DNA of 64,000 nt, from assembly GCA_902779645.1 (NCBI GenBank), contig CACZCH010000001.1, positions 175,542 to 239,541 of the forward strand, read 5' to 3'. The translations under genes and the position numbers were made by a program. Position 1 is the first letter of the stretch; every line of letters begins with the position of its first letter. Below, piece after piece: positions 1 through 64,000 of this stretch. Under the pieces are notes generated by a model. It searched no databases. It saw nothing but the letters and a program-made list of their open reading frames with translations, and had not been told where the DNA came from. The DNA is from an uncultured bacterium. GTDB taxonomy: Bacteria > Cyanobacteriota > Vampirovibrionia > Gastranaerophilales > Gastranaerophilaceae.

Positions 1-1161
1 GTCATCGGTTTCATGAAAATATTTTCTTATTTTTACTCTGTATTTTTCAAAGTTAGAATATATATCATCAAGTAAATCTTTATATTGTTCAAGAGTTGCG
101 CAATTATAGTTTGACTTGATTAATTTAATTTTAAACCAATTTTGTGTATGTTCTATAAAACTATCCATTTCTTTATTAAGACAAGAAAGATATAAATATA
201 AATTTGATTCATCAATTTCTTTTTGAGTGTAATAATTTGGAGTGATATAAATGCGATATCCTGAAACATCCGATTTTACATATTTGCTCGGAAAATTTTT
301 CCGTACAAATCCTTTATCATTAGATATAACAAAATTTGATTCTTTTCCGTTTGCTCCGGTTATGATTATCCCTGTATACGAATCTTTTTTGTAGCTTGTG
401 TCAAATAAACTTATAGATTCACCATCGGGACCGATATTCTTGAAACCTATTTTGTTCATAACCGGCTGGGGCATATAGTTCGGGTATGCGCTTCTTAATT
501 CATATTTGGTACGCCCGTCATTTATCTTCTTGTATAGTTCTTGGATTAAACTGAATTTTTGAAGAATAGACTCAACTAATTCTTTATCATTGGAGTTAAT
601 ATATCCGGCATTTAGGATATCATTGTTTTTTTGCACATTTATCAGAGTTCTTTTCGGGATAATTGTTTCAGTCTGAAAAGGGGACGGTTGGACTTTAGGC
701 GTTGTGAAGATTCTTCTTGCCTTAAATAGTTTTGATTCAATAAAATCAATAACCTCGTTCATAGTATCTTCAATATTAATGCCTGAAAAATCGCCGGCAT
801 GTAAATATTCATCACTTTGACTGCTTAAGCCTAAATGTCGGAATACCTGATTTGTATCAGTCTTTAAAAAATTAAAATTTAAAACCCCGTTATTTGAAGA
901 AAATATGTGATAATCGCAATTTTTTCCTGAAATTATAACCCCTTGTGAAATATCTTTTCCGATTTCTTTAATTCCAAGTTCGTAAAGTTTTTGAATGTTT
1001 TGAGTTTCTGTATTTGCATTAATCTCTGAAATTAATTTTTCTAAAGTATATGAAATGCTTTTAATTTGCGGTCTTACAAATCTTTGAGCAAAGTTTGATA
1101 AAAAACTTCGTTTTTTCTGTAATATTAGTGTATTTATCAGTTTAATATTTATAGGATTCAT
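1..1161 (-). CDS. Hypothetical protein, 3' end cut by window edge
   Basis: An uninterrupted minus-strand reading frame of 387 codons runs from an ATG at 1161 to the window edge without a stop. I do not recognise the family. The N-terminus is basic (MNPINIKLINTLILQKKRS), with no signal peptide or clear membrane span. The middle has a hydrophobic stretch around TGIIITGANGKESNFVIS, and the end visible here is rich in Lys, Tyr and Asn. No Shine-Dalgarno stands before the ATG, so the start could be further in. It is divergent from the transporter gene at 1272, with about 110 bp between them. Codon use and AT content resemble the neighbours. The missing 3' part lies outside the window. Confidence 0.75.
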   Translation of the reverse strand, partial: MNPINIKLINTLILQKKRSFLSNFAQRFVRPQIKSISYTLEKLISEINANTETQNIQKLYELGIKEIGKDISQGVIISGKNCDYHIFSSNNGVLNFNFLKTDTNQVFRHLGLSSQSDEYLHAGDFSGINIEDTMNEVIDFIESKLFKARRIFTTPKVQPSPFQTETIIPKRTLINVQKNNDILNAGYINSNDKELVESILQKFSLIQELYKKINDGRTKYELRSAYPNYMPQPVMNKIGFKNIGPDGESISLFDTSYKKDSYTGIIITGANGKESNFVISNDKGFVRKNFPSKYVKSDVSGYRIYITPNYYTQKEIDESNLYLYLSCLNKEMDSFIEHTQNWFKIKLIKSNYNCATLEQYKDLLDDIYSNFEKYRVKIRKYFHETDD

Positions 1162-1271
1162 ATATAATATAAAAACCGTAAAAAAAACTTTTGCTATTTT
1201 ATAATTTCTATTGACGAGGTGTTGTTTTATCGCTAAACTTGAAGAAGGACAGTTTAAAAGAGGAGTTTTTA

Positions 1272-2636
1272 ATGGAAGAATTAAAGAAATTTAGTACTGC
1301 TAAGTTTTTAAGCTTTGCACTTGGATTTTTTGGCTTGCAATTTGCTTGGCAGATGAGGATAATTTTATCTGGTCCTGTTACTGAAAACTTAGGTGCATCA
1401 CCGTTTATTTTCGGTTTAATATGGCTGGCAGGTCCGTTTACAGGTATGGTTGTTCAGCCCATAATTGGGGCTTTATCCGATAAGACAACTTCGCGTTTCG
1501 GCAGACGCAGACCGTATTTATTCGGCGGAGCTTTGTTATCAGCGCTTGCATTATGGGCGCTTCCGAATTCAGAATTGATTACGAATACAATTGGTTCAAG
1601 TCTTAATATTTTGGTTCATCCGCTTGCTGCTTTATGTTTTGCAGCTGTTATGATTTGGATTCTGGATGCTTGTGTTAATATAGCTCAAGGTCCTTATAGA
1701 GCATTGATTCCTGATGTCGTTCCGCAAGAACAGCATTCTGTTGCAAATTCTTATATCAGTCTTGCAATCGGATTGGGTTCTGTTGTAGCTGCTGGTACGG
1801 CACCTTTCTTAAAATGGGCGTTTGATTATCAAATGTCTATAAATGCTCAATTTGTAATGGCAGCACTTGCGTTTACGCTTGGTATGACTTGGACTTGTAT
1901 AATGATTAAAGAACGTAAGTATGAGCCAAAGGAAGAAGAACAAAAAGAAAAATTCAATTTCATACAATCTTTAAAAGACTTTTTTGCACTTTCGCCTGAA
2001 GTCGGTAAAATCTGCTGGATGCAGTTTTTTACTTGGATTGGAAATATGTGTATGATGATTTACTTTACGCAGTATGCAGTGCATACAGTGTTCGGTGTTC
2101 CAGATTTATCTGCTGTAAGTGAAGTTGTAAGATCTTCTTATGATCATGCAGTTCTTGCGGGAACAAACTTTTCATCAATATGTTTTGCGATATTTAACCT
2201 TGTATGTTTTGTTGTTGCAATTCCAATAGGTGTTCTAGCGGTCAAATTTGGGAATAAGAAAGTACACGTAATCTCAATGCTTTCAATGGCATTGGCATTT
2301 ATGGGAATGGCATACATACACGAACCAAAATTTGTAGCAGTACTTATGGGCTTATCAGGTTTAGGCTGGGCAAGTATTTGTGCACTCCCGTTTGCAATGC
2401 TTTCTCAATATATTAAACCCGGTACTGAAGGTTCTGTAATGGGAATTTTTAACATATTTATAGCCGGTCCGCAGGTATTTGTTTGCACTCTTGTTTCATG
2501 GTTTATAAACAGATGCTCATTTAATGTATTTGACGGAGTAAATTACCACTGGGAGTACACATTTATAATTGGTGCTGTATGTTTAATTACAGCTTCCGTT
2601 ATTGCATTAAGAGTTAAGGACAAAGTTTACGTATAA
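1272..2636 (+). CDS. MFS/GPH-type sugar transporter
   Basis: A 454-aa integral membrane protein with about 12 predicted helices, probably a cation-coupled sugar (sucrose/maltose-like) symporter in the inner membrane. The N-terminal half carries the pattern typical of the SUT/GPH-like MFS group: FAWQMRIILSGPVT in helix 1, then the loop 2-3 signature PIIGALSDKTTSRFGRRRPY. I chose the ATG at 1272 because AAGAGGAG stands 7 bp upstream; a TTG at 1239 would add 11 residues but has no such site. The radical SAM gene follows after 2 bp, so the two are probably co-transcribed. The substrate cannot be read from sequence. The location beside a radical SAM gene and a repeat peptide leaves open a role in export, but the family points to sugar import. 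Confidence 0.85.
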   Translation: MEELKKFSTAKFLSFALGFFGLQFAWQMRIILSGPVTENLGASPFIFGLIWLAGPFTGMVVQPIIGALSDKTTSRFGRRRPYLFGGALLSALALWALPNSELITNTIGSSLNILVHPLAALCFAAVMIWILDACVNIAQGPYRALIPDVVPQEQHSVANSYISLAIGLGSVVAAGTAPFLKWAFDYQMSINAQFVMAALAFTLGMTWTCIMIKERKYEPKEEEQKEKFNFIQSLKDFFALSPEVGKICWMQFFTWIGNMCMMIYFTQYAVHTVFGVPDLSAVSEVVRSSYDHAVLAGTNFSSICFAIFNLVCFVVAIPIGVLAVKFGNKKVHVISMLSMALAFMGMAYIHEPKFVAVLMGLSGLGWASICALPFAMLSQYIKPGTEGSVMGIFNIFIAGPQVFVCTLVSWFINRCSFNVFDGVNYHWEYTFIIGAVCLITASVIALRVKDKVYV

Positions 2637-2638
2637 AT

Positions 2639-3937
2639 ATGACGGATAATAAAACAGAACAAAATATTCAAAAACGGGGGCGGGTTATTATTATAACTCC
2701 CCCTCGTTATATGCTTGAATCTCTGTATCTTGCTTCGGTATCCGAAAATGCTGTATATGAGACATTTGTTAAGCATTCAGAAAATTATAATGAACTATTT
2801 AATTTTATTTTAGATTCATATCCAAATTATTTAGCAGTAAAAATTACGTTTGAAAAATTTAAATCTCAAATGGAAACTCTATCTCGCTTGAAACAGAAAC
2901 TTCCGCTGACTAAAATTATAGTTTTTGGCGAACCGTTTTTAACTTATAACAACAATGTAACTTATGAAAATCCATTCATAGACTACGTAATTATGGGTGA
3001 AGCAGAACAAACTTTCAAAGAAATTTTGGATGGATATCAAGAAAGCGAAATTTTAGGTATTTGTTATACGGATGAAAACATGCAGTCTGTAAAAAATGAA
3101 CAAAGACCTTATATAGAAAATTTGGATAAATTACCATACCCTGCAAGACAATTTTTGACGGATAACAAATTGGTTGAATTGGAAGTATCAAGAGGGTGTC
3201 CTTATCACTGCATCTTTTGTCTTTCAACTGCAAAAAACGGAGTCGCGCATAGATTCAGAACCCCTGAAAGTATTATAAAAGAAATGAAATTATGCATAGA
3301 AAACTATAAAACAAAGCGATTTTATTTTAAGGCAGATATTTTTAATTTTGATAACAATTGGATAGAAAAACTTTGTAATCTAATAATAGAAAACAAGCTT
3401 AATATAAAATGGTCTTGTGATTTAGTTCCCAAAAATATTACGGAAGAGCTTGTAAAATTGATGTGCAAATCAGGTTTGAGATATTGCAAAATCGGTGCAG
3501 AAAGCGGTTCAAAAGAAATTCTAAAAAATTTGAACAAGGATATTACTGTTGAAAGTATAAAAGAAACTGTAATGTGCCTTAAAAAGTATAAAGTAAAAAC
3601 ATGCGTTTACTATGTTTTGGGACTTCCCTGGGAGACAGAAGAAACTGCAAAGGAGACAATAAAATTTTCACAAGAGCTTGATTCAGATGAGGCCGTATTT
3701 AATTCGGCAATTCCTTATCCGGCGACAAAACTTTTTGTTTATTCTATGCTAAATAAATTATTTATACCGTCAAATGAGTTTTGCGGTCAATCAAGATTAC
3801 CGCTGTGTAAAACGCATAAACTATCAAAGAACAGAGTTTTTGAACTCTGCAATTCGGCATCAAAACACTTTAATAAACGGCCCAAAAAACTTTTGAAAGA
3901 ATTTGTTAACTTTTGTAACAAATTGTTTATTAATTGA
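2639..3937 (+). CDS. B12-binding-fold radical SAM protein
   Basis: A 432-aa protein with two domains. Residues about 15-150 look like the cobalamin-binding fold of B12-type radical SAM enzymes, including the FIDYVIMGEAEQTFKEIL element, but I see no DxHxxG cobalamin-ligand motif, so cobalamin binding may be base-off or lost. Residues about 180-400 form the radical SAM core, with the cluster-binding CxxxCxxC at Cys187, Cys191 and Cys194 (SRGCPYHCIFC). There is no multi-Cys SPASM cluster at the C-terminus; only scattered cysteines (NEFCGQ, PLCKTH, ELCNS). Families of this build include methyltransferases and ring-forming enzymes acting on lipids, cofactors or peptides. It lies 2 bp after the transporter gene and 59 bp before a Ser/Cys-rich repeat peptide, its most obvious possible substrate. 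The substrate is inference. Confidence 0.88.
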   Translation: MTDNKTEQNIQKRGRVIIITPPRYMLESLYLASVSENAVYETFVKHSENYNELFNFILDSYPNYLAVKITFEKFKSQMETLSRLKQKLPLTKIIVFGEPFLTYNNNVTYENPFIDYVIMGEAEQTFKEILDGYQESEILGICYTDENMQSVKNEQRPYIENLDKLPYPARQFLTDNKLVELEVSRGCPYHCIFCLSTAKNGVAHRFRTPESIIKEMKLCIENYKTKRFYFKADIFNFDNNWIEKLCNLIIENKLNIKWSCDLVPKNITEELVKLMCKSGLRYCKIGAESGSKEILKNLNKDITVESIKETVMCLKKYKVKTCVYYVLGLPWETEETAKETIKFSQELDSDEAVFNSAIPYPATKLFVYSMLNKLFIPSNEFCGQSRLPLCKTHKLSKNRVFELCNSASKHFNKRPKKLLKEFVNFCNKLFIN

Positions 3938-3970
3938 AATCGTTCTCAAAAAAAATACTTTATATATATG
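3936..3970 (+). promoter_or_regulatory. Recurrent AT-box motif before the repeat-peptide gene
   Basis: GAAATCGT (3936-3943), 11 bp, ATACTTTA (3955-3962), then TATATATG. The right half matches the other copies at 15368, 27613, 40241, 40942 and 53925; the left box is the weakest of the set. It sits 27 bp before the ATG at 3997, so the peptide appears to have its own promoter apart from the transporter/radical SAM pair. An inverted repeat TACTT...AAGTA flanks the TATATATG core. Confidence 0.5.
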
Positions 3971-3996
3971 TAAGTATTTATAAAGGACAATCAATT

Positions 3997-4335
3997 ATGT
4001 TAATGGTTACAACAAGTGAAGATTCAAGTTGCGCAAAGCTTTTAGGATTAACAGGTAATTCTAAAAGTGAAGGCGGTTTAATATCGAGTACTACATCGCT
4101 TATTTTTACATCTGATGAAGGCGGCAATGATGTTTGCACATTCTATTCAGGTCCGAGCGATGCTACTATATTTGCATTTGGCGAAAGTGCTGAATCTTGC
4201 GGTTCTATCGCATATTCAGAAAGTGAATCTTGTGGTTCAATGGCTTTTGCAGACAGCAGTGAATCCTGCGGATCCATTGCATCATCAGCCGGAAGCAGTT
4301 TCTCCTGCGGTGGCGGATGTGACTACGCTTGCTAA
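3997..4335 (+). CDS. Ser/Cys-rich repeat peptide, possible RiPP precursor
   Basis: A 112-aa protein starting at the ATG at 3997, which has AAAGGA 9 bp upstream; an in-frame upstream start at 3934 would overlap the radical SAM stop and has no ribosome site. The N-terminal half (1-62) is leader-like, with few Cys and a hydrophobic SCAKLLGLTG. The C-terminal half holds three imperfect repeats of ESCGS(I/M)A at about residues 66, 77 and 89, then SFSCGGGCDYAC at the very end. Cysteines are at 12, 47, 68, 79, 91, 104, 108 and 112. There is no secretion signal or membrane span. A gene with a conserved-looking leader and a repetitive Ser/Cys/Gly core next to a radical SAM gene is the classic layout of a ribosomal peptide natural product. 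A structural or metal-binding small protein is the alternative. No known RiPP class is recognised. Confidence 0.7.
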   Translation: MLMVTTSEDSSCAKLLGLTGNSKSEGGLISSTTSLIFTSDEGGNDVCTFYSGPSDATIFAFGESAESCGSIAYSESESCGSMAFADSSESCGSIASSAGSSFSCGGGCDYAC

Positions 4336-4352
4336 TCAACTTAATGTTATAA

Positions 4353-4389
4353 CAGTCCGGTAGATAAAACCTTCCGGCTTTTTTTTTAT
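4353..4389 (+). terminator. Weak intrinsic terminator after the repeat peptide
   Basis: A short CCGG/CCGG-centred stem (AGTCCGG ... CCGGCT) is followed by nine T's. It lies 18 bp after the stop of the peptide gene. The stem is short, so strength is uncertain. Confidence 0.5.
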
Positions 4390-4404
4390 TTTTTAAAAAT
4401 TTAA

Positions 4405-4848
4405 TTAACGACCAATTTCGACTGCTTTCGCTGCCATAGAGCGAGAGATATTTACAAGTGCAAGGTTAGCTTCATAAGCTCTTTGAGCCATAATAGCATC
4501 TGCCATATCTACCATAGCGTTTACATTTGAGGAACGTATATATCCGTTAGCATCAGCATCAGGATGTCCGGGAGCGTAGATTCTTTCTCCTACTGTTGGG
4601 TCCTCAACACAACCGTTAAATGTAACTCCTCCTTGCAGATAAGGAAGTGTTCCCGTTCCGAAAACATCTTCTTTCATAGCGTTCATAACACCATGAAAAG
4701 AAATATCTTCAGTTGCGTTTAATACAGGAATTTTACGTACATAATTCGGAGTATCTACGTTAGCAATGTTTTTAGCGTGTATATCTAATCTTAAACCGTG
4801 TGCTTTTAAAGCGTGTGCTCCGATATTTATTGATTCCATTATGCTCAT
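4405..4848 (-). CDS. flgC: Flagellar basal-body rod protein FlgC
   Basis: A 147-aa proximal rod protein, the usual length for FlgC. The N-terminus has the rod/hook signature (ESINIGAHALKAHG..., then AKNIANVDTPNYVRK), and the C-terminus has the paired heptad-rich end NVNAMVDMADAIMAQRAYEANL. In the assembled flagellum it sits in the periplasmic rod with FlgB, FlgF/FlgG and FliE, exported by the flagellar type III apparatus (FlhA, here at 41040). It is the last gene of the flg operon, 12 bp after flgB. Start could be at 4848 or 9 bp inside; 4848 has a purine-rich GGGAGAGAT upstream. Confidence 0.95.
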   Translation of the reverse strand: MSIMESINIGAHALKAHGLRLDIHAKNIANVDTPNYVRKIPVLNATEDISFHGVMNAMKEDVFGTGTLPYLQGGVTFNGCVEDPTVGERIYAPGHPDADANGYIRSSNVNAMVDMADAIMAQRAYEANLALVNISRSMAAKAVEIGR

Positions 4849-4860
4849 AACTATCTCTCC

Positions 4861-5211
4861 CTATTTGCCTACATTTATAACTGTTTTCATTTGGGTAATT
4901 ATGTTTGACATTCGTCTTGTTGCCATTGTGTACATAAGTGAGTTTTTTTGAATCTCGGAAAATTCTTCCGCAATGTCGATCTCGCCTCTAGTTCTGTCTT
5001 CTGTTATAGCTGATGGACCGAGTTTCTGCGAAAGCTGAGTTTCAAGCGGACTATTCATATTACCGAGATATGTTGAAAAGTCAATATCACGTCTGACATA
5101 TCCAGGGGTATCAACATTAGCCACATTAGAACCTAATGCTCTCTGCCTTTGTGAGATTAAATCAAGCATTAAACTTGTTTTCCCGAGTGAATCTAAACTT
5201 GTGTAACTCAT
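4861..5211 (-). CDS. flgB: Flagellar basal-body rod protein FlgB
   Basis: A 116-aa protein, slightly short for FlgB (usually 110-140). It carries the conserved rod motif RALGSNVANVDTPGYVRRDIDF near the N-terminus and ends with a helix (SLMYTMATRRMSNIITQMKTVINVGK). FlgB forms the proximal rod with FlgC. A strong Shine-Dalgarno (GGAAGGTGAT) precedes the ATG at 5211. It lies between the flgG-like gene and flgC in one minus-strand operon. Confidence 0.93.
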   Translation of the reverse strand: MSYTSLDSLGKTSLMLDLISQRQRALGSNVANVDTPGYVRRDIDFSTYLGNMNSPLETQLSQKLGPSAITEDRTRGEIDIAEEFSEIQKNSLMYTMATRRMSNIITQMKTVINVGK

Positions 5212-5225
5212 TTTATATCACCTTC

Positions 5226-5939
5226 CTATTGTTGCAGGTTTATACCTTTTGTGTACATATCGTTTGCGACCTTCATAAGGTTTAAACTTGCAATCATTGA
5301 TGCATTCAACCTCATCATTGTGTTTAATTCGTCATAAATGTTGACGTTAGAAACTTCTACCGCATTTTGTCTGATACTGCTTCCGTCTTTAACCAATCTA
5401 GGTTCGCCTGTTTCGCTGTTAAATACGACTTTGTTATTGTGTCCTTGCTCTAATGCTTCAGGGTTATCAAATTGAACGATTGGTATAGTACCTATTTTTT
5501 CGGGAAGTGAGCCTGCTTTGTCATGATACATAACGTCACCATTCGGCTTAATTTCAATTCTGTACGCATTAGGCGGTATCTTAATTCCGTCACCGACCAT
5601 CCAATCATCAACTGTCACCAAATATCCGTTTGCACCGATTTTGAGCGAGCCGTCTCTTGTGTATTGAATTTCTCCGTCTTTAGATACAACCGGAATATAT
5701 CCTTCACCGTCTATTGCAATATCATAAGGATTACTGCTGACTCTTATAGAACCTTGAAGGGTGTTCTTTCTTATTGCACCGTCGACGTAACCGTCTTCAC
5801 GCAAAAATTGCTCAAAAGCAACACCTTTGTACCCGATTGTACTGTAATTAGCGAGGTTAGTTGCTATATAACCAAGCTTGTCAAATTGCATTGTAGCATT
5901 GTTAACGCATCTGTTTGTGACTGCTGACATATTATACAT
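5226..5939 (-). CDS. FlgG/FlgF-family rod protein (FlgG-like)
   Basis: A 237-aa protein of the FlgG/FlgF hook-basal body family. The N-terminus has the ATNLANYSTIGYKGVAFEQF rod motif, the centre has the family's NPYDIAIDGEGYIPV and YTRDGSLKIGANGYLVT segments, and the C-terminus has SNVNIYDELNTMMRLNASM. I cannot say with certainty whether this or its upstream neighbour is the true distal rod FlgG; this one has the more canonical N- and C-termini. It lies 12 bp after the paralogue at 5952 and 14 bp before flgB. Confidence 0.85.
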   Translation of the reverse strand: MYNMSAVTNRCVNNATMQFDKLGYIATNLANYSTIGYKGVAFEQFLREDGYVDGAIRKNTLQGSIRVSSNPYDIAIDGEGYIPVVSKDGEIQYTRDGSLKIGANGYLVTVDDWMVGDGIKIPPNAYRIEIKPNGDVMYHDKAGSLPEKIGTIPIVQFDNPEALEQGHNNKVVFNSETGEPRLVKDGSSIRQNAVEVSNVNIYDELNTMMRLNASMIASLNLMKVANDMYTKGINLQQ

Positions 5940-5951
5940 AGCTTAAACCTC

Positions 5952-6650
5952 CTAACTTACCGAACCTAATTGGCTTATTACTTTTTGCAAGTTATTACTT
6001 TCAATTAAGAATATCTGCCTGTTTGCTTCAAAATTGTTAACAACAGGCTTTACTCTTAAAAATTCATTTTGAAGCGAAACATTTGAATATTCGTTATATC
6101 CTTGTTTAATATCAGGATTCATTACTGCCATGCCGTTAGCGTCAACAACGCCAAGTATGCCTGCTTCGGATAGCTTATTTGTTGTTTTGTCATACACACT
6201 GACTTTACCTTGTGAATCAACAACAACTTTATCTATATTCTCGGGGATGACCGGAAGTTTAATCGCCATACCTGCGTCTGATAGAACAGGAAAATCTTCC
6301 AAAGAAAGTAAATTACCATCCTTATCAAGCTTAAATCTACCGTCACGGGTTAGTTTTACGCCGTTTGGAGTTTGGACTTGAAAATATCCTTTATTTGCGA
6401 TTGCTATATCAAGCGGATTATTAGAAACCATAATACGCCCGACTTGATCATCTATTGTTGTAGAGAGTCCGTGAACTCCCAAATATTCAGTCATAGATGA
6501 GACTACACCTTCTTTTCTTTGATATCCGACTTTATCAAAACCGGCTACGTTTTCATTAATCATACCCAAAAGTTGAGTTTGTACGTGCATTGCTCTGATT
6601 GATGCGCGCATACCGTGTTCACAAAATCTTACACCGCCGTTGATTTGCAT
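5952..6650 (-). CDS. FlgF/FlgG-family rod protein (divergent, FlgF-like)
   Basis: A 232-aa paralogue of the next gene. It shares the central NNPLDIAIANKGYFQV and LTRDGRFKLDKDGNLLS blocks, but its N-terminal rod motif is altered (INENVAGFDKVGYQRKEGVV in place of the usual NLANxxTxGYKR), with a ~12-residue lead before it. The C-terminus (YSNVSLQNEFLRVKPVVNNFEANRQIF) keeps the family form. It is the first gene of the flg operon, and a sigma-28-type promoter ends 23 bp before its start. The presence of two FlgG-family genes fits FlgF plus FlgG. Confidence 0.8.
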   Translation of the reverse strand: MQINGGVRFCEHGMRASIRAMHVQTQLLGMINENVAGFDKVGYQRKEGVVSSMTEYLGVHGLSTTIDDQVGRIMVSNNPLDIAIANKGYFQVQTPNGVKLTRDGRFKLDKDGNLLSLEDFPVLSDAGMAIKLPVIPENIDKVVVDSQGKVSVYDKTTNKLSEAGILGVVDANGMAVMNPDIKQGYNEYSNVSLQNEFLRVKPVVNNFEANRQIFLIESNNLQKVISQLGSVS

Positions 6651-6672
6651 AGTTATACCTCTTTTATTAATG

Positions 6673-6699
6673 CTATCGGATTTTCATACAAATACTTTA
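6673..6699 (-). promoter_or_regulatory. Sigma-28-type promoter of the flg operon
   Basis: Read on the minus strand: TAAAGTAT, exactly 11 bp, TCCGATAG. The FliA consensus is TAAAGTTT-N11-GCCGATAA. It lies 23 bp before the start codon of the first flg gene, so the leader would be short. Confidence 0.75.
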
Positions 6700-6790
6700 T
6701 AAATTATTTGTAAAATCATCCATATAGTGTAGTTTTACTATGGTTATAATGACGGTTTGAATAAAGTCAAGAACATTAGTAATTTAAAAA

Positions 6791-6822
6791 ACCCCTAAAT
6801 TTACCCCTAAGTTTACCCCTTA
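6791..6822. repeat. GGGGTAAA-type repeat at a gene 3' end
   Basis: Three ACCCCT units spaced 12 bp (6791, 6803, 6815). On the minus strand, the stop codon of the TamB-like gene runs straight into GGGGTAAAC and its repeats. Related stretches occur at 11511-11590, 17802-17820 and 19507-19537. A structural or transcription-ending role is possible but unproven. Confidence 0.5.
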
Positions 6823-9800
6823 GTTTATCCATTTAAAACTTGTTACATAATTTTCGCCGTTAATATTACCGTTAATCTCAGCGATAAATTTACGAAAAGC
6901 CTTGCTGCTAAGTTCTATCCCCGGAATTTTATTAATTTTATCAAGTATAACAGAATTTTTTTCTAAGTTAATTCCCGGAACAACATTAAATAATGTATTT
7001 AGAGAAACATTGCCAAGCGGACCGAACATTGTTGATATCTTTTTTGATAAAAGTCCCAGAACTTCCATTTCAGCTTGAGCGGTTGCAAAGTTATAGTCTC
7101 CCGTTATAAATAAGCTCAAATCCTTCCCTTTTGTTGCTATTTCAATATTATCGGAATGACCGTCTTTTACGCTCATTGTTCCGTAGATGTTAGAGAACTC
7201 GCCTGTTTTGAGCGGTGTTAAAATGTCTATTACGCTGTTTATCGTAATATTTGTAATTCCGCCTTTTAAAAGGTTGCCCGCTTTCAAAAGATATTCAAGC
7301 GATCCTAATTTAGGCATTCTACCGTCCTGTACATTAAACATTATTGACCCGTTAAGCGTCTCCATACATTTACTAAAATCCTCACCATTGCATGAGAGCT
7401 TGACGTTTCCTGTTAAATCTCCGTAAATCTGGTTGTTCAAATTAAATAGCGCGACAGCCAAGTCGTTTGCGCTTATATTTCTGGAATTAAGGTATACACT
7501 TGTTCTACCGTTAATTAGGTTGTATGTGTAATTCCCGTTTAATGTTCCGTTTGCGACGTTAAATTTAAAGTTATTAACAATAAAATCTTTTTTCTCATTT
7601 AAGGCAATTTCAGCTTGAATATTGCTTGCGATAAGATTTCTTAACCTGATTTCGTTCGCGTGGATGTTCATATTTTTGATTTGTAGGTTTTTAATATCAA
7701 AACCTGATAGCGAATCGAGTGCAGTTTCTTCGCTTACCTGTACTGATTTAAGTTTATTTGTTATGTAATTAAGGTCTATAACTTTTGTATCAAGTTCTGC
7801 ATTTTCAATATAATAAGGTATTGTCAGTTTGTTGCGCAAAATTCCTTTAATCTTTATATCGTTACCGAAAACTTCTCCTTTTGAATATAAATCAATAGTT
7901 TTGTCTTTAAAATTGAGTGACAGGTCTTTCATTACCGTATCAAGAAACGGAATGTTGGTTTCCACTATATGAAAGCTTCCAATTACATGCGGATTTGATA
8001 GCTTTCCGTTGATTTTGAGATCAGAGTTGAACTGTCCTTGCTTAATGTTTGGTTTTTTGAACAGAATATTGAAGATTCTTGCATCTGTCGGGTTGTTTGT
8101 TTTAATTCTTAAATCTCTGAGAATGAAATCATTTCCTGCAAGTTCAATTCCACCGAAAGCTTTAAGCATATTGAGTCTTGTTGTGCGATTTCCTTGTGAT
8201 GAAATAATTTTGTCATAAGAAAATTCTTTTATTTTCAGTGCTGTTTGATGTAATACGTTTGTATTAATATTAATAATAATTCCATTTTCAGGATCGCCGA
8301 TTGTTGATCCCATATAATATATGCTTGAATTTTTATCAAGCTGAGTTTCTATATTTGTGTTAAAGTTATCTTTTATTCCTTTTAATTTTGCCGAATATAC
8401 AATATCTCCTTTTAATTTTAACGGGTATATTTTGTTATTATTAATGTATTTATCTACAAATTCTTGTTTTGGTTTTGAATTTATATAAATGTCAAAATCC
8501 TGTTTATCAAAGATATTGTTAATTTTTCCGTCAATAAGAATTGGCATTTCTTCTGCCATAATATTAATTTTATTGAGTCCTAGATGATTTTTTCTTATGT
8601 ATAGACTGCCGTTAACAACTTTTACAGGCATCTCAAGCGGTTGATATACAAATTCAATTCCTCCTATATTTGTAGAAGTATTTACGCTGTTATTTGATAT
8701 TTTTGCATCAAGATTAATTTTACCTTTTGTGAATTTAACAGTCTTTATTAAATCTCTTATGTTTTGCGGGAGGAATTCATACTCGCTGAAACTGTTTATA
8801 ATAGAAAGTTCAAAATTTTTAAGTGATAAATTTCCGTTAAAAACAGGATTAGAAACAATGTTGTTCCCTTGAAGGTTTAAATTAAAACTGCTTTTAGTAT
8901 CTTCAAAAAATCCGTTAAGATTTTTTATTAAAAGTTTACCGTTTTTAAGAGTAACAGTACCGTTTGATAGTTTTAGCTTGTTAGATTTGGAAACATGGAT
9001 TATTTCTCCGTTTAAGTCGACCTTGTCATATTGAATGTTGTTGACATAGCCTTTATATTTAAGAGTAAGTTTTACAGTAATATCAGAAATATCTTTTTTT
9101 AATTTGTCGTCATTTGGAATAATATCTCTTAAGTTCAATTTCGGAATACTTATATCTGCATCGACAAAATCATCTTTGAGTTGAGCAATTATATCTGCGG
9201 TAGAATTTCCGATAAAAGAATTAAGATTTAAAGATATATTAGTATTATCAAAAATAATAATTCCTTTTGTATTTTTTAATTTTATACCTTCGTATTCAAA
9301 ACCATTTCCCAATAATTTTAAAGAGCCTTTTGTGAAGAAGTTTTTGTTAAATTTAATATCTTCAATATCTTTAATACTGCCGTAAACATTTAATTTAAGA
9401 TTCGCAAGTCCTTGAATTTCGGTTAGTTCAGGCAGCATATTTTTTATATCATTAACCAGCGAGGATGTTTTTATAGAATTATACATATTAGATAAAGACT
9501 GATTGTCAGCTTTTACATCAAAGTCAAATTTCCCTAAAAGATTGCAGTTCCCGTCTATATTCACAGTTTTACCGTTAATTAAGCCTTTTTTAAGGTTAAA
9601 AACTGCATTTTCGTCATTAAAACTTAAAACGGCATCTGCATCTGTTAAAATTAAATTCGGCATTTCATAAAAATGCGTAGTTACGTTATACAAATTAAAA
9701 TCGCCCCAAATGTGAGGGTTTTTGCGGTTCCCTTTTATAATTATATCGATATTGCCTTTCCCTTTTATGTCCATAATGGGAACAGGACCTATCACAAAAT

Positions 9801-11166
9801 TTAAAATTTCGTGAATAGGAACAACTTTTTCTTCAGCGGTTGCCAAATCAACATTTTTTGTACTCCAAACTCGCATATCAGAGTATTTTACGTTATATAA
9901 TTCGACACCTCCCTTTACCCAAACTTTTTCAGAGATTCCGGCAGGAACATTAACATCAAAATCTAAATATTTGCCTTTGAATTCAAGCTTAACAGTTGCT
10001 CCTTTTGCATTCGGAATAGGTTTTGTTAAAATTCCGTTATTAATGTATACGTTTCCGTTAATGTTCGGTTCAATAACATCTCCTTTTATGCTTAAATTCC
10101 CGATTACGTCGCCGTAGAATTTATATTTTTTTAATTTATAAGAGTCAATATCTTCCGTTTTAAATACAGGAAGCATATTTATGAAATCTTCGGCTTTCAG
10201 ACGGTTTATATTTATTTTTAGGTTTAAATTTTGATTCAGTTTTGAAAAATAATTTGTGACTTCACCGGAAAAATCAGTATCAATATTTTTTGAATATATC
10301 TTTCCGTTTTTGAGAATAATTGATTTTTTATTTAGTTCAAAGCCTAAAATCAGGTCCAGCTTATCGGGAAATGATATTGTTTTAGCTTCATCTTTTGAGC
10401 GGAATTCTAGGTTTTTGAATTCTGCTTTCAGGTTATTATTTTCTGATTTAAGACTAATTATTCCTCTTGCGCCGATTATATCTTTTGGTATGTAGTTTTT
10501 GAAGAATGCTGTCAAGGCTGACATATCTATATTTGATATATCTGCATTTACAATTGTATTTTTATGAATGTTATTTTTGGGAAGGTATAAATCAATTTTT
10601 GCAGATGCAATTTGCCCTAATGTATTTAAAGCTCCGTCAATATGAAGTTTTAAGAACCGCCTATTGTTTTCATAAAAAATTTGTTTTGCTTTGTATGTAA
10701 ATTGTGTATTATTAACATTGTTTTCAACAGATATCTGTATGTTGTTTAAATCTATGTAATCGCATTTGATTTTTAGTTTATCTAAATCGTCGGGATTAAG
10801 TTCCTCAAGAATTAAATCTTTGTTTAGTTTAGCTTTAATATAAATTTTTGAAGTTTTTAGTTCGTTAATATGAATTCTTCCTGACAGAAGCGGTAAAATT
10901 CTGAGTGTGAGTGATAAATTTTCTGTTTGGTATATATCATGTGTTTTTTTTGATTCAATTTTAAGTTTATCTGCTTTAATTTTAGCAACCGGAATAATAT
11001 TTAAATAAAGTTTGGGATTATCAATTGTAACAATATAATCCGAATTGTACGACAAATTCTCACATATTATAGGTATAGCTTTTACGAAAAACAATTGAAC
11101 TGTTACTATAATAAGTGCAAATATACTTAAAAAAACGACTATATATTTATTAGAAATTTTATCCAT
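6820..11166 (-). CDS. TamB/AsmA-like envelope protein, 1448 aa
   Basis: A very long periplasmic protein anchored by one N-terminal helix (residues about 7-30, IVVFLSIFALIIVTVQLFF). The rest is a chain of beta-rich repeats typical of the AsmA/TamB/YhdP group: alternating short strands such as GDVIGNLSIKGDVIEPNINGNV-like blocks, and recurring phrases of the NGxINGxxxNP type. Proteins of this group form long grooves that carry phospholipids between the inner and outer membranes, or help outer-membrane protein insertion. The C-terminal third (from about 1200, LNGSIMFNVQDGRMPKLGSL) resembles the AsmA C-terminal domain. It supports a Gram-negative double membrane. Family assignment within the group is uncertain. 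It runs in the same direction as the flg operon but is separated from it by 170 bp. Confidence 0.8.
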   Translation of the reverse strand: MDKISNKYIVVFLSIFALIIVTVQLFFVKAIPIICENLSYNSDYIVTIDNPKLYLNIIPVAKIKADKLKIESKKTHDIYQTENLSLTLRILPLLSGRIHINELKTSKIYIKAKLNKDLILEELNPDDLDKLKIKCDYIDLNNIQISVENNVNNTQFTYKAKQIFYENNRRFLKLHIDGALNTLGQIASAKIDLYLPKNNIHKNTIVNADISNIDMSALTAFFKNYIPKDIIGARGIISLKSENNNLKAEFKNLEFRSKDEAKTISFPDKLDLILGFELNKKSIILKNGKIYSKNIDTDFSGEVTNYFSKLNQNLNLKININRLKAEDFINMLPVFKTEDIDSYKLKKYKFYGDVIGNLSIKGDVIEPNINGNVYINNGILTKPIPNAKGATVKLEFKGKYLDFDVNVPAGISEKVWVKGGVELYNVKYSDMRVWSTKNVDLATAEEKVVPIHEILNFVIGPVPIMDIKGKGNIDIIIKGNRKNPHIWGDFNLYNVTTHFYEMPNLILTDADAVLSFNDENAVFNLKKGLINGKTVNIDGNCNLLGKFDFDVKADNQSLSNMYNSIKTSSLVNDIKNMLPELTEIQGLANLKLNVYGSIKDIEDIKFNKNFFTKGSLKLLGNGFEYEGIKLKNTKGIIIFDNTNISLNLNSFIGNSTADIIAQLKDDFVDADISIPKLNLRDIIPNDDKLKKDISDITVKLTLKYKGYVNNIQYDKVDLNGEIIHVSKSNKLKLSNGTVTLKNGKLLIKNLNGFFEDTKSSFNLNLQGNNIVSNPVFNGNLSLKNFELSIINSFSEYEFLPQNIRDLIKTVKFTKGKINLDAKISNNSVNTSTNIGGIEFVYQPLEMPVKVVNGSLYIRKNHLGLNKINIMAEEMPILIDGKINNIFDKQDFDIYINSKPKQEFVDKYINNNKIYPLKLKGDIVYSAKLKGIKDNFNTNIETQLDKNSSIYYMGSTIGDPENGIIININTNVLHQTALKIKEFSYDKIISSQGNRTTRLNMLKAFGGIELAGNDFILRDLRIKTNNPTDARIFNILFKKPNIKQGQFNSDLKINGKLSNPHVIGSFHIVETNIPFLDTVMKDLSLNFKDKTIDLYSKGEVFGNDIKIKGILRNKLTIPYYIENAELDTKVIDLNYITNKLKSVQVSEETALDSLSGFDIKNLQIKNMNIHANEIRLRNLIASNIQAEIALNEKKDFIVNNFKFNVANGTLNGNYTYNLINGRTSVYLNSRNISANDLAVALFNLNNQIYGDLTGNVKLSCNGEDFSKCMETLNGSIMFNVQDGRMPKLGSLEYLLKAGNLLKGGITNITINSVIDILTPLKTGEFSNIYGTMSVKDGHSDNIEIATKGKDLSLFITGDYNFATAQAEMEVLGLLSKKISTMFGPLGNVSLNTLFNVVPGINLEKNSVILDKINKIPGIELSSKAFRKFIAEINGNINGENYVTSFKWIN

Positions 11167-11293
11167 TATTTATATTCTTTATTCTATCAATAATAGAATA
11201 TTTTGTATAGTTGTTAAATAAGGTAATTGTACAAAATGTTTAAAGGCAATGGAATTTATCCGTTCTTGCACACCTGTTAAATTATTCATCAAA
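11167..11293. other. Upstream region of the TamB-like gene
   Basis: An inverted repeat TATTCTA (11180-11186) / TAGAATA (11194-11200) lies just upstream of the TamB-like start and could be an operator. I see no gene here. Confidence 0.3.
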
Positions 11294-11468
11294 ACCCACC
11301 CGCACCCTCCCTAATTAGGGAGGGCTTTGCTCTAAGCTTTACGCTCCTTTTCCTAATAAGGACATTACTGTCTGAGATAATTATATTAAGACCCGACTCA
11401 ATCCTCCCCAGCCGGGGAGGAAGCCTGTTGTTACTGAACGTTAGTGAGGTTTACAACGGCAGGTGGGT
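11294..11468. repeat. MITE-like element with terminal inverted repeats
   Basis: A 175-bp stretch bounded by ACCCACCCGC and GCAGGTGGGT (inverted, 9 of 10 matching). It is far richer in GC than its surroundings and has two internal hairpins: the perfect palindrome at 11305-11324 (CCCTCCCTAATTAGGGAGGG) and CCTCCCC-AGCC-GGGGAGG at 11403-11420. No coding capacity. This is the form of a non-autonomous miniature element or a mobile intergenic repeat; no target-site duplication is obvious. Confidence 0.55.
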
Positions 11469-11510
11469 CACGGTAAAAAAGTGTGTCCGGATAAATATTC
11501 CCCCCCTTCC

Positions 11511-11562
11511 GTAATTTACCCCTGTAATTTACCCCTGTAATTTGCCCCTGTAATTTACCCCC
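11511..11562. repeat. Tandem 13-bp repeat, GTAATTTACCCCT
   Basis: Four 13-bp units start at 11511, 11524, 11537 and 11550, followed by a run of C's and a further TTTACCCCC. On the minus strand this gives at least four G4 tracts separated by 9 bases, a possible G-quadruplex-forming sequence. Confidence 0.7.
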
Positions 11563-11649
11563 CCCCTCCATGTTTTACCCCCACCAATTAATTTTACTGA
11601 TAATTTACAGAAAAATTACACCATCTGTATGAGAGAGAACAAAAATTCC

Positions 11650-11676
11650 TAAAGAAAATTAAAATTCTGCCGTTAT
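11650..11676 (+). promoter_or_regulatory. Candidate sigma-28-type promoter
   Basis: TAAAGAAA, 11 bp, GCCGTTAT; six of eight bases match the FliA consensus in each box, with exact spacing. It ends 22 bp before the ATG at 11699. Weaker than the sites at 23592 and 50638. Confidence 0.45.
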
Positions 11677-11698
11677 AAAGAATGTTAAGGAAATATGC

Positions 11699-12004
11699 AT
11701 GTCACATCAATATAGTACCCCGTATATTACGCTTCCAACGCGTGATGTTTTAATCCCGAATACTTTTAATCCGTCTCAAGCGGTTGAATATATTAATTCA
11801 TACATTGATAAAACAAAGTGTGAAGAATTTTCTGTTGATATTTCGTTTATGAATATTATTGATGCTTGTTACGTTTCGACTATGTGCTCAACTAAGCACT
11901 ATATCAAATATCCTGACGGAAAAATTAATTGGCTCGTATCGTCTGATAAAGTGAAAGAATACTCTAAGGATATGTTTTTGGGTAACAGCGAATATTTTTG
12001 CTAA
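11699..12004 (+). CDS. Hypothetical protein, 101 aa
   Basis: A small soluble protein, not recognised. No signal peptide or membrane span. It has an alternating strand/helix pattern (AVEYINSYIDKTK, then EEFSVDISFMNIIDACYVSTMCSTKHY), which vaguely recalls a compact alpha/beta domain of the STAS kind, but I cannot support that claim. AAGGA precedes the ATG at 11699. Four cysteines are present, one at the C-terminus (EYFC). It lies 44 bp before dxs, but dxs has its own extended -10 promoter in the gap. If the sigma-28-type site upstream is real, it belongs to the motility regulon. Confidence 0.7.
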   Translation: MSHQYSTPYITLPTRDVLIPNTFNPSQAVEYINSYIDKTKCEEFSVDISFMNIIDACYVSTMCSTKHYIKYPDGKINWLVSSDKVKEYSKDMFLGNSEYFC

Positions 12005-12013
12005 ACTTTCTTA

Positions 12014-12022
12014 TGGTATAAT
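12014..12022 (+). promoter_or_regulatory. Extended -10 promoter of dxs
   Basis: TGG-TATAAT (TGnTATAAT) with no good -35 box, 26 bp before the dxs ATG. Typical of a housekeeping sigma-70 extended -10 promoter. Confidence 0.6.
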
Positions 12023-12048
12023 ATATTATACTAAAGAAAGGAGTTTAT

Positions 12049-13815
12049 ATGCCAGAAACGACTGTAAGAGTTTTAGACAAGGTTAATTCACCTGATGATT
12101 TAAAAAAGTTAGATATAAAAGAAATGTATGAGCTTTCGAATGAAATGAGAGAGCTTATTATAAAAAAAGTTAATACCACAGGCGGTCACTTCGGTCCGAA
12201 TTTGGGCATAGTGGAAACGACAATCGCGCTTCATTATGTATTTAATTCACCTGTTGATAAATTCGTGTTTGATGTTTCTCATCAGTGCTATCCGCATAAA
12301 ATGATAACAGGAAGAAAAGAAGGATTCTTAAATCCTGAAAGTTATCTTAAGTACACAGGATATACTGCTCCCGAAGAAACTGACCATGATTTGTTTAAAA
12401 TCGGTCATACATCGACTTCAATAAGTTTAGCGACAGGACTTGCAAAAGGACGAGACCTATTAGGCGGAAGAGAAAATATTATTGCACTAATCGGAGACGG
12501 TTCTCTAACAGGAGGAGAAGCTCTTGAGGGTTTAAATAATGCGGCTGTTTTAGGAAGTAACATTATAATAATTGTAAATGATAACGACATGTCTATTGCG
12601 GAAAATCAGGGCGGTATCTGCAATATGCTTACCGAACTAAGAGAAAATAACGGTGAAGTTGAAAACAATTTCTTTAAATCGCTTGGTTTTGAGTATCATT
12701 ATATCTCTGACGGTCATAATCTTGAAAAACTTATTGAAACTTTCTCGGAAGTTAAAGACACAGACCATCCTGTATTAATCCACATACATACAATTAAAGG
12801 TAAAGGATTTGAGCCGGCAGTAGTGAATAAAGAATCGTTCCACTGGATTCTGCCAAATACATTAGACCATCTGAATGACGAACCAAGCGAACAAGGTGAA
12901 AGCTATGAATCTTTAACAAAAGATTATATACTTTCAAAAGCAAATGCAGGTGAACCGATTGTAGCAATGAATGCTGCAACTCCCGGAGTATTCGGGTGGA
13001 ATAAAGAATTCAGAAACAAATTAGGCTCGCACTATATTGATGTAGGTATAGCAGAACAACAAGCAACAGGTATGGCATCAGGAATCGCAAAAAGAGGCGG
13101 GAAACCTATTTTGGCGTTTATGAGCTCTTTTGTTCAAAGAACGTACGACCAGTTATCACAAGATATGGCACTCAACAATGCTCCCGTAACAATGCTAATA
13201 TTCTGGGGCGGAATATCAAATGCTGATGCAACACATCTTTGCACTTTTGATATACCTCTTATCAGCAATATACCTAACATTGTTTACCTTGCGCCGACCT
13301 GCAAAGAAGAATATTTGAGAATGCTTGATTGGTCGTATAATCAGAATGAGCATCCTGTCGCAATAAGAGTACCTTTTGAACTCACAACTTCGGGAGTTGA
13401 GGATAAAACGGACTATTCTATTCTTAATAAGTATCAAATGGTTGAGAAGGGAGAAAAAGTCGGAATTATTGCACTGGGTTCATTCTTCAGAAAAGGGAAA
13501 GAGGTTAAAGAACTGTTGAAAAAAGAATGCGGTATTAACGCTACTCTTATTAATCCTCGCTTTATTACAGGTATTGATAAAGATATGCTTGAGGATTTAA
13601 AATCAAATCACTCAGTTATAGTAACTCTTGAGGATGGAGAACTTGACGGCGGATTCGGAGAAAAAATTACAAGATTCTACGGCGGTTCATCAATAAAAGT
13701 TCTAAACTTCGGTTCTCACAAAGAATTCACGGACAGAACTCCGATAGAAGAATTGTATCAAAGATACCATTTAACAAATGAATTGATAGTACAAGATATC
13801 AAAAATGTTTTGTAA
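12049..13815 (+). CDS. dxs: 1-deoxy-D-xylulose-5-phosphate synthase (DXS)
   Basis: A thiamine diphosphate enzyme that condenses pyruvate and glyceraldehyde 3-phosphate, the first step of the MEP isoprenoid route; the product also feeds thiamine and pyridoxal synthesis. At 588 aa it is shorter than the usual ~620. Conserved DXS features: TGGHFGPNLGIVETTIALHY, a changed DVSHQ in place of DVGHQ, GHTSTSIS, the GDGSLTGGEALEGLNNA cofactor-binding motif ending in NDND, and the catalytic-Glu region VGIAEQQATGMASG. The C-terminal transketolase domain includes VTLEDGELDGGFGEKI. The segment after YPHKMITGR departs from canonical DXS, so this may be the divergent second type of DXS seen in several anaerobes. 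Preceded by AAAGGAG. Monocistronic by context. Confidence 0.88.
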   Translation: MPETTVRVLDKVNSPDDLKKLDIKEMYELSNEMRELIIKKVNTTGGHFGPNLGIVETTIALHYVFNSPVDKFVFDVSHQCYPHKMITGRKEGFLNPESYLKYTGYTAPEETDHDLFKIGHTSTSISLATGLAKGRDLLGGRENIIALIGDGSLTGGEALEGLNNAAVLGSNIIIIVNDNDMSIAENQGGICNMLTELRENNGEVENNFFKSLGFEYHYISDGHNLEKLIETFSEVKDTDHPVLIHIHTIKGKGFEPAVVNKESFHWILPNTLDHLNDEPSEQGESYESLTKDYILSKANAGEPIVAMNAATPGVFGWNKEFRNKLGSHYIDVGIAEQQATGMASGIAKRGGKPILAFMSSFVQRTYDQLSQDMALNNAPVTMLIFWGGISNADATHLCTFDIPLISNIPNIVYLAPTCKEEYLRMLDWSYNQNEHPVAIRVPFELTTSGVEDKTDYSILNKYQMVEKGEKVGIIALGSFFRKGKEVKELLKKECGINATLINPRFITGIDKDMLEDLKSNHSVIVTLEDGELDGGFGEKITRFYGGSSIKVLNFGSHKEFTDRTPIEELYQRYHLTNELIVQDIKNVL

Positions 13816-13855
13816 ACTATAAAAGTTTTTATATAACAGTTACCAAAATATGGTT

Positions 13856-13874
13856 GTCATTCTTCTTGAATGAC
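13856..13874. terminator. Hairpin after dxs
   Basis: GTCATTC-ttctt-GAATGAC, a perfect 7-bp stem 41 bp after the dxs stop. No T-run follows, so it may be a weak terminator or RNA-stabilising hairpin. The rest of the 187-bp gap is AT-rich with nothing else visible. Confidence 0.4.
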
Positions 13875-14002
13875 GACTCTGCATATAACTGTTCTTATTG
13901 AGAATCTTTACATTTGTTTATATTCAAGATTAAAAATATAAAATTTTATATTTGTTCATGTTAATATTTAGTCAAATCCAGCTTGATTAAGGAGTACGTA
14001 TC

Positions 14003-15292
14003 GTGAAAAGAAATATAATAGCAGCCGTTCTGGCATTGTTTATATGCGCAAATCTGTGTGTTTATGCTGAAAACAGTATTGATGAAGCAAGAGCATACTC
14101 AAATCAAGCTTCAAATAAATTTATGAAAAAAGACATTCAAGGCGCTTTATCAAGTCTTGACGAAGCTGTAAAACTTACTCCTAACAATCCGCAATTATAC
14201 CTAAACCGCGGGTTTGTTAAACATTTTATTCACGATTATAATGGCGCAATGGAGGATTATAATCAAGCTCTAAAGATATCACCGAAATTCGCTTATGCAT
14301 ACAATAACAGAGGGGTTCTTAAAGTTTCACTTAATGATATTCAAGGTGCAATGGAGGATTATGCATCTGCGCTAAGTATTAACCCGAGATATGCGGATGT
14401 CTACTATAACAGGGGAAATCTTAAATATATGACAGATGACCTCAAAGGAGCGCTCGCAGACTATGATAAAGCAATAGAATACAACCCGAAAGATTCCGAA
14501 GCATACAACAACAGAGGTGTAGTAAAAAAACGCCTTGACTTAAATGTCGGAGCTCTCAGCGACTATTCTCAAGCAATCGCGCTTAATCCTAAAGACAGCA
14601 TAGCTTATGCCAACAGAGGAAGATTAAAAAAACTGTATTTTGATAACGAAGGTTCAGCAATAGATTTGAACCAAGCCGTTGCACTTGCAGAAACTCAACC
14701 TTTTATTAAAAACGTTAAACCTTTACTTTCATCTCAGCACTACATAGCAGCAATACCTTCAGTGCCGAGTTTTGCTTATGATATTACCGAATCTGCAAAT
14801 TCCAAGCTGGCTATGAATACAGCTCATGATGTTCATAAAATACAAAAACAAGAAGAAATACCTTTCCAAAAAATGATTGAACCAAAAACTGTTCAACAGG
14901 CAAAAAATGTTAAAACAGTTTCTAATAAAACTCAGTCAGGTTCAACTGTACTAAGCGCAGGAGTCGGTAAAGTTGTCACACCGGAAGTTCCTGATATTAG
15001 AACAACCGCTGTTACAAATAAGGCTACAACAAACGTAAAACTGGCCGAAAGTTACTATATTCGAGGATTGCAAAAATGTATTCTAAGAGACTTGCAAGGC
15101 GCAATTTCTGATTTAGATAAAGCTATCACAAATAACTCAAAATACGCAGATGCTTACTTCTACCGTGCTGCAATCAAAAAAGAACTGGGTGATATAGACG
15201 GATTCCGCAAAGATTATTCAACCGCTATTCAAATAAAACCGTCTCTACAAACATACAATGATAATGATGCTTTAAGTTTGATAAACGGGTAA
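14003..15292 (+). CDS. Secreted/periplasmic TPR-repeat protein
   Basis: A 429-aa protein with a cleavable signal peptide (MKRNIIAAVLALFICANLCVYAENS). At least six consecutive TPR units at residues about 27-220 carry the pattern AYxNRGxxK...GAxxDYxxAI, and two more lie at the C-terminus (about 350-420: YIRGLQKCILRDLQGAISDLDKAI). Between them is a low-complexity linker rich in Lys, Val and Thr. TPR arrays bind other proteins; no enzyme motif is present. It starts with GTG at 14003, supported by AAGGAG 8 bp upstream. No operon partner. Confidence 0.88.
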   Translation: MKRNIIAAVLALFICANLCVYAENSIDEARAYSNQASNKFMKKDIQGALSSLDEAVKLTPNNPQLYLNRGFVKHFIHDYNGAMEDYNQALKISPKFAYAYNNRGVLKVSLNDIQGAMEDYASALSINPRYADVYYNRGNLKYMTDDLKGALADYDKAIEYNPKDSEAYNNRGVVKKRLDLNVGALSDYSQAIALNPKDSIAYANRGRLKKLYFDNEGSAIDLNQAVALAETQPFIKNVKPLLSSQHYIAAIPSVPSFAYDITESANSKLAMNTAHDVHKIQKQEEIPFQKMIEPKTVQQAKNVKTVSNKTQSGSTVLSAGVGKVVTPEVPDIRTTAVTNKATTNVKLAESYYIRGLQKCILRDLQGAISDLDKAITNNSKYADAYFYRAAIKKELGDIDGFRKDYSTAIQIKPSLQTYNDNDALSLING

Positions 15293-15367
15293 ATATTTTT
15301 TCTTTTAATAAATAGTATATACAGTTTTAAGTTGTGTAACAATTTTATTAAAAAATCAACCAAAAAA

Positions 15368-15403
15368 GGCAATTTCTTAAAACAAAATTACTTTATATAT
15401 ATG
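15368..15403 (+). promoter_or_regulatory. Recurrent GGCAATTTC-N11-AT-box motif before a non-coding unit
   Basis: GGCAATTTC (15368-15376), 11 bp, TTACTTTA, then TATATATG. One of the best copies of the motif. No gene with a usable start follows before the terminator at 15516. Confidence 0.6.
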
Positions 15404-15404
15404 T

Positions 15405-15549
15405 AAGGCGTAAGTCAAAACAATAAAAACAAGAAAGTAAAAGCGTAAATAATCGTTTATACTTAAACAAAAATTTATCTTATACTCTCTCTTAATATCC
15501 TCGTGTTTATTTAATGTTGCTAATTTTTCCATTAGCAACTTTTTATTTT
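15405..15549 (+). ncRNA. Candidate small RNA, about 145 nt
   Basis: The stretch lies between the motif promoter ending at 15403 and a strong intrinsic terminator (15516-15549). It has no ATG with a ribosome site; the single ATG lies just before the terminator stem. The 5' part is purine-rich and A-rich. Transcript ends are inferred from the promoter and terminator. A second unit of the same design is at 40280. Function unknown. Confidence 0.5.
15516..15549 (+). terminator. Strong intrinsic terminator
   Basis: GTTGCTAAT-ttttcc-ATTAGCAAC, a perfect 9-bp stem, followed by TTTTTATTTT. Confidence 0.85.
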
Positions 15550-15605
15550 GTATATACGGACAAACTTGTCATACTGAGCCAAGCATTAATTTAAGGAGAA
15601 GTATC

Positions 15606-15797
15606 ATAAGATTCATCGGCATAAATGATTCCCGTCTCAGAAAGACATTTTATATTTTGATACTTATTCTTGTTTTTATATTGTTTTTTATTTACACTTG
15701 TAATGTATGTGAAAGCTGTCACACTTTTGAGGAGTATGAATTATGTATAATGTTGCAATTATTGGTGCAGGACCGGCAGGGATTTTTTCGGCTTTAG
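15606..15797 (+). CDS. Possible 63-aa membrane peptide with ATA start
   Basis: A reading frame with a good AAGGAGAAG at 15593-15601 but an ATA, not ATG/GTG/TTG, at the right spacing. The product would have one strong membrane helix (TFYILILILVFILFFIY) followed by NVCESCHTFEEYE, and would overlap the start of the flavoprotein gene by 55 bp. The hydrophobic stretch and the ribosome site are suggestive, but initiation at ATA is rare; a mutated start or a chance frame is equally possible. Confidence 0.25.
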   Translation: MRFIGINDSRLRKTFYILILILVFILFFIYTCNVCESCHTFEEYELCIMLQLLVQDRQGFFRL

Positions 15798-17119
15798 AGA
15801 TAGTAAAACTCAAGCCCGATTGGAAAGTTGTCTTAATCGAAAAAGGGCAAAAAATTGAAAAAAGAAAATGTCCGATTAGAGAAGGCTCACCTAAATGTGT
15901 TAATTGCAAACGATGCGGACTCCTTTGCGGGTGGGGCGGAGCAGGTGCTTTTTCCGACGGAAAATTGACTTTAACCCCTGATGTGGGCGGTCACCTCGTC
16001 GATTATATGCCCAGAAAAAAAGTTGAAGAATTAATCAAATATGCAGACGACATGTACCTCGAACACGGTGCAACAGATGAAGTTTTCGGTACTGATATGG
16101 AAGTGTTTAGAGAAATTGAACGACAAGCGGTTCTTGCGGAACTTAAACTTGTTCATTCTCCTGTCCGTCACCTCGGTACAGAAAGAAGCCTTGATGTGCT
16201 CAAGCACATGCAAGACTATTTGGATGAAAGAATTACAATACTGAATAATGTTCGTGCCGAAAGCCTTATTGTCGAATGCGAACAGGTTAAAGGTATCGTG
16301 CTTGATAACGGAGACACTATAAAAGCGGAATATACAATTATAGCTCCGGGCAGAGAAGGTGCGGATTGGCTTACGCATGAATTTGCAAAAAATAAAATCG
16401 GTATGGTTAATAACGCAGTTGATGTTGGTGTTCGTGTAGAACTTCCCGCTCCTGTTTTTGCACCTTTAACCGATAAATTATACGAATCAAAACTTGTGTA
16501 CAATTCACCAACTTTCGGGGATGAAGTTCGTACATTCTGTATGAACCCGAACGGAGAAGTCGTACAGGAAAACTATAACGGAATAGCTACCGTTAACGGT
16601 CACAGCTATGCTAACATAAAAACAAACAATACTAACTTTGCACTTCTCGTAAGCAAAAAATTCACTGAACCGTTCAAAGAACCTATCGCTTACGGTCAGC
16701 ATATCGCAAGTCTTGCGAACATGCTTGCAGGCGGTATTCTTGTACAAAGATTCGGCGACCTGCTTGACGGCAGACGCTCTACTCCCGACAGAATCCGTTC
16801 AAGTATTATTACTCCGACACTTACTTGTGCAACTCCCGGAGACTTAAGCCTTGTTATCCCGTATCGTCAGATGAAGAGTATTATAGAAATGCTGTTTGCT
16901 CTCGATAAAATTGCCCCAGGAACAGCTTCAAGATATACACTTTTGTACGGTATAGAAGTTAAATTCTACTCGGCTCGTGTCAAACTCACAAACGAACTTG
17001 AAACAGAAGGAGTTAAAAACCTGTTTACAATCGGAGACGGTGCAGGTGTAACAAGAGGACTCATCCAAGCATCAGCATCAGGCGTCTACGTCGCTCAAAC
17101 TATCTGCGCGAGAGGTTAG
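15743..17119 (+). CDS. FAD-dependent dehydrogenase, COG2509 type
   Basis: A 458-aa flavoprotein. The N-terminus holds the dinucleotide-binding motif GAGPAGIFSALE, followed by a Cys-rich segment CPIREGSPKCVNCKRCGLLC and GWGGAGAFSDGKL that marks the uncharacterised COG2509 family. The C-terminus has the FAD-closing motif LFTIGDGAGVTRGLIQASASG. The family is thought to reduce or oxidise a small substrate, but the reaction is unknown. The start at 15743 has GAGGAG upstream. No operon partner downstream; a foldback repeat region follows. Confidence 0.88.
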   Translation: MYNVAIIGAGPAGIFSALEIVKLKPDWKVVLIEKGQKIEKRKCPIREGSPKCVNCKRCGLLCGWGGAGAFSDGKLTLTPDVGGHLVDYMPRKKVEELIKYADDMYLEHGATDEVFGTDMEVFREIERQAVLAELKLVHSPVRHLGTERSLDVLKHMQDYLDERITILNNVRAESLIVECEQVKGIVLDNGDTIKAEYTIIAPGREGADWLTHEFAKNKIGMVNNAVDVGVRVELPAPVFAPLTDKLYESKLVYNSPTFGDEVRTFCMNPNGEVVQENYNGIATVNGHSYANIKTNNTNFALLVSKKFTEPFKEPIAYGQHIASLANMLAGGILVQRFGDLLDGRRSTPDRIRSSIITPTLTCATPGDLSLVIPYRQMKSIIEMLFALDKIAPGTASRYTLLYGIEVKFYSARVKLTNELETEGVKNLFTIGDGAGVTRGLIQASASGVYVAQTICARG

Positions 17120-17137
17120 AAGTAAGGTATAAAGGTT

Positions 17138-17159
17138 CTTCTTTTTTGAAAAAAAGAAG
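17138..17159 (+). terminator. Hairpin after the COG2509 gene
   Basis: CTTCTTTTTT facing AAAAAAGAAG, 19 bp after the stop. The stem is AT-rich but perfect; it would work in either direction. Confidence 0.5.
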
Positions 17160-17164
17160 CAAAA

Positions 17165-17297
17165 GCGGATTTTGGCAAGGCTGAAGTGAGCTTGAGCGAA
17201 CGTAACGCCGTCCTTGTGAAACCGTTATAATGAGTGACTTTTTGTGCAAGCAAAAATAAACGAATGTAAACGGTTGAACTGCCAATAATCCAAGACG
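17165..17297. repeat. Foldback repeat, copy 1
   Basis: Outer arms GCGGATTTTGGCA and TGCCAATAATCCAAGACG; an inner hairpin around CTTTTTGTGCAAGCAAAAA; and the spacer GGCTGAAGTGAGCTTGAGCG that is shared with copy 3 at 40402. No coding capacity. Confidence 0.55.
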
Positions 17298-17422
17298 ACT
17301 TTTCGTATATAGTAACGGCTTCTTGAACAACATTGTAAGTTGGTTGAACAATAGCGCACGTCCGCCTATTGGTTAATTTAGTAAAGGGTTGATATAAGTT
17401 TTAGTATAGATTTTAGCTTTAG

Positions 17423-17443
17423 CGGTGGTGCAAATGCACCGCC
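17423..17443. terminator. GC-rich hairpin in the intergenic region
   Basis: GCGGTGGTGCAAATGCACCGC folds into a stem, followed on the plus strand by a T-rich stretch (TTATTTACGTTTATTTTTTTT). It could end transcripts from the plus strand. The surrounding 17300-17570 holds nothing else I can identify. Confidence 0.4.
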
Positions 17444-17573
17444 TTATTTACGTTTATTTTTTTTAATAAAATTATTTCTATAAATTAAACAGACATAAAA
17501 TGGTACAAACAATAATTTGTTTGTGCCACATTAATACATTTTTAATGCAATAATCTTGTGTTCTGTTCAAGAG

Positions 17574-17705
17574 GCGGATTTTGCGTAGAGTGACGACGAA
17601 CGATAGTGAGTCTAACTCGAAATAGCACGAAGTTGAGTGAACGACAGTTTTGCGTAAGCAAAATATAGTGAACGACTACGAAGTGTGAAGCAAAATCCAA
17701 GACGC
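17574..17705. repeat. Foldback repeat, copy 2
   Basis: Outer arms GCGGATTTTGC and GCAAAATCCAAGACGC; inner hairpin TTTTGC-gtaa-GCAAAA; spacer elements CGAAGTTGAGTGAACGAC and CGAAGTGTGAAGCAAAATCC, the latter nearly identical to copy 3. Confidence 0.6.
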
Positions 17706-17769
17706 GGGGCGTACAAGTTTTAAACAATCGTACCTTTTATTCTTCCCGCCGACGTAAAGCCAAAAGGTT

Positions 17770-17798
17770 TTTGGTTCTTTTTGCCCAAAAAGAACAAC
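17770..17798 (-). terminator. Hairpin after the aminotransferase gene
   Basis: GTTCTTTTTG-cc-CAAAAAGAAC, a perfect 10-bp stem just beyond the stop of the minus-strand aminotransferase gene. It could end that transcript. Confidence 0.45.
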
Positions 17799-17801
17799 CC
17801 T

Positions 17802-18974
17802 TTATCCCTTTATCCCCCTTAGTTTTCCGACGAACCTTGCGAGTCTTGTCATAGCTTCTTTAAGGTTTTCGATGGAGTATGCGTAGGATATTCTTAAAAA
17901 CCCTTCCCCGCTTTCGCCGAATGCGCTTCCGGGGACAGCGGCTACACGTTCTTTTTCTAAAAACTTAGTTGCAAACTCTTCTGATGTCATCCCAAATTCT
18001 TTAATAGAAGGAAAAACGTAGAATGCGCCGTAGGGTTCAAAGCATTCAAGGTTCATTTCTTTAAATGCATTCATAAGAAATCTTCTGCGCTGATTGTATG
18101 CTCCGCGCATAAGTCTTACGTCATCATCACCGTTTCTTAAAGCTTCTATTGCGGCGTATTGGCTAGTGGTCGGGGCGCACATTATTGCGAATTGGTGGAT
18201 TTTTGTCATTTGCTTAATAATATCACTTGGTCCGCAGGCGTACCCTAATCTCCAACCTGTCATTGCGTATGATTTAGAAAATCCGTTAATCAATATTGTG
18301 CGGTCTTTCATACCTTCAAGAGATGCAATAGAAACGTGTTTACCTTTATAAGTCAGCGCTCCATATATCTCGTCTGACATAACATAAATATCTTTTTCTA
18401 TACAGATTTTAGCAATTTTTTCCAAATCTTCTCTTTCCATAATTGCACCTGTCGGATTGTTTGGAAACGGAAGAATAAGCACTTTTGTTTTTGGGGTAAT
18501 TGCATTTAAGAGCTCTTCTGCAGTCAGCCTAAATTCATTTTCTGCTTTTAGATTTATTATTACCGGTTTAGCGCCTGTAAGCAGGGCACAGGGGTAATAA
18601 GAAACGTAGGCAGGCTGTGGGATAATAACTTCATCACCCGGATTAATCATTGCCCTAAGCCCTATATCAATAGCCTCAGAGCCACCTACTGTTACAAGAA
18701 CTTCGCTCAAGGGATTGTATTCGATGCCTTGTGTACGTTTTTCGTAATTTGAGATTTCTTCTCTCAGCTCTTTTAATCCTGCATTAGAGGTATAAAAAGT
18801 TTTTCCTTGCTCGAGCGCGTAAATGCCTTCATCTCTGATATGCCAAGGTGTATCAAAATCAGGCTCACCGACACCGAGCGAGATTGCATCTTTCATTTCA
18901 GACACAAGGTCAAAAAACTTTCTGATACCTGACGGTTTCAGATTTTTTACTGTTTCATTCAAAGGTACGCTCAA
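17802..18974 (-). CDS. Class I/II pyridoxal-phosphate aminotransferase
   Basis: A 390-aa fold-type I aminotransferase (aspartate/aromatic/alanine group). Motifs: LGVGEPDFDTPWHI near the N-terminus, FPNNPTGAIM, the SDEIYGAL loop, and the pyridoxal-phosphate lysine in NGFSKSYAMTGWRLGY. The substrate-binding Arg near the C-terminus is in FLRISYA. The product probably serves transamination in amino-acid synthesis or breakdown. It overlaps lrp by 4 bp (ATGA-type coupling), so the regulator and enzyme are made together. The C-terminal residues LRGIKG are encoded by a GGGGATAAAGGG repeat that continues past the stop. Confidence 0.92.
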   Translation of the reverse strand: MSVPLNETVKNLKPSGIRKFFDLVSEMKDAISLGVGEPDFDTPWHIRDEGIYALEQGKTFYTSNAGLKELREEISNYEKRTQGIEYNPLSEVLVTVGGSEAIDIGLRAMINPGDEVIIPQPAYVSYYPCALLTGAKPVIINLKAENEFRLTAEELLNAITPKTKVLILPFPNNPTGAIMEREDLEKIAKICIEKDIYVMSDEIYGALTYKGKHVSIASLEGMKDRTILINGFSKSYAMTGWRLGYACGPSDIIKQMTKIHQFAIMCAPTTSQYAAIEALRNGDDDVRLMRGAYNQRRRFLMNAFKEMNLECFEPYGAFYVFPSIKEFGMTSEEFATKFLEKERVAAVPGSAFGESGEGFLRISYAYSIENLKEAMTRLARFVGKLRGIKG

Positions 18975-19450
18975 GAGATTACCTCTCTTTCTTCTCTGAT
19001 ATGTTCGTCAATAATTGTACCGTGGTCTTTGTATTTTTTAAGTATAAAATGTGTTCCCGTGCTTATGATGCTATCGAGAGTTGATAATTTTTCTGAAACA
19101 AACATTGCGATATCTTTTAGTGATTTTTCTTCTAAAGTAACGAGTAAATCAAATCCGCCTGAGATTAAGTATACATCACGTACTTCAGGGTAGTTATAAA
19201 TTCTTGAAGCGATTCTGTCAAAACCTTTTCCTCTTTGAGGAGTAACTTTAACTTCAATTAGCGCAGTAACTTTTTCAATAGAGGTTTTTTCCCAGTTTAC
19301 GAGCGTATGATACCCGCAAATAACTCTTTCATCTTCGAGTTTTTGAAGCTCGTTAACTACGTCTATCTCTTCTTTACCTAATCTTACTGCAAGTTCTTTT
19401 AAATCTATTCTGCTGTTTTTTTCAATAATTGATAAAAGTTCTTCTCTCAT
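18971..19450 (-). CDS. Lrp/AsnC-family transcription regulator
   Basis: A 159-aa protein with an N-terminal helix-turn-helix (residues 1-50, LLSIIEKNSRIDLKELAVRLG) and a C-terminal RAM ligand-binding domain (VTALIEVKVTPQRGKGFDRI, then VRDVYLISGGFDLLVTLEEKS). Such proteins sense amino acids and form multimers on DNA. It is co-transcribed with, and overlaps, the aminotransferase. A perfect palindrome sits 20 bp before its start, and a near copy occurs at the same place before the flavoprotein gene at 20152, suggesting autoregulation and control of that gene. Confidence 0.92.
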   Translation of the reverse strand: MREELLSIIEKNSRIDLKELAVRLGKEEIDVVNELQKLEDERVICGYHTLVNWEKTSIEKVTALIEVKVTPQRGKGFDRIASRIYNYPEVRDVYLISGGFDLLVTLEEKSLKDIAMFVSEKLSTLDSIISTGTHFILKKYKDHGTIIDEHIREEREVIS

Positions 19451-19469
19451 ATTTATCCCTTTTTGTTAT

Positions 19470-19485
19470 GTGCAAATAATTGCAC
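19470..19485. promoter_or_regulatory. Palindromic operator before lrp
   Basis: GTGCAA-ATAA-TTGCAC, perfect, 20 bp upstream of the lrp start. A near match lies at 20175-20189. The next bases add a second inverted repeat, CCTCTA/TAGAGG (19485-19501). Confidence 0.6.
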
Positions 19486-19528
19486 CTCTAATATCTAGAG
19501 GCAAAGTTACATTTACCCCTTTACCACT

Positions 19529-20152
19529 TTACCCCCTGATAAAATTTGTTTTAATTTTTTCTTCTAGCTGCGGTTTTGTAATTCCGAATTTTCTTCCTGC
19601 ATCAATACATTTAAGCATCCAAGCCATATTTCTTCCGAGAATTCTCATTGTTTGTAGTCCTTCTTCATCTTGGCGTGCTTCTTCCATTATATTTCCGTGG
19701 ATATTATTCCAGTAAGAAGAAGATACTATGGGCATATTACATATAGTAAAGTATTTATTTAAGACATCGAAGCTTGCTGTTGTACCCGAACGTCTTGCCG
19801 AGACAACTGAAGCTGCCGGTTTGAATGCAAAAGCGGAAGAGCCTGAATAGAATGCTCTGTCTAAGAGGGTAAGGATTCTTCCTGATGGGTGTGCATAGTA
19901 TACTGGAGTCCCGAACACAAACCCGTCAGCTTCTCTTGCTTTTGAGACAAAATCATTTACAACGTCATTGTATACACATTTGCCGATTTTTCTGCATGCC
20001 TGACACCCGATACAATCTCTGAGCTCAGGATTGCCAAGCTGAAAAATCTCTGTCTCTATATTTTCCGAGTTTAAAGTTCTTGCGACTTCATCTAAGGCTG
20101 TAAAAGTACAGCCATTTCTATGTGCGCTTCCGTTTAATAATAAAACCTTCAT
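19529..20152 (-). CDS. Flavodoxin-fold (iron-sulfur?) flavoprotein / FMN reductase
   Basis: A 207-aa protein of the NADPH-dependent FMN reductase group. It opens with the FMN-binding MKVLLLNGSAHRNGCTF. A Cys cluster CIGCQACRKIGKC (about residues 47-59) has the compact spacing that binds a 4Fe-4S cluster in iron-sulfur flavoproteins; FGTPVYYAHPSG is the second FMN loop. It probably moves electrons in anaerobic metabolism. The C-terminus NFIRG ends in a GGGGGTAA repeat. The gene is transcribed alone, just downstream of tRNA-Thr on the same strand, with the lrp-type palindrome 23 bp before its start. Confidence 0.85.
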   Translation of the reverse strand: MKVLLLNGSAHRNGCTFTALDEVARTLNSENIETEIFQLGNPELRDCIGCQACRKIGKCVYNDVVNDFVSKAREADGFVFGTPVYYAHPSGRILTLLDRAFYSGSSAFAFKPAASVVSARRSGTTASFDVLNKYFTICNMPIVSSSYWNNIHGNIMEEARQDEEGLQTMRILGRNMAWMLKCIDAGRKFGITKPQLEEKIKTNFIRG

Positions 20153-20174
20153 TATATCCCTTTTTATAATTATG

Positions 20175-20189
20175 GTGCGAAAATTGCAC
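20175..20189. promoter_or_regulatory. Second copy of the lrp-type palindrome
   Basis: GTGC-GAAAATT-GCAC, 23 bp before the flavoprotein start; the leaders of the two genes also share AAAAAGGGATA just before the ATG. Confidence 0.5.
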
Positions 20190-20213
20190 TCTACAACTTA
20201 TTTGACACAATAT

Positions 20214-20286
20214 AGCCGATAGTGGGACTTGAACCCGCGACCTACTCATTACGAATGAGTTGCTCTACCAACTGAGCTATATCGGC
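20214..20286 (-). tRNA. tRNA-Thr (CGT anticodon)
   Basis: 73 nt on the minus strand. Acceptor GCCGATA pairs with TATCGGC; the D arm has AGCTCAGTTGGTAGAGC; the anticodon arm ACTCA-TTCGTAA-TGAGT gives anticodon CGT (Thr, codon ACG); the T arm has GGGTTCAAGTCCC. The CCA end is not encoded. The sequence closely resembles E. coli thrW-type tRNA. Confidence 0.95.
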
Positions 20287-20439
20287 ACAATATTAAAATA
20301 GCATAAAACATAGAGTGTGTAAAATGTTTTTTAGCTTTACATTAAAAATGTTTTTGTGCTACAATAGAGGTGTAGGAGTATATATAGCTTATTTTAGCAA
20401 TACTTTTATTTTTAATACAAGGGATAGAGGAGAAAGATT

Positions 20440-22998
20440 TTGAGTCAACAAAATATATTTTCAGACGGTAAGATAGTACCTGTAAACATTAGGGATGAGA
20501 TGAAAAAATGCTACATAGATTACGCTATGTCAGTTATTGTAGGCCGCGCGCTTCCTGATGTTCGCGACGGGTTAAAGCCTGTTCACAGACGTATTTTATA
20601 CGCAATGAATGAGCTGGGCATGACTCCTGATAAGCCGTTCAAAAAGTGTGCAAGAATCGTTGGTGAAGTTCTCGGTAAATACCACCCGCACGGCGACAGC
20701 TCTGTTTATGAAGCACTCGTTCGTTTGGCTCAGGATTTTAACACAAGATACCTTTGTGTAGACGGGCATGGTAACTTTGGTTCTGTTGACGGCGACGGAG
20801 CTGCTGCAATGCGTTATACGGAAGCTCGTATGCATAAAATTACAACCTCTATGCTAGCTGATATTGATTGTGAAACAGTTGATTTTGAACCTAACTTCGA
20901 CGGTTCACTAGAAGAACCTTCCGTTCTTCCTGTTCGTTTACCTATGTTATTATTAAACGGTTCATCAGGTATTGCAGTCGGTATGGCAACAAACGTACCT
21001 CCTCATAACTTGAGAGAAGTCGTTGACGGTACAATCGCATTAATTGATAACCCGAATATAACAATCCCTGAATTAATGGAATACATTAAAGGACCGGACT
21101 TCCCGACAGCTGCTACAATAGTCGGCTTGAATGATATTAAACAAGCCTATGAAACAGGACGCGGCTCAATCAAAATGTCTGCTGTCGCAACAATCGAAGA
21201 AATCCCCGGCGGTGCAGGCAGACAGTCAAGAACTGCAATTATAGTAACTGAAATTCCTTATCAGGTTAACAAGGCTATGCTTATTCAAAAAATTGCAGAC
21301 CTTGTAAAAGAAAACAGAATTAGCGGGATCTCAGACCTTCGTGATGAATCAGACAGAGAAGGTATGAGAATCGTAATTGAGCTTAAGCGTGATGCTAAGC
21401 CGGAAGTAGTTAAAAACAATTTATTCAAATATACTCAGCTTTGTACAACATTCGGGTACAACATGGTTACTCTTTGCGGGAAACAGCCAAGACTCTTGAA
21501 CTTGTACGAAGTGCTTAATGAATTTGTTGAACACAGGGTTGAAATTGTTACAAGAAGAACAATTTTCTACTTGAAGAAAGCAAAAATCCGCGCTCATATC
21601 TTAGCAGGTTTATTGATTGCATTGGGTTCTTTAGATGATGTTATTGAATTAATCAAAAAATCCAAAACAACAGATGATGCAAGAATAGGCTTGATGAACA
21701 GATACGGTTTAGATGTTGACCAAGCTAATGCAATTTTGGAAATGCAATTAAGACGTTTGACAGGATTAGAACAAGACAAGATTAAGAGCGAATACGATGA
21801 ACTCTTAAAGAAAATTGAAGAATACGAAGAAATCCTTGCAGACCGTCAAAAAGTCTTGAATATAATTAAGGGTGAATTACTTGAAGATAAAGAAAAATAC
21901 GGCGATGACAGACGTACTCAAATAGTTCCCGATCAAGGTGAAGTTACAATCGAAGATTTGACTCCGAATACTCCTATGGCTGTATTCATAACTCACCAAG
22001 GATACTTAAAACGTATATCTTTAGATACATTCGAACGTCAAAACCGTGCGACAAGAGGTAAAGCTGGTATTAAAACAAAAGAAGACGATGATATCCAACA
22101 CTTCTTTACAGCAATGATGCACGATAAGGTATTGTTCTTCTCTTCTAAAGGTATTGTATACAGCTTGAACGTATACGACTTCCCTGAAGGCGGACGTCAA
22201 TCAAAAGGACTTCCGATAGTTAACGTTCTTCCGATAGAACAGGATGAAAAGATTACTGCGGTAGTTCCTGTAAGCAATTTCTCTCATGATTTGAACCTTA
22301 TTATGCTTACTCAGAAAGGTTACATAAAGAGAATTGAACTTGATAACTTCTCAAATATAAGAAGAAGCGGTATTATTGCAATTTCACTTGAAGAAAACGA
22401 CAGATTGAACTGGGTTAAACTTGCAAAAGGTAACGATGAAATAATAATCGGTACTTCTTGCGGTATGGCAATTCGCTTCCCGATAGAAGACCTCAGACCT
22501 TTAGGAAGAAGTGCAAGAGGTGTAACTTCTATGAAACTTAGAAGTGCAGATACAATTATCGGCTGCGATATCGTTCCTCGTGATTACGATGCAGATCTTC
22601 TTGTTGTAACTTCTGACGGATTTGGAAAACGTACAAAGCTTTCTGAATTCAGAACTCAAAACAGAGGCGGAATCGGACTTATTGCAACCAAGTTCAAATC
22701 AAGCGCATCAAGACTTGTTGCTTTGACAATAGTTGAAGAAAAAGACGAGATTATGCTTGTAACTGCAAATGGTATAGTAACACGAATTAAAGCAGGAGAT
22801 ATTTCCTGCCAAGGCAGACCTGCGACAGGTGTTAGAGCTCAAAACTTGATTGATAATGATACGGTAGCTTCTGTAAACAAAATCGTAAGCACTGATGACG
22901 ATGATGATGACACAGCTCCAAGCGGCGGTTGTACAGTTGAAGAAATGAGCGCAGGAGAACAAACATCATTAATAGATAATACAAATATTGAAGAATAG
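20440..22998 (+). CDS. gyrA: DNA gyrase subunit A
   Basis: The 852-aa subunit that cuts and rejoins DNA in the gyrase A2B2 complex. The winged-helix region has the quinolone-determining segment [15 protein letters not shown] (Ser87 and Glu91 match E. coli Ser83 and Asp87). The catalytic tyrosine is Tyr126 in MRYTEARM. The C-terminal six-bladed pinwheel begins with a modified GyrA-box, NRATRGKAG in place of QRRGGKG. The end is an acidic tail (DDDDDDTAP) typical of gyrase. The start is TTG at 20440, with AGAGGAGAAAG upstream. GyrB is not in the window. Confidence 0.97.
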
Positions 22999-23015
22999 AA
23001 TGTAGTTTTATCATA

Positions 23016-23046
23016 ACAAGGATAGAAAGAGTATTTCTATCCTTGT
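23016..23046 (+). terminator. Long hairpin between gyrA and the TRL-like gene
   Basis: ACAAGGATAGAAA-gagta-TTTCTATCCTTGT, a perfect 13-bp stem, 17 bp after the gyrA stop and 21 bp before the next start. No T-run follows, so it may partly uncouple the two genes or protect the RNA. Confidence 0.6.
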
Positions 23047-23067
23047 GTAATTAAAAAGGAGTTAAGT

Positions 23068-23367
23068 ATGAAAAAATTCATTTTGGCAGCAGCTTTATTA
23101 ATGTTTGCATCTTCTGCTAATGCAGAGTACTTGGGCGGTTTTATTTATAGCGGAATGACTACTCCCGGAGGCGGATATACAACAGCGGTAGCATCTAAAC
23201 AAGGTAGTGCAACTTGTAAAAATATATTATTTATCGTATCTGTCGGTGACTGTTCCGTTCGTGCAGCTATGAAAAACGGCGGAATTCGCTCGTTGGCAGG
23301 ATATGACGTAAACAGAGAAAATATCTTAGGTTTCCAAACTATTACAACAAAAGCTTGGGGTAACTAA
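23068..23367 (+). CDS. TRL-like exported small protein
   Basis: A 99-aa protein with a signal peptide (MKKFILAAALLMFASSANAE). The mature part matches the TRL-like family pattern: TTAVASKQGSATCKNILFIVSVGDCSVRAAMKNGGI, then IRSLAGYDVNRENILGF. These proteins are small exported or lipoprotein-like proteins of unknown role. AAAGGAG precedes the ATG. Two Cys in the mature part may form a disulfide. Confidence 0.8.
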   Translation: MKKFILAAALLMFASSANAEYLGGFIYSGMTTPGGGYTTAVASKQGSATCKNILFIVSVGDCSVRAAMKNGGIRSLAGYDVNRENILGFQTITTKAWGN

Positions 23368-23390
23368 GAACAGATTATAAGTTTTTTATT

Positions 23391-23419
23391 AACCGTCAAA
23401 AATTATTTTTTTGGCGGTT
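23391..23419. terminator. Bidirectional terminator between convergent genes
   Basis: AACCGTCAAAAA-ttatt-TTTTTGGCGGTT (one G-T pair), followed by T-rich sequence. It ends the TRL-like gene and overlaps the 3' end of the convergent 51-aa gene. Confidence 0.75.
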
Positions 23420-23558
23420 TACTTTTTCTAAGCCATAAATCATCACCATCTTGAAACTTAACAGGTTCTGCTTTTATTTCTATCGTTTCTGCTTTTTTAG
23501 TAGATGTTTTTTTATTGTAATAATTTCCAAAAAATCCATTACCAAATGATACATTCAT
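23403..23558 (-). CDS. Small 51-aa protein under a sigma-28-type promoter
   Basis: A 51-aa minus-strand gene (MNVSFGNGFFGNYYNKKTST..., ending LRKSKPPKK). AAAGGCGG lies 7 bp before the ATG, and a sigma-28-type promoter with exact spacing lies 34 bp upstream. No membrane span; the N-terminus is Gly/Asn/Phe-rich and the rest is basic and acidic in alternation. Function unknown. The promoter suggests a role in motility, late flagellar assembly or chemotaxis. It is convergent with the TRL-like gene and ends in their shared terminator. Confidence 0.65.
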   Translation of the reverse strand: MNVSFGNGFFGNYYNKKTSTKKAETIEIKAEPVKFQDGDDLWLRKSKPPKK

Positions 23559-23591
23559 ATTATCCGCCTTTCTTTTTTTGTTTTATATTAA

Positions 23592-23618
23592 ATATCGGCA
23601 CAAATATAAAAAACTTTA
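23592..23618 (-). promoter_or_regulatory. Sigma-28-type promoter of the 51-aa gene
   Basis: Minus strand: TAAAGTTT, 11 bp, GCCGATAT. One base from the full FliA consensus in the two boxes together, with perfect spacing. Confidence 0.85.
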
Positions 23619-23687
23619 GTTTTTTTATATATATTGTTACAAAAATTTACTTTTGAAGTAAAATTATAAGTATATAAGGAGTAAAAA

Positions 23688-24716
23688 ATGAGCGAATTAA
23701 AAATATTTATGGACAAAGATATTGATACTGAACTTATTAAATCTAAAAAGATTGCAATAATAGGATTTGGTTCTCAAGGCTACGGACAAGGCTTGAACCT
23801 TGTTGATTCAGGGTGTGACGTAGTATTCGGGCTTAGAGAAAACGGAGCTTCCGCAGTTAAAGCAAGAGATTACGGATTGAGAGTAATGTCTATTCCTGAA
23901 GCTGTAAAATATGCTGATATTGTTCAAATACTTATACCGGATGAAGTTCAATCAGAAGTCTATAAAAAAGAAATAGAACCTAACTTAAGAAAAGGACAAA
24001 TTTTGATGTTCTCTCACGGGTTTAATATCCACTACGGATACATAAAAGCACCTGAAGGAGTCAGTGTCATAATGGTTGCACCTAAAGCCCCCGGGCATAC
24101 AGTCAGAAGTGAATATGTAAAAGGAATGGGTGTTCCTTCGCTTGTTGCAGTATACGGTGATAGTGCAAAAGAACATTTATCACTTGCGCTCTCATACGCT
24201 TCTGCTATCGGTTCAGGCAGAACCGGTATTATTGAAACAACTTTCAGAGAAGAAACCGAAACAGACTTGTTCGGAGAACAAGCTGTTATTTGCGGAGGGA
24301 TTGACCATCTTATTAAAGCTGGGTTTGAAGCTCTCGTTGAAGCAGGATATTCTCCTTATATGGCTTATTTTGAAGTATGCCACGAAATGAAACTTATTGT
24401 TGATTTGATTTATCAAGGCGGAATAGAAGATATGCACTATTCAATCTCCAATAACGCAGAATACGGGGATTATACAAGAGGAAGCAAAATTATTGATTCT
24501 TCCGTTAAAGAAAGAATGAAAGAAGTTATTAAACAAATCCAAGACGGAAGCTATGCAAAAGAATTTATGACAGAGATGGGTGTAAATAAGGGTAAATATT
24601 TTGGTGAACTTAGAGAACAATCAAAAGGACATCTGATAGAAAAAATCGGTTCAGAGATTCGTTCATCATTTGCCTGGGGAAACAAAGATAAATTAATCGA
24701 CAAGACTAAAAATTAA
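23688..24716 (+). CDS. ilvC: Ketol-acid reductoisomerase
   Basis: The 342-aa NADPH- and Mg-dependent enzyme that converts acetolactate or acetohydroxybutyrate in valine, leucine and isoleucine synthesis. N-terminal Rossmann motif IAIIGFGSQGYGQGLNL; metal-site and catalytic helices DLFGEQAVICGG, ISNNAEYG and SIKEMK-like end. Length matches class I KARI. AAGGAG precedes the ATG. It stands alone here, without the ilvB, ilvH or ilvD genes. Confidence 0.97.
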   Translation: MSELKIFMDKDIDTELIKSKKIAIIGFGSQGYGQGLNLVDSGCDVVFGLRENGASAVKARDYGLRVMSIPEAVKYADIVQILIPDEVQSEVYKKEIEPNLRKGQILMFSHGFNIHYGYIKAPEGVSVIMVAPKAPGHTVRSEYVKGMGVPSLVAVYGDSAKEHLSLALSYASAIGSGRTGIIETTFREETETDLFGEQAVICGGIDHLIKAGFEALVEAGYSPYMAYFEVCHEMKLIVDLIYQGGIEDMHYSISNNAEYGDYTRGSKIIDSSVKERMKEVIKQIQDGSYAKEFMTEMGVNKGKYFGELREQSKGHLIEKIGSEIRSSFAWGNKDKLIDKTKN

Positions 24717-24805
24717 TCACCAAGCGGGCAATATAAAAATTTCTTACTTTTCTTACAATAATAATGTATTCAAAAAAATACGATAGTTAAAATAAGGAGT
24801 AAGAA

Positions 24806-25072
24806 ATGAAAAAAACATTATCAATTTTAGCTGTATTGGGGATTGTATCAGTTGCAGGTATACAAACAGCAAACGCTTTTACTTGGTCAAATTTAAATCC
24901 GTTTAACTGGGGTAAGTGCAACAGATGCGAAAAGAAAATAGAAAAACCATGTTCAACAGGCTATGCAGCACCTTGCAACCCTTGTGAAAAGAAAGCACCT
25001 TGCGGCTGTCCTATCCAAAAATCTACACCTTGTGATGCGTGCGACAGATTACAGCAAGAAATGAGTAAATAA
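24806..25072 (+). CDS. Cys-rich secreted protein, 88 aa
   Basis: A signal peptide (MKKTLSILAVLGIVSVAGIQTANA) precedes a short mature part with ten cysteines in CxxC, CxC and PC units: GKCNRCEKK, PCNPCEKK, PCGCPIQ, PCDACDR. The NPFNWGKC stretch follows the cleavage site. Such proteins usually form disulfides or bind metal in the periplasm. No family recognised. AAGGAG precedes the ATG. It is convergent with the gene at 25796, only 1 bp apart. Confidence 0.8.
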   Translation: MKKTLSILAVLGIVSVAGIQTANAFTWSNLNPFNWGKCNRCEKKIEKPCSTGYAAPCNPCEKKAPCGCPIQKSTPCDACDRLQQEMSK

Positions 25073-25073
25073 A

Positions 25074-25796
25074 CTAAAGCTTAGCGCTGCCTTCGTTGTG
25101 CATTTTATTTAGGGCTTGCTTTGCTCCTTCGTAATTTCTGCAGAGTTTGATTACGAATTCAATAGACGCTTTATCCTGACGGATGGCGTCTTTTAGTTTG
25201 TATATCTCAGATAGCTGGAGTTCTTTTGTATCAGATGTAGTAAATAAATACTTTTTCAAAAGTTCTTGCGATTCAGAATCCATACCGGAGATATTATTTT
25301 TGAAAGCAAACCAGTTGTAGAGATGGTAGATAAAATAATATTTATTAATTTCTCCAAATGATAGAATAAACATCTCATTTGTTTTTAAAGCAAAAGTCTT
25401 ATTTACTCCCAGTGACAGATACAACGCTTTTAACCCTTTTTGAGGGTAAATAAATCCTTCATTTTCTCCTATCGGATTTAAAATATTTTTAGCATTTTTT
25501 AAATATTTTACTTCAGTACCTTGAGCTTTTATATATTCAAGTATACGAACCGGATTGTATTCATAAGTTTTTAGAATATTAGAAAGCTTATCTTCTAGTT
25601 CTTGTTTTTCGGCTTCTGCCATAGTGCTTAAATCCAGCAGACAATTATCTGAATAATGGCGTTTCCGTTTTGAAATGTTTTTAACTCCAAGCGTTTTAGA
25701 TAATCTGAATTTTAAAAACTTTTCTTGGAGTTCCAGAATTTTGTATATAATATTTTTACGCTGCATATTCTTTGCTTTCTTCAATAATATTTTCAC
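25074..25796 (-). CDS. Hypothetical protein, 240 aa
   Basis: Helical, basic N-terminal 60 residues, then a mostly alpha-helical acidic/basic body with a GFIYPQKGLKALYLSLG stretch and an aromatic segment NKYYFIYHLYNWFAFKN. No membrane span or known motif. The GTG at 25796 has AGGA 8 bp upstream and overlaps the preceding gene by 41 bp; an ATG at 25766 (MQRKN) would overlap by 11 bp and is the main alternative. It is translationally coupled to the 614-aa gene upstream. Confidence 0.65.
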   Translation of the reverse strand: MKILLKKAKNMQRKNIIYKILELQEKFLKFRLSKTLGVKNISKRKRHYSDNCLLDLSTMAEAEKQELEDKLSNILKTYEYNPVRILEYIKAQGTEVKYLKNAKNILNPIGENEGFIYPQKGLKALYLSLGVNKTFALKTNEMFILSFGEINKYYFIYHLYNWFAFKNNISGMDSESQELLKKYLFTTSDTKELQLSEIYKLKDAIRQDKASIEFVIKLCRNYEGAKQALNKMHNEGSAKL

Positions 25797-27600
25797 CTAA
25801 TTTCCTAGCATCATAGCATTTATCACATTTAGATAAATCATACAAACGACCTGCTTTTTCAGGAGATATATTTCTTAATACAAATAAGAACATTTCTGTA
25901 CTGCATCCTTTAATAATATTGTTTAAATCTTCTGCAGAGAGTGTTTTTATATAGCTTACTATGTGTTGTTTATGTCCTTTTAGTTTAGGGTCATGGAGTA
26001 TAATTTCCGTTAATTCTCTGTCAGAATTCTGCGGATATTGTTTGCGTACTTCGTCGAATGTTGCTGTTGAAAGTGCGTGTTTTAACTGCTGAGTGGTTGC
26101 TTTGCTTGTCTTAATCTCAACTCTGTTATTGTTCGATTTTATTATTGATGTTTTTTTTTCTTGATTTAGGCTGTCATATCTTTTTTTTGCAGCTCTCGGA
26201 AGGTTTGGATTTGAACCATATTTTTCTTGATATTGTCTTTTAATATCTTCTATCCCTTGTTTTGCTTCCGGATGTGATTCAAGGTATTGTTTTACCTTTG
26301 TATAAAATTGACCTCTGACTTCGTCATAATCATCAAATTGTTGTGCGTGTTCGTTCCATGTTTTTAAGAATTCAGCTTTTTCTGATGCTGTCATATTTTT
26401 ATTTAATACAGTACCCATTCCCATTCCGACAGTTTCTTGTGTTAAGTGTTCTTCTGTTATGAATGAGTATTTTTCAGGATTTTTGTAATACTCTTTTTTG
26501 AAGTTATATGCATCAGATTCGTATTGTTCAATATCTTCTTTTTTCATATATTGAATAGCAATTTGAGTACATTCACCATAAACCTCAGCAGAAATAGGAT
26601 CTCCTGCATTATTATAATATTCTAATTGTTGAATTCTTCTGGCGTGAGTAAAACTACCGGCAGCAGTGCCTCTATTGTTGCAAGAAAATGATTTAACAGC
26701 TCTGTTGTAGCCGTCAACCATATTTTTACTGCTTCTCAAGTAAGTAGACATAAATGCTTTTTTAGGGCTGGCGTTTTTAACGATGAAGCTTGTTTGTATA
26801 TAACCTTCAAATGCTTCAATTCTATTATTGAACTTTTTATTTACCATTGCTCTTTCTGCATCAGTCTTACAAACTTTCAATGCAGCTTCTCTTTGTGCGT
26901 TGATATCATTTTCAAAGTTTTGTCTGTTTTGCATTAATACTTCAATTTGTTCATCTTCGGTTTTTGCACCGGCAAAATCAGAATTTATTTTATGAATATA
27001 AGGTTTTACTGCTTTATCAAATTCTTTTGCATTCTTGATACCGCCGTATTCTTGTGCTTTCTTTAAGTCAGCAGCGGCATTTGCTAAAATCTCTGCTTTA
27101 TCAAAATTAGGGTCATCTTTATATTTATCATAAATGTATAAATTTGTACCCCCGCTTATATAATTTAACTCTTTCATTTGTTTTTCAGGAGACAATTGTA
27201 AAAATTGCTTTCTTGAATACCCAATTTTCGGAAGAATTACTTCATAAAATTCTTCATCAGTGATGTTGTATTTTTCTTTTAGTTTATCAATTTCTTTACC
27301 TTTTTGTAAGACGTCCCTCTTGGTTACTATTTTTTTATTAAAATCAGTATTATTTAATTTAGAACTTTTTGTTTCGTTTGTTTTAGGGGTTTTTGGAGCA
27401 GCCTTCGTTGCCGGAGTTTCTTTTTCAAAAGTATCAACAGGTTTTGCAACGGTTTTATTTTCAGGATTCGTAACTGAATTAACCGGTTTATCTTTTTTCT
27501 TTTGAACAGGCTTAGACTCATTGTCTGAGGAGACAATGGAGCTTATATAGTTTGTTGCTTCTTTTGCAAATTTTTTAGCTCTTTCTAATATACCAAACAT
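25756..27600 (-). CDS. Lineage-specific helical protein, 614 aa
   Basis: A large soluble protein, not recognised. Residues 28-95 are a low-complexity linker rich in Lys, Thr and Pro. Residues about 110-150 carry the segment LKEKYNITDEEFYEVI and GYSRKQFLQLSPEKQ, which also occurs in the 601-aa protein next door. A helical centre follows, with a small Cys pair at the end (LSKCDKCYD). No enzyme motif. A strong copy of the AT-box promoter motif precedes it directly, and its 3' end overlaps the 240-aa gene. Confidence 0.75.
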   Translation of the reverse strand: MFGILERAKKFAKEATNYISSIVSSDNESKPVQKKKDKPVNSVTNPENKTVAKPVDTFEKETPATKAAPKTPKTNETKSSKLNNTDFNKKIVTKRDVLQKGKEIDKLKEKYNITDEEFYEVILPKIGYSRKQFLQLSPEKQMKELNYISGGTNLYIYDKYKDDPNFDKAEILANAAADLKKAQEYGGIKNAKEFDKAVKPYIHKINSDFAGAKTEDEQIEVLMQNRQNFENDINAQREAALKVCKTDAERAMVNKKFNNRIEAFEGYIQTSFIVKNASPKKAFMSTYLRSSKNMVDGYNRAVKSFSCNNRGTAAGSFTHARRIQQLEYYNNAGDPISAEVYGECTQIAIQYMKKEDIEQYESDAYNFKKEYYKNPEKYSFITEEHLTQETVGMGMGTVLNKNMTASEKAEFLKTWNEHAQQFDDYDEVRGQFYTKVKQYLESHPEAKQGIEDIKRQYQEKYGSNPNLPRAAKKRYDSLNQEKKTSIIKSNNNRVEIKTSKATTQQLKHALSTATFDEVRKQYPQNSDRELTEIILHDPKLKGHKQHIVSYIKTLSAEDLNNIIKGCSTEMFLFVLRNISPEKAGRLYDLSKCDKCYDARKLGENIIEESKEYAA

Positions 27601-27612
27601 GTTTATACCTCG

Positions 27613-27649
27613 ATATATATAAAAAGTATTTCAATCTTCAGGAATTGCC
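27613..27649 (-). promoter_or_regulatory. Recurrent GGCAATTTC-N11-AT-box motif before the 614-aa gene
   Basis: Minus strand: GGCAATTCC, 11 bp, ATACTTTT, TATATATAT, then GAGG and the ATG at 27600. The ribosome site follows the AT core at once, so any transcript leader would be very short. Confidence 0.6.
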
Positions 27650-27681
27650 TTTTTTTGACTTAATATTAAGTTTTGTTAAGT

Positions 27682-27726
27682 AAATAATTACCTCACTTTA
27701 AACTTTAAAGTGAGGTAATTATTTTT
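27682..27726. terminator. Long palindromic terminator between the two large genes
   Basis: An 18-bp-plus perfect inverted repeat centred on CACTTTAAA-C-TTTAAAGTG, with AATAATTACCT/AGGTAATTATT outside. It ends the 601-aa gene. Confidence 0.8.
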
Positions 27727-27739
27727 AGTTAAAAATTAT

Positions 27740-29545
27740 TTAAACAGCTTCTTTTTTATCGTTTTTATGTATATCTTCGTTTCTTTCTTCAATTGTTTCT
27801 TTTACCTGATCTGTTATAGAAACACTACGCCCCTTCCAGCCTACGGCAAGAAGATTTTCAAGTGTTGAAGTTTTTGTATTTTCGATTAAATCATTAAAAA
27901 ATTTCCCGATTGATTGTTGTAGCAAAGCGCCTTGCATAGCGACATTCAAAAGTTTATATTTATCAATTGCTGATTGTCTTTCGGAACTACTGAATATTTT
28001 TCTCTTACCTGTTATGATATCTTTTATATCATCATAAGAAGTCAGTTTTGCGGTTTCTGTTTTAATAACTTTATTTTGTACAACTGTTAAAGGTTCCTCT
28101 TTTTCTTCAACAACTTGTGCTCTTAATATCGGAAGATTATCTGCTGATTGAGAGAATATTTCAACAGATACTCTTTGAGAAAGGCCATAGCTATTTTCAG
28201 CGCTTGAATTTTCGATATTATTGCTTTGTGCTAAAGCTTGAGAATATGCACCTCCGGTTGCTTCATCCAGAATATTAGTATCAACTTTGTAATCATCATA
28301 GTTTTTAGAAAATTCAATGATTTGTTGAATAATATCTTCTTTACTAATTCCGTATTGTTCAGCTATTTCTATTAAATTTTTAACATCATTTGGATTTTCG
28401 CCAGCTAATGCTGCAACAATCGCTCCTTGAATTTGTTTTCTTTTTTGTTCAAATGCTTCTAGAAATTTTGTTTCATTTTCTGTTAATGTTTCTCCATTTT
28501 TTTTCTTTTGCTCTATACGTTTAAATTCTTCATAATTGTTTATATATTCGGTTTCGTCCTTAGTTAATTCTTCACCGTTTTTTTGTTTTTCGGTTATCTT
28601 ATTATAAATATTTTTAGGATCAAATTGTTCAATTAATTTAATCAAAAGTTCTTTAGAATCTAACCCGGTTTCTTTTGCAGTTTTAGCTACACTTCTCAAA
28701 ATTTGTTGAGTTTTTTCTAAATTAAGATTATATTTTGCACAAATATTAACTAAATCATTATTTAAAAATTTTTCAAACTCTGCAGGATCTTTAAATTTTT
28801 CAATCATTGCAACTATACCTGCGAATTTTTCATCTTCTTTAGATGCGACATTTATAAAGGCATTTAAAAGAACTTTATAATCTTCATCACTGGTTCTTGA
28901 TAGCAAATTTTTAAATACAGTTAATGTTTTACCAATGTTATTTCCGTTATTTTTGTTTTCGTTTTGTTTAAATTTAACAAAAAATCTTTGTATGCAATTT
29001 TCTAATATATTTTGCGGAACATCTTTTGCATTTTTATATTGTTTAAGTTCTGAGGGAAACTGTATTTTTAAGATTTGGAATAACCCGTTATCTTCAAAAT
29101 GTTCAAAAAAGTTTGTTGCTTCTTCTACTGTATTGCCATTTTGAATCATTTCAGCAAATCTTTCACCAAATTTGTCTAATCTTTCCTGAATAGAGCGGCT
29201 GCTATGTTTACGTTGTAATAAATCAAGAATTGTAGGTAAAGTTCTGACGGATATTGTATTATACTTATTTTCATTTAATTCATAGAATTCTTCTGCTGAA
29301 TATCCGAATGCTTTTTGTATAAAATTATGAATATCATTAACTGAAACTTTATAATTTTCTGCTAAATTTCTTATATCATTTTGTCTTGCTATTTTTTTAT
29401 CTTCAGGTTGAGGATTAATGATTGTCGAATCACCTGCTTTACCACCACCTAAAACATTACCAATGCGTGTATCGCAGCCGCTTATCTGTGAAGCAGTTTG
29501 TACATCAACTTGTTTACTTTTTATACTTACATCTGTTGTTGACAT
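27740..29545 (-). CDS. Lineage-specific helical protein, 601 aa
   Basis: Not recognised. The ATG at 29545 has GAGGTG 8 bp upstream; a TTG two codons earlier does not. Residues about 55-90 (IRNLAENYKVSVNDIHNFI, then GYSAEEFYEL) match the segment of the 614-aa protein, so the two share a small helical domain. The long middle contains a duplicated phrase, KNGEELTKDETEYINNYEEF and KNGETLTENETKFLEAFEQ. No membrane span. A degenerate form of the AT-box motif (CTTTATATATATG) stands just before its ribosome site. Confidence 0.75.
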   Translation of the reverse strand: MSTTDVSIKSKQVDVQTASQISGCDTRIGNVLGGGKAGDSTIINPQPEDKKIARQNDIRNLAENYKVSVNDIHNFIQKAFGYSAEEFYELNENKYNTISVRTLPTILDLLQRKHSSRSIQERLDKFGERFAEMIQNGNTVEEATNFFEHFEDNGLFQILKIQFPSELKQYKNAKDVPQNILENCIQRFFVKFKQNENKNNGNNIGKTLTVFKNLLSRTSDEDYKVLLNAFINVASKEDEKFAGIVAMIEKFKDPAEFEKFLNNDLVNICAKYNLNLEKTQQILRSVAKTAKETGLDSKELLIKLIEQFDPKNIYNKITEKQKNGEELTKDETEYINNYEEFKRIEQKKKNGETLTENETKFLEAFEQKRKQIQGAIVAALAGENPNDVKNLIEIAEQYGISKEDIIQQIIEFSKNYDDYKVDTNILDEATGGAYSQALAQSNNIENSSAENSYGLSQRVSVEIFSQSADNLPILRAQVVEEKEEPLTVVQNKVIKTETAKLTSYDDIKDIITGKRKIFSSSERQSAIDKYKLLNVAMQGALLQQSIGKFFNDLIENTKTSTLENLLAVGWKGRSVSITDQVKETIEERNEDIHKNDKKEAV

Positions 29546-29558
29546 GCTCAATACACCT

Positions 29559-29571
29559 CATATATATAAAG
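29559..29571 (-). promoter_or_regulatory. Degenerate AT-box motif before the 601-aa gene
   Basis: Minus strand CTTTATATATATG runs into GAGGTG. The AT box matches the other copies, but the GGCAATTTC box is not found at the right distance. Confidence 0.35.
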
Positions 29572-29625
29572 GCAAATTAAACCGGCTGTTTTCAAAGTTT
29601 TTAAAATTTGTTACAAAACTTAATA

Positions 29626-30414
29626 TTAAGTGCAAGGGGTAAGTAATATGTCATTTAATTTTTCCAAAAGCGGTAATTTTGCATCTGCTAATTTTTTACA
29701 AGCAAGAGGGGCAACTAGTTGTGTATATTCATTTTTTGTATAAAAAGAAGCTATAAATCTTGCGAATAATTCAGAAGGGTTATTATAATATTTATTAATC
29801 TTATTTATTTTTGAATTAATTCTTTTAAGCATTCTTTGTTGTGATTTTATTTGTATATATAATTTTTCATCTTCATTTAAATCATAATCTTGTATTCTTT
29901 TAACTGAATATATTTTTCCGAAATAGTTAACATTATCATAGCTGAACAGATACTTGTAGGGTCTTGAAAGACGTGTTTCTATCGGAAGATATTTTTGTGA
30001 TAATTTAAAATCCGCCCTGACTTGTTTAAGTTTTGAAACTAAAGATTTAATATCTTTATTGACCTGTTGTTTTTGAGTATAAACAGAGGTAGCAAACTGT
30101 TTTGATACATCTTGAACAGTTATTTTAATCAATTCTTCTTTTATCTCATCAGTTAAATCTTCAAAAACAAAATTAAGCGATGATAAGTTATTGTCATAGT
30201 TATAATGAATAAAATGCCCGAATTCGTGCATCATTACAGACAAAATTTTTTCTTCGTCTTTGAGTTCTTTTGAAATATCTATTCTAAAAGAATTCCTCCC
30301 GCGCAGAAATACACCTTGATGTCCACGGGCTTTATTATTTCCTATATTGACATCAATACCCAGTGATTCAAAGTATTTTTTAAGTTCTAAGACTCTGTTT
30401 CTTTCACAAGCCAT
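29626..30414 (-). CDS. HEFGH zinc metalloprotease-like protein, 262 aa
   Basis: Contains MMHEFGHFIHYNYD at about residues 61-74, an HExxH zinc-binding motif with the catalytic Glu, and a likely third ligand Glu in NPSELFARFIASF near the C-terminus. The N-terminal part (LKKYFESLGIDVNI...) has no signal peptide, so the protein is cytosolic. The architecture recalls ImmA/IrrE-type or phage-toxin-like peptidases, but no helix-turn-helix is present. It overlaps cutA by 28 bp; the third ligand Glu and the target are inference. Confidence 0.7.
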   Translation of the reverse strand: MACERNRVLELKKYFESLGIDVNIGNNKARGHQGVFLRGRNSFRIDISKELKDEEKILSVMMHEFGHFIHYNYDNNLSSLNFVFEDLTDEIKEELIKITVQDVSKQFATSVYTQKQQVNKDIKSLVSKLKQVRADFKLSQKYLPIETRLSRPYKYLFSYDNVNYFGKIYSVKRIQDYDLNEDEKLYIQIKSQQRMLKRINSKINKINKYYNNPSELFARFIASFYTKNEYTQLVAPLACKKLADAKLPLLEKLNDILLTPCT

Positions 30415-30704
30415 TTTAAGTAATCTTCACTGCAATCTACAATCGGAAGCGCAATTATTTCAGGCACACTGTAAGAGTGCATATCTTCTATAACCAGCTT
30501 AATTTTTCCGTAATTAGCTCTGCGTGTTTTTATCATAAGAAGAACTTCTTTTTCTTCTGCAATTTCTCCATCCCAAGCAAACGTAGAACGTACATTTTCA
30601 ATTTGACTTACGCAAGCAGCAAGTTTGTGCTTCATGATAACTTTTGTAATATCTTTTGCAAGTTTTTTATCTGGTACTGTACAATAAATAACTATAATAT
30701 CCAT
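30387..30704 (-). CDS. cutA: CutA1-family protein
   Basis: A 105-aa trimeric ferredoxin-fold protein, the usual length. The CutA pattern is clear: IVIYCTVPDKKLAKDITKVI, then KLAACVSQIE, the WDGEIAEEKEVLLMIKT core and HSYSVPEIIALPI. Linked to copper tolerance in some bacteria, but its real role is unclear. It lies 12 bp after glcD and overlaps the metalloprotease gene by 28 bp. Confidence 0.92.
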   Translation of the reverse strand: MDIIVIYCTVPDKKLAKDITKVIMKHKLAACVSQIENVRSTFAWDGEIAEEKEVLLMIKTRRANYGKIKLVIEDMHSYSVPEIIALPIVDCSEDYLKWLVKETES

Positions 30705-30716
30705 CTTAAGCTCCTT

Positions 30717-32105
30717 TTACATTTTAAAAATTTTACCCGGATTTAAAATTCCGTTCGAATCAAAAAGCATTTTTATTTGTTTCATATATTCAATAGCATT
30801 TGAATCTAAAATTTTATCAACATACGATATCTTTTCTATACCGACTCCGTGCTCAGCAGAAATAGTACCGCCTAAAGATATTGCAAGAGAATATATTTCG
30901 CTTTTCGCATCCATTAAATTTTTGTATTCTTCATCATTATCTAAATTGAGTGCAATTTGCGGGTGTACGTTGCCGTCTCCGACGTGACCAACAATACAAA
31001 CTTGCAAGTTATGTTTGTTACAGATATCTTTGCATCCTTTGACCATTTTTGATAAAGAAGAGCGCGGTACAATTACGTCATCTGTGACAACATCAGGCGC
31101 AAGTTTCGCCGTTGCTCCATAGCTCGCTCTTCTTGCTGTCCAAACTGCTTCCATATCATTTTGATTAAATAATAATTTTATATCAGAAGCATTATTTTCG
31201 CGCAGAGCTTTTTCAACTCTGTTTAACTGAGTGCTAATTGAAGATGCAAATCCGTCAACTTCTATTAGGAGCATGCATTCTTTATTTGTATTAAGCCCGC
31301 TCGGATAGAATTTTTCTACAGTGTTAATAGCATTTTTATCCATAAAATCTATTGTAGCAGGGAAAATCCTTTCTCTAATAATGCCGTTTACCCCATTAAC
31401 AGCGGATTCTATACTGTCAAAATATGCAGTAACAAGCGCATTTGATTCCGGTTTAGGAATTAACTTGAGTTCCGCTTCAACTACAATAGCGAGAGTTCCT
31501 TCACTTCCGATTATAAGCTGGTTCAAATGGTATCCTACTGCATCTTTAACAGTCCCCGAACCGAGTCTTAGCAGTGTACCATCAGCTAATACTACCTTAA
31601 GACTTAATATATAATCTTTAGTTGTTCCGTATTTGAAAGATTTTGCCCCGCCTGAAGATTGAGCTATACTTCCGCCGATAGTTGATACCTTAAAATTAGC
31701 AGGGTCGGGCGGATAAAAAAGTCCCGCACTTTCAGCCATATTTTTTATATCTGCTAATACGGCTCCCGGTTGAACTTTCATTGTCATATCATCGGGGTTA
31801 AATTCCAAAATTTTATTCATTTTAGAGAAGTTTAGGACAATACCGCCCTCTGTGCATACGCACGAACCGACCATATTGGTTCCAGCTCCTCTTGATATAA
31901 TAGGTATTTTATGCTGATTTGCGTACTTGGCAACTCGTTGTACTTCTTCTGTTGTTTCAACAAATATCACCAAATCAGGTAGAGAAGTTTCAGTTTTAAT
32001 ATTAGCAGAATCTTCCGCATAACAATACCTCTCTTCTTCTTTGAAGAGAATATTGTCTTTTTTTAAAACTTTTTTTAAATCTTCTATATTACTTTTCAAC
32101 AACAT
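30717..32105 (-). CDS. FAD-linked (glycolate/D-lactate) oxidase, GlcD type
   Basis: A 462-aa flavoprotein of the PCMH-type FAD domain plus C-terminal FAD-oxidase domain. Key parts: PIISRGAGTNMVGSCV and VQPGAVLADIKNMAES (FAD binding), GGSIAQSSGGAKSFKYGTT, and the metal/substrate-site CIVGHVGDGNVHPQ and SAEHGVGIEK near the end. This group oxidises glycolate or D-lactate, passing electrons to other carriers. No GlcE or GlcF partner is nearby, so D-lactate dehydrogenase is as likely as glycolate oxidase. The start overlaps the end of the coiled-coil gene by 17 bp. Confidence 0.9.
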   Translation of the reverse strand: MLLKSNIEDLKKVLKKDNILFKEEERYCYAEDSANIKTETSLPDLVIFVETTEEVQRVAKYANQHKIPIISRGAGTNMVGSCVCTEGGIVLNFSKMNKILEFNPDDMTMKVQPGAVLADIKNMAESAGLFYPPDPANFKVSTIGGSIAQSSGGAKSFKYGTTKDYILSLKVVLADGTLLRLGSGTVKDAVGYHLNQLIIGSEGTLAIVVEAELKLIPKPESNALVTAYFDSIESAVNGVNGIIRERIFPATIDFMDKNAINTVEKFYPSGLNTNKECMLLIEVDGFASSISTQLNRVEKALRENNASDIKLLFNQNDMEAVWTARRASYGATAKLAPDVVTDDVIVPRSSLSKMVKGCKDICNKHNLQVCIVGHVGDGNVHPQIALNLDNDEEYKNLMDAKSEIYSLAISLGGTISAEHGVGIEKISYVDKILDSNAIEYMKQIKMLFDSNGILNPGKIFKM

Positions 32106-35100
32106 TTGATGCTATTTTTTCGATACTTTTATTTAGTTTTGCCAGCTGTTTGTCCATACCGCCGACTTTTTTTGTAAGTTGTGCTGTATCTTTATTATCT
32201 ATCAAAGATACAACTTCTTCCAATTTTGTTTCTAGAGAATTTATTTTCTCTTGTTGATTAGACATTGTATCACCTATTGCGGCGAGGAATTTATTTAATG
32301 TATCTTCTATCGGCTTCATATTAATTTTACTTTGTTTTGAGTTTATAGTTGAATCAACAACCATTCTGTCAATCTTTGCTTCAAGAGATGCAATACGTTT
32401 TGCCTGCTTGTCAAAAACACTTTCCAATGCATTAACAAGTTCAACGGATTCGGTATTGTCGTGGCTTTCTGCTCTTAAATCTTCCAGCATAACTTTAATT
32501 TGACCGATATCATCAAGAGTTTCTACTTTGTCGGAAATTGAAGATATTTGTTCTCCTGCTTTATCAACCCATTCTGCAAGGTATTCAAAGACCTGATTAA
32601 ATACTTGATTCGTTTTTGCACCGTTTTGCATCATAGTGTTAATAACGCCAAGTTTGTTATCAATTTTGTCAATACCTGATTCTTTAGCAAAATTTCTTGT
32701 TCTTTCGTCCAAATCATCAATAACGAGTTTAAAGTCTTGTAAGTTATCCTGCAAAGTTTTGTATGATTCGTCAGATGTTAAGATTAACTTATTAGTTCTT
32801 GTACTTATGCTTACAATATCTTCCGCTAAATTATCAAAATCTTTTCTGAATTCTTCTGCTTCAAATCTTGGTAATTCGGCTTTTATGCTTTCTACAACGC
32901 TGTATATGTTGTTTGTAGAGCTAATTAGTTCCTCAAATTCTTTGGACTTGTTATTTTCTTTCATTTCATTAAGAACAAGTCTTAAGTTTGCGATATCTGA
33001 TTCTAAATCTTGTAAACTGTAAACATAATCAACATCACCTTCAGATGACATAATAGAGGTTATTTTATCGTTAATTATGTCAATATCTTTTTTTAATGAC
33101 GTGATTTTATTATCGACATTAGATATATTATCTTTTACGGATTCTACTCCGTTCATTGTTGTTACGATATGACTTAGTATCGTAATTAACTCGGAGTGTT
33201 TTTCGTCAATAAATTCTAAAATTTCTTCCTGTTCTGTTACAAATGATATCTGGTTAAATACATTTATAAATTGAGTAATAATATCGGATTTTAAATTATT
33301 CAGTTCTTCCGTTACATTAGAATCTTGTCTGCTGAGCTTTTCTTGAATATCTTCTAATGAAGTTTTAATACCGTATTTTACAATTGTATTCATCTCAGTA
33401 AGCTCAGGCAGATTAGAACTGCACAATTCATTAATATCTTGAATATAGCCCAATTGTTCTTGTACTAAGTTTTCGATTCCTGATATTTGGTTATGAACAG
33501 AAGTGTGGAAGGCTTCATCAAAAGACTTGTTCATAATTTGAGCTTTTAAATCAGCAAAGCTTGATTTTAATTCATCAACAGAACCGTTTAGTTTATCAAA
33601 AATGTTTTTGAAGTTTTCTTGTATTTCATCTTTTTTATTTTTGAATTCATTTAATAATCCGTCAACAGAAGAAGATATTCCTTCAAAAGTCTTGTTATAC
33701 TGTGTAGAAAGAATTTTTGCCTCTTCATATTTGTCAACGATTGTATCGATAAACTTTTTGTCTAGCAAATTTAGTTTATCATCAATTTTTTTGTATACAT
33801 TTTCTTTTACAAATTCTTGTATTTGGCTGTTTATTTTTTCAGCAGTTGTAGATAATAAAACTTCATTTGTTGCTTTTAAATCAGTAATAGTATTGCTAAA
33901 TACACTGACCTCTAAAAGTTTGTTAATATTCTCGACTGTATCATCAAGAGTTTTTGATAATTCAATACGCAGTGTATCAAGCTTGCTGTCAATTAGAGAT
34001 GTATCTGTTTTTATATCCATATATGATTTTAAATCATTTACAGAGTCAATAATATATCCGGACACAGAATTTTCTATTGCGGAAGTAAGAGCAGTCATAT
34101 CATCTTTTTGAGAAGCTTTTATTAAGTCAAATTGCTCCACAATCTCTCCGATAATAATATCAGTTTCTTTTTCAACTTCTTTTGATATTAGTTCTGTGTG
34201 TTCTTTTGTTAACGCAGATATTATATCCTGACATACTTTTATATTTTGGTTTATCGATTTTACTGCAGTTTGAAGTTCTGCTACTTCTGTTGCTAGAGTT
34301 TGCTCTATATTGCCAACACTTGCAATGCAATCAGTTTTTATTGTCTCTTTTAGAGATGTAAATTCAGTATTTGTACTATTTTTAATCTCGTTTATTATTT
34401 CATTAAATTTATTATTTAAATCATTTATAAGCTGTTCTTGAGATTCAACTCTTGAAAATTCATCAGCATTAAGTTTTTCGTTTAACTTAATAAAATCTGC
34501 TTTAAGTTTTTCAATCTCGGAAGTGATGTTATTTGAAAGTTCTGAATTTGAGTTTGTATACTGAGTTACAAAATCAGATATTTTACCTTTTAATAATTCA
34601 TCTATTTGTTCTGTTATTTTTGTAAAGCTTGGTTTTATCTCTTCTTCAATGATTGTTTCGATTTTACTGTTTAATTTAGAATTTTCATCGATATATTTAT
34701 CAGTTGTTTCCTGCTTATAATCGTCTATTAAAGTTTTAACTTCTTCAAATTTAAGTTCATATTCAGACCTTAACTCTCTTAAAGTTGATACAATTTCTGT
34801 TATTTTTGTAAAGTTTGGTTTTATCTCTTCTTCAATAATTGTTTCGATTTTGTTGTTTAATTCTGAGTTTTTAACGTCATATCTGTCAGTTGTTTCCTGT
34901 TTAAAATCGTCTACTGAAGTCTTAATTTCATTGAATTTAAGGTCATATTCAGAGCGGAACTCTCTTACTGTTGATACAATTTTTTGAATACTTGATTCAA
35001 TTTCTTCAAAAACTGAATTAACTTCTTGAGTTTGAATGTCAAAATTAGAATTAATATATTTTGCTACGTCATCAAGCTGTGTTTTTACGGTAACCGTTAG

Positions 35101-38100
35101 ATTATTGTTTTGTTCATTTATTTGAGATAATAAACCTTCCAGTTTTTCTTTTAACGAATTATTACTTGCAGAAGTGAGTTCGGCATTTTCTTCAAACATT
35201 GTTTTGGTATGCTCAAGTTGAAGAGCAGAATCTTTTTCTTGATTATTAATTAAAATTTCTATTTGAGTTTTTATAGTATTTACCAGATTGTCGTTCTGCT
35301 CATTAATACTTGCTAAGAAACTTTCAAGTTTATTTTTTAGTGTCTCATAATCTGCAGTTGTCAATTCGACGTTTTCATGAATCATTGATTTTAAATGATT
35401 GCCGATTTCTTCCAATTGAACGGCAGATTCTTTCCCTTGTTTATCCATTGCTAATTGAAGTGCATTATTCAATTCTTGCGTGCAATTCTTAATGTAATCT
35501 GCTTGTTCGTTGTTTTTGCTTTGTACACCTTCAAATAACTCCTCAATTTGAACTTTGTATTGTTCAAGTTCTTCTGCTAATGATTCACTCATTCTGGAAG
35601 AAGCACCGCTGAGTTCTTTCTTAATCTTGTCGCCTAATGAATCAGTAGCTTGATTCATAATATCAACAAGCATAAGATTTAAGGATTCAAAACTTCCTTC
35701 AATTATGTTGATTTGTTTTGCTAAATCATCATCAATCTGAGAATCAACATCAGATAATTTTTTCTTTAAAGAATCAATATCCTGCCTTAATTCATCAATA
35801 TTAATTTGGATTTTCTCTTGAGAGTTTTCATCTAAACTTACTATTGTAGAATTTAAGGATACAAAGTTTTCAAGAATTTTAGCTAAAGTTCCAGATAAAG
35901 CATTTTTTGTATCTTGATTTAAAGCAGTAACGGAAGCGTCTAATTTTGAAACACAACTAACCGAGTCATCAAGCTTGTTGCTCACTTCTGATAATATTTC
36001 CGATGTATTGTTTTTGATTGAATCAACGGAATTGTTAACTTCAGAAGTGAAGTCATGTTTAATAAAGTCAACAATATCTTTGTTTGACGCTTCAACTTTC
36101 AATGATGATTTTGAAACAATTTCATTTAAATCAAGAATATTAAGTTTTAATGATTCAATTAAATTTGAAATGTCTTCTTTCAATTCGTTTTTTAAGTCAA
36201 CAGATTGCTGTTGCGCTTTTGAATGAAGGTTTTCAGCATTAAATTTTAATTCGCTAATATTATCCGCATTTTTGCAGGTAAAGTCATTTTTGTATTCTGT
36301 AACAATTTCTAATAATGAATTCTTTAAAGATGTTAATTTTGTCTCAAAATCGGATTTTAGAGTATTAGCAGAGTCTAAAACATTATTAACATTATCCATC
36401 AAACCGCTGTTATTTGATTTAATATCATCATTTAATACGGCGATATCGGATTGCAGCTCAATGATTTTATCATAAGCTGTTTTGATATCCTGTTTTACTG
36501 ATATGCCTGAGTCATTAATTTGAGCTTTAATCTTGTTCAATCTTTCATCTGATTCAGAGCTGATTTGACGCAGATTATTTTCTACTTGAGTTCTTATAAC
36601 ATCAACAATATCTCTTACGTTTTCAATGTAGTTTAAGTTTGTATCTTGAATGAATGTTGTAACTTCTGATAGCTTATTTTCAATTACTTCATAGTTAGAT
36701 TCTTTTGCATTGCTTACATAAGATAAAACATCAACAATTGATGCTGATATGCTAGAAAGTTGTGTTTTAAGAGTATTTAAAGCTTCCCCTTGAGCAAACT
36801 TGACTTCATCTTCAACGCTGTCAAGCTTGCTAATTAGAAGTTCATATTTGCCGAATAAATCATTTGCTGATTTCTCTGATATATCAGACTTTGCATTTTC
36901 AACGGCATCTGTCATGTCTTGTTTTATTGCATATAAGTCTGCTTTAAAATCTTTTACTACATTAACAAAATCTGTTGCTAACAAATTATTAACGGATTCT
37001 GATAATTCTTTAAATTCATTCTTAGCATTACCTAATTCTATTGCGTTTGCATCTAATTTGTAATCAAGTCCTTCTGTCAAACTTTTCATATTTGATATCT
37101 GTTCAAAAATATTGCTGGATGAACCGGAAACAAAATTTTCCTGTTTTTCTAAAGAATTTTTTAAACTGTTTTCAAATACTGAAAGTCTGTCCGTGATATT
37201 TGAGAAAATAGCGTTATTTGCAGAGACATTGTTTTCATCAAGTTGTGCTACTATCTCTTTTAAACCGGAGATATTACCTGCAACTTCCGCAAAATTCTTT
37301 TCACAAATATTTGAGATTGTAACGTTTGAATCTTTTAATCTTGCATTAAACAGCTCGGCTTTAGAAGAGATATCATCTAAAGTTCTAGATATATGTGCGT
37401 CAATTATTTGAGAAATTTTATCAGCTTCGGAGACGACTTTTTCTTTTATATCTTCTCCAACATTGCTAATATGAGAAGAAAGTTTTTGAAGTTCAACATT
37501 AATGTCTAAACCTTTTAGTACTTCATTCACATTTTCGATTTGGTTTAGTGCATTTTCCATTGAAGTTTTCAATTGGTTTGAACCATTAAGAACTTCGTTC
37601 AATAAAGCTTCAAAACTCTTTTTAATATCTTCATATTCGGAACTGGAAGATGCTTCTTTTACAGCAGTTTCAATCTCATTCAATTTATCAATAACAGCCA
37701 GTTTTGAACTGTCATCATTATTTAAAAGTTCAGCTTTCAGACCAACTATTATATCAACAGTTGCATCAATTTTGTCAGACAAATTATCAATTTTATACGA
37801 TTTTTGAGTTAAAGTGTCGACAAGAGATGTTATTTCTTGGCTTTGAGCAGAGAGTTGATTAATGTTCTTTTGAACATTGTTTATGTCTTCTTGAGTGGCA
37901 AGCCCTTTGAATGTATCTTCAATCTGTACGTTTTTCTTATCAATTAGCTGTATTGCTGACATAACAGCATTTGATGAATCCAAAATCTCGGCTAGTTTGT
38001 TTGAAAATTCCGAGATTGCTTCAGATTGGTCAATGTCAGAGATTGTCTTAAGAACGGTTTTGAAGTTCTCATTTAAACTTATTACAATTGAATCGAATGC

Positions 38101-38592
38101 GTTATTAACCTTTTCTATATCGTTTCTGACGGTTGAAACACTCTTAATAATATCTTTTTTCTGTGTTTCATCAGAACGCATTGCGTCCAATCTTAGGGAA
38201 ATATCAGTCATTGTTTCTTTTTGGGAAACAACTTCTCTTGAGAATACGGATAAATTTGTGGCAATAATATCAAACAGTTCTTTTAATTCGGGTGATTTTA
38301 CGGTATCATTGCTGTTTTTCATTAAATTTGAGAACAGCGATTCAATTGCTCCGAATTTGGAAATCAGAACTTCGTGTCTTTCGTCTAAATTTTTCTTTAA
38401 TTCGGATAAAAATGCTTTAATCAAATCAATATCTTCTTCAGTATTGATTTTTTCGAGTTTTGAATTAATCCCTTCCAACAGCTTGTCGACATCGGAAGTA
38501 TTCAAAATGCCTTGAGCTCTGATAGAATTAAGCATTGTTTTTATAGTATCAAAATTATCATTCAAGTCTGAATAATTGTTAGAATCTGCCAT
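32089..38592 (-). CDS. Giant coiled-coil protein, 2167 aa
   Basis: Nearly all of the protein predicts as amphipathic helix with heptads, very rich in Glu, Lys, Ser, Asn, Asp and Ile, poor in Cys, Pro and aromatic residues. No signal peptide, membrane span or enzyme domain. The regular recurrence of DIxxKLDxxxxxI-like heptads, breaks of Ser/Asn between them and internal 62-residue repeats (see the repeat features) make it fibrous. It could be a cytoskeletal, surface or cell-shape protein. The minus-strand start has no obvious ribosome site within the AT-rich leader. It overlaps the glcD-type gene by 17 bp, so co-transcription is likely. Its function is not known to me. Confidence 0.8.
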   Translation of the reverse strand: MADSNNYSDLNDNFDTIKTMLNSIRAQGILNTSDVDKLLEGINSKLEKINTEEDIDLIKAFLSELKKNLDERHEVLISKFGAIESLFSNLMKNSNDTVKSPELKELFDIIATNLSVFSREVVSQKETMTDISLRLDAMRSDETQKKDIIKSVSTVRNDIEKVNNAFDSIVISLNENFKTVLKTISDIDQSEAISEFSNKLAEILDSSNAVMSAIQLIDKKNVQIEDTFKGLATQEDINNVQKNINQLSAQSQEITSLVDTLTQKSYKIDNLSDKIDATVDIIVGLKAELLNNDDSSKLAVIDKLNEIETAVKEASSSSEYEDIKKSFEALLNEVLNGSNQLKTSMENALNQIENVNEVLKGLDINVELQKLSSHISNVGEDIKEKVVSEADKISQIIDAHISRTLDDISSKAELFNARLKDSNVTISNICEKNFAEVAGNISGLKEIVAQLDENNVSANNAIFSNITDRLSVFENSLKNSLEKQENFVSGSSSNIFEQISNMKSLTEGLDYKLDANAIELGNAKNEFKELSESVNNLLATDFVNVVKDFKADLYAIKQDMTDAVENAKSDISEKSANDLFGKYELLISKLDSVEDEVKFAQGEALNTLKTQLSSISASIVDVLSYVSNAKESNYEVIENKLSEVTTFIQDTNLNYIENVRDIVDVIRTQVENNLRQISSESDERLNKIKAQINDSGISVKQDIKTAYDKIIELQSDIAVLNDDIKSNNSGLMDNVNNVLDSANTLKSDFETKLTSLKNSLLEIVTEYKNDFTCKNADNISELKFNAENLHSKAQQQSVDLKNELKEDISNLIESLKLNILDLNEIVSKSSLKVEASNKDIVDFIKHDFTSEVNNSVDSIKNNTSEILSEVSNKLDDSVSCVSKLDASVTALNQDTKNALSGTLAKILENFVSLNSTIVSLDENSQEKIQINIDELRQDIDSLKKKLSDVDSQIDDDLAKQINIIEGSFESLNLMLVDIMNQATDSLGDKIKKELSGASSRMSESLAEELEQYKVQIEELFEGVQSKNNEQADYIKNCTQELNNALQLAMDKQGKESAVQLEEIGNHLKSMIHENVELTTADYETLKNKLESFLASINEQNDNLVNTIKTQIEILINNQEKDSALQLEHTKTMFEENAELTSASNNSLKEKLEGLLSQINEQNNNLTVTVKTQLDDVAKYINSNFDIQTQEVNSVFEEIESSIQKIVSTVREFRSEYDLKFNEIKTSVDDFKQETTDRYDVKNSELNNKIETIIEEEIKPNFTKITEIVSTLRELRSEYELKFEEVKTLIDDYKQETTDKYIDENSKLNSKIETIIEEEIKPSFTKITEQIDELLKGKISDFVTQYTNSNSELSNNITSEIEKLKADFIKLNEKLNADEFSRVESQEQLINDLNNKFNEIINEIKNSTNTEFTSLKETIKTDCIASVGNIEQTLATEVAELQTAVKSINQNIKVCQDIISALTKEHTELISKEVEKETDIIIGEIVEQFDLIKASQKDDMTALTSAIENSVSGYIIDSVNDLKSYMDIKTDTSLIDSKLDTLRIELSKTLDDTVENINKLLEVSVFSNTITDLKATNEVLLSTTAEKINSQIQEFVKENVYKKIDDKLNLLDKKFIDTIVDKYEEAKILSTQYNKTFEGISSSVDGLLNEFKNKKDEIQENFKNIFDKLNGSVDELKSSFADLKAQIMNKSFDEAFHTSVHNQISGIENLVQEQLGYIQDINELCSSNLPELTEMNTIVKYGIKTSLEDIQEKLSRQDSNVTEELNNLKSDIITQFINVFNQISFVTEQEEILEFIDEKHSELITILSHIVTTMNGVESVKDNISNVDNKITSLKKDIDIINDKITSIMSSEGDVDYVYSLQDLESDIANLRLVLNEMKENNKSKEFEELISSTNNIYSVVESIKAELPRFEAEEFRKDFDNLAEDIVSISTRTNKLILTSDESYKTLQDNLQDFKLVIDDLDERTRNFAKESGIDKIDNKLGVINTMMQNGAKTNQVFNQVFEYLAEWVDKAGEQISSISDKVETLDDIGQIKVMLEDLRAESHDNTESVELVNALESVFDKQAKRIASLEAKIDRMVVDSTINSKQSKINMKPIEDTLNKFLAAIGDTMSNQQEKINSLETKLEEVVSLIDNKDTAQLTKKVGGMDKQLAKLNKSIEKIASNVVEK
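34621..34992. repeat. Tandem 186-bp (62-aa) duplication inside the coiled-coil gene
   Basis: Two adjacent units of exactly 186 bp begin at 34621 and 34807, both opening TGTAAAG(C/T)TTGGTTTTATC. In protein they give the 62-residue block that includes LRSEYELKFEEVK and KLNSKIETIIEEEIKP. The DNA is still very similar, suggesting recent duplication. Confidence 0.85.
35150..35535. repeat. Second 62-residue repeat pair in the coiled-coil gene
   Basis: Two more units with the same 186-bp period align at 35168 and 35354 (GCAG anchor). In protein these are the blocks ENVELTTADYETLKNKLE and ENAELTSASNNSLKEKLE, each with SINEQN(D/N)NL downstream. More diverged than the pair at 34621. Confidence 0.65.
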
Positions 38593-38698
38593 AGTTCGTT
38601 AATTACCCCTTATTCCCTTCTAATTTCCCATAATAATTACAATTATATAATAATACAAACATGGTGACAAATACTAATTTTTTTCATAATATTAAGTT

Positions 38699-39283
38699 AT
38701 GAATTACGTATTTTTAATACTAATTGCAGGCTCTCTTCTGATAGGGGCTTTTAACGGCAGTTTAAGTAATGTAACAAATTCCATGCTGGAAGCATGTGAA
38801 ACAGCTGTTAATATAGCATTTTCTCTAATCGGGATAATGGCTTTTTGGCTTGGTATGATGCGGATAGCAGAAAAAGCGGGACTTGTTAAAATTCTTGCGA
38901 AACTTCTTGAACCAATTGCTAAAGTTCTTTTTAAAGACCGCGGGAACAACGAAAACGTTACAGGAGATATCGCAATGAGTGTTGCTGCAAATGCTCTCGG
39001 TCTTACGAATGCTGCAACTCCTATCGGACTTAAAGTTATGAAAGAATTGCAGGAGGATAACCCCAAAAAGGATTCTGCAACTGATTCTATGTGTATGTTT
39101 CTGGGCATGAATACAGCAGGGTTTCAAATTATACCTGCTACTGTTATTGCAGTTCTTGTCGGAGCTGGAGCAAAAAATCCTACTGAGATTATTTTGCCGA
39201 CACTGATTGTTACTGCGCTTGCATTTATAACGGCTATTATTACGGCATTACTGCTTAAGAAGTTGTGGAGGAAGCATGACTAG
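38699..39283 (+). CDS. spmA: SpmA-like nucleoside-recognition membrane protein
   Basis: A 194-aa inner-membrane protein with about five helices, matching spore maturation protein A of the Gate/nucleoside-recognition family: LGMMRIAEKAGLVKILAKLLEPI, and the conserved GDIAMSVAANALGLTNAATPIG. The name is inherited from Bacillus; the family is widespread in bacteria that do not sporulate, and it is thought to be a small transporter with SpmB. The ATG has no ribosome site. It overlaps spmB by 8 bp. Confidence 0.9.
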   Translation: MNYVFLILIAGSLLIGAFNGSLSNVTNSMLEACETAVNIAFSLIGIMAFWLGMMRIAEKAGLVKILAKLLEPIAKVLFKDRGNNENVTGDIAMSVAANALGLTNAATPIGLKVMKELQEDNPKKDSATDSMCMFLGMNTAGFQIIPATVIAVLVGAGAKNPTEIILPTLIVTALAFITAIITALLLKKLWRKHD

Positions 39284-39806
39284 TCTATCACTTTATATAC
39301 TTCCTTTAATGATTTTAGGCATACTTATTGCGGGTGTGATTAAAAAAGTTCCGATTTATGAAGAATTTATTGAAGGCGCAAAAGACGGCTTTAAAGTTTC
39401 AATCTCAATAATCCCTTATTTAGTCGCAATTATAGTAGGAATATCAATGTTTAAAGCCTCTGGCGGAATTCAATTGGTAACAAATATAATTGGCGGATTA
39501 TTGGAAAAACTTTCTGTTCCTTTTGATATAATTCCGATTATGATTACACGTTCTCTTTCAGGTTCTGCAACATTAGGATTATTTTCCGATATTGTAAATA
39601 CATACGGTGCAGAAAGCTACATAACAAAACTTGCTGCGGTTATGGTAGGAAGCTCTGAAACAACATTCTATGTATTAGCTGTATACTTCGGTTCTGTTGG
39701 CATAAAAAAGTACAGATACGCATTGCTAACCGGTATAATTGCTGATATTACAGGTATTGTACTAGCAATTTTGGTGTCTCGATGGTTTTTTCTTGCCAGC
39801 ATTTAG
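39276..39806 (+). CDS. spmB: SpmB-like nucleoside-recognition membrane protein
   Basis: A 176-aa partner of SpmA with about five helices. Motifs: EFIEGAKDGFKVSISIIPYLVAI and the conserved MITRSLSGSATLG and GSSETTFYVLAVYFG. Together SpmA and SpmB probably form one membrane complex. Its 3' end overlaps the convergent zinc-ribbon gene by 59 bp. Confidence 0.92.
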   Translation: MTSLSLYILPLMILGILIAGVIKKVPIYEEFIEGAKDGFKVSISIIPYLVAIIVGISMFKASGGIQLVTNIIGGLLEKLSVPFDIIPIMITRSLSGSATLGLFSDIVNTYGAESYITKLAAVMVGSSETTFYVLAVYFGSVGIKKYRYALLTGIIADITGIVLAILVSRWFFLASI

Positions 39807-40149
39807 TTGTATTACAAAATCTTTCTTCTTCAACTTCCTTTTTCATTAATGCCGCAAAATTTATATCAATGAAATTTATTTGGTCTAATTTTTCAATTTT
39901 ATATCCTTCACTTCCGCAATTTGAGCAAAAGTGTTCTTGAGCGACTATTTCGCCGTTTTTTACCATTGCTTTAATTTTTACTCCGCAACATGAGCATCTT
40001 GCTATGTACCACTCATTTTTTATTAATTTCCCGCAATCAGGGCAATATCCTTGCTCAATATCCGGACGAATTTTACTGTGTGAACATTTTCTGTTCAAAG
40101 ACGGAAGAAAAAGCCTTGTAATTTCTATTAATGTATTAGTCAAACTCAT
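39748..40149 (-). CDS. Zinc-ribbon protein, 133 aa
   Basis: A soluble protein with at least three zinc-ribbon-like CxxC pairs: YCPDCGK, CSCCGVKIK and FCSNCGSE, plus CSHS and a late FCNTTKCW. Such proteins bind nucleic acid or act as structural adaptors; no family recognised. The last 20 residues are encoded in sequence that also codes, on the other strand, for the end of SpmB. Confidence 0.75.
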   Translation of the reverse strand: MSLTNTLIEITRLFLPSLNRKCSHSKIRPDIEQGYCPDCGKLIKNEWYIARCSCCGVKIKAMVKNGEIVAQEHFCSNCGSEGYKIEKLDQINFIDINFAALMKKEVEEERFCNTTKCWQEKTIETPKLLVQYL

Positions 40150-40240
40150 AATATTAACCTCACTAAGTATTCTTTAAGAATATTTTTGTACAAGTCAATA
40201 ATTTTTGTTAAAAAAATATCTTAATATTTCTTAACAATTA

Positions 40241-40276
40241 GTCAATTTCTGAGCATAAAAATACTTTATATATATA
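40241..40276 (+). promoter_or_regulatory. Recurrent motif before a non-coding unit, second case
   Basis: GTCAATTTC (40241-40249), 11 bp, ATACTTTA, then TATATATAAG. Only a non-coding stretch follows to the terminator at 40378. Confidence 0.6.
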
Positions 40277-40279
40277 AGG

Positions 40280-40402
40280 GATATTTAATCTTTTACAGGG
40301 ATAAAAATACAGGAACATAAAGAGCTACTAATCAACATATACATACACATACTACACTTCACACATTAAAAGTTTTTAGAGTCGATAAGACTCTTTTTTT
40401 TT
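40280..40402 (+). ncRNA. Candidate small RNA, about 120 nt
   Basis: The sequence between the motif promoter and a T-run terminator contains no ATG, GTG or TTG on the plus strand, so it is not a small gene. The 3' half is almost free of G (ACATACACATACTACACTTC), a feature of single-stranded, base-pairing regions in some regulatory RNAs. It shares the promoter and terminator layout, but not the sequence, of the unit at 15405. Confidence 0.5.
40378..40402 (+). terminator. Intrinsic terminator
   Basis: AGAGTC-gataa-GACTCT, a perfect 6-bp stem, followed by nine T's. Confidence 0.8.
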
Positions 40403-40532
40403 GATTTTTGCGTTGGCTGAAGTGAGTTTTAGCGAACGAAACGCCGAAGTAACACGAAGCAAATGAATGGAGTTTTACTTAAGTAAAACGTAATGAATGA
40501 CTGTGAAGTGTGAAGCAAAAATCAAATCAACG
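40402..40532. repeat. Foldback repeat, copy 3
   Basis: Outer arms TGATTTTTGC and GCAAAAATCA; inner hairpin GTTTTACTT-AAGTAAAAC; spacers GGCTGAAGTGAGTTTTAGCG and GAAGTGTGAAGCAAAAATC, nearly the same as copies 1 (17165) and 2 (17574). The hairpin arms differ between copies but still pair. Confidence 0.65.
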
Positions 40533-40554
40533 TTAACTATTCTGCACAAAAAAA

Positions 40555-40578
40555 AGCTTTTTGATAAATCAAAAAGCT
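40555..40578 (-). terminator. Intrinsic terminator after the 81-aa gene
   Basis: AGCTTTTTGAT-aa-ATCAAAAAGCT, a perfect 11-bp stem, with a T-run following on the minus strand. It ends the minus-strand transcript that carries the 81-aa gene. Confidence 0.8.
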
Positions 40579-40632
40579 AAACTTTAAGTAAGATGTAAGA
40601 TTATAAGAGAGTGTAGTATGTATAATTCTTTT

Positions 40633-40878
40633 TTATGCGGCATCCTCGGTTGAGATGTATCTTGCGGATTTAGCGATTACTCCGTAACAGACCATTGAGA
40701 GCCGCTGGTTGAGTAAAAGCATATTTTTAAAATTATTAGCGGAGTTATTCATTGCAGTCATCATATCATTTGCAGATATTCGTGAAGTCATTGCATTTTC
40801 ATCATGGTTATCCACTTTTTCCTGTGCATATTTTTCGACCAAGAGTTTGTCGATATAGTCTCTTGCTCCGATTGCCAT
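40633..40878 (-). CDS. Hypothetical protein, 81 aa
   Basis: A small helical protein, with no signal peptide, rich in Asn and Met in its centre (ANDMMTAMNNSANNFKNMLLLNQRLS). AAAAGGAG precedes the ATG. It lies 161 bp downstream of flhA with its own AT-box motif promoter in the gap. Not recognised. Its place behind the flagellar operon is suggestive but not proof of a flagellar role. Confidence 0.7.
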   Translation of the reverse strand: MAIGARDYIDKLLVEKYAQEKVDNHDENAMTSRISANDMMTAMNNSANNFKNMLLLNQRLSMVCYGVIAKSARYISTEDAA

Positions 40879-40941
40879 TAAGTTCTCCTTTTAATACACT
40901 TTTTTCCTGATATTCAAAATTTATATCTTGAATATTGTTTA

Positions 40942-40977
40942 TGTATATATAAAGTATTTCTGCATTCAGAAATTGCC
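40942..40977 (-). promoter_or_regulatory. Recurrent GGCAATTTC-N11-AT-box motif before the 81-aa gene
   Basis: Minus strand: GGCAATTTC, 11 bp (TGAATGCAGAA), ATACTTTA, TATATAC. The best-formed copy. The leader to the ATG is about 60 bp and contains the inverted repeat ATATTC/GAATAT. Confidence 0.65.
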
Positions 40978-41039
40978 TTTTGGGATAAATATTATTAAGA
41001 TATGTTAAGATAAAGTTGTAAAATTTAAGAGGGAAATGC

Positions 41040-43130
41040 TTAGTATCCGCCTGATTCACCAATTGTATCTACAGCTTCTACTTTAATATCGGTGATAAGC
41101 TCGGAGTACGAGATTACAACAATTGTTGGAATATGGCGTTCAAGAAGCTGATAAAGAGGGAGTCGTATTCTTGGAGAACATAATATTACAGGTTGCTGAC
41201 CTATTTGCTGATGAGCTCGCATAAGCGTCATTGCTGTTGATTCAATTAAGTCCTGAACTTGCATTGGGTTAAGCAGGAACATTGTCCCTAATTCAGTTCT
41301 CTGACAGCTGTCATCAAGTGTCTTTTCCCACTCAGGAGAAAGTGTCAAAGCATAAAGAACGTGGTCTTTATCTACGTTGTTCAAACAAATTTGACGCCCC
41401 AGAGCAGCTCTTAAACGTTCTGATAAGATATCCGGCTCTTTTGAGAATCTTGCGTAGTCGCAAAGACGCTCGAATACGAAGATGATATCCTTAATTGAAA
41501 CTTTTTCTCTGATTAGGTTTACAAAAATCTTTCTTAAATCAGAAGTGGATATAATAGCAGGAACTAGGTCGTTAACAAGCGTCGGGTCTTGAGAACGTAC
41601 AAGCTCCATAAGTTTAAGAACGTCTGTTTTGGTCATGACTTCGTCAACGTGTTTACGTACACATTCTTGAAGGTGTGTAACAAGGACATCTGTTGCATCA
41701 ACGGCTGTAACATTTTTCGTTTCTTTTGCATCTTGCGCTGAAATCCAGTAAGCTTGAGTTTGATAAGTCGGGTCAACACCGACTATTGCATCTTCCGGAA
41801 TTGTTTTCTTTACGGAATCCCATTGGTCGGCTATTACCATATATTTCCCAGGATATACATAACCTGAGGCTACGACGTTGTTTCTGATAGCAATAACGTA
41901 CTCATTAGCTTCTAATGCTGATGAGTCCATAATACGGATGTTTGGTAAAATATAACCCAGTTCATCAGTAACCCTTTGACGCAGAGCTGCTATCTTAGCA
42001 AGTAATTGACCTTCCTGATCGGGGTCGGCAATTACTAACAAACCTGCGCCTACCTGTAAACTTAATACATCTACACCAAGTCTTTCATACATCTTATTCG
42101 GGTTAACCAAGTCCTGCATATTCTGACGAACACTTTCCAATTGTCCCAATTGAGATTGGACATCGGCATTAACTAATACTGAGAAGCCTGCAAGTGCAAG
42201 ACCTATTGTAAAAATTAAAAACGGTAAAAATGGTAAACCTGTTATTGGTGATGTAACCGTAATCAATCCTAAGAACAATGCTGCAAAGAATAAAGAATAA
42301 GGCTTAGCCATAATTTGTGCAGTTAAGTCACCACCTAATGACATATTACCTGCTGATGCACGAGTCATGACTATACCTGCCGCAATAGACATTAATAATG
42401 ACGGGAGCTGGGATGCGAGCCCGTCACCGATTGTTAAAACCGTATATTTACTTACTGCATCTGCAATAGGCATTTGGTTCATAAGACAACCGATAATCAA
42501 ACCGCCGATAATGTTGATCAAGGTAATAATTATGCCCGCTATTGTATCACCTTTTACAAACTTCATAGAACCGTCCATAGAACCAAACAGGCTTGATTCT
42601 CTTTGCAAATCTTCACGTTTTTTTACCGCTTCTTCCGGCGATATAAGACCGGCGTTGAAATCGGCGTCAATGGTCATTTGTTTACCCGGCATAGCGTCCA
42701 AAGCAAATCGTGCGGCAACTTCTGCGATACGTTCTGCACCTTTTGTGATAACCATAAACTGTACGACTGTTATAATTAAGAAAATTACTCCGCCTACAAC
42801 CATATTCCCGCCGGTTACGAATGTTCCGAATGCGTGAATTACTTCTCCAGCGTCTCCTTTTGCTAATATTAGACGTGTAGATGCGATTGAAAGACAAAGT
42901 CTGAACATTGTCCCGATTAGAATTATAGACGGAAATGCCGCTAATTCTAAAGGTTTTTGGACATACAATGATATCATTAAAAGAACTATTCCAAGTGTGA
43001 TATTTAATGATATAGAAAAGTTAATAACCCAATTTGGCATCTCAATGATTAAGATTAATATCAAAATCATTACAAAGAGTGCCAATGCTATTTCTGATAT
43101 AGGTTTGCTTTGAGTTTGTTCTCCTGCCAT
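41040..43130 (-). CDS. flhA: Flagellar export gate protein FlhA
   Basis: The 696-aa, eight-helix inner-membrane export protein of the flagellar type III system. The N-terminal membrane half holds the family signature RFALDAMPGKQMTIDADFNAG; the soluble C-terminal domain contains VDPTYQTQAYWI and CSPRIRLPLYQLLE, which receive chaperone-substrate complexes. Length is usual. It is the last gene of the fliE operon, overlapping fliH by 1 bp. The genes that commonly go with it (fliI, flhB, fliPQR) are not in the window. Confidence 0.97.
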   Translation of the reverse strand: MAGEQTQSKPISEIALALFVMILILILIIEMPNWVINFSISLNITLGIVLLMISLYVQKPLELAAFPSIILIGTMFRLCLSIASTRLILAKGDAGEVIHAFGTFVTGGNMVVGGVIFLIITVVQFMVITKGAERIAEVAARFALDAMPGKQMTIDADFNAGLISPEEAVKKREDLQRESSLFGSMDGSMKFVKGDTIAGIIITLINIIGGLIIGCLMNQMPIADAVSKYTVLTIGDGLASQLPSLLMSIAAGIVMTRASAGNMSLGGDLTAQIMAKPYSLFFAALFLGLITVTSPITGLPFLPFLIFTIGLALAGFSVLVNADVQSQLGQLESVRQNMQDLVNPNKMYERLGVDVLSLQVGAGLLVIADPDQEGQLLAKIAALRQRVTDELGYILPNIRIMDSSALEANEYVIAIRNNVVASGYVYPGKYMVIADQWDSVKKTIPEDAIVGVDPTYQTQAYWISAQDAKETKNVTAVDATDVLVTHLQECVRKHVDEVMTKTDVLKLMELVRSQDPTLVNDLVPAIISTSDLRKIFVNLIREKVSIKDIIFVFERLCDYARFSKEPDILSERLRAALGRQICLNNVDKDHVLYALTLSPEWEKTLDDSCQRTELGTMFLLNPMQVQDLIESTAMTLMRAHQQIGQQPVILCSPRIRLPLYQLLERHIPTIVVISYSELITDIKVEAVDTIGESGGY

Positions 43131-43888
43131 TAAATACCCTCTAAAGCCTTTTTAATGATTTCCAGTTGTGTGTCAATAGAGGCATCAACTATTCCGTTAA
43201 TTGTTTGAAAAACACATCCGCCTTCTTCAACAGACGGGTCTGATATTATATTAATTTTTGCTTCAATACCGTACTGATATGTAACAGTAGGAAGTGTATC
43301 TTTTACAAATTGAGAAGCTCGAGGATTAACTCGTATATTAATCTTTGGCTCATTTTTAGAAACAGTTTTTAATACATCTATAATGGTATCGACAAGAATC
43401 TGCGGATCGGATTCAACTTCTTTTTTTATTATCTTTTTAGCAATATCAATACTAATCTCAAGTATATCCGGAGCAACATATTCAAAAACTTCTTTGGGAG
43501 CCCCCATAAATTGGTTAATACAGGATCGGAACTTTTCAATATCACTGTTTGCCTGTTCAAGTCCTCTTCTGTATCCTTCTTCAAAAGCGGATTTTTTTAT
43601 ATTTTCAGCTTCTTCCTGTGCTCTGGAAACAAGGTTTCGGTCATCAATACGCCGATATCCTCTTCGTCTTGTTCCCCGCCTTCTTTCTTGACGCTGTTCA
43701 AAGTCAATGCTTTCAATGTTGAATAAATCAATTTCTGGTTCTGGTGCTTTAATCGACTCTGATTTTTGTTCTTCGAGAACTTCTTCTATTTCAATTTTCG
43801 GCACAACATCATTCTCAGGCATTATTTCAGTCTGAGCAGTCTTACTCTTTTCCTCCCATTGTTTTAATTTATTCTTTTTAATAATCAT
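43130..43888 (-). CDS. fliH: Flagellar export regulator FliH-like protein
   Basis: A 252-aa FliH/HrpE-type stator of the export ATPase. Residues 1-60 are an acidic, disordered stretch; 66-80 is an unusual Arg-rich patch (QERRRGTRRRGYRR); then a helix with Glu/Lys (EEAENIKKSAFEEGYRRG) and the conserved C-terminal domain (ISDPSVEEGGCVFQTINGIVDASIDTQLE). The Arg patch is unlike classic FliH and might bind a partner. The export ATPase FliI, its usual neighbour, is absent; flhA follows directly. Confidence 0.88.
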   Translation of the reverse strand: MIIKKNKLKQWEEKSKTAQTEIMPENDVVPKIEIEEVLEEQKSESIKAPEPEIDLFNIESIDFEQRQERRRGTRRRGYRRIDDRNLVSRAQEEAENIKKSAFEEGYRRGLEQANSDIEKFRSCINQFMGAPKEVFEYVAPDILEISIDIAKKIIKKEVESDPQILVDTIIDVLKTVSKNEPKINIRVNPRASQFVKDTLPTVTYQYGIEAKINIISDPSVEEGGCVFQTINGIVDASIDTQLEIIKKALEGI

Positions 43889-43904
43889 GATTATTTATTA
43901 ATTA

Positions 43905-44945
43905 TTATATACTATCCTCTACATATTGCGCAACAATACCTGCAACTTGTATTGGAAGTCCTGAATATTCTCCGTCATAAGCTTGAGAAATAAAGCGTTT
44001 GACAAGCGGACGTTCATTTTTTATAACTTTTTCAATAGCTTCTCTTGAATTTGATTTGTATAACCTTAAAAGGTCTCTCATAACGTTTTCTTTTGTTAAT
44101 TTGCGTTTTGACGGGAGAAAATCTTTCATCTCTTTCAAACAATTTAGGAATATATCTCCGTCAAGCTGAGATTCAAGATTAGCCATATTCATGTAGTGAG
44201 AAATTAATTTATTTTCATCATCGTCAAATTTGTTTAATATGGTTACGACTTTATCTTGCGACAATACTTTTAATACCATAGCAAGCGACATAAGCTTCAT
44301 TTGTCTTATAGTAACTGTACCTTCTGAGGTTTCCATCTCTTTTTCAAGTTTGCGCTGGCGTCTGACTTCTTCTCTCTGGCGCTGAGCTTCTTTTCGTTTG
44401 CTTTCGGCCTCATTAAGCGGAGCTTCTTTCTCTTTTATTTGTTCTTCCGCAGCTTGTTTCGCCATTGCATCAATATTAGACTGACTTTCAGCCTGTTCTT
44501 TTGTGTTTTCATCAATAATACCTTTTTGTTCAAGGTCCTCGATACATTTTTTGTAGACTTTTATAACGTGGTGTTCAACCGCCTGTAATAATTGCTCTTG
44601 CGGAATATTTCTTATAACACCTTGTTTAGCAACTTCAAAAATAGTAAATGCAATTTTTTGCATTATACTATCCCAATAATCTTTTTTTATACCGGAATGG
44701 ATCAAATCTATTGACTTATGAAAAGACCATTCGGCAATAATTTGTGTTATAAAAACAGCTTGTTCTGCTGTTATTTGAAGGCTTTCATCATTGTATACCG
44801 CTTCACCTGCAAGCATGGTAAAGTTCCCGAGAGTATTAACGATGTATTCTTGCTCATCCGGCTGCAAATCTTTAGGAACAAGCTCTTTTGCTTGTTCTGC
44901 CATTGATTGTGCAAACCCTTTATAATCAAAACCTTCTATTGCCAT
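43905..44945 (-). CDS. Protein at the fliG position (divergent or non-FliG)
   Basis: A 346-aa cytosolic helical protein lying 7 bp after fliF, where FliG (rotor switch) is expected. Residues about 1-150 are a helical domain I do not recognise (ITAEQAVFITQIIAEWSFHKS). Residues about 160-200 are a charged linker. Residues about 205-346 hold MKLMSLAMVLKVLSQDKVVTILNKFDDDENKLIS, which loosely matches the FliG N-terminal/middle pattern of repeated helices. I see nothing like the charged FliG C-terminal domain that meets the stator. FliF keeps its FliG-binding tail, so some FliG-like partner is expected. Position supports FliG; sequence only weakly. Confidence 0.55.
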   Translation of the reverse strand: MAIEGFDYKGFAQSMAEQAKELVPKDLQPDEQEYIVNTLGNFTMLAGEAVYNDESLQITAEQAVFITQIIAEWSFHKSIDLIHSGIKKDYWDSIMQKIAFTIFEVAKQGVIRNIPQEQLLQAVEHHVIKVYKKCIEDLEQKGIIDENTKEQAESQSNIDAMAKQAAEEQIKEKEAPLNEAESKRKEAQRQREEVRRQRKLEKEMETSEGTVTIRQMKLMSLAMVLKVLSQDKVVTILNKFDDDENKLISHYMNMANLESQLDGDIFLNCLKEMKDFLPSKRKLTKENVMRDLLRLYKSNSREAIEKVIKNERPLVKRFISQAYDGEYSGLPIQVAGIVAQYVEDSI

Positions 44946-44952
44946 TTTTTAT

Positions 44953-46620
44953 TTAACCTTCAATCCAGCTTCTGATTCTTTCGCCAGCTTCGGCTTCATC
45001 AGTGCCTTCAAATTCTCTTTTTAATTCTCTTAAAGCTTCTCTTATTTCTGCACCTGAAACAGGTATTGAAGCCGGTTTATTCTGCTGTTCCAATAAACCT
45101 TGCTGTAATTGAGATTGATTTTTTATTAAATTAGCTGCATTAACGCTCAAATCCTTAATTTGTTTTTCTTGAGCTTCATTTTGTTCTCTAAGTTTAATAA
45201 GTTCTTCTTCTTGAGCTTCATTTGCTGCTTTTATTCTGTTTGTTAATACATTATGTCCGAACAGCAAACCAAAGAATAGAAGAACTATTGCCAGCCACCA
45301 AGGATTGCCGTGGGATGCTTTTATTGGGGCTTTAACATTTTTATCACTTGCCATAAACGGATCAAGAGAGTCGGCGAATGCTATTGTAACATTTTCAGCT
45401 TTTGCTTTTGGACTTGCTGCGTGCGCAACAAGGTCTTTCAATTCTTCCAAAGTCAATTCAACAGGAAGAGCATCTTTTTCCAATGTAACTGCGATAGAGA
45501 TTTCTTCTATTGTCCCCGGTGACATGTATTCATTTGTTTGAACCTTAGTCACGCCGTATTGGACTTCTTTAGCTGTTCTTTGATAACTTCTGTTTTGAGA
45601 AGAATCAGAACTGCCTGATGGTAAGCCGTTTGGAAGGTATACACTAACAGCATTTGTATTTTTGTTTGTATCTGTTGTTTGGTCGCCCAATCCTTCTGAG
45701 AAAGTTTGTTCATTAATCTCTGTTTTACTGTTTGGATCATAAGATATTGTAAACTTCTCAACAGGAGCTTGTTTTAAGAAAGTAGAAACAGTTGCTACAT
45801 ATTTTCCGCTGCCTATCAATCTGTTTAATTGTGCTTGAACTTTTTCCTGCATATATTTATCATTTTGCTGTAATCTTTCAAGCATTTCAGATTGAGCATC
45901 TACCAAACTGTTATAAACATGACCGTTGGTATCTGTTATTGATATATTTGACGCTGTTAAACCAGAAACACTTCCAAGTAAAAGGTTTGAAACAGCTTTG
46001 ACAGTACTCATATTTAAAGTCTGTCCGACAGCAACTGTTAATTGAACTGTCGCTGTAACCGGTTTCTGATTCTGTGAAAACATTGATTGTTCGGGGATGG
46101 ATATAAATACAGACGCATCTTCTATGCCGTCAATTCTTTTTATTAAACGAGCAAGCTCTCCGTTCATAGCTCTTACTAATCTGATTTTTTTATCTTCTTT
46201 AGTAGAAGTAAAATCTCCTTTATCGAATATTTCCAAGCCTACGTTTTGATCATATAATCCGCTTTCTACGATAACCATAATTGCGCGGTCTCTTTGCTCG
46301 GTTGTACATTTTCTCATACCAGGAGTACAGTCACCCTTTTTTAATCTTAAAACGGATTTCGTACCGTCTACAAACCGTGATGCAACAATGTTGTTTTTAG
46401 CCAGCAGTGCTTGGATTTCTAATGCTTTACCCATATTATCGGTAGTTAATAAATCAACATCTTCTTTTAAAGGTTCTTTGCTTACGTCAACTCCTTCTTT
46501 ATCAGCTTTGTTTGAAGCTGCGATAGTTCCGCTTATTATAAAAACAATAAGCAGTAAAACTATACCGCCTGCAACAGATGCTAAAAGTATTTTATTTTCG
46601 AGTAATTTTTTAAAATCCAT
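44953..46620 (-). CDS. fliF: Flagellar MS-ring protein FliF
   Basis: A 555-aa MS-ring protein. A first membrane helix (about 11-33), then the ring-building motifs (GDCTPGMRKCTTEQR..., DGIEDASVFISIPEQSMFS...), a second helix near residue 445 (WWLAIVLLFFGLLFG), and a C-terminal tail ending AGERIRSWIEG that resembles the FliG-binding motif of other FliF proteins. It anchors the rod and the rotor in the inner membrane. The fliE gene is 47 bp upstream. Confidence 0.95.
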   Translation of the reverse strand: MDFKKLLENKILLASVAGGIVLLLIVFIISGTIAASNKADKEGVDVSKEPLKEDVDLLTTDNMGKALEIQALLAKNNIVASRFVDGTKSVLRLKKGDCTPGMRKCTTEQRDRAIMVIVESGLYDQNVGLEIFDKGDFTSTKEDKKIRLVRAMNGELARLIKRIDGIEDASVFISIPEQSMFSQNQKPVTATVQLTVAVGQTLNMSTVKAVSNLLLGSVSGLTASNISITDTNGHVYNSLVDAQSEMLERLQQNDKYMQEKVQAQLNRLIGSGKYVATVSTFLKQAPVEKFTISYDPNSKTEINEQTFSEGLGDQTTDTNKNTNAVSVYLPNGLPSGSSDSSQNRSYQRTAKEVQYGVTKVQTNEYMSPGTIEEISIAVTLEKDALPVELTLEELKDLVAHAASPKAKAENVTIAFADSLDPFMASDKNVKAPIKASHGNPWWLAIVLLFFGLLFGHNVLTNRIKAANEAQEEELIKLREQNEAQEKQIKDLSVNAANLIKNQSQLQQGLLEQQNKPASIPVSGAEIREALRELKREFEGTDEAEAGERIRSWIEG

Positions 46621-46667
46621 AATCCTGCCCTATTTTATTATACACATTTATTTTAGTCTTGAGAAGT

Positions 46668-47006
46668 CTAAATTTGTATTTGCATTATTTTATCATACGC
46701 TTGAATGACTTTTCCGACTGCGGTTGTTGCGATGTTAACTGATATTTCAGCTTTCGACATGGCTACCATAACATCGTGAATATCAACGTTTTCGGAACCC
46801 ATCATTACATCTCTCATCATATTGTCGGGTGCGTTCATTGATGTATTTAATCCTTCAACCAAACCAGACATAACACTTTTAAAATCAGCAGTAGAAGGCG
46901 TTTCAACTCTATTTATTCTGGCGGAAGGGTTGTCTCCCCAACTGTCGAGTTTAGTGTGTTGAATTCTTGCTTCCAAATCATAATTCGGATAAAAACCGTT
47001 AATCAT
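46668..47006 (-). CDS. fliE: Flagellar rod adaptor FliE
   Basis: A 112-aa protein that joins the MS ring to the rod. The C-terminal motif SENVDIHDVMVAMSKAEISVNIATTAVGKVIQAYDKIMQIQI is typical. It is the first gene of the fliE-fliF-fliG?-fliH-flhA operon, with GAGGTG before its ATG. A possible sigma-28-type promoter lies just upstream. Confidence 0.93.
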   Translation of the reverse strand: MINGFYPNYDLEARIQHTKLDSWGDNPSARINRVETPSTADFKSVMSGLVEGLNTSMNAPDNMMRDVMMGSENVDIHDVMVAMSKAEISVNIATTAVGKVIQAYDKIMQIQI

Positions 47007-47033
47007 ATTTCACCTCTATATTATTTATTATTG

Positions 47034-47060
47034 TTATCGGTTAATTTTTGATGAATTTAA
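47034..47060 (-). promoter_or_regulatory. Possible sigma-28-type promoter of the fliE operon
   Basis: Minus strand: ACCGATAA (one mismatch to the -10 consensus), 27 bp before the fliE start. The -35 box TAAATTCA is weak and the spacing is 10, not 11. Confidence 0.35.
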
Positions 47061-47108
47061 GTATTTGTTCGAAAAATCATCTATATGCAGTAGGTTTTTA
47101 ATGATTGT

Positions 47109-47135
47109 TAAAGATTTGTCAATTTTTGACGATTA
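47109..47135 (+). promoter_or_regulatory. Candidate sigma-28-type promoter before the GGDEF region
   Basis: TAAAGATT, 11 bp, GACGATTA; seven and six of eight bases match the FliA consensus. It is divergent from the fliE promoter, about 50 bp away, and points towards the GGDEF gene. Confidence 0.5.
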
Positions 47136-47142
47136 AATAACT

Positions 47143-47304
47143 ATGAATTTGCATGAAGAATGTTTGATAAAATATTTGATAAACCCCTTAGAGCTCTTTT
47201 ATACTACTGAACTTTTGAAAAGCAGTAATGATTTGCTGAGTAAAAATTTTAAAAATCTGCATGAAATTGCAAAGCATGCCGATGTTAATTATAATAGAAT
47301 ATAG
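47143..47304 (+). CDS. Possible 53-aa peptide upstream of the GGDEF gene
   Basis: A short reading frame (MNLHEECLIKYLINPLELFY..., ending HADVNYNRI) starts 8 bp after a sigma-28-type promoter, with no Shine-Dalgarno, so it would be a leaderless message. It predicts as helical and polar. It may instead be chance in an untranslated leader of the GGDEF gene. Confidence 0.3.
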   Translation: MNLHEECLIKYLINPLELFYTTELLKSSNDLLSKNFKNLHEIAKHADVNYNRI

Positions 47305-47373
47305 GGCAGATATAGATTTGCTGATTTACTTGTTAATCTAAGTGATTAACAGATTTATTTATATGGAGAGATT

Positions 47374-49191
47374 ATGAAAAATTTAACAAAAACAAAATGG
47401 TTTATTTTTGGCACATATTTATTGTTGATTTTAACATCGCTTTTAATTAGTTTTATATTGCTTCAGAATAATAACAGCTTGAAAAATGTTTTCAGATCAT
47501 TTTTTGATGTAGCGGAAAACAGGACATTTGATTATAGACAATCATTGAAAGTTATTCATAAAAGACCTATACCAAATAAAGATATTGTTCTTCTGGCGAT
47601 AGATGATGCAAGTGTCGAATCTCTTTGGGATAAGTATGGCGAGTGGCCGATTCCCAGAAATGTGTATGCAGATGTAATTAATTATATAGAGGCTGAAAAA
47701 CCGCAGGCTATTATATTCGATTTAATGTTTATAAAATCAGTTCGCACTCAAAAAGATGCCGATAAGTATTTTGTTGACACAATGAACAAATATAATAATA
47801 TATACACAGGGCTGAACTTTGATAATCAGTCTTATGATGTCAGAAAACCGGAAAATCTTCCTGACAGACTTGCTCTAAATATAGATAATAAATCTTCGAT
47901 AAATTTTAAAAAGAAATACAGTTTTACTAATTGCAGGCTGATTTTATCCGAATTAATGCAAGGTAATGTTCATGTTGGGTTAACTAATGTAATAAGAAGT
48001 AACGATGGCATAATAAGAGCAGTATCTCCGGTCCTTGTTTATAAAGATAAAAATTATCCTTATTTAAGTTTTAAAGCAGGAAGCGATTTATTAAAAATGC
48101 AGGATGACAATAATTTTATACTTGATTCAAAAAGAAATTTAATTGTTTCTGATACAAAAATCCCTTTGACTAAAGACGGTGAAACTATTCTTAACTGGTA
48201 TGGTCCCAGTAAAACGCATACAAACGTACCGTTTTATAAGGTAATCAATGAAATGGAAGGCACTAATTTAACAAAATTCGATTTTAAAGACAAAATAGTT
48301 ATAATCGGTACTACTGCAATGAGCCTGCATGATACAAAGAGTGTGCCGATTCAAGCTGAAGTTTATCCAGGTGTGGAAGTTCATGCAACATTCTTGAATA
48401 ATATGCTGGACAATAATTTTATTAAAAAATCAAGCGGTATAATGAATATATTAATTTTAGCCGGTGTAATAGCAATCGTAGGTGTGATTGCTATGTTTTC
48501 AACATCAACTCTCTTCGCGGCTCTTTCAACAATACTGTTTACAATTGCTTATTTATTTATCGCTTATTATGCAATGGAAATTTATAATTTATGGATTCCG
48601 ATTGTTCTGCCGATTATTGCAATTGTACTGGCATTTACTCTATCTCTGCTCGCAAAATATCTTATGAAGTCAAAGGATTTCGAATATCAGTATAAATTGG
48701 CTACAATAGACGGTCTTACCGAATTATACAATCACAGATATTTCCAAGATACTTTAAAAAAACAAATAGATATTTCAAGAAGATACAATCAGCCTGTATC
48801 TCTGATAATTTGTGACATTGATTTTTTCAAAAAATTTAATGATACATACGGACACCAAGCAGGAGATGCAGTTTTGAGACAAGTTGCGCAAACATTAAAG
48901 AAAAATTCAAGAACGACTGATTATGTTTGCAGATACGGTGGAGAAGAGATGAGCATTATTCTTCCTAATACAAAAGCTGAAGAAGCTTTGATGCTTGCAA
49001 ACAGAATATGTTCTGCGGTGGCTGAAAAACCATTCCACTTGACACCAGTTGATACTGCACCTGTTACAATAAGTTTAGGTGTTGCGACATTCCCTGATAA
49101 TGCTCAAACCTCTCAAGACTTGATAGAATGGGCAGATAAAGGTTTATACTATGCCAAAGAACATGGCAGAAATCAAGTCGGAAGATACTAG
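47374..49191 (+). CDS. CHASE2-GGDEF diguanylate cyclase
   Basis: A 605-aa membrane protein. One N-terminal helix, then a periplasmic CHASE2 sensor domain (about 45-340, with DIVLLAIDDASVESL and RPIPNKD), three helices (about 360-440), and a cytosolic GGDEF domain (about 455-605). The active site YGGEEM is a working variant of GGDEF, preceded by DIDFFKKFND and the RTTD inhibitory I-site five residues before the core. It should therefore make cyclic di-GMP under product feedback. Cyclic di-GMP commonly shuts down flagellar motility, which fits the position beside flagellar genes and a sigma-28-type site upstream. Confidence 0.92.
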   Translation: MKNLTKTKWFIFGTYLLLILTSLLISFILLQNNNSLKNVFRSFFDVAENRTFDYRQSLKVIHKRPIPNKDIVLLAIDDASVESLWDKYGEWPIPRNVYADVINYIEAEKPQAIIFDLMFIKSVRTQKDADKYFVDTMNKYNNIYTGLNFDNQSYDVRKPENLPDRLALNIDNKSSINFKKKYSFTNCRLILSELMQGNVHVGLTNVIRSNDGIIRAVSPVLVYKDKNYPYLSFKAGSDLLKMQDDNNFILDSKRNLIVSDTKIPLTKDGETILNWYGPSKTHTNVPFYKVINEMEGTNLTKFDFKDKIVIIGTTAMSLHDTKSVPIQAEVYPGVEVHATFLNNMLDNNFIKKSSGIMNILILAGVIAIVGVIAMFSTSTLFAALSTILFTIAYLFIAYYAMEIYNLWIPIVLPIIAIVLAFTLSLLAKYLMKSKDFEYQYKLATIDGLTELYNHRYFQDTLKKQIDISRRYNQPVSLIICDIDFFKKFNDTYGHQAGDAVLRQVAQTLKKNSRTTDYVCRYGGEEMSIILPNTKAEEALMLANRICSAVAEKPFHLTPVDTAPVTISLGVATFPDNAQTSQDLIEWADKGLYYAKEHGRNQVGRY

Positions 49192-49211
49192 GAGTAAATA
49201 TATTTTGGCTT

Positions 49212-49234
49212 GTTAAACACTCAAGGAGTTTAAC
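49212..49234 (+). promoter_or_regulatory. Hairpin holding the trmFO ribosome site
   Basis: GTTAAAC-actcaagga-GTTTAAC, a perfect 7-bp stem whose loop holds most of the AAGGAG ribosome site, 13 bp from the ATG. It could restrain translation of trmFO. Confidence 0.35.
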
Positions 49235-49241
49235 GTAAATT

Positions 49242-50603
49242 ATGCTTGAAGTTAACATAATCGGAGCTGGACTTGCCGGTAGTGAAGCGGCTTTACAGCT
49301 TGCAAAAAGAGGGATAAAAGTTAAATTATATGAGATGCGCCCAAAAAAAATGACAGGAGCGCACACAGGTGAAAACTGCGCCGAGTTTGTATGCTCAAAT
49401 AGTCTTGGCTCATCGGATATTACAAACGCAAGCGGACTTTTGAAAGCAGAAATGGAGATACTTGGAGGAGAACTCATTAGGATAGCAAAAGAGAACTCTG
49501 TACCAGCGGGTAACGCTCTTGCTATATCAAGAGATGATTTTGCAAAAGCCGTAACAAAAAAAATTACGGAAAATTCTAATATTGAATTAATACGTGAAGA
49601 AATTACTAAAATTCCTGAAGGTAATGTTATAATTGCTTCAGGCCCTTTAACAAGTGACGAACTTGCAAAAAGTATACAAGAATTTACTAAAACAGAACAC
49701 CTGCACTTTTTTGATGCAATTGCACCAATTGTAGAAGTTGATTCAATCAATTTTAGCAAAGCCTTTTGGGGCTCAAGATATGATAAAGGAGAGGCTTCTT
49801 ATATCAATTGCCCTATGAACAAAGAAGAGTATGAAAGATTTTATAATATCTTGATTAATGCACCAAAAATTGAACAACACGATATTGATAAAGATGCAAA
49901 ATTCTTTGAATCTTGCTTGCCTGTTGAAGTATTAGCATCAAGAGGTGTTGATACTCTCCGATTTGGTCCTATGAAACCGGTAGGGCTTGTTGATAAGAGA
50001 ACGGGAGAAGAAAATTATGCAGTAGTTCAATTGAGACAGGATAATTCAGCAAAAACAATGTTTAACCTTGTAGGATTCCAAACAAATCTTAAATGGGGAG
50101 CTCAGAAAGAACTTGTACATTCTATTCCCGGATTAGAAAACGCAAACATTATAAGATACGGTGTTATGCACAGAAATACTTTTATTAACTCTTCTCTAGT
50201 TCTTAATCCTACATTTGAAGCCAGAGAAAGAAACGGATTGTTTTTTGCAGGCCAAATAACAGGAACGGAAGGGTATACAGAATCAATAGCCGGAGGACTG
50301 CTTGCAGGGATAAACATGGCTCGCAGAATTCAAGGTAAAGAATTATTTATCCCTCCAAAAGAAACTATGCTCGGAGCATTAGCAAACTATATAACAGATA
50401 AAGCTCATTTAGCGCATATAAGCAAGCGTGATGGCTCTTTAAGATATTTACCGCCCCAGCCGATAAATTCAAATTGGGCGATAGTTGCTCCGATGGATAT
50501 GCCTAAAAAAGAGAGAAAAAACAAGAAACTTAAAGCCGAACTGCTGTCACAAAGAGCAATAACTACCATAAAACAGCAAATAATTAATATAAAGCCGGTT
50601 TAA
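49242..50603 (+). CDS. trmFO: tRNA (uracil-54-C5) methyltransferase TrmFO
   Basis: The 453-aa FAD- and folate-dependent enzyme that makes ribothymidine at position 54 of tRNA. N-terminal FAD site VNIIGAGLAGSEAALQLAKRGI; the family motif EMRPKKMTGAHTGENCAEFVCSNSL; and the CLPVEVLASRGVDTLRFGPMKPVGL segment with a catalytic Cys. C-terminal FAD part FAGQITGTEGYTESIAGGLLAGINMAR. Present in Gram-positive bacteria and many anaerobic lineages, including cyanobacteria-related ones. Confidence 0.97.
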   Translation: MLEVNIIGAGLAGSEAALQLAKRGIKVKLYEMRPKKMTGAHTGENCAEFVCSNSLGSSDITNASGLLKAEMEILGGELIRIAKENSVPAGNALAISRDDFAKAVTKKITENSNIELIREEITKIPEGNVIIASGPLTSDELAKSIQEFTKTEHLHFFDAIAPIVEVDSINFSKAFWGSRYDKGEASYINCPMNKEEYERFYNILINAPKIEQHDIDKDAKFFESCLPVEVLASRGVDTLRFGPMKPVGLVDKRTGEENYAVVQLRQDNSAKTMFNLVGFQTNLKWGAQKELVHSIPGLENANIIRYGVMHRNTFINSSLVLNPTFEARERNGLFFAGQITGTEGYTESIAGGLLAGINMARRIQGKELFIPPKETMLGALANYITDKAHLAHISKRDGSLRYLPPQPINSNWAIVAPMDMPKKERKNKKLKAELLSQRAITTIKQQIINIKPV

Positions 50604-50637
50604 TTGTAAATTTTTGTAACAATATTATAAATAATCC

Positions 50638-50664
50638 TAAAGTTTTTAAAAAAAGTGCCGATAT
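50638..50664 (+). promoter_or_regulatory. Sigma-28-type promoter of the 42-aa gene
   Basis: TAAAGTTT, exactly 11 bp, GCCGATAT; all eight -35 bases and seven of eight -10 bases match the FliA consensus. The start of the 42-aa gene is 39 bp downstream of the -10 box. Confidence 0.9.
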
Positions 50665-50703
50665 ACATGATGTAGACAGGAATAAAACAAAAAGGAGTAT
50701 ATC

Positions 50704-50832
50704 ATGTATTCAATGTGGCCAGGTTGTTACAGTTTTATGGATGAACTTAAACTCTTTGCAGAATGGTTTAAAGAGCAGACAGAAGCTCTTGTATTAAAGA
50801 TTTATGAACTTGACAGAATGCTTCATTCTTAA
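50704..50832 (+). CDS. Small 42-aa protein under a sigma-28-type promoter
   Basis: A 42-aa gene, too short for most gene callers (MYSMWPGCYSFMDELKLFAE..., ending LKIYELDRMLHS). AAAGGAG stands 7 bp before the ATG; a near-perfect FliA promoter is upstream and a strong terminator follows 58 bp after the stop. The peptide is an amphipathic helix with two Trp and a single Cys. Its promoter and position beside flagellin suggest a late flagellar role such as a small chaperone or regulator. Function is inference. Confidence 0.75.
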   Translation: MYSMWPGCYSFMDELKLFAEWFKEQTEALVLKIYELDRMLHS

Positions 50833-50890
50833 AGTTCTGTTGAACTGGTAAGTATAGTAGATTTAATTTCTCTCTTTCTCAAAGATATTT

Positions 50891-50922
50891 AAACACCTTG
50901 TAATGATAAGGTGTTTCTTTTT
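50891..50922 (+). terminator. Intrinsic terminator after the 42-aa gene
   Basis: AAACACCTT-gtaatgat-AAGGTGTTT, a perfect 9-bp stem, followed by CTTTTTT. Confidence 0.85.
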
Positions 50923-50962
50923 TATGTGATTGCCGGAATTTTAAATCTTTCTAATATCAAAA

Positions 50963-50991
50963 CCACCCCGCGGGATTAACCTTTGGGGTGG
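50963..50991 (-). terminator. Likely terminator of the flagellin gene
   Basis: CCACCCC facing GGGGTGG with a 15-nt loop, about 90 bp beyond the flagellin stop; on the minus strand it is followed by TTTTGAT. Confidence 0.6.
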
Positions 50992-51082
50992 CTTCAATAA
51001 TATTACTTTTATATTTCCTGTGTAAATTTTTGGGAATTAAGCTCCCGCTACTCTTTCATTCCTTTAATGAGAAGAATTGGTG

Positions 51083-52171
51083 TTATATCAAGTTCAGCGC
51101 GATACTTGGTGTTTGGTTTGCAGTTGCAAGTAATGTTGCTGAAGATTGTTGTAAAATTTGATACTTGATATAGTTTGATGATTCAGTTGCTACGTCAGCA
51201 TCCTTAATTGAAGAGTTAGCTGATACGATGTTCTCCTTTTGTACACTTATCGCATCAACAGCTGATTCAACACGGTTCATATAAGCACCGATTAATGCTG
51301 TTCTGCTTGATACGTTTTCAATTGCGTCATCAATGAATGATAAGAATTCACGAGCTGTTGCATCATCTGTGTATACAGCATCACAAATCGCTGTAATACA
51401 AGACTTGTTTTCAGATGTGCTTCTTATATCTTGCCAATCGTATTTTTCATCTTTAATTGCAGTGTATCCTTTTGATTTGTAGTCGTATTCTCTGCCTTCG
51501 TATGTGGTTTTAGTTCCTTCAATTCTTGATTCTAGAGCAGCTGTATTATTTTTATCGTCTCTTTCATACCAAGCTTTGTTAATACCTGTTTCTCCTTCGT
51601 GTTTAGAATTGCTGTTACCTGAGATCAACAATGCTGTGATTGTAGCTGCTTCAAAAATTGTGTATTTTAAGTTGATAATGTTGTTCTTACCGCTGTTGTT
51701 ACTAACTTGTAAGTTTACACCATTTTTTGATGTTGCTGCTGTACTTGTACCGTCTAACAGTTTGATACCATTAAAGTCGATAACTGTACATAAACGGTTG
51801 ATTTCTTCCATTCTTTGAAGAACTTCTGTCTTAATTGCGTTCATTGAAGATGTTCCGTAAGTACCGTTTGCTGCTTGTTCGGTCAAGTCTCTGATACGTT
51901 GAAGGTAATCACCAACAATATCAAGAACACCTTCTGCTGTGTCTAATAGTGATAAGCCCATTGTAGCATTTGCTTCCGCTACATCATAACCAGAAATTTG
52001 AGCTTCCATAATAGTTGATACAGCTGAACCTGCAGCATCGTCTTTACCTGAGTTGATTCTGTAACCTGTTGTTAATCTTTCCATTGCGGTGTTCATACCG
52101 GTAGTAGCTGAAGACAGGTTGTGTTGCGCCGTTAATGACGCAAGGTTTGTGTTGATTGTGATTGAAGCCAT
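51083..52171 (-). CDS. fliC: Flagellin (filament protein)
   Basis: A 362-aa flagellin. I start it at the ATG at 52171 (MASITINTNL), because AAAGGAAAT precedes it; an upstream in-frame start at 52222 lacks the conserved beginning. Terminal D0/D1 domains are well kept: SLTAQHNLSSATTGMNTAME, DDAAGSAVSTIMEAQISG, then LQRIRDLTEQAANGT (part of the TLR5-recognition segment), and at the C-terminus RVESAVDAISVQKENI, SRSYIKYQI-like and QQSSATLLATANQTPS. The variable middle (about 150-265) is short, and contains three cysteines in all (NRLCTV and KSCITAICDA), unusual for a flagellin. A long leader of about 130 bp precedes the gene. Confidence 0.95.
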   Translation of the reverse strand: MASITINTNLASLTAQHNLSSATTGMNTAMERLTTGYRINSGKDDAAGSAVSTIMEAQISGYDVAEANATMGLSLLDTAEGVLDIVGDYLQRIRDLTEQAANGTYGTSSMNAIKTEVLQRMEEINRLCTVIDFNGIKLLDGTSTAATSKNGVNLQVSNNSGKNNIINLKYTIFEAATITALLISGNSNSKHEGETGINKAWYERDDKNNTAALESRIEGTKTTYEGREYDYKSKGYTAIKDEKYDWQDIRSTSENKSCITAICDAVYTDDATAREFLSFIDDAIENVSSRTALIGAYMNRVESAVDAISVQKENIVSANSSIKDADVATESSNYIKYQILQQSSATLLATANQTPSIALNLI

Positions 52172-52301
52172 AATCGATTTCCTTTCTTTTTTTCTTCTTC
52201 CATGATTTACTAATGCGCCCACAATTAGCGCAATAGTATACTAATGCTGTGTAAAATAGTTTACAAAGCTTAATTAGGGGTAAATATTTTATACTTACCT
52301 G

Positions 52302-52328
52302 TTCTCGCAAGGATAAATGTATATTTTA
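52302..52328 (-). promoter_or_regulatory. Weak candidate sigma-28-type promoter of flagellin
   Basis: Minus strand: TAAAATAT, 11 bp, TGCGAGAA; six and five of eight bases match. The spacing is right, the -10 box is poor. It would give a ~130-nt leader. Confidence 0.3.
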
Positions 52329-52509
52329 ATCCTTCACACTAACATACTATTACTTTTTATATATATTTTTAATTCTAAATAAGTTAGAAATTTCTCATAC
52401 TTTGGTTGGAATATTTTATAAGAAAACCTGTATTGCATGCCAATTTGCAAAAAATAATCATGTATTGTAAAATTTTTATTATAATTTGAGAGGATATTTA
52501 ATTAACTTT

Positions 52510-53853
52510 ATGGACGTGTCGGACATATTTATTAATATTTTTGTAATAGCATTTTTGCTATTTGTAAACGGTTTTTTCGTAGCGGCAGAGTTTTCACTTG
52601 TAAAAGTAAGAAAAACACGATTGGAGCAGTTGTCCAATGATGGTGATTTTAAAGCGAAAACAGCTTTGAAACTCGTAAATAATGTGAATAAAATGCTAGC
52701 AGCAGCACAATTGGGTGTAACAATTGCAAGTATCGCATTAGGTTGGGTTGCGGAAGCTACGATGGTACAATTGGTTACTCCGATAATCAAATTTATTCCT
52801 TTAGGACAAATAACTGTCCATGCAGTAGCTGTACCGATTGCATTTCTATTTGTAACATATTTTCATGTTCTTTTAGGAGAACAACTTCCAAAATGTCTGG
52901 CTCTTAAACACACAGAGTCTTTGGCTCTTGTAATTGCAGCTCCTATGAGTATGTTTATAACTTTATTCAAACCTTTAGTTTGGACTCTTCAAGTTTCAGG
53001 TGACTGGATTTTAAAATTGTTACATGCAGATAAAGAAGATGCGTCACTTGTGCATTCAACGGAAGAGTTGGATATGCTTGTTGATGCAAGTTATAACGAG
53101 GGTGTCCTAAATGAAACTGAAGCAGAGATGCTTCACAATATGTTTAAATTTTCCGATTTGATGGCAAAGCAGGTAATGATTCCAAGAACTGATATGATAT
53201 GTGTTCCTGAGGATATTACTTATGATGAGATTAATAAACTTGCATTGGAAAACGGTTATACAAGATACCCTGTTTATGAAAAAGAGAATATTGATAAAAT
53301 TATAGGTTTTCTTCATGTCAAAGATTTGTATGCAATTGCAATGACAAAAGAAGAGTATTCTGTACAAAGTCTTCTTAGACCAATACTTCTCGTTCCTGAA
53401 ACTATGACATTGGATAATTTAATGGTTGAGTTTAAAAAGACTCATATTCAAATGGCTGTTGTTGTTGATGAATATGGCGGAACGGCAGGTCTAATTACTT
53501 TAGAAGATGTATTGGAAGAAATCATAGGTGAAGTTCAGGATGAATTTGATGAGGAAGAAGAAGGGGTAAATATAGAAGAATTAGGTGACAATAAATATCT
53601 TGCAAATGCCATGATGAGAATGGATGAACTTGCTGAATATTTTGGATTGAATGCAGATATTTTAGAAGAAGACGATGTTGAAACCATTGGCGGTTTGGTT
53701 GTAAAACTTCTAGGCAGAATCGCAGAGGTTGGTGATTCGGTTTCATTTAAGGGACTTACATTTACTGTAAAAGAAGTTGACGGAGCAAGAATTACCCAGC
53801 TTGAGATAATAAAAGAGAGTGTTGAAGAAACTCCGGAGTCTGAAGAAGCATAG
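52510..53853 (+). CDS. HlyC/CorC-family protein (CNNM + CBS + CorC domains)
   Basis: A 447-aa membrane protein. Four helices of the CNNM domain (about 1-195, EFSLVKVRKTRLEQL and HVLLGEQLPKCLAL), two CBS domains (about 200-330, YPVYEKENIDKIIGFLHVKDL and VVVDEYGGTAGLITLEDVLEEIIGE) and a C-terminal CorC/HlyC domain. These proteins take part in magnesium or cobalt efflux. I chose the ATG at 52510; a TTG at 52486 is possible, and neither has a well-spaced ribosome site. The gene stands alone. Confidence 0.9.
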   Translation: MDVSDIFINIFVIAFLLFVNGFFVAAEFSLVKVRKTRLEQLSNDGDFKAKTALKLVNNVNKMLAAAQLGVTIASIALGWVAEATMVQLVTPIIKFIPLGQITVHAVAVPIAFLFVTYFHVLLGEQLPKCLALKHTESLALVIAAPMSMFITLFKPLVWTLQVSGDWILKLLHADKEDASLVHSTEELDMLVDASYNEGVLNETEAEMLHNMFKFSDLMAKQVMIPRTDMICVPEDITYDEINKLALENGYTRYPVYEKENIDKIIGFLHVKDLYAIAMTKEEYSVQSLLRPILLVPETMTLDNLMVEFKKTHIQMAVVVDEYGGTAGLITLEDVLEEIIGEVQDEFDEEEEGVNIEELGDNKYLANAMMRMDELAEYFGLNADILEEDDVETIGGLVVKLLGRIAEVGDSVSFKGLTFTVKEVDGARITQLEIIKESVEETPESEEA

Positions 53854-53924
53854 AATTTTGTATAATTAATTCAATTAATTTAAATTCAGATTGTTACAAT
53901 TTGTAAAAATTTTTACCTCTAAGC

Positions 53925-53959
53925 GCAAATTTTTCATACAAAATAACTTTATATATATG
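53925..53959 (+). promoter_or_regulatory. Recurrent AT-box motif before the 236-aa gene
   Basis: GCAAATTT (53925-53932), 11 bp, TAACTTTA, then TATATATGAAAGT. The left box differs by one base from the other copies. An inverted repeat ACTTT...AAAGT flanks the core. It ends 28 bp before the ATG. Confidence 0.55.
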
Positions 53960-53987
53960 AAAGTATTTTAGTGTGTAAAGGTTTATT

Positions 53988-54698
53988 ATGGCAGTAACGG
54001 CATTAACAGCATTTTTACCGTCAGTTGTTTCAAAATCAATATTTGCGCCAAGAAGGGCAGATAAGAGTCTTGAAGCAAACAATACTCCTGCAACAATTTT
54101 GAATGCAGGGATTGCTACAATGCAGTTAGCAAAATTAGGTGATGGCGTTGCAGCTATTAGAAAAGAGAATGCTAATACTGCTAAAACACTTGGAGGAGCA
54201 AGTAATCTAGCTAGTAAAGGAAGTATTTTTACTGATATAAGCAAAGCAACAAATAAGATTACAAAACACGTAAGTATAAACGGTTTTATAGGATTAGCAG
54301 CGTTAGCAAATGCTTTATCTGATGATAATAAAGAAAAAGCTTTAATTCAAAATGCGGGTATGTATGGCGGTATGTTAGCTTTTGAAGGTGCTCATAAAAA
54401 AATATTGGGTACAGTTGATATATCAGGAAATAAGATAGATAAAAAAGAAGGCTTATATAGAAAATATAAATTTTTTGCAAAGCCTGTTGAAAAATTTAAA
54501 GTATTTTGCGAAAAACAAGAAGAAGCTCTTAAAGATAGCGGAGAAGTAAAAAGATTTGTCGGTAAAATGATGAAGTATGCTCCCGGAAGCCTTAAAGGTT
54601 TATCATTTGCAGCAGCATCAATTGGAGGAAGTGCGCTTGGATATTATACATTCGGGAAAGTTGCAGAAGCTGTTGCTGCGGAGAAAAAAGCTTCTTAA
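53988..54698 (+). CDS. Lineage-specific Ala-rich protein, 236 aa
   Basis: Not recognised. It is rich in Ala, Gly and Lys, with hydrophobic stretches (FIGLAALANAL, and the C-terminal FAAASIGGSALGYYTFG) that could be one or two membrane helices, but no signal peptide. AAAGG precedes the ATG. Convergent with the next gene, with 4 bp of overlap. It carries the AT-box promoter motif, so it may be made together with the other motif-bearing genes. Confidence 0.75.
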   Translation: MAVTALTAFLPSVVSKSIFAPRRADKSLEANNTPATILNAGIATMQLAKLGDGVAAIRKENANTAKTLGGASNLASKGSIFTDISKATNKITKHVSINGFIGLAALANALSDDNKEKALIQNAGMYGGMLAFEGAHKKILGTVDISGNKIDKKEGLYRKYKFFAKPVEKFKVFCEKQEEALKDSGEVKRFVGKMMKYAPGSLKGLSFAAASIGGSALGYYTFGKVAEAVAAEKKAS

Positions 54699-55522
54699 TG
54701 CGGAGTAATTTTTCCGTGTTCTTTATATAATGTTTGCCAATTAGATTGAGACCTTCTGTGATTATCAATAGTTGCTTCAAGTGATGCATTTATGGCGTAA
54801 TAAACAATAGGTATTGTTATTGCTATTGTTAAAATTGTAACTATGACATGGCGGATTACCGTCTGCATGATTTTAAATCTTTGCTTAGTAATTGCAATAT
54901 CATCCTGTTGTCTTAATATGCCGTTAATTAAGTTTTTGCGTTCTTTTACTGTTAAACCGTCAATAAAATCAACATTTTGCGGGTCAATATAAATTACGTA
55001 TTTTGAATATTTAACATTTCCGTCTAAGAAGTCTAAACTGTCATTATAGTCTTTAAGTTCTTGTGTTAGTGGTCTTTCGGAAATATTTCCTTTGGACAGA
55101 TTTTCGATTTTTTCTTCTTCTTTGGGTTCATTCTCATTAGCTTCGGCTGAAGTAGGGTTAAGCGCTTCTTTTTCCGCTTTAGCTTGTGCTTTTTTATTAA
55201 GTTTAGCTTTATATTTTTTTATAAAGTTGTCATCAAAATTTGTATTAACGCTGGAAGCCTTATTTTCAGTAACTTCCTTGGGAGAATCCGGCGTTTCTGT
55301 CGGGCTTGTATTTGATTCTGAAACTTCAGCTGTTTCTGCGGGTTGTTCAGTTTTTACTTCTTCAAATAAGCTTGCATCATCTGTTGTACTGTCAGCCGGT
55401 ACATTACCAGTTAATTGCTGCTGTAATTGGGCTATAAAATCGTCAGAAATATCTTCATTTAAATCAGCCAATTCTTTTATATCCATTGAGTCATTATTAT
55501 TACTATAAAAATTACCAGCCAT
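54695..55522 (-). CDS. Hypothetical protein with one membrane helix, 275 aa
   Basis: The first 145 residues are acidic, low-complexity and rich in Glu, Thr, Ser and Asn (probably disordered); a middle segment has KYSKYVIYIDPQNVDFIDGLTVKER; the end holds one membrane helix (VIVTILTIAITIPIVYYAI) and a short tail. No family recognised. The gene is monocistronic. Confidence 0.75.
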   Translation of the reverse strand: MAGNFYSNNNDSMDIKELADLNEDISDDFIAQLQQQLTGNVPADSTTDDASLFEEVKTEQPAETAEVSESNTSPTETPDSPKEVTENKASSVNTNFDDNFIKKYKAKLNKKAQAKAEKEALNPTSAEANENEPKEEEKIENLSKGNISERPLTQELKDYNDSLDFLDGNVKYSKYVIYIDPQNVDFIDGLTVKERKNLINGILRQQDDIAITKQRFKIMQTVIRHVIVTILTIAITIPIVYYAINASLEATIDNHRRSQSNWQTLYKEHGKITPH

Positions 55523-55602
55523 GTATTCTCTCTTTTTTTGTTATAATATACATGTTATTATATATTAGTTTTTGGTGTTAAGCAATCGTAAGAGAAGATG
55601 AT

Positions 55603-56622
55603 ATGAATATTGATTTAAATAAACTAAGAGAGTACGTCACAAATCTCAACCGGCCTAAAATCCTTGTTATAGGAGATTTAGCTCTTGATGAGATGGTATA
55701 CGGTGATACAGAGAGAATATCAAGAGAAGCTCCGGTTCTTATTTTGCAGCATACACATACAAATTATATTTTAGGCGGTGCGTCAAATGCCGCTCATAAC
55801 GTCTCTTCCATAAACGGTGGAAAAGTTAGTGTTGTGGGAATTATTGGAGATGATTATCAAGCTCAGGACTTAAAAGAGGCTTTCAAAAAAGCTAATATTA
55901 ATTGTGAGAACTTAATTGTAGATAAAAATAGAAAAACTATAACAAAAACAAGAATATCAGGTGCTTGTTCTCAGTCTGTTACTCAGCAGATAGTCAGAAT
56001 TGACCGTCAGACTAATGCTCCTATATCAAAAGAAACTGAGGATAAAATTATTGAAGCTGTTAAGAGATTAATACCTTTACACGATGCTGTAATTTTATCT
56101 GATTATCATATTGGAACTATTACAGATAAAATAATTAAAACGGTAGTTGAAACAGCTAAGGTTCTAGATAAACCGGTAGTTGTTGATGCTCAAAAAGAAC
56201 TGAACAGATATAAAGGTGTTACATCTATGACACCAAATTTGCCTGATACGCAAAAGCATGTCGGATTTTATTTGAACGGAAAAGCCGATTATATATTGGC
56301 AGGTAATAAACTGATTGAAGAAACTGGAGTTCCTGCGGTATTGATAACCTGCGGTTCTGACGGTATGGTTGTTATAACAGGAAATGGTCATTATACGCAT
56401 ATACCGGTGTTTAATAAGTCAAAAGTTTTTGATGTAACAGGTGCGGGTGATACTGTTACCGCGACTTATACGCTGGCTCTTGCCTCAGGTGCGGACCCTG
56501 TATATGCGGCAATTATCGGTAATATAGCGGCGGGTATTGTAATAAAACAATTTGGCTGTGCGGTAACTAATATTGATGAAATTATGAAAGCAATCCCCGA
56601 GAAAATTTTAGTGGAGGAATAA
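55603..56622 (+). CDS. hldE: Heptose-7-phosphate kinase, HldE/RfaE-like
   Basis: A 339-aa PfkB/ribokinase-fold protein, matching the kinase half of HldE (no nucleotidyltransferase half), so it may be an RfaE1-type kinase. Motifs: GDLALDEMVYGDTERISREAPV, LGGASNAAHNV, DDYQAQDL, and the ATP-binding FDVTGAGDTVTATY near the C-terminus. It makes the heptose-1,7-bisphosphate precursor of LPS heptose. It starts a three-gene set with DUF4330 and an O-antigen ligase-like gene. Confidence 0.9.
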   Translation: MNIDLNKLREYVTNLNRPKILVIGDLALDEMVYGDTERISREAPVLILQHTHTNYILGGASNAAHNVSSINGGKVSVVGIIGDDYQAQDLKEAFKKANINCENLIVDKNRKTITKTRISGACSQSVTQQIVRIDRQTNAPISKETEDKIIEAVKRLIPLHDAVILSDYHIGTITDKIIKTVVETAKVLDKPVVVDAQKELNRYKGVTSMTPNLPDTQKHVGFYLNGKADYILAGNKLIEETGVPAVLITCGSDGMVVITGNGHYTHIPVFNKSKVFDVTGAGDTVTATYTLALASGADPVYAAIIGNIAAGIVIKQFGCAVTNIDEIMKAIPEKILVEE

Positions 56623-56624
56623 GG

Positions 56625-57173
56625 ATGAAAAATTTATTCGCAAAATTAAATATAGTAGATATTATAATAATTATAGGAGTTATTTGTGCGCTTGGGGTCG
56701 GGTTGTTTACTATGAAGCATTTTAGACAGACTGCTGACAAACAAATAGAAGCAACTTCTCCGATATCTTTTCAGGTATTCCTTCGCGGTGTAACCGTTAC
56801 AGGTGAAGAATTTCCTATTAAAGCAGGAGATAAGACATTTATTACTATAAGGAATGTTCCTTATACAGAGCTTAGTGTTAACGGTGTTGTTTATACTCCG
56901 CGTCAAACAGCAGTTCCGTCAGCTAAATCCGAGAAACAGTATGTACTTGTAGTTGATCCAGCCCAGCCTGCTGTTTTTGATGCTGTTGTTTCTGTTACGG
57001 ATATTGCAAAAATTACTAAAGATGGTGCTGTTGTAGGCGGTAATAAAATTAAAATGGGACTTCCGGTAACTTTGGAAGGTGAAAATTATAAATTTGGCGG
57101 AACAATTTCGGATGTAAGAGTAACAAGTGATTCTGAAGTTGTAGATGACGGGGAAAATAAAGAAGTCGGGTAA
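56625..57173 (+). CDS. DUF4330 family protein
   Basis: A 182-aa protein with one N-terminal membrane helix (IVDIIIIIGVICALGVGLF), then a beta-rich domain (VFLRGVTVTGEEFPIKAGDKTF, PVTLEGENYKFGGTISDVRV). It matches DUF4330, often found in cyanobacteria and relatives. Role unknown, probably envelope polysaccharide-related from its place. It lies 2 bp after hldE and overlaps the next gene by 1 bp (TAATG). Confidence 0.8.
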   Translation: MKNLFAKLNIVDIIIIIGVICALGVGLFTMKHFRQTADKQIEATSPISFQVFLRGVTVTGEEFPIKAGDKTFITIRNVPYTELSVNGVVYTPRQTAVPSAKSEKQYVLVVDPAQPAVFDAVVSVTDIAKITKDGAVVGGNKIKMGLPVTLEGENYKFGGTISDVRVTSDSEVVDDGENKEVG

Positions 57174-58462
57174 TGTTTTTTAATATAATTTTAGAGAAAA
57201 TACAAAATTTTTTAAAACCTCTTTATGTAAACAGTTGTATTTTGCAAAATATTGACAGGCTTATTGGATTAAATATCTTTTTGGTTATTTTTTCTTCAAC
57301 AATTGCAAATTCTGATAATATAGGATATTTTGCACTTTTTGCGATTATGCTTACCGCGGTAAAGCTTATAACAAAAACCGGTGAAAAGTTTGATATAAGC
57401 TTAGCTGATAAATTTTTGCTTGTATATTTTGTTTTTGTTTTGATAAGTGTTTCGGGTTCGTCGCTTTTTTATTTGAGTTTAAAAGGGTTCTTTAAAACAC
57501 TTACTTATTTGGGATTTTATGTTTCTGTAATTCATTATTTAAAAGATAACAAAGATAAAATTAAGTCGATATTTATAGCATTTGCTTTATGTGCTTCTTA
57601 TGAAACAGTATTTGCATTTTTACAAAACTTTGGTGCGGTAGAAGAGATATCAGGCTGGCAGGATATGTCTCATCTTAATCCTGAAGAGGTTATGACTCGA
57701 GTTTACGGTACGCTAAAACCATATAATCCGAACCTTTTTGGCGGGTATATGCTATCGATTATTCCTGCATTTTTGACTCTTCCCTTTATTAATAAAAAAC
57801 TATTCCCTTTTGCGTTGATTTGCGGGCTTTTATCATGCGTGGGATTAGTATTAACAGGATGCAGAGGCACTTATATAGGATTTTTCTTCGAGTTAATGAT
57901 TCTGATATGTGTTGTTTATAAATTCCTAAAGCCTCGGCTTAAAAAGATTTTTACAATGCTTGTTGGCTTTGGTGTTTTAGCAGTATCGTTTATTATTGTT
58001 TCAACAGCATCGCTTAGAGCAAGGATTTTTTCAATTTTTGCAATGCGAAGCGACAGCTCAAATTCTTTCAGATTTAATGTTTATAATTCGTGTATACAAA
58101 TGTTTAAAGACAACTGGCTGTTAGGAATCGGATGCGGAAATCAAAACTTCAGAGAAGTATACGGACTTTATATGAAAACAGGTTTTGATGCCTTAAGTGC
58201 GTACAATATTTATCTTGAAACAGCAGTAGAAAGCGGAATTTTTGCTTTAATATCTTTTATATGTTTTTTGGGTACAAATATATATAAATCTGTCAGATTT
58301 GTATTAAATAACAAAAATATTGATATGATTTTTGTACTTACAGCGCTTATATCTTTAATAGGAATGCTGATACACGGAATGGTTGATACTGTATTTTTCC
58401 GTCCTCAAATTCAATTTACTTTTTGGATTCTTGCTGGTATTATTAGAGTTATAGTAAAATAG
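57173..58462 (+). CDS. O-antigen ligase/polymerase-like membrane protein
   Basis: A 429-aa protein with about 11 helices and the large periplasmic loop of the Wzy/WaaL family (ASYETVFAFLQNFGAVEEISGWQ, then RGTYIGFF and GIGCGNQNFREVYGLY). It probably joins O-antigen or polymerises a surface polysaccharide. Last gene of the hldE set. Confidence 0.85.
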   Translation: MFFNIILEKIQNFLKPLYVNSCILQNIDRLIGLNIFLVIFSSTIANSDNIGYFALFAIMLTAVKLITKTGEKFDISLADKFLLVYFVFVLISVSGSSLFYLSLKGFFKTLTYLGFYVSVIHYLKDNKDKIKSIFIAFALCASYETVFAFLQNFGAVEEISGWQDMSHLNPEEVMTRVYGTLKPYNPNLFGGYMLSIIPAFLTLPFINKKLFPFALICGLLSCVGLVLTGCRGTYIGFFFELMILICVVYKFLKPRLKKIFTMLVGFGVLAVSFIIVSTASLRARIFSIFAMRSDSSNSFRFNVYNSCIQMFKDNWLLGIGCGNQNFREVYGLYMKTGFDALSAYNIYLETAVESGIFALISFICFLGTNIYKSVRFVLNNKNIDMIFVLTALISLIGMLIHGMVDTVFFRPQIQFTFWILAGIIRVIVK

Positions 58463-58489
58463 TGCTTAATGTTTTAAGGAGTGTATTTT

Positions 58490-58702
58490 ATGGCATACGT
58501 TGTATCGATTATTCCGAAAGGATTTAGAGAAGGTAAAAAAGCTAAATTGTTACGTTGTATGAAAGAAAATTATAAAATCGCAGAAAAAAATTTGGATTGT
58601 GCAAAAGAAGCAAAACAAAAACTTGATAAAGAATTGTTTGAACGTAAAAATAATCTTCAGCGCAGCATAGAGGCAGGGAAAAATTTGGATACTCTTGCGT
58701 AG
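58490..58702 (+). CDS. Small hypothetical protein, 70 aa
   Basis: A basic, helical protein (MAYVVSIIPKGFREGKKAKL, then KENYKIAEKNLDCAKEAKQ). Start at the ATG at 58490, with AAGGAG 8 bp upstream; an in-frame GTG at 58481 lacks such spacing. Not recognised. 25 bp before ligA, so probably in the same transcript. Confidence 0.7.
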   Translation: MAYVVSIIPKGFREGKKAKLLRCMKENYKIAEKNLDCAKEAKQKLDKELFERKNNLQRSIEAGKNLDTLA

Positions 58703-58718
58703 TATAATTCACGGATAA

Positions 58719-61158
<2,440 letters not shown>

Positions 61159-61170
61159 CAGGTATATATA

Positions 61171-61659
61171 ATGCCAAGTGTATCACCAATCGCAGCCTAT
61201 TTAAGGGCAAACAATGTAATAGCAAAAAAAGATAAATTAGGATGTCATTTCTTTAGCAGGGAAGGACTATATGTAGGTCGTTTGAGGAAAACTTATATTG
61301 ATAATTACAGATTAATTGTACTTGATGTTTTTGGTGCGGGGTTTAAAAAGTTGTATACCAAAACCGTAGCATACGGACACCAGTATGTGTATATAAAAAA
61401 TAATAAAGCTCCTTTGGGAGTCAGTATTGCTCCTATAAAAACATATATGAGAAATATTTTTGTTAATTTTTTTGAAGGTACAAGCAGGCAAGAAGATACA
61501 TTGCGAACTCTTACAAATCGTCTTGATTTAATCGCTGTTGATAAAAATACACAAGTTGGTTTGTATGATACTGATTTACCGTTAAAATATAAAGATGAAA
61601 AGAGCGATTTAGTTATTAAAAAACTTAAACATCCTATGTATACTCATATAAAGCATTAA
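61171..61659 (+). CDS. Hypothetical protein, 162 aa
   Basis: A basic protein, with no signal peptide or membrane span. Beta-rich start (LGCHFFSREGLYVGRLRKTYIDNYRLIVLDVFG), Lys/Tyr-rich throughout. Not recognised. 12 bp after the membrane protein gene; followed by a strong bidirectional terminator shared with nusA. Confidence 0.72.
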   Translation: MPSVSPIAAYLRANNVIAKKDKLGCHFFSREGLYVGRLRKTYIDNYRLIVLDVFGAGFKKLYTKTVAYGHQYVYIKNNKAPLGVSIAPIKTYMRNIFVNFFEGTSRQEDTLRTLTNRLDLIAVDKNTQVGLYDTDLPLKYKDEKSDLVIKKLKHPMYTHIKH

Positions 61660-61660
61660 A

Positions 61661-61690
61661 AAAACGGGTAAATTTTTGATTACCCGTTTT
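61661..61690. terminator. Bidirectional terminator, 61661-61690
   Basis: AAAACGGGTAA-atttttga-TTACCCGTTTT, a perfect 11-bp stem, flanked by T's on both strands. It ends the ligA cluster from the left and nusA from the right. Confidence 0.85.
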
Positions 61691-61710
61691 TACAAAGATA
61701 TTATTCTAGC

Positions 61711-62949
61711 TTATTCTTCGTTTTCTTCAACTTCTTCTGTTTCTTGAGCTAAATCTTCTTCATCATAAGCTTGTTGATTCATTTCTTCTTCAATCTCTTC
61801 TTGAATTTCATCAGAATCAACGGCGCGTTCGTCTTCTGTGTCATCATACTCATAATCTTGAGAGGAACCTTTTATATTTCCTGCCTCTTCTTCTTCCATT
61901 TGAGAAACTGATTTAATATCAATTTTCCAGCCGGTTAATCTGTGAGCGAGTCTTACGTTTTGGCCTTCTCTGCCTATCGCAAGAGATAGTTGATCATCAG
62001 GAACTACAACAAGCGCATCTTTTTGGTCTTCACCGTCAGTCATAATATCAACAGATACAACTCTCGCCGGAGAGATTGCGTTAACTATGTATTCAACAGG
62101 GTCTTCTGACCAACGAACGATATCAATTTTTTCATTCTTTAATTCGCCAACGATTGTTTGAATTCTGCTTCCGCGAGGTCCGATACAAGCTCCTACCGAA
62201 TCAACTTCAGGGTCGTTTGACCAAACGGCAATTTTTGTTCTGAAGCCTGCTTCGCGAGAGATTGATTTAATTTCTACGATTCCGTCTTCAATTTCAGGAA
62301 CTTCAAGTTCGAATAATTCTCTAACTATTTCAGGGTGTGCATGAGAAACAATAACTTGAGGAAGTCTGTTTGTTTCTTTAACGTTTAGAACAAATACTCT
62401 GATTCTGTTACCCGGTTTATAGTATTCTCTTGGAATTTGTTCTCTTTGAGGCATTATAGCATCAGTCTTACCGATGTTTACGATTACGTTTCTGTTTTCA
62501 ACTCTCTGAATAATACCTGTTGTAAGAGTGCCTTTCTTTTCCAAAAATTCGTTTAAGATATTATTTCTTTCGGCATCTCTGATTCTTTGAGTAATAACTT
62601 GTTTAGCTGATTGAGCAGCAATACGTCCGAATTGTTCAGGAGTTACTTCAATCTTAACTTCGTCATCTACTTCAACTTCATCGTCAATTTCTTGAGCGTC
62701 TTCTAAAGAGATTTCCATATCAGGGTCTTCGACTTTTTTAACAACTGTTTTTGTTGAAAATACGCCGATTTCGCCAGTTTGTTCATCAAAGATTGCTTCA
62801 ATATTTGCAGCTTCTTTTACGTGCATGTGTTTTTTGTAAGCTGCTACAAGAGCATCGCAAAGAGAAGATATAATAACATCTTTAGATATGCCTCTGTCTC
62901 TTTCAAGCTCTTCGCAAGCTTCAAATAATGCTGTTCCGATTTTAATCAT
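61711..62949 (-). CDS. nusA: Transcription termination/antitermination factor NusA
   Basis: A 412-aa NusA. N-terminal RNA-polymerase-binding domain; S1 domain (about 130-200, KGTLTTGIIQRVENRNVIVNIG); two KH domains (about 205-345, with GACIGPRGSRIQTIVGEL and SLAIGREGQNVRLAHRLTGW); and an acidic Glu-rich C-terminal tail (about 350-412). The tail is long and low in sequence complexity. It lies 20 bp after rimP in the conserved rimP-nusA order. Confidence 0.97.
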   Translation of the reverse strand: MIKIGTALFEACEELERDRGISKDVIISSLCDALVAAYKKHMHVKEAANIEAIFDEQTGEIGVFSTKTVVKKVEDPDMEISLEDAQEIDDEVEVDDEVKIEVTPEQFGRIAAQSAKQVITQRIRDAERNNILNEFLEKKGTLTTGIIQRVENRNVIVNIGKTDAIMPQREQIPREYYKPGNRIRVFVLNVKETNRLPQVIVSHAHPEIVRELFELEVPEIEDGIVEIKSISREAGFRTKIAVWSNDPEVDSVGACIGPRGSRIQTIVGELKNEKIDIVRWSEDPVEYIVNAISPARVVSVDIMTDGEDQKDALVVVPDDQLSLAIGREGQNVRLAHRLTGWKIDIKSVSQMEEEEAGNIKGSSQDYEYDDTEDERAVDSDEIQEEIEEEMNQQAYDEEDLAQETEEVEENEE

Positions 62950-62969
62950 ATATTTTTTCCTTTCTGATT

Positions 62970-63452
62970 TTAATCTATATATAGTTTTGCCGATTGTATG
63001 TTTTCTTTAGGAATTTTTAATTCAGAACCGTCTTCAAATCTTAAGAATGTGAGTCCAAAATTATCTTCCCAATCTATAATCTCGCCTTTGAAAATTTTTT
63101 CTGTTTCGCCTTCCAGCGGTTCTCTAAGTTTTAGACTGATTCTTCTGCCTTGAAAATATACAAACTCTTTATCTGATTTGAATTTTCGCTCTAAACCTGG
63201 AGATGAAACTTCAAGGTAATATTTAACAGGAATTAATTCATCTAAGAAGTCATTGAGCGAGCGTGTTACGTTTTCGCAATCGTCCAAAGTAACATCTTTT
63301 TCTTTTGAGTATAGATAAATCCTTAAAAACCAACGGTGGTTTTCCTTTATAAATTCTATCTCAATGGGAATATACCCATATCTCATTGAAGTGTTTTCAA
63401 TAATAGGTGTAATTTTTTCCAATACTTCGTGTCTGTTAATGTCCTGTTTCAT
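62970..63452 (-). CDS. rimP: Ribosome maturation factor RimP
   Basis: A 160-aa RimP, needed for 30S subunit maturation. Motifs: EIEFIKENHRWFLRIYLYSKEKDVTLDDCENV and YYLEVSSPGLERKF. Normal length and order before nusA. Confidence 0.95.
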   Translation of the reverse strand: MKQDINRHEVLEKITPIIENTSMRYGYIPIEIEFIKENHRWFLRIYLYSKEKDVTLDDCENVTRSLNDFLDELIPVKYYLEVSSPGLERKFKSDKEFVYFQGRRISLKLREPLEGETEKIFKGEIIDWEDNFGLTFLRFEDGSELKIPKENIQSAKLYID

Positions 63453-63507
63453 AAGCCTCCGTTCTTTAAGGTTTACGGTAAATTACATTGCATTTACCCC
63501 TTAAAAT

Positions 63508-63542
63508 AAAAAAGAACGGGTAATCAATGACCGTTCTTTTTT
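63508..63542 (-). terminator. Intrinsic terminator between icd and rimP
   Basis: AAAAGAACGG-gtaatcaatga-CCGTTCTTTT, a perfect 10-bp stem with T's on both sides. It ends the isocitrate dehydrogenase transcript and separates it from rimP. Confidence 0.85.
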
Positions 63543-63609
63543 AAGAAACTATTCACAACAGTATTATAACAAACATAAATATTGTTGTAAAGAAATAGAT
63601 TTACAATAC

Positions 63610-64000
63610 TTAAAGTCTCGAGATTATTTCATCCGTAAATGCTGTGCAGGAAGTGTTCCCGCCTAAATCCTCAGTTTTAATATTGCTTTCAAGAGTTTTA
63701 AATAGTGCAGATTTAATTCGTTTTCCTGCATTCTCTTCTCCGATATAATTCAGCATCTCTATTGCAGACATAAGCATTGCGGTAGGATTAGCTTTGTTTT
63801 GACCTGCAATATCAGGTGCTGAACCGTGTACAGGTTCAAATACAGCATAATCATTTCCTATGTTAGCACCTTGTGCAACTCCAAGTCCGCCAATAAGCCC
63901 GGCGCATAAATCAGAAACTATATCTCCGTACAAATTTGGTAACAAAAGTACGTCAAATTGGTTTGGATTTTGTACTAACTGCATGCAGCAGTTATCAACC
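63610..64000 (-). CDS. NAD-type isocitrate/isopropylmalate dehydrogenase, 5' end cut by window edge
   Basis: The C-terminal 129 residues of a beta-decarboxylating dehydrogenase. The reading frame continues beyond the edge (VDNCCMQLVQNP). Motifs: LLLPNLYGDIVSDLCAGLIGGLGV (metal-binding Asp residues), EPVHGSAPDIAGQNKANPTAM (cofactor loop), and the end GGNTSCTAFTDEIISRL. The LYGDIVSD and VHGSAPDIAG forms match NAD-dependent isocitrate dehydrogenase best, but isopropylmalate dehydrogenase (LeuB) cannot be ruled out from this part. Confidence 0.8.
   Translation of the reverse strand, partial: VDNCCMQLVQNPNQFDVLLLPNLYGDIVSDLCAGLIGGLGVAQGANIGNDYAVFEPVHGSAPDIAGQNKANPTAMLMSAIEMLNYIGEENAGKRIKSALFKTLESNIKTEDLGGNTSCTAFTDEIISRL

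Follow-up and report, generated by a model that had tools for sequence, protein, structure and literature searches.

A 42-amino-acid open reading frame (ORF) in the window, the whole 64,000-nucleotide stretch of uncultured Gastranaerophilales DNA analyzed here, is preceded by a sigma-28 (FliA)-type core promoter and, at a distance of exactly 17 bp before this core, by a direct repeat of the HLR1 type. The proposed reading of this unit, with a probability of roughly 0.55, is a monocistronic small-protein gene that would be transcribed from the sigma-28-type core, activated by an RpaB-type regulator at the HLR1 box and translated into an adaptor. The sigma-28 and HLR1 architecture is a stronger finding than the small-protein gene itself. 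The features of the unit are as follows.

50603..50620, + strand: HLR1-type direct repeat ATTGTAAA-TT-TTTGTAAC, a perfect fit to WWTGTAAM-N2-WWTGTAAM; putative RpaB/OmpR-family response-regulator box
50638..50664, + strand: sigma-28 (FliA)-type core promoter TAAAGTTT-N11-GCCGATAT, from sequence and pattern counts
50638-50645, + strand: -35 element TAAAGTTT, 8/8 consensus bases
50657-50664, + strand: -10 element GCCGATAT, 7/8 bases of GCCGATAA
50692..50697, + strand: Shine-Dalgarno AAGGAG, 6 nt before the ATG at 50704, from sequence
50704..50832, + strand: 42-aa ORF MYSMWPGCYSFMDELKLFAEWFKEQTEALVLKIYELDRMLHS, from translation and from conservation across loci and genomes
50869..50880, + strand: CU-rich 3'UTR element TCTCTCTTTCTC, two genomic copies, ≤1 mismatch in 39/51 loci
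50891..50924, + strand: intrinsic terminator with a 9-bp stem, an 8-nt loop and a T run, from sequence; the stem is also in the predicted fold

The sequence-only reading had described a FliA promoter, a strong ribosome site, a 42-codon frame and a 9-bp terminator stem, and each of these was recovered on inspection: the -35 and -10 elements agree at all eight and at seven of eight bases with a spacer of 11, AAGGAG ends 6 nt from the ATG, the ORF comprises 42 residues and a stop codon, and the stem arms AAACACCTT (50891-50899) and AAGGTGTTT (50908-50916) are followed by the T run. The extent given for the unit, 50638-50922, leaves out the conserved HLR1-type box, which overlaps trmFO by a single base, the final one of its stop codon.

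The core promoter is not an isolated match. The window contains two copies of the pattern TAAAGTTT-N10..12-GCCGATA, this one and another at 23593-23618 on the minus strand, against none in 100 dinucleotide shuffles, so that sigma-28 promoter elements at 11-nt spacing are present beyond chance. Across the whole genome, 41 places match TAAAGTTT-N11-GCCGATAA with ≤2 mismatches (8, 23 and 10 places with 0, 1 and 2 mismatches, respectively), and the promoter of the 42-aa gene is therefore one member of a set. A comparison of 51 loci, consisting of the window and 50 named loci from GTDB contigs, found a core with ≤3 mismatches before the small gene in every locus, with a spacer of 11 throughout. A FliA/WhiG-family sigma factor is encoded in the genome (best E-value 2.6e-68 in G000), and the promoter is a candidate for FliA-dependent transcription.

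The direct repeat upstream of the core was recognized from a query with the upstream DNA, which gave 36 matches in the same genome. A mobile promoter repeat was considered as the source of these matches and set aside; when aligned on box and core, the remaining sequence differs by eye. The pattern WWTGTAAM-N2-WWTGTAAM is the reverse complement of KTTACAWW-N2-KTTACAWW, which the accessible part of PMC13421787 gives as the HLR1 consensus that cyanobacterial RpaB binds, and with either strand considered the consensus is matched perfectly in the window. The best box within 75 nt upstream sits 17 nt from TAAAGTTT in 51/51 loci, with 0 mismatches in 31 loci, 1 in 6, 2 in 12, 3 in 1 and 4 in 1, whereas a reversed-sequence control never gave 0 mismatches and gave 1 in 5 loci, 2 in 9 and at least 3 in 37. 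In the genome of the window, 40 distinct cores with ≤2 mismatches were counted, two of the 41 places being identical at contig ends, and a box at 17 nt is present with ≤1 mismatch at 22 and with ≤2 mismatches at 23 of them. Boxes at other offsets gather one helical turn away, at 7 nt (4 cases) and 27 nt (6 cases), as in longer arrays. The box is not a strict requirement, as 17 of the 40 cores lack one with ≤2 mismatches at the 17-nt distance. The composite pattern of box and core was found in 120/383 genomes, and the backwards-read control gave no copies in any of the genomes listed. Each of the 49 genomes of the window's genus carries 5-24 copies of the composite pattern, with 24 in the genome of the window; beyond this genus it is rare, at 0-5 copies in each genome, with the exception of g44, where it occurs often.

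HLR1-like TGTAAM repeats also stand before a different motif, roughly GGCAAATTT, at C7:121405, C7:142581, C7:157687 and C4:145866 in the genome of the window and, in the window itself, at 53891-53933. The regulator is thus not tied to sigma-28 alone, and the GGCAAATTT-type motif may represent a second promoter class under the same regulator.

The genome encodes three OmpR-family (PF00486) regulators, including L100, L101 and L102, and the RpaB orthologue among them is L100, which scores 355.1 bits against the RpaB equivalog model NF045944.1 (cut-off 330). The two other PF00486 regulators reach 208 and 206 bits, below that cut-off. In the accessible part of PMC13421787, activation by RpaB is reported for the range -66 to -45; if transcription begins about 7 nt past the -10 element of the sigma-28-type core, as assumed here, the box lies at about -68 to -51, next to this range. 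An OmpR-family response regulator, with RpaB as the best candidate, would most likely activate transcription from the two half-sites of the box. The TGTAAM repeat can also suit other OmpR-family regulators, two more of which are encoded, and many upstream spacers are AT-rich, so that a site for another OmpR-family regulator or an UP-like element contacted by RNA polymerase is conceivable. This explanation is rather unlikely, as all specified HLR1 positions fit in 31/51 loci, the spacing to the core is fixed and a single regulator exceeds the RpaB equivalog cut-off.

Compared with the RpaB/HLR1 promoters of photosynthetic cyanobacteria, as described in the accessible parts of PMC13421787 and PMC6331805, the unit shares the 18-bp WWTGTAAM-N2-WWTGTAAM repeat, a position near the -66 to -45 activation zone and an RpaB equivalog in the genome. 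It differs from them in its sigma-28-type cores, its non-photosynthetic lineage, the box-core distance fixed at 17 nt and its target, which is a small protein and not a photosystem gene. In 2013, PMC3787301 (in the part available) reported homologs of RpaA, RpaB and NblS in Melainabacteria and commented that, photosynthesis being absent, these "may have another function"; such homologs are mentioned again in the available part of PMC4040986. No link between RpaB and sigma-28 is drawn in the accessible portions of PMC3787301, PMC5877343, PMC4040986, PMC6331805 and PMC13421787, and a search for literature joining Vampirovibrionia with a sigma factor returned none. The box and sigma-28 architecture offers, for one genus and with a list of target promoters, a testable answer on the role of RpaB without photosynthesis.

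The 42-aa ORF is a real, conserved gene on comparative sequence grounds, and its family is absent from the searched libraries. The ORF starts with ATG, is intact and encodes 42-43 residues in 51/51 loci. A frameshifted or unconserved frame was looked for across relatives; instead, the frame proved intact, and purifying selection acts on it, with a mean pS of 0.69, a mean pN of 0.17 and a pN/pS of 0.24 over 1275 pairs (pS is near saturation, which makes the ratio rough). The short gene proposed by the sequence-only reading is thus borne out. At the N-terminus (MYxMWPGCYSF), ten of the eleven positions are invariant, though several of their codons vary. A protein query at E-values up to 1 matched 53/58 genomes of the genus and 61/97 genomes overall, and none of the listed matches below 1e-3 contains an internal stop. 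Conservation in other Gastranaerophilales was also found: a profile made from 50 sequences of a single genus, and so liable to miss divergent members, detected the family in 207/383 genomes and 29/52 genera of the order. The gene is single copy in nearly all genomes, and a single-sequence query gave no match in 17 genomes from other orders of the class. The protein has no match in Pfam, NCBIfam or PHROGs, and the best hit of a PDB search has an E-value of only 5.1. The analysis adds a small protein family with broad conservation and without a name in the libraries searched. The unit is somewhat more probably than otherwise a monocistronic gene of a new Gastranaerophilales family of soluble proteins of small size (about 37-48 aa).

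AlphaFold2 predicts one helix at residues 8-41 (mean pLDDT 74, pTM 0.31). The helix is amphipathic in all three members tested, the helical moment being reached or beaten by 4, 0 and 1 of 1000 shuffles, respectively. The motif W[PA]GxY[SD]F was found in 68/68 compared sequences, of which 50 belong to the genus and 18 come from the set of 20 loci in other genera. The prediction for the protein is thus a single amphipathic helix that follows a WPGxYSF-type motif, a combination that fits a docking peptide or a coiled-coil adaptor. A lone helix with a pTM of 0.31 gives little information on the partner or function. In the proposed reading, the small protein would be an adaptor or regulatory peptide, in which the motif and the helix face may dock on a larger partner of the sigma-28 programme. 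The small size and the single promoter and terminator could also suggest a type I toxin-like or phage-derived peptide. That origin is very improbable because the helix is charged and amphipathic without a membrane-spanning run, the gene is single copy in nearly all genomes, present in many genera and under purifying selection, and PHROGs gave no match, the lone phage match being non-significant (E-value 0.7).

The position beside flagellin, which the sequence-only reading had mentioned, turned out to be a poor clue to function. Just 6/51 loci (5/30 in a smaller set) have flagellin next to the gene or with one ORF in between. Among 383 genomes, 93 carry the gene and flagellin, 114 the gene only, 75 flagellin only and 101 neither, where flagellin is the sole flagellar marker scored, the draft genomes are incomplete and the species are not independent. 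A flagellin match is thus present in only 168/383 genomes and absent from 114 of the 207 gene-bearing genomes. Outside the genus, the corresponding numbers are 47, 114, 72 and 101, a slightly negative association (odds ratio 0.58, p 0.022, uncorrected for relatedness), and co-occurrence with flagellin does not argue for a flagellar role there. An ordinary late flagellar gene, encoding a filament or hook accessory, a chaperone or a motor regulator and for this reason under sigma-28, would agree with the sigma-28 cores before fliD (with a box) and before a flagellin (without one) and with the genus itself, in which the order sample has flagellin in 49/49 genomes and the small gene in 46. It is improbable in view of the 114 genomes with the gene and without flagellin, the odds ratio outside the genus (both from one marker) and the mostly non-flagellar neighbors. 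The small protein is probably not built into the flagellum as a structural component.

Class 3 (sigma-28/FliA-dependent) small genes of flagellated bacteria form a general class with a short leader and a late-gene-style monocistron. The 42-aa unit resembles them in core consensus and spacing, short leader and monocistronic layout, but it occurs without flagellin, has a fixed upstream direct repeat and belongs to no known family. In the genome of the window, fliD has a sigma-28 core with an HLR1 box upstream, and the second flagellin (L057) has a sigma-28 core and no box. No sigma-28 core, at up to 3 mismatches, lies directly upstream of the neighboring flagellin at 51083-52222 (minus strand).

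The neighborhood of the small gene was also compared. In 31/51 loci, a gene for an AMIN/Amidase_3 protein and then a racemase-like gene follow downstream; as a clue, the conserved neighborhood of the 51 loci gave no clear functional hint. In many relatives, the region upstream of the small gene contains a divergently transcribed gene whose product, an unknown protein of some 600 aa, has no Pfam match. The gene, of which L115:3009-4823 (minus strand) is an example, is often present in tandem copies.

Sigma-28 itself appears to be kept without flagella. A FliA/WhiG-family sigma factor above the family cut-off is encoded in 370/383 genomes, including flagellin-less ones; therefore, a sigma-28 promoter alone does not mean "flagellar". 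The findings point to a role of sigma-28 beyond the flagellum in this order. The 20 loci from other genera come from 16 flagellin-less genomes and 4 with flagellin. At the flagellin-less loci, a sigma-28-type core with ≤2 mismatches (first -10 base free) was found in 13/16, 11 of these 13 cores having a spacer of 12 nt and not 11, and only weak cores at L170, L172 and L182. A TGTAAM-type half-box (≤1 mismatch) lies 34-36 nt upstream of the core start at 12 of the 16 loci. The 12-nt-spacer pattern is commoner than the control in many flagellin-less genomes (29 versus 0 in G105, 21 versus 2 in G113 and 15 versus 3 in G097) and barely above it in others (3 versus 2 in G143, for example).

The 3'UTR of the small gene contains the CU-rich element TCTCTCTTTCTC inside TTTCTCTCTTTCTC (50867-50880). 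Its two genomic copies are both in 3'UTRs of sigma-28 genes just before the terminator, and the other copy follows a 140-aa ORF (L002) without a significant Pfam family. The element is exact in 32/51 loci and has ≤1 mismatch in 39/51, against a dinucleotide-shuffle mean of 0.03 of 51. The exact 12-mer is present in 36/58 genomes of the genus; 29 loci opened from this list of 36 genomes (L071-L099) place it behind the small gene in 21 cases, behind a relative of the 140-aa gene in one (L079) and elsewhere in seven. Such placement would agree with a dual-function transcript whose 3'UTR, carrying the CU stretch and the terminator, is freed as a small RNA and base-pairs with purine-rich ribosome-binding sites. 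In E. coli, sigma-28-dependent 3'UTR small RNAs exist, and the 42-aa unit is similar to them in having a sigma-28-controlled transcript, a conserved 3'UTR tract and a terminator, whereas here the conserved ORF dominates and an RNA role is putative. The dual function is doubtful, since the transcript is not unusually stable (z -1.09), a search of Rfam up to E 1 gave a single match, on the opposite strand and well short of the gathering score, the genome has no full complement of the 12-mer, and the element is beyond 1 mismatch in 12/51 loci and was seen in none of the 20 loci of other genera. The leader of the adjacent flagellin was considered as a pairing partner of the CU tract and rejected, as the flagellin start region ranks 13th of 40 window genes.

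A wider reading, tentative and somewhat less probable than the small-protein gene under RpaB-type control, is that RpaB, which controls photosynthesis in true cyanobacteria, has been rewired to sigma-28 in their non-photosynthetic gut relatives, acting at a fixed 17 bp from about half of the genome's sigma-28 promoters to drive a motility or surface programme. The WPGxYSF protein would then be a core target kept after flagellin loss, and its transcript might also be a regulatory RNA through the CU-rich 3'UTR.

Several minor observations concern the same regions. The 140-aa gene, a sigma-28 gene at L002:1588-2010 (at about 97.6 kb on contig C1 of the genome of the window), has a perfect HLR1 box and no family. 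In other genera, GTTGATTAGGATATG is a lead for a second 3'UTR motif (p < 0.05 in 7/20 loci), though it was picked by eye from the same sequences and the statistic is circular. GGTAAGTATA occurs at 50847-50856 (plus strand) in the 3'UTR of the 42-aa gene and at 52290-52299 (minus strand) in the leader region of the adjacent flagellin, and it recurs in the 3'UTR in several relatives.
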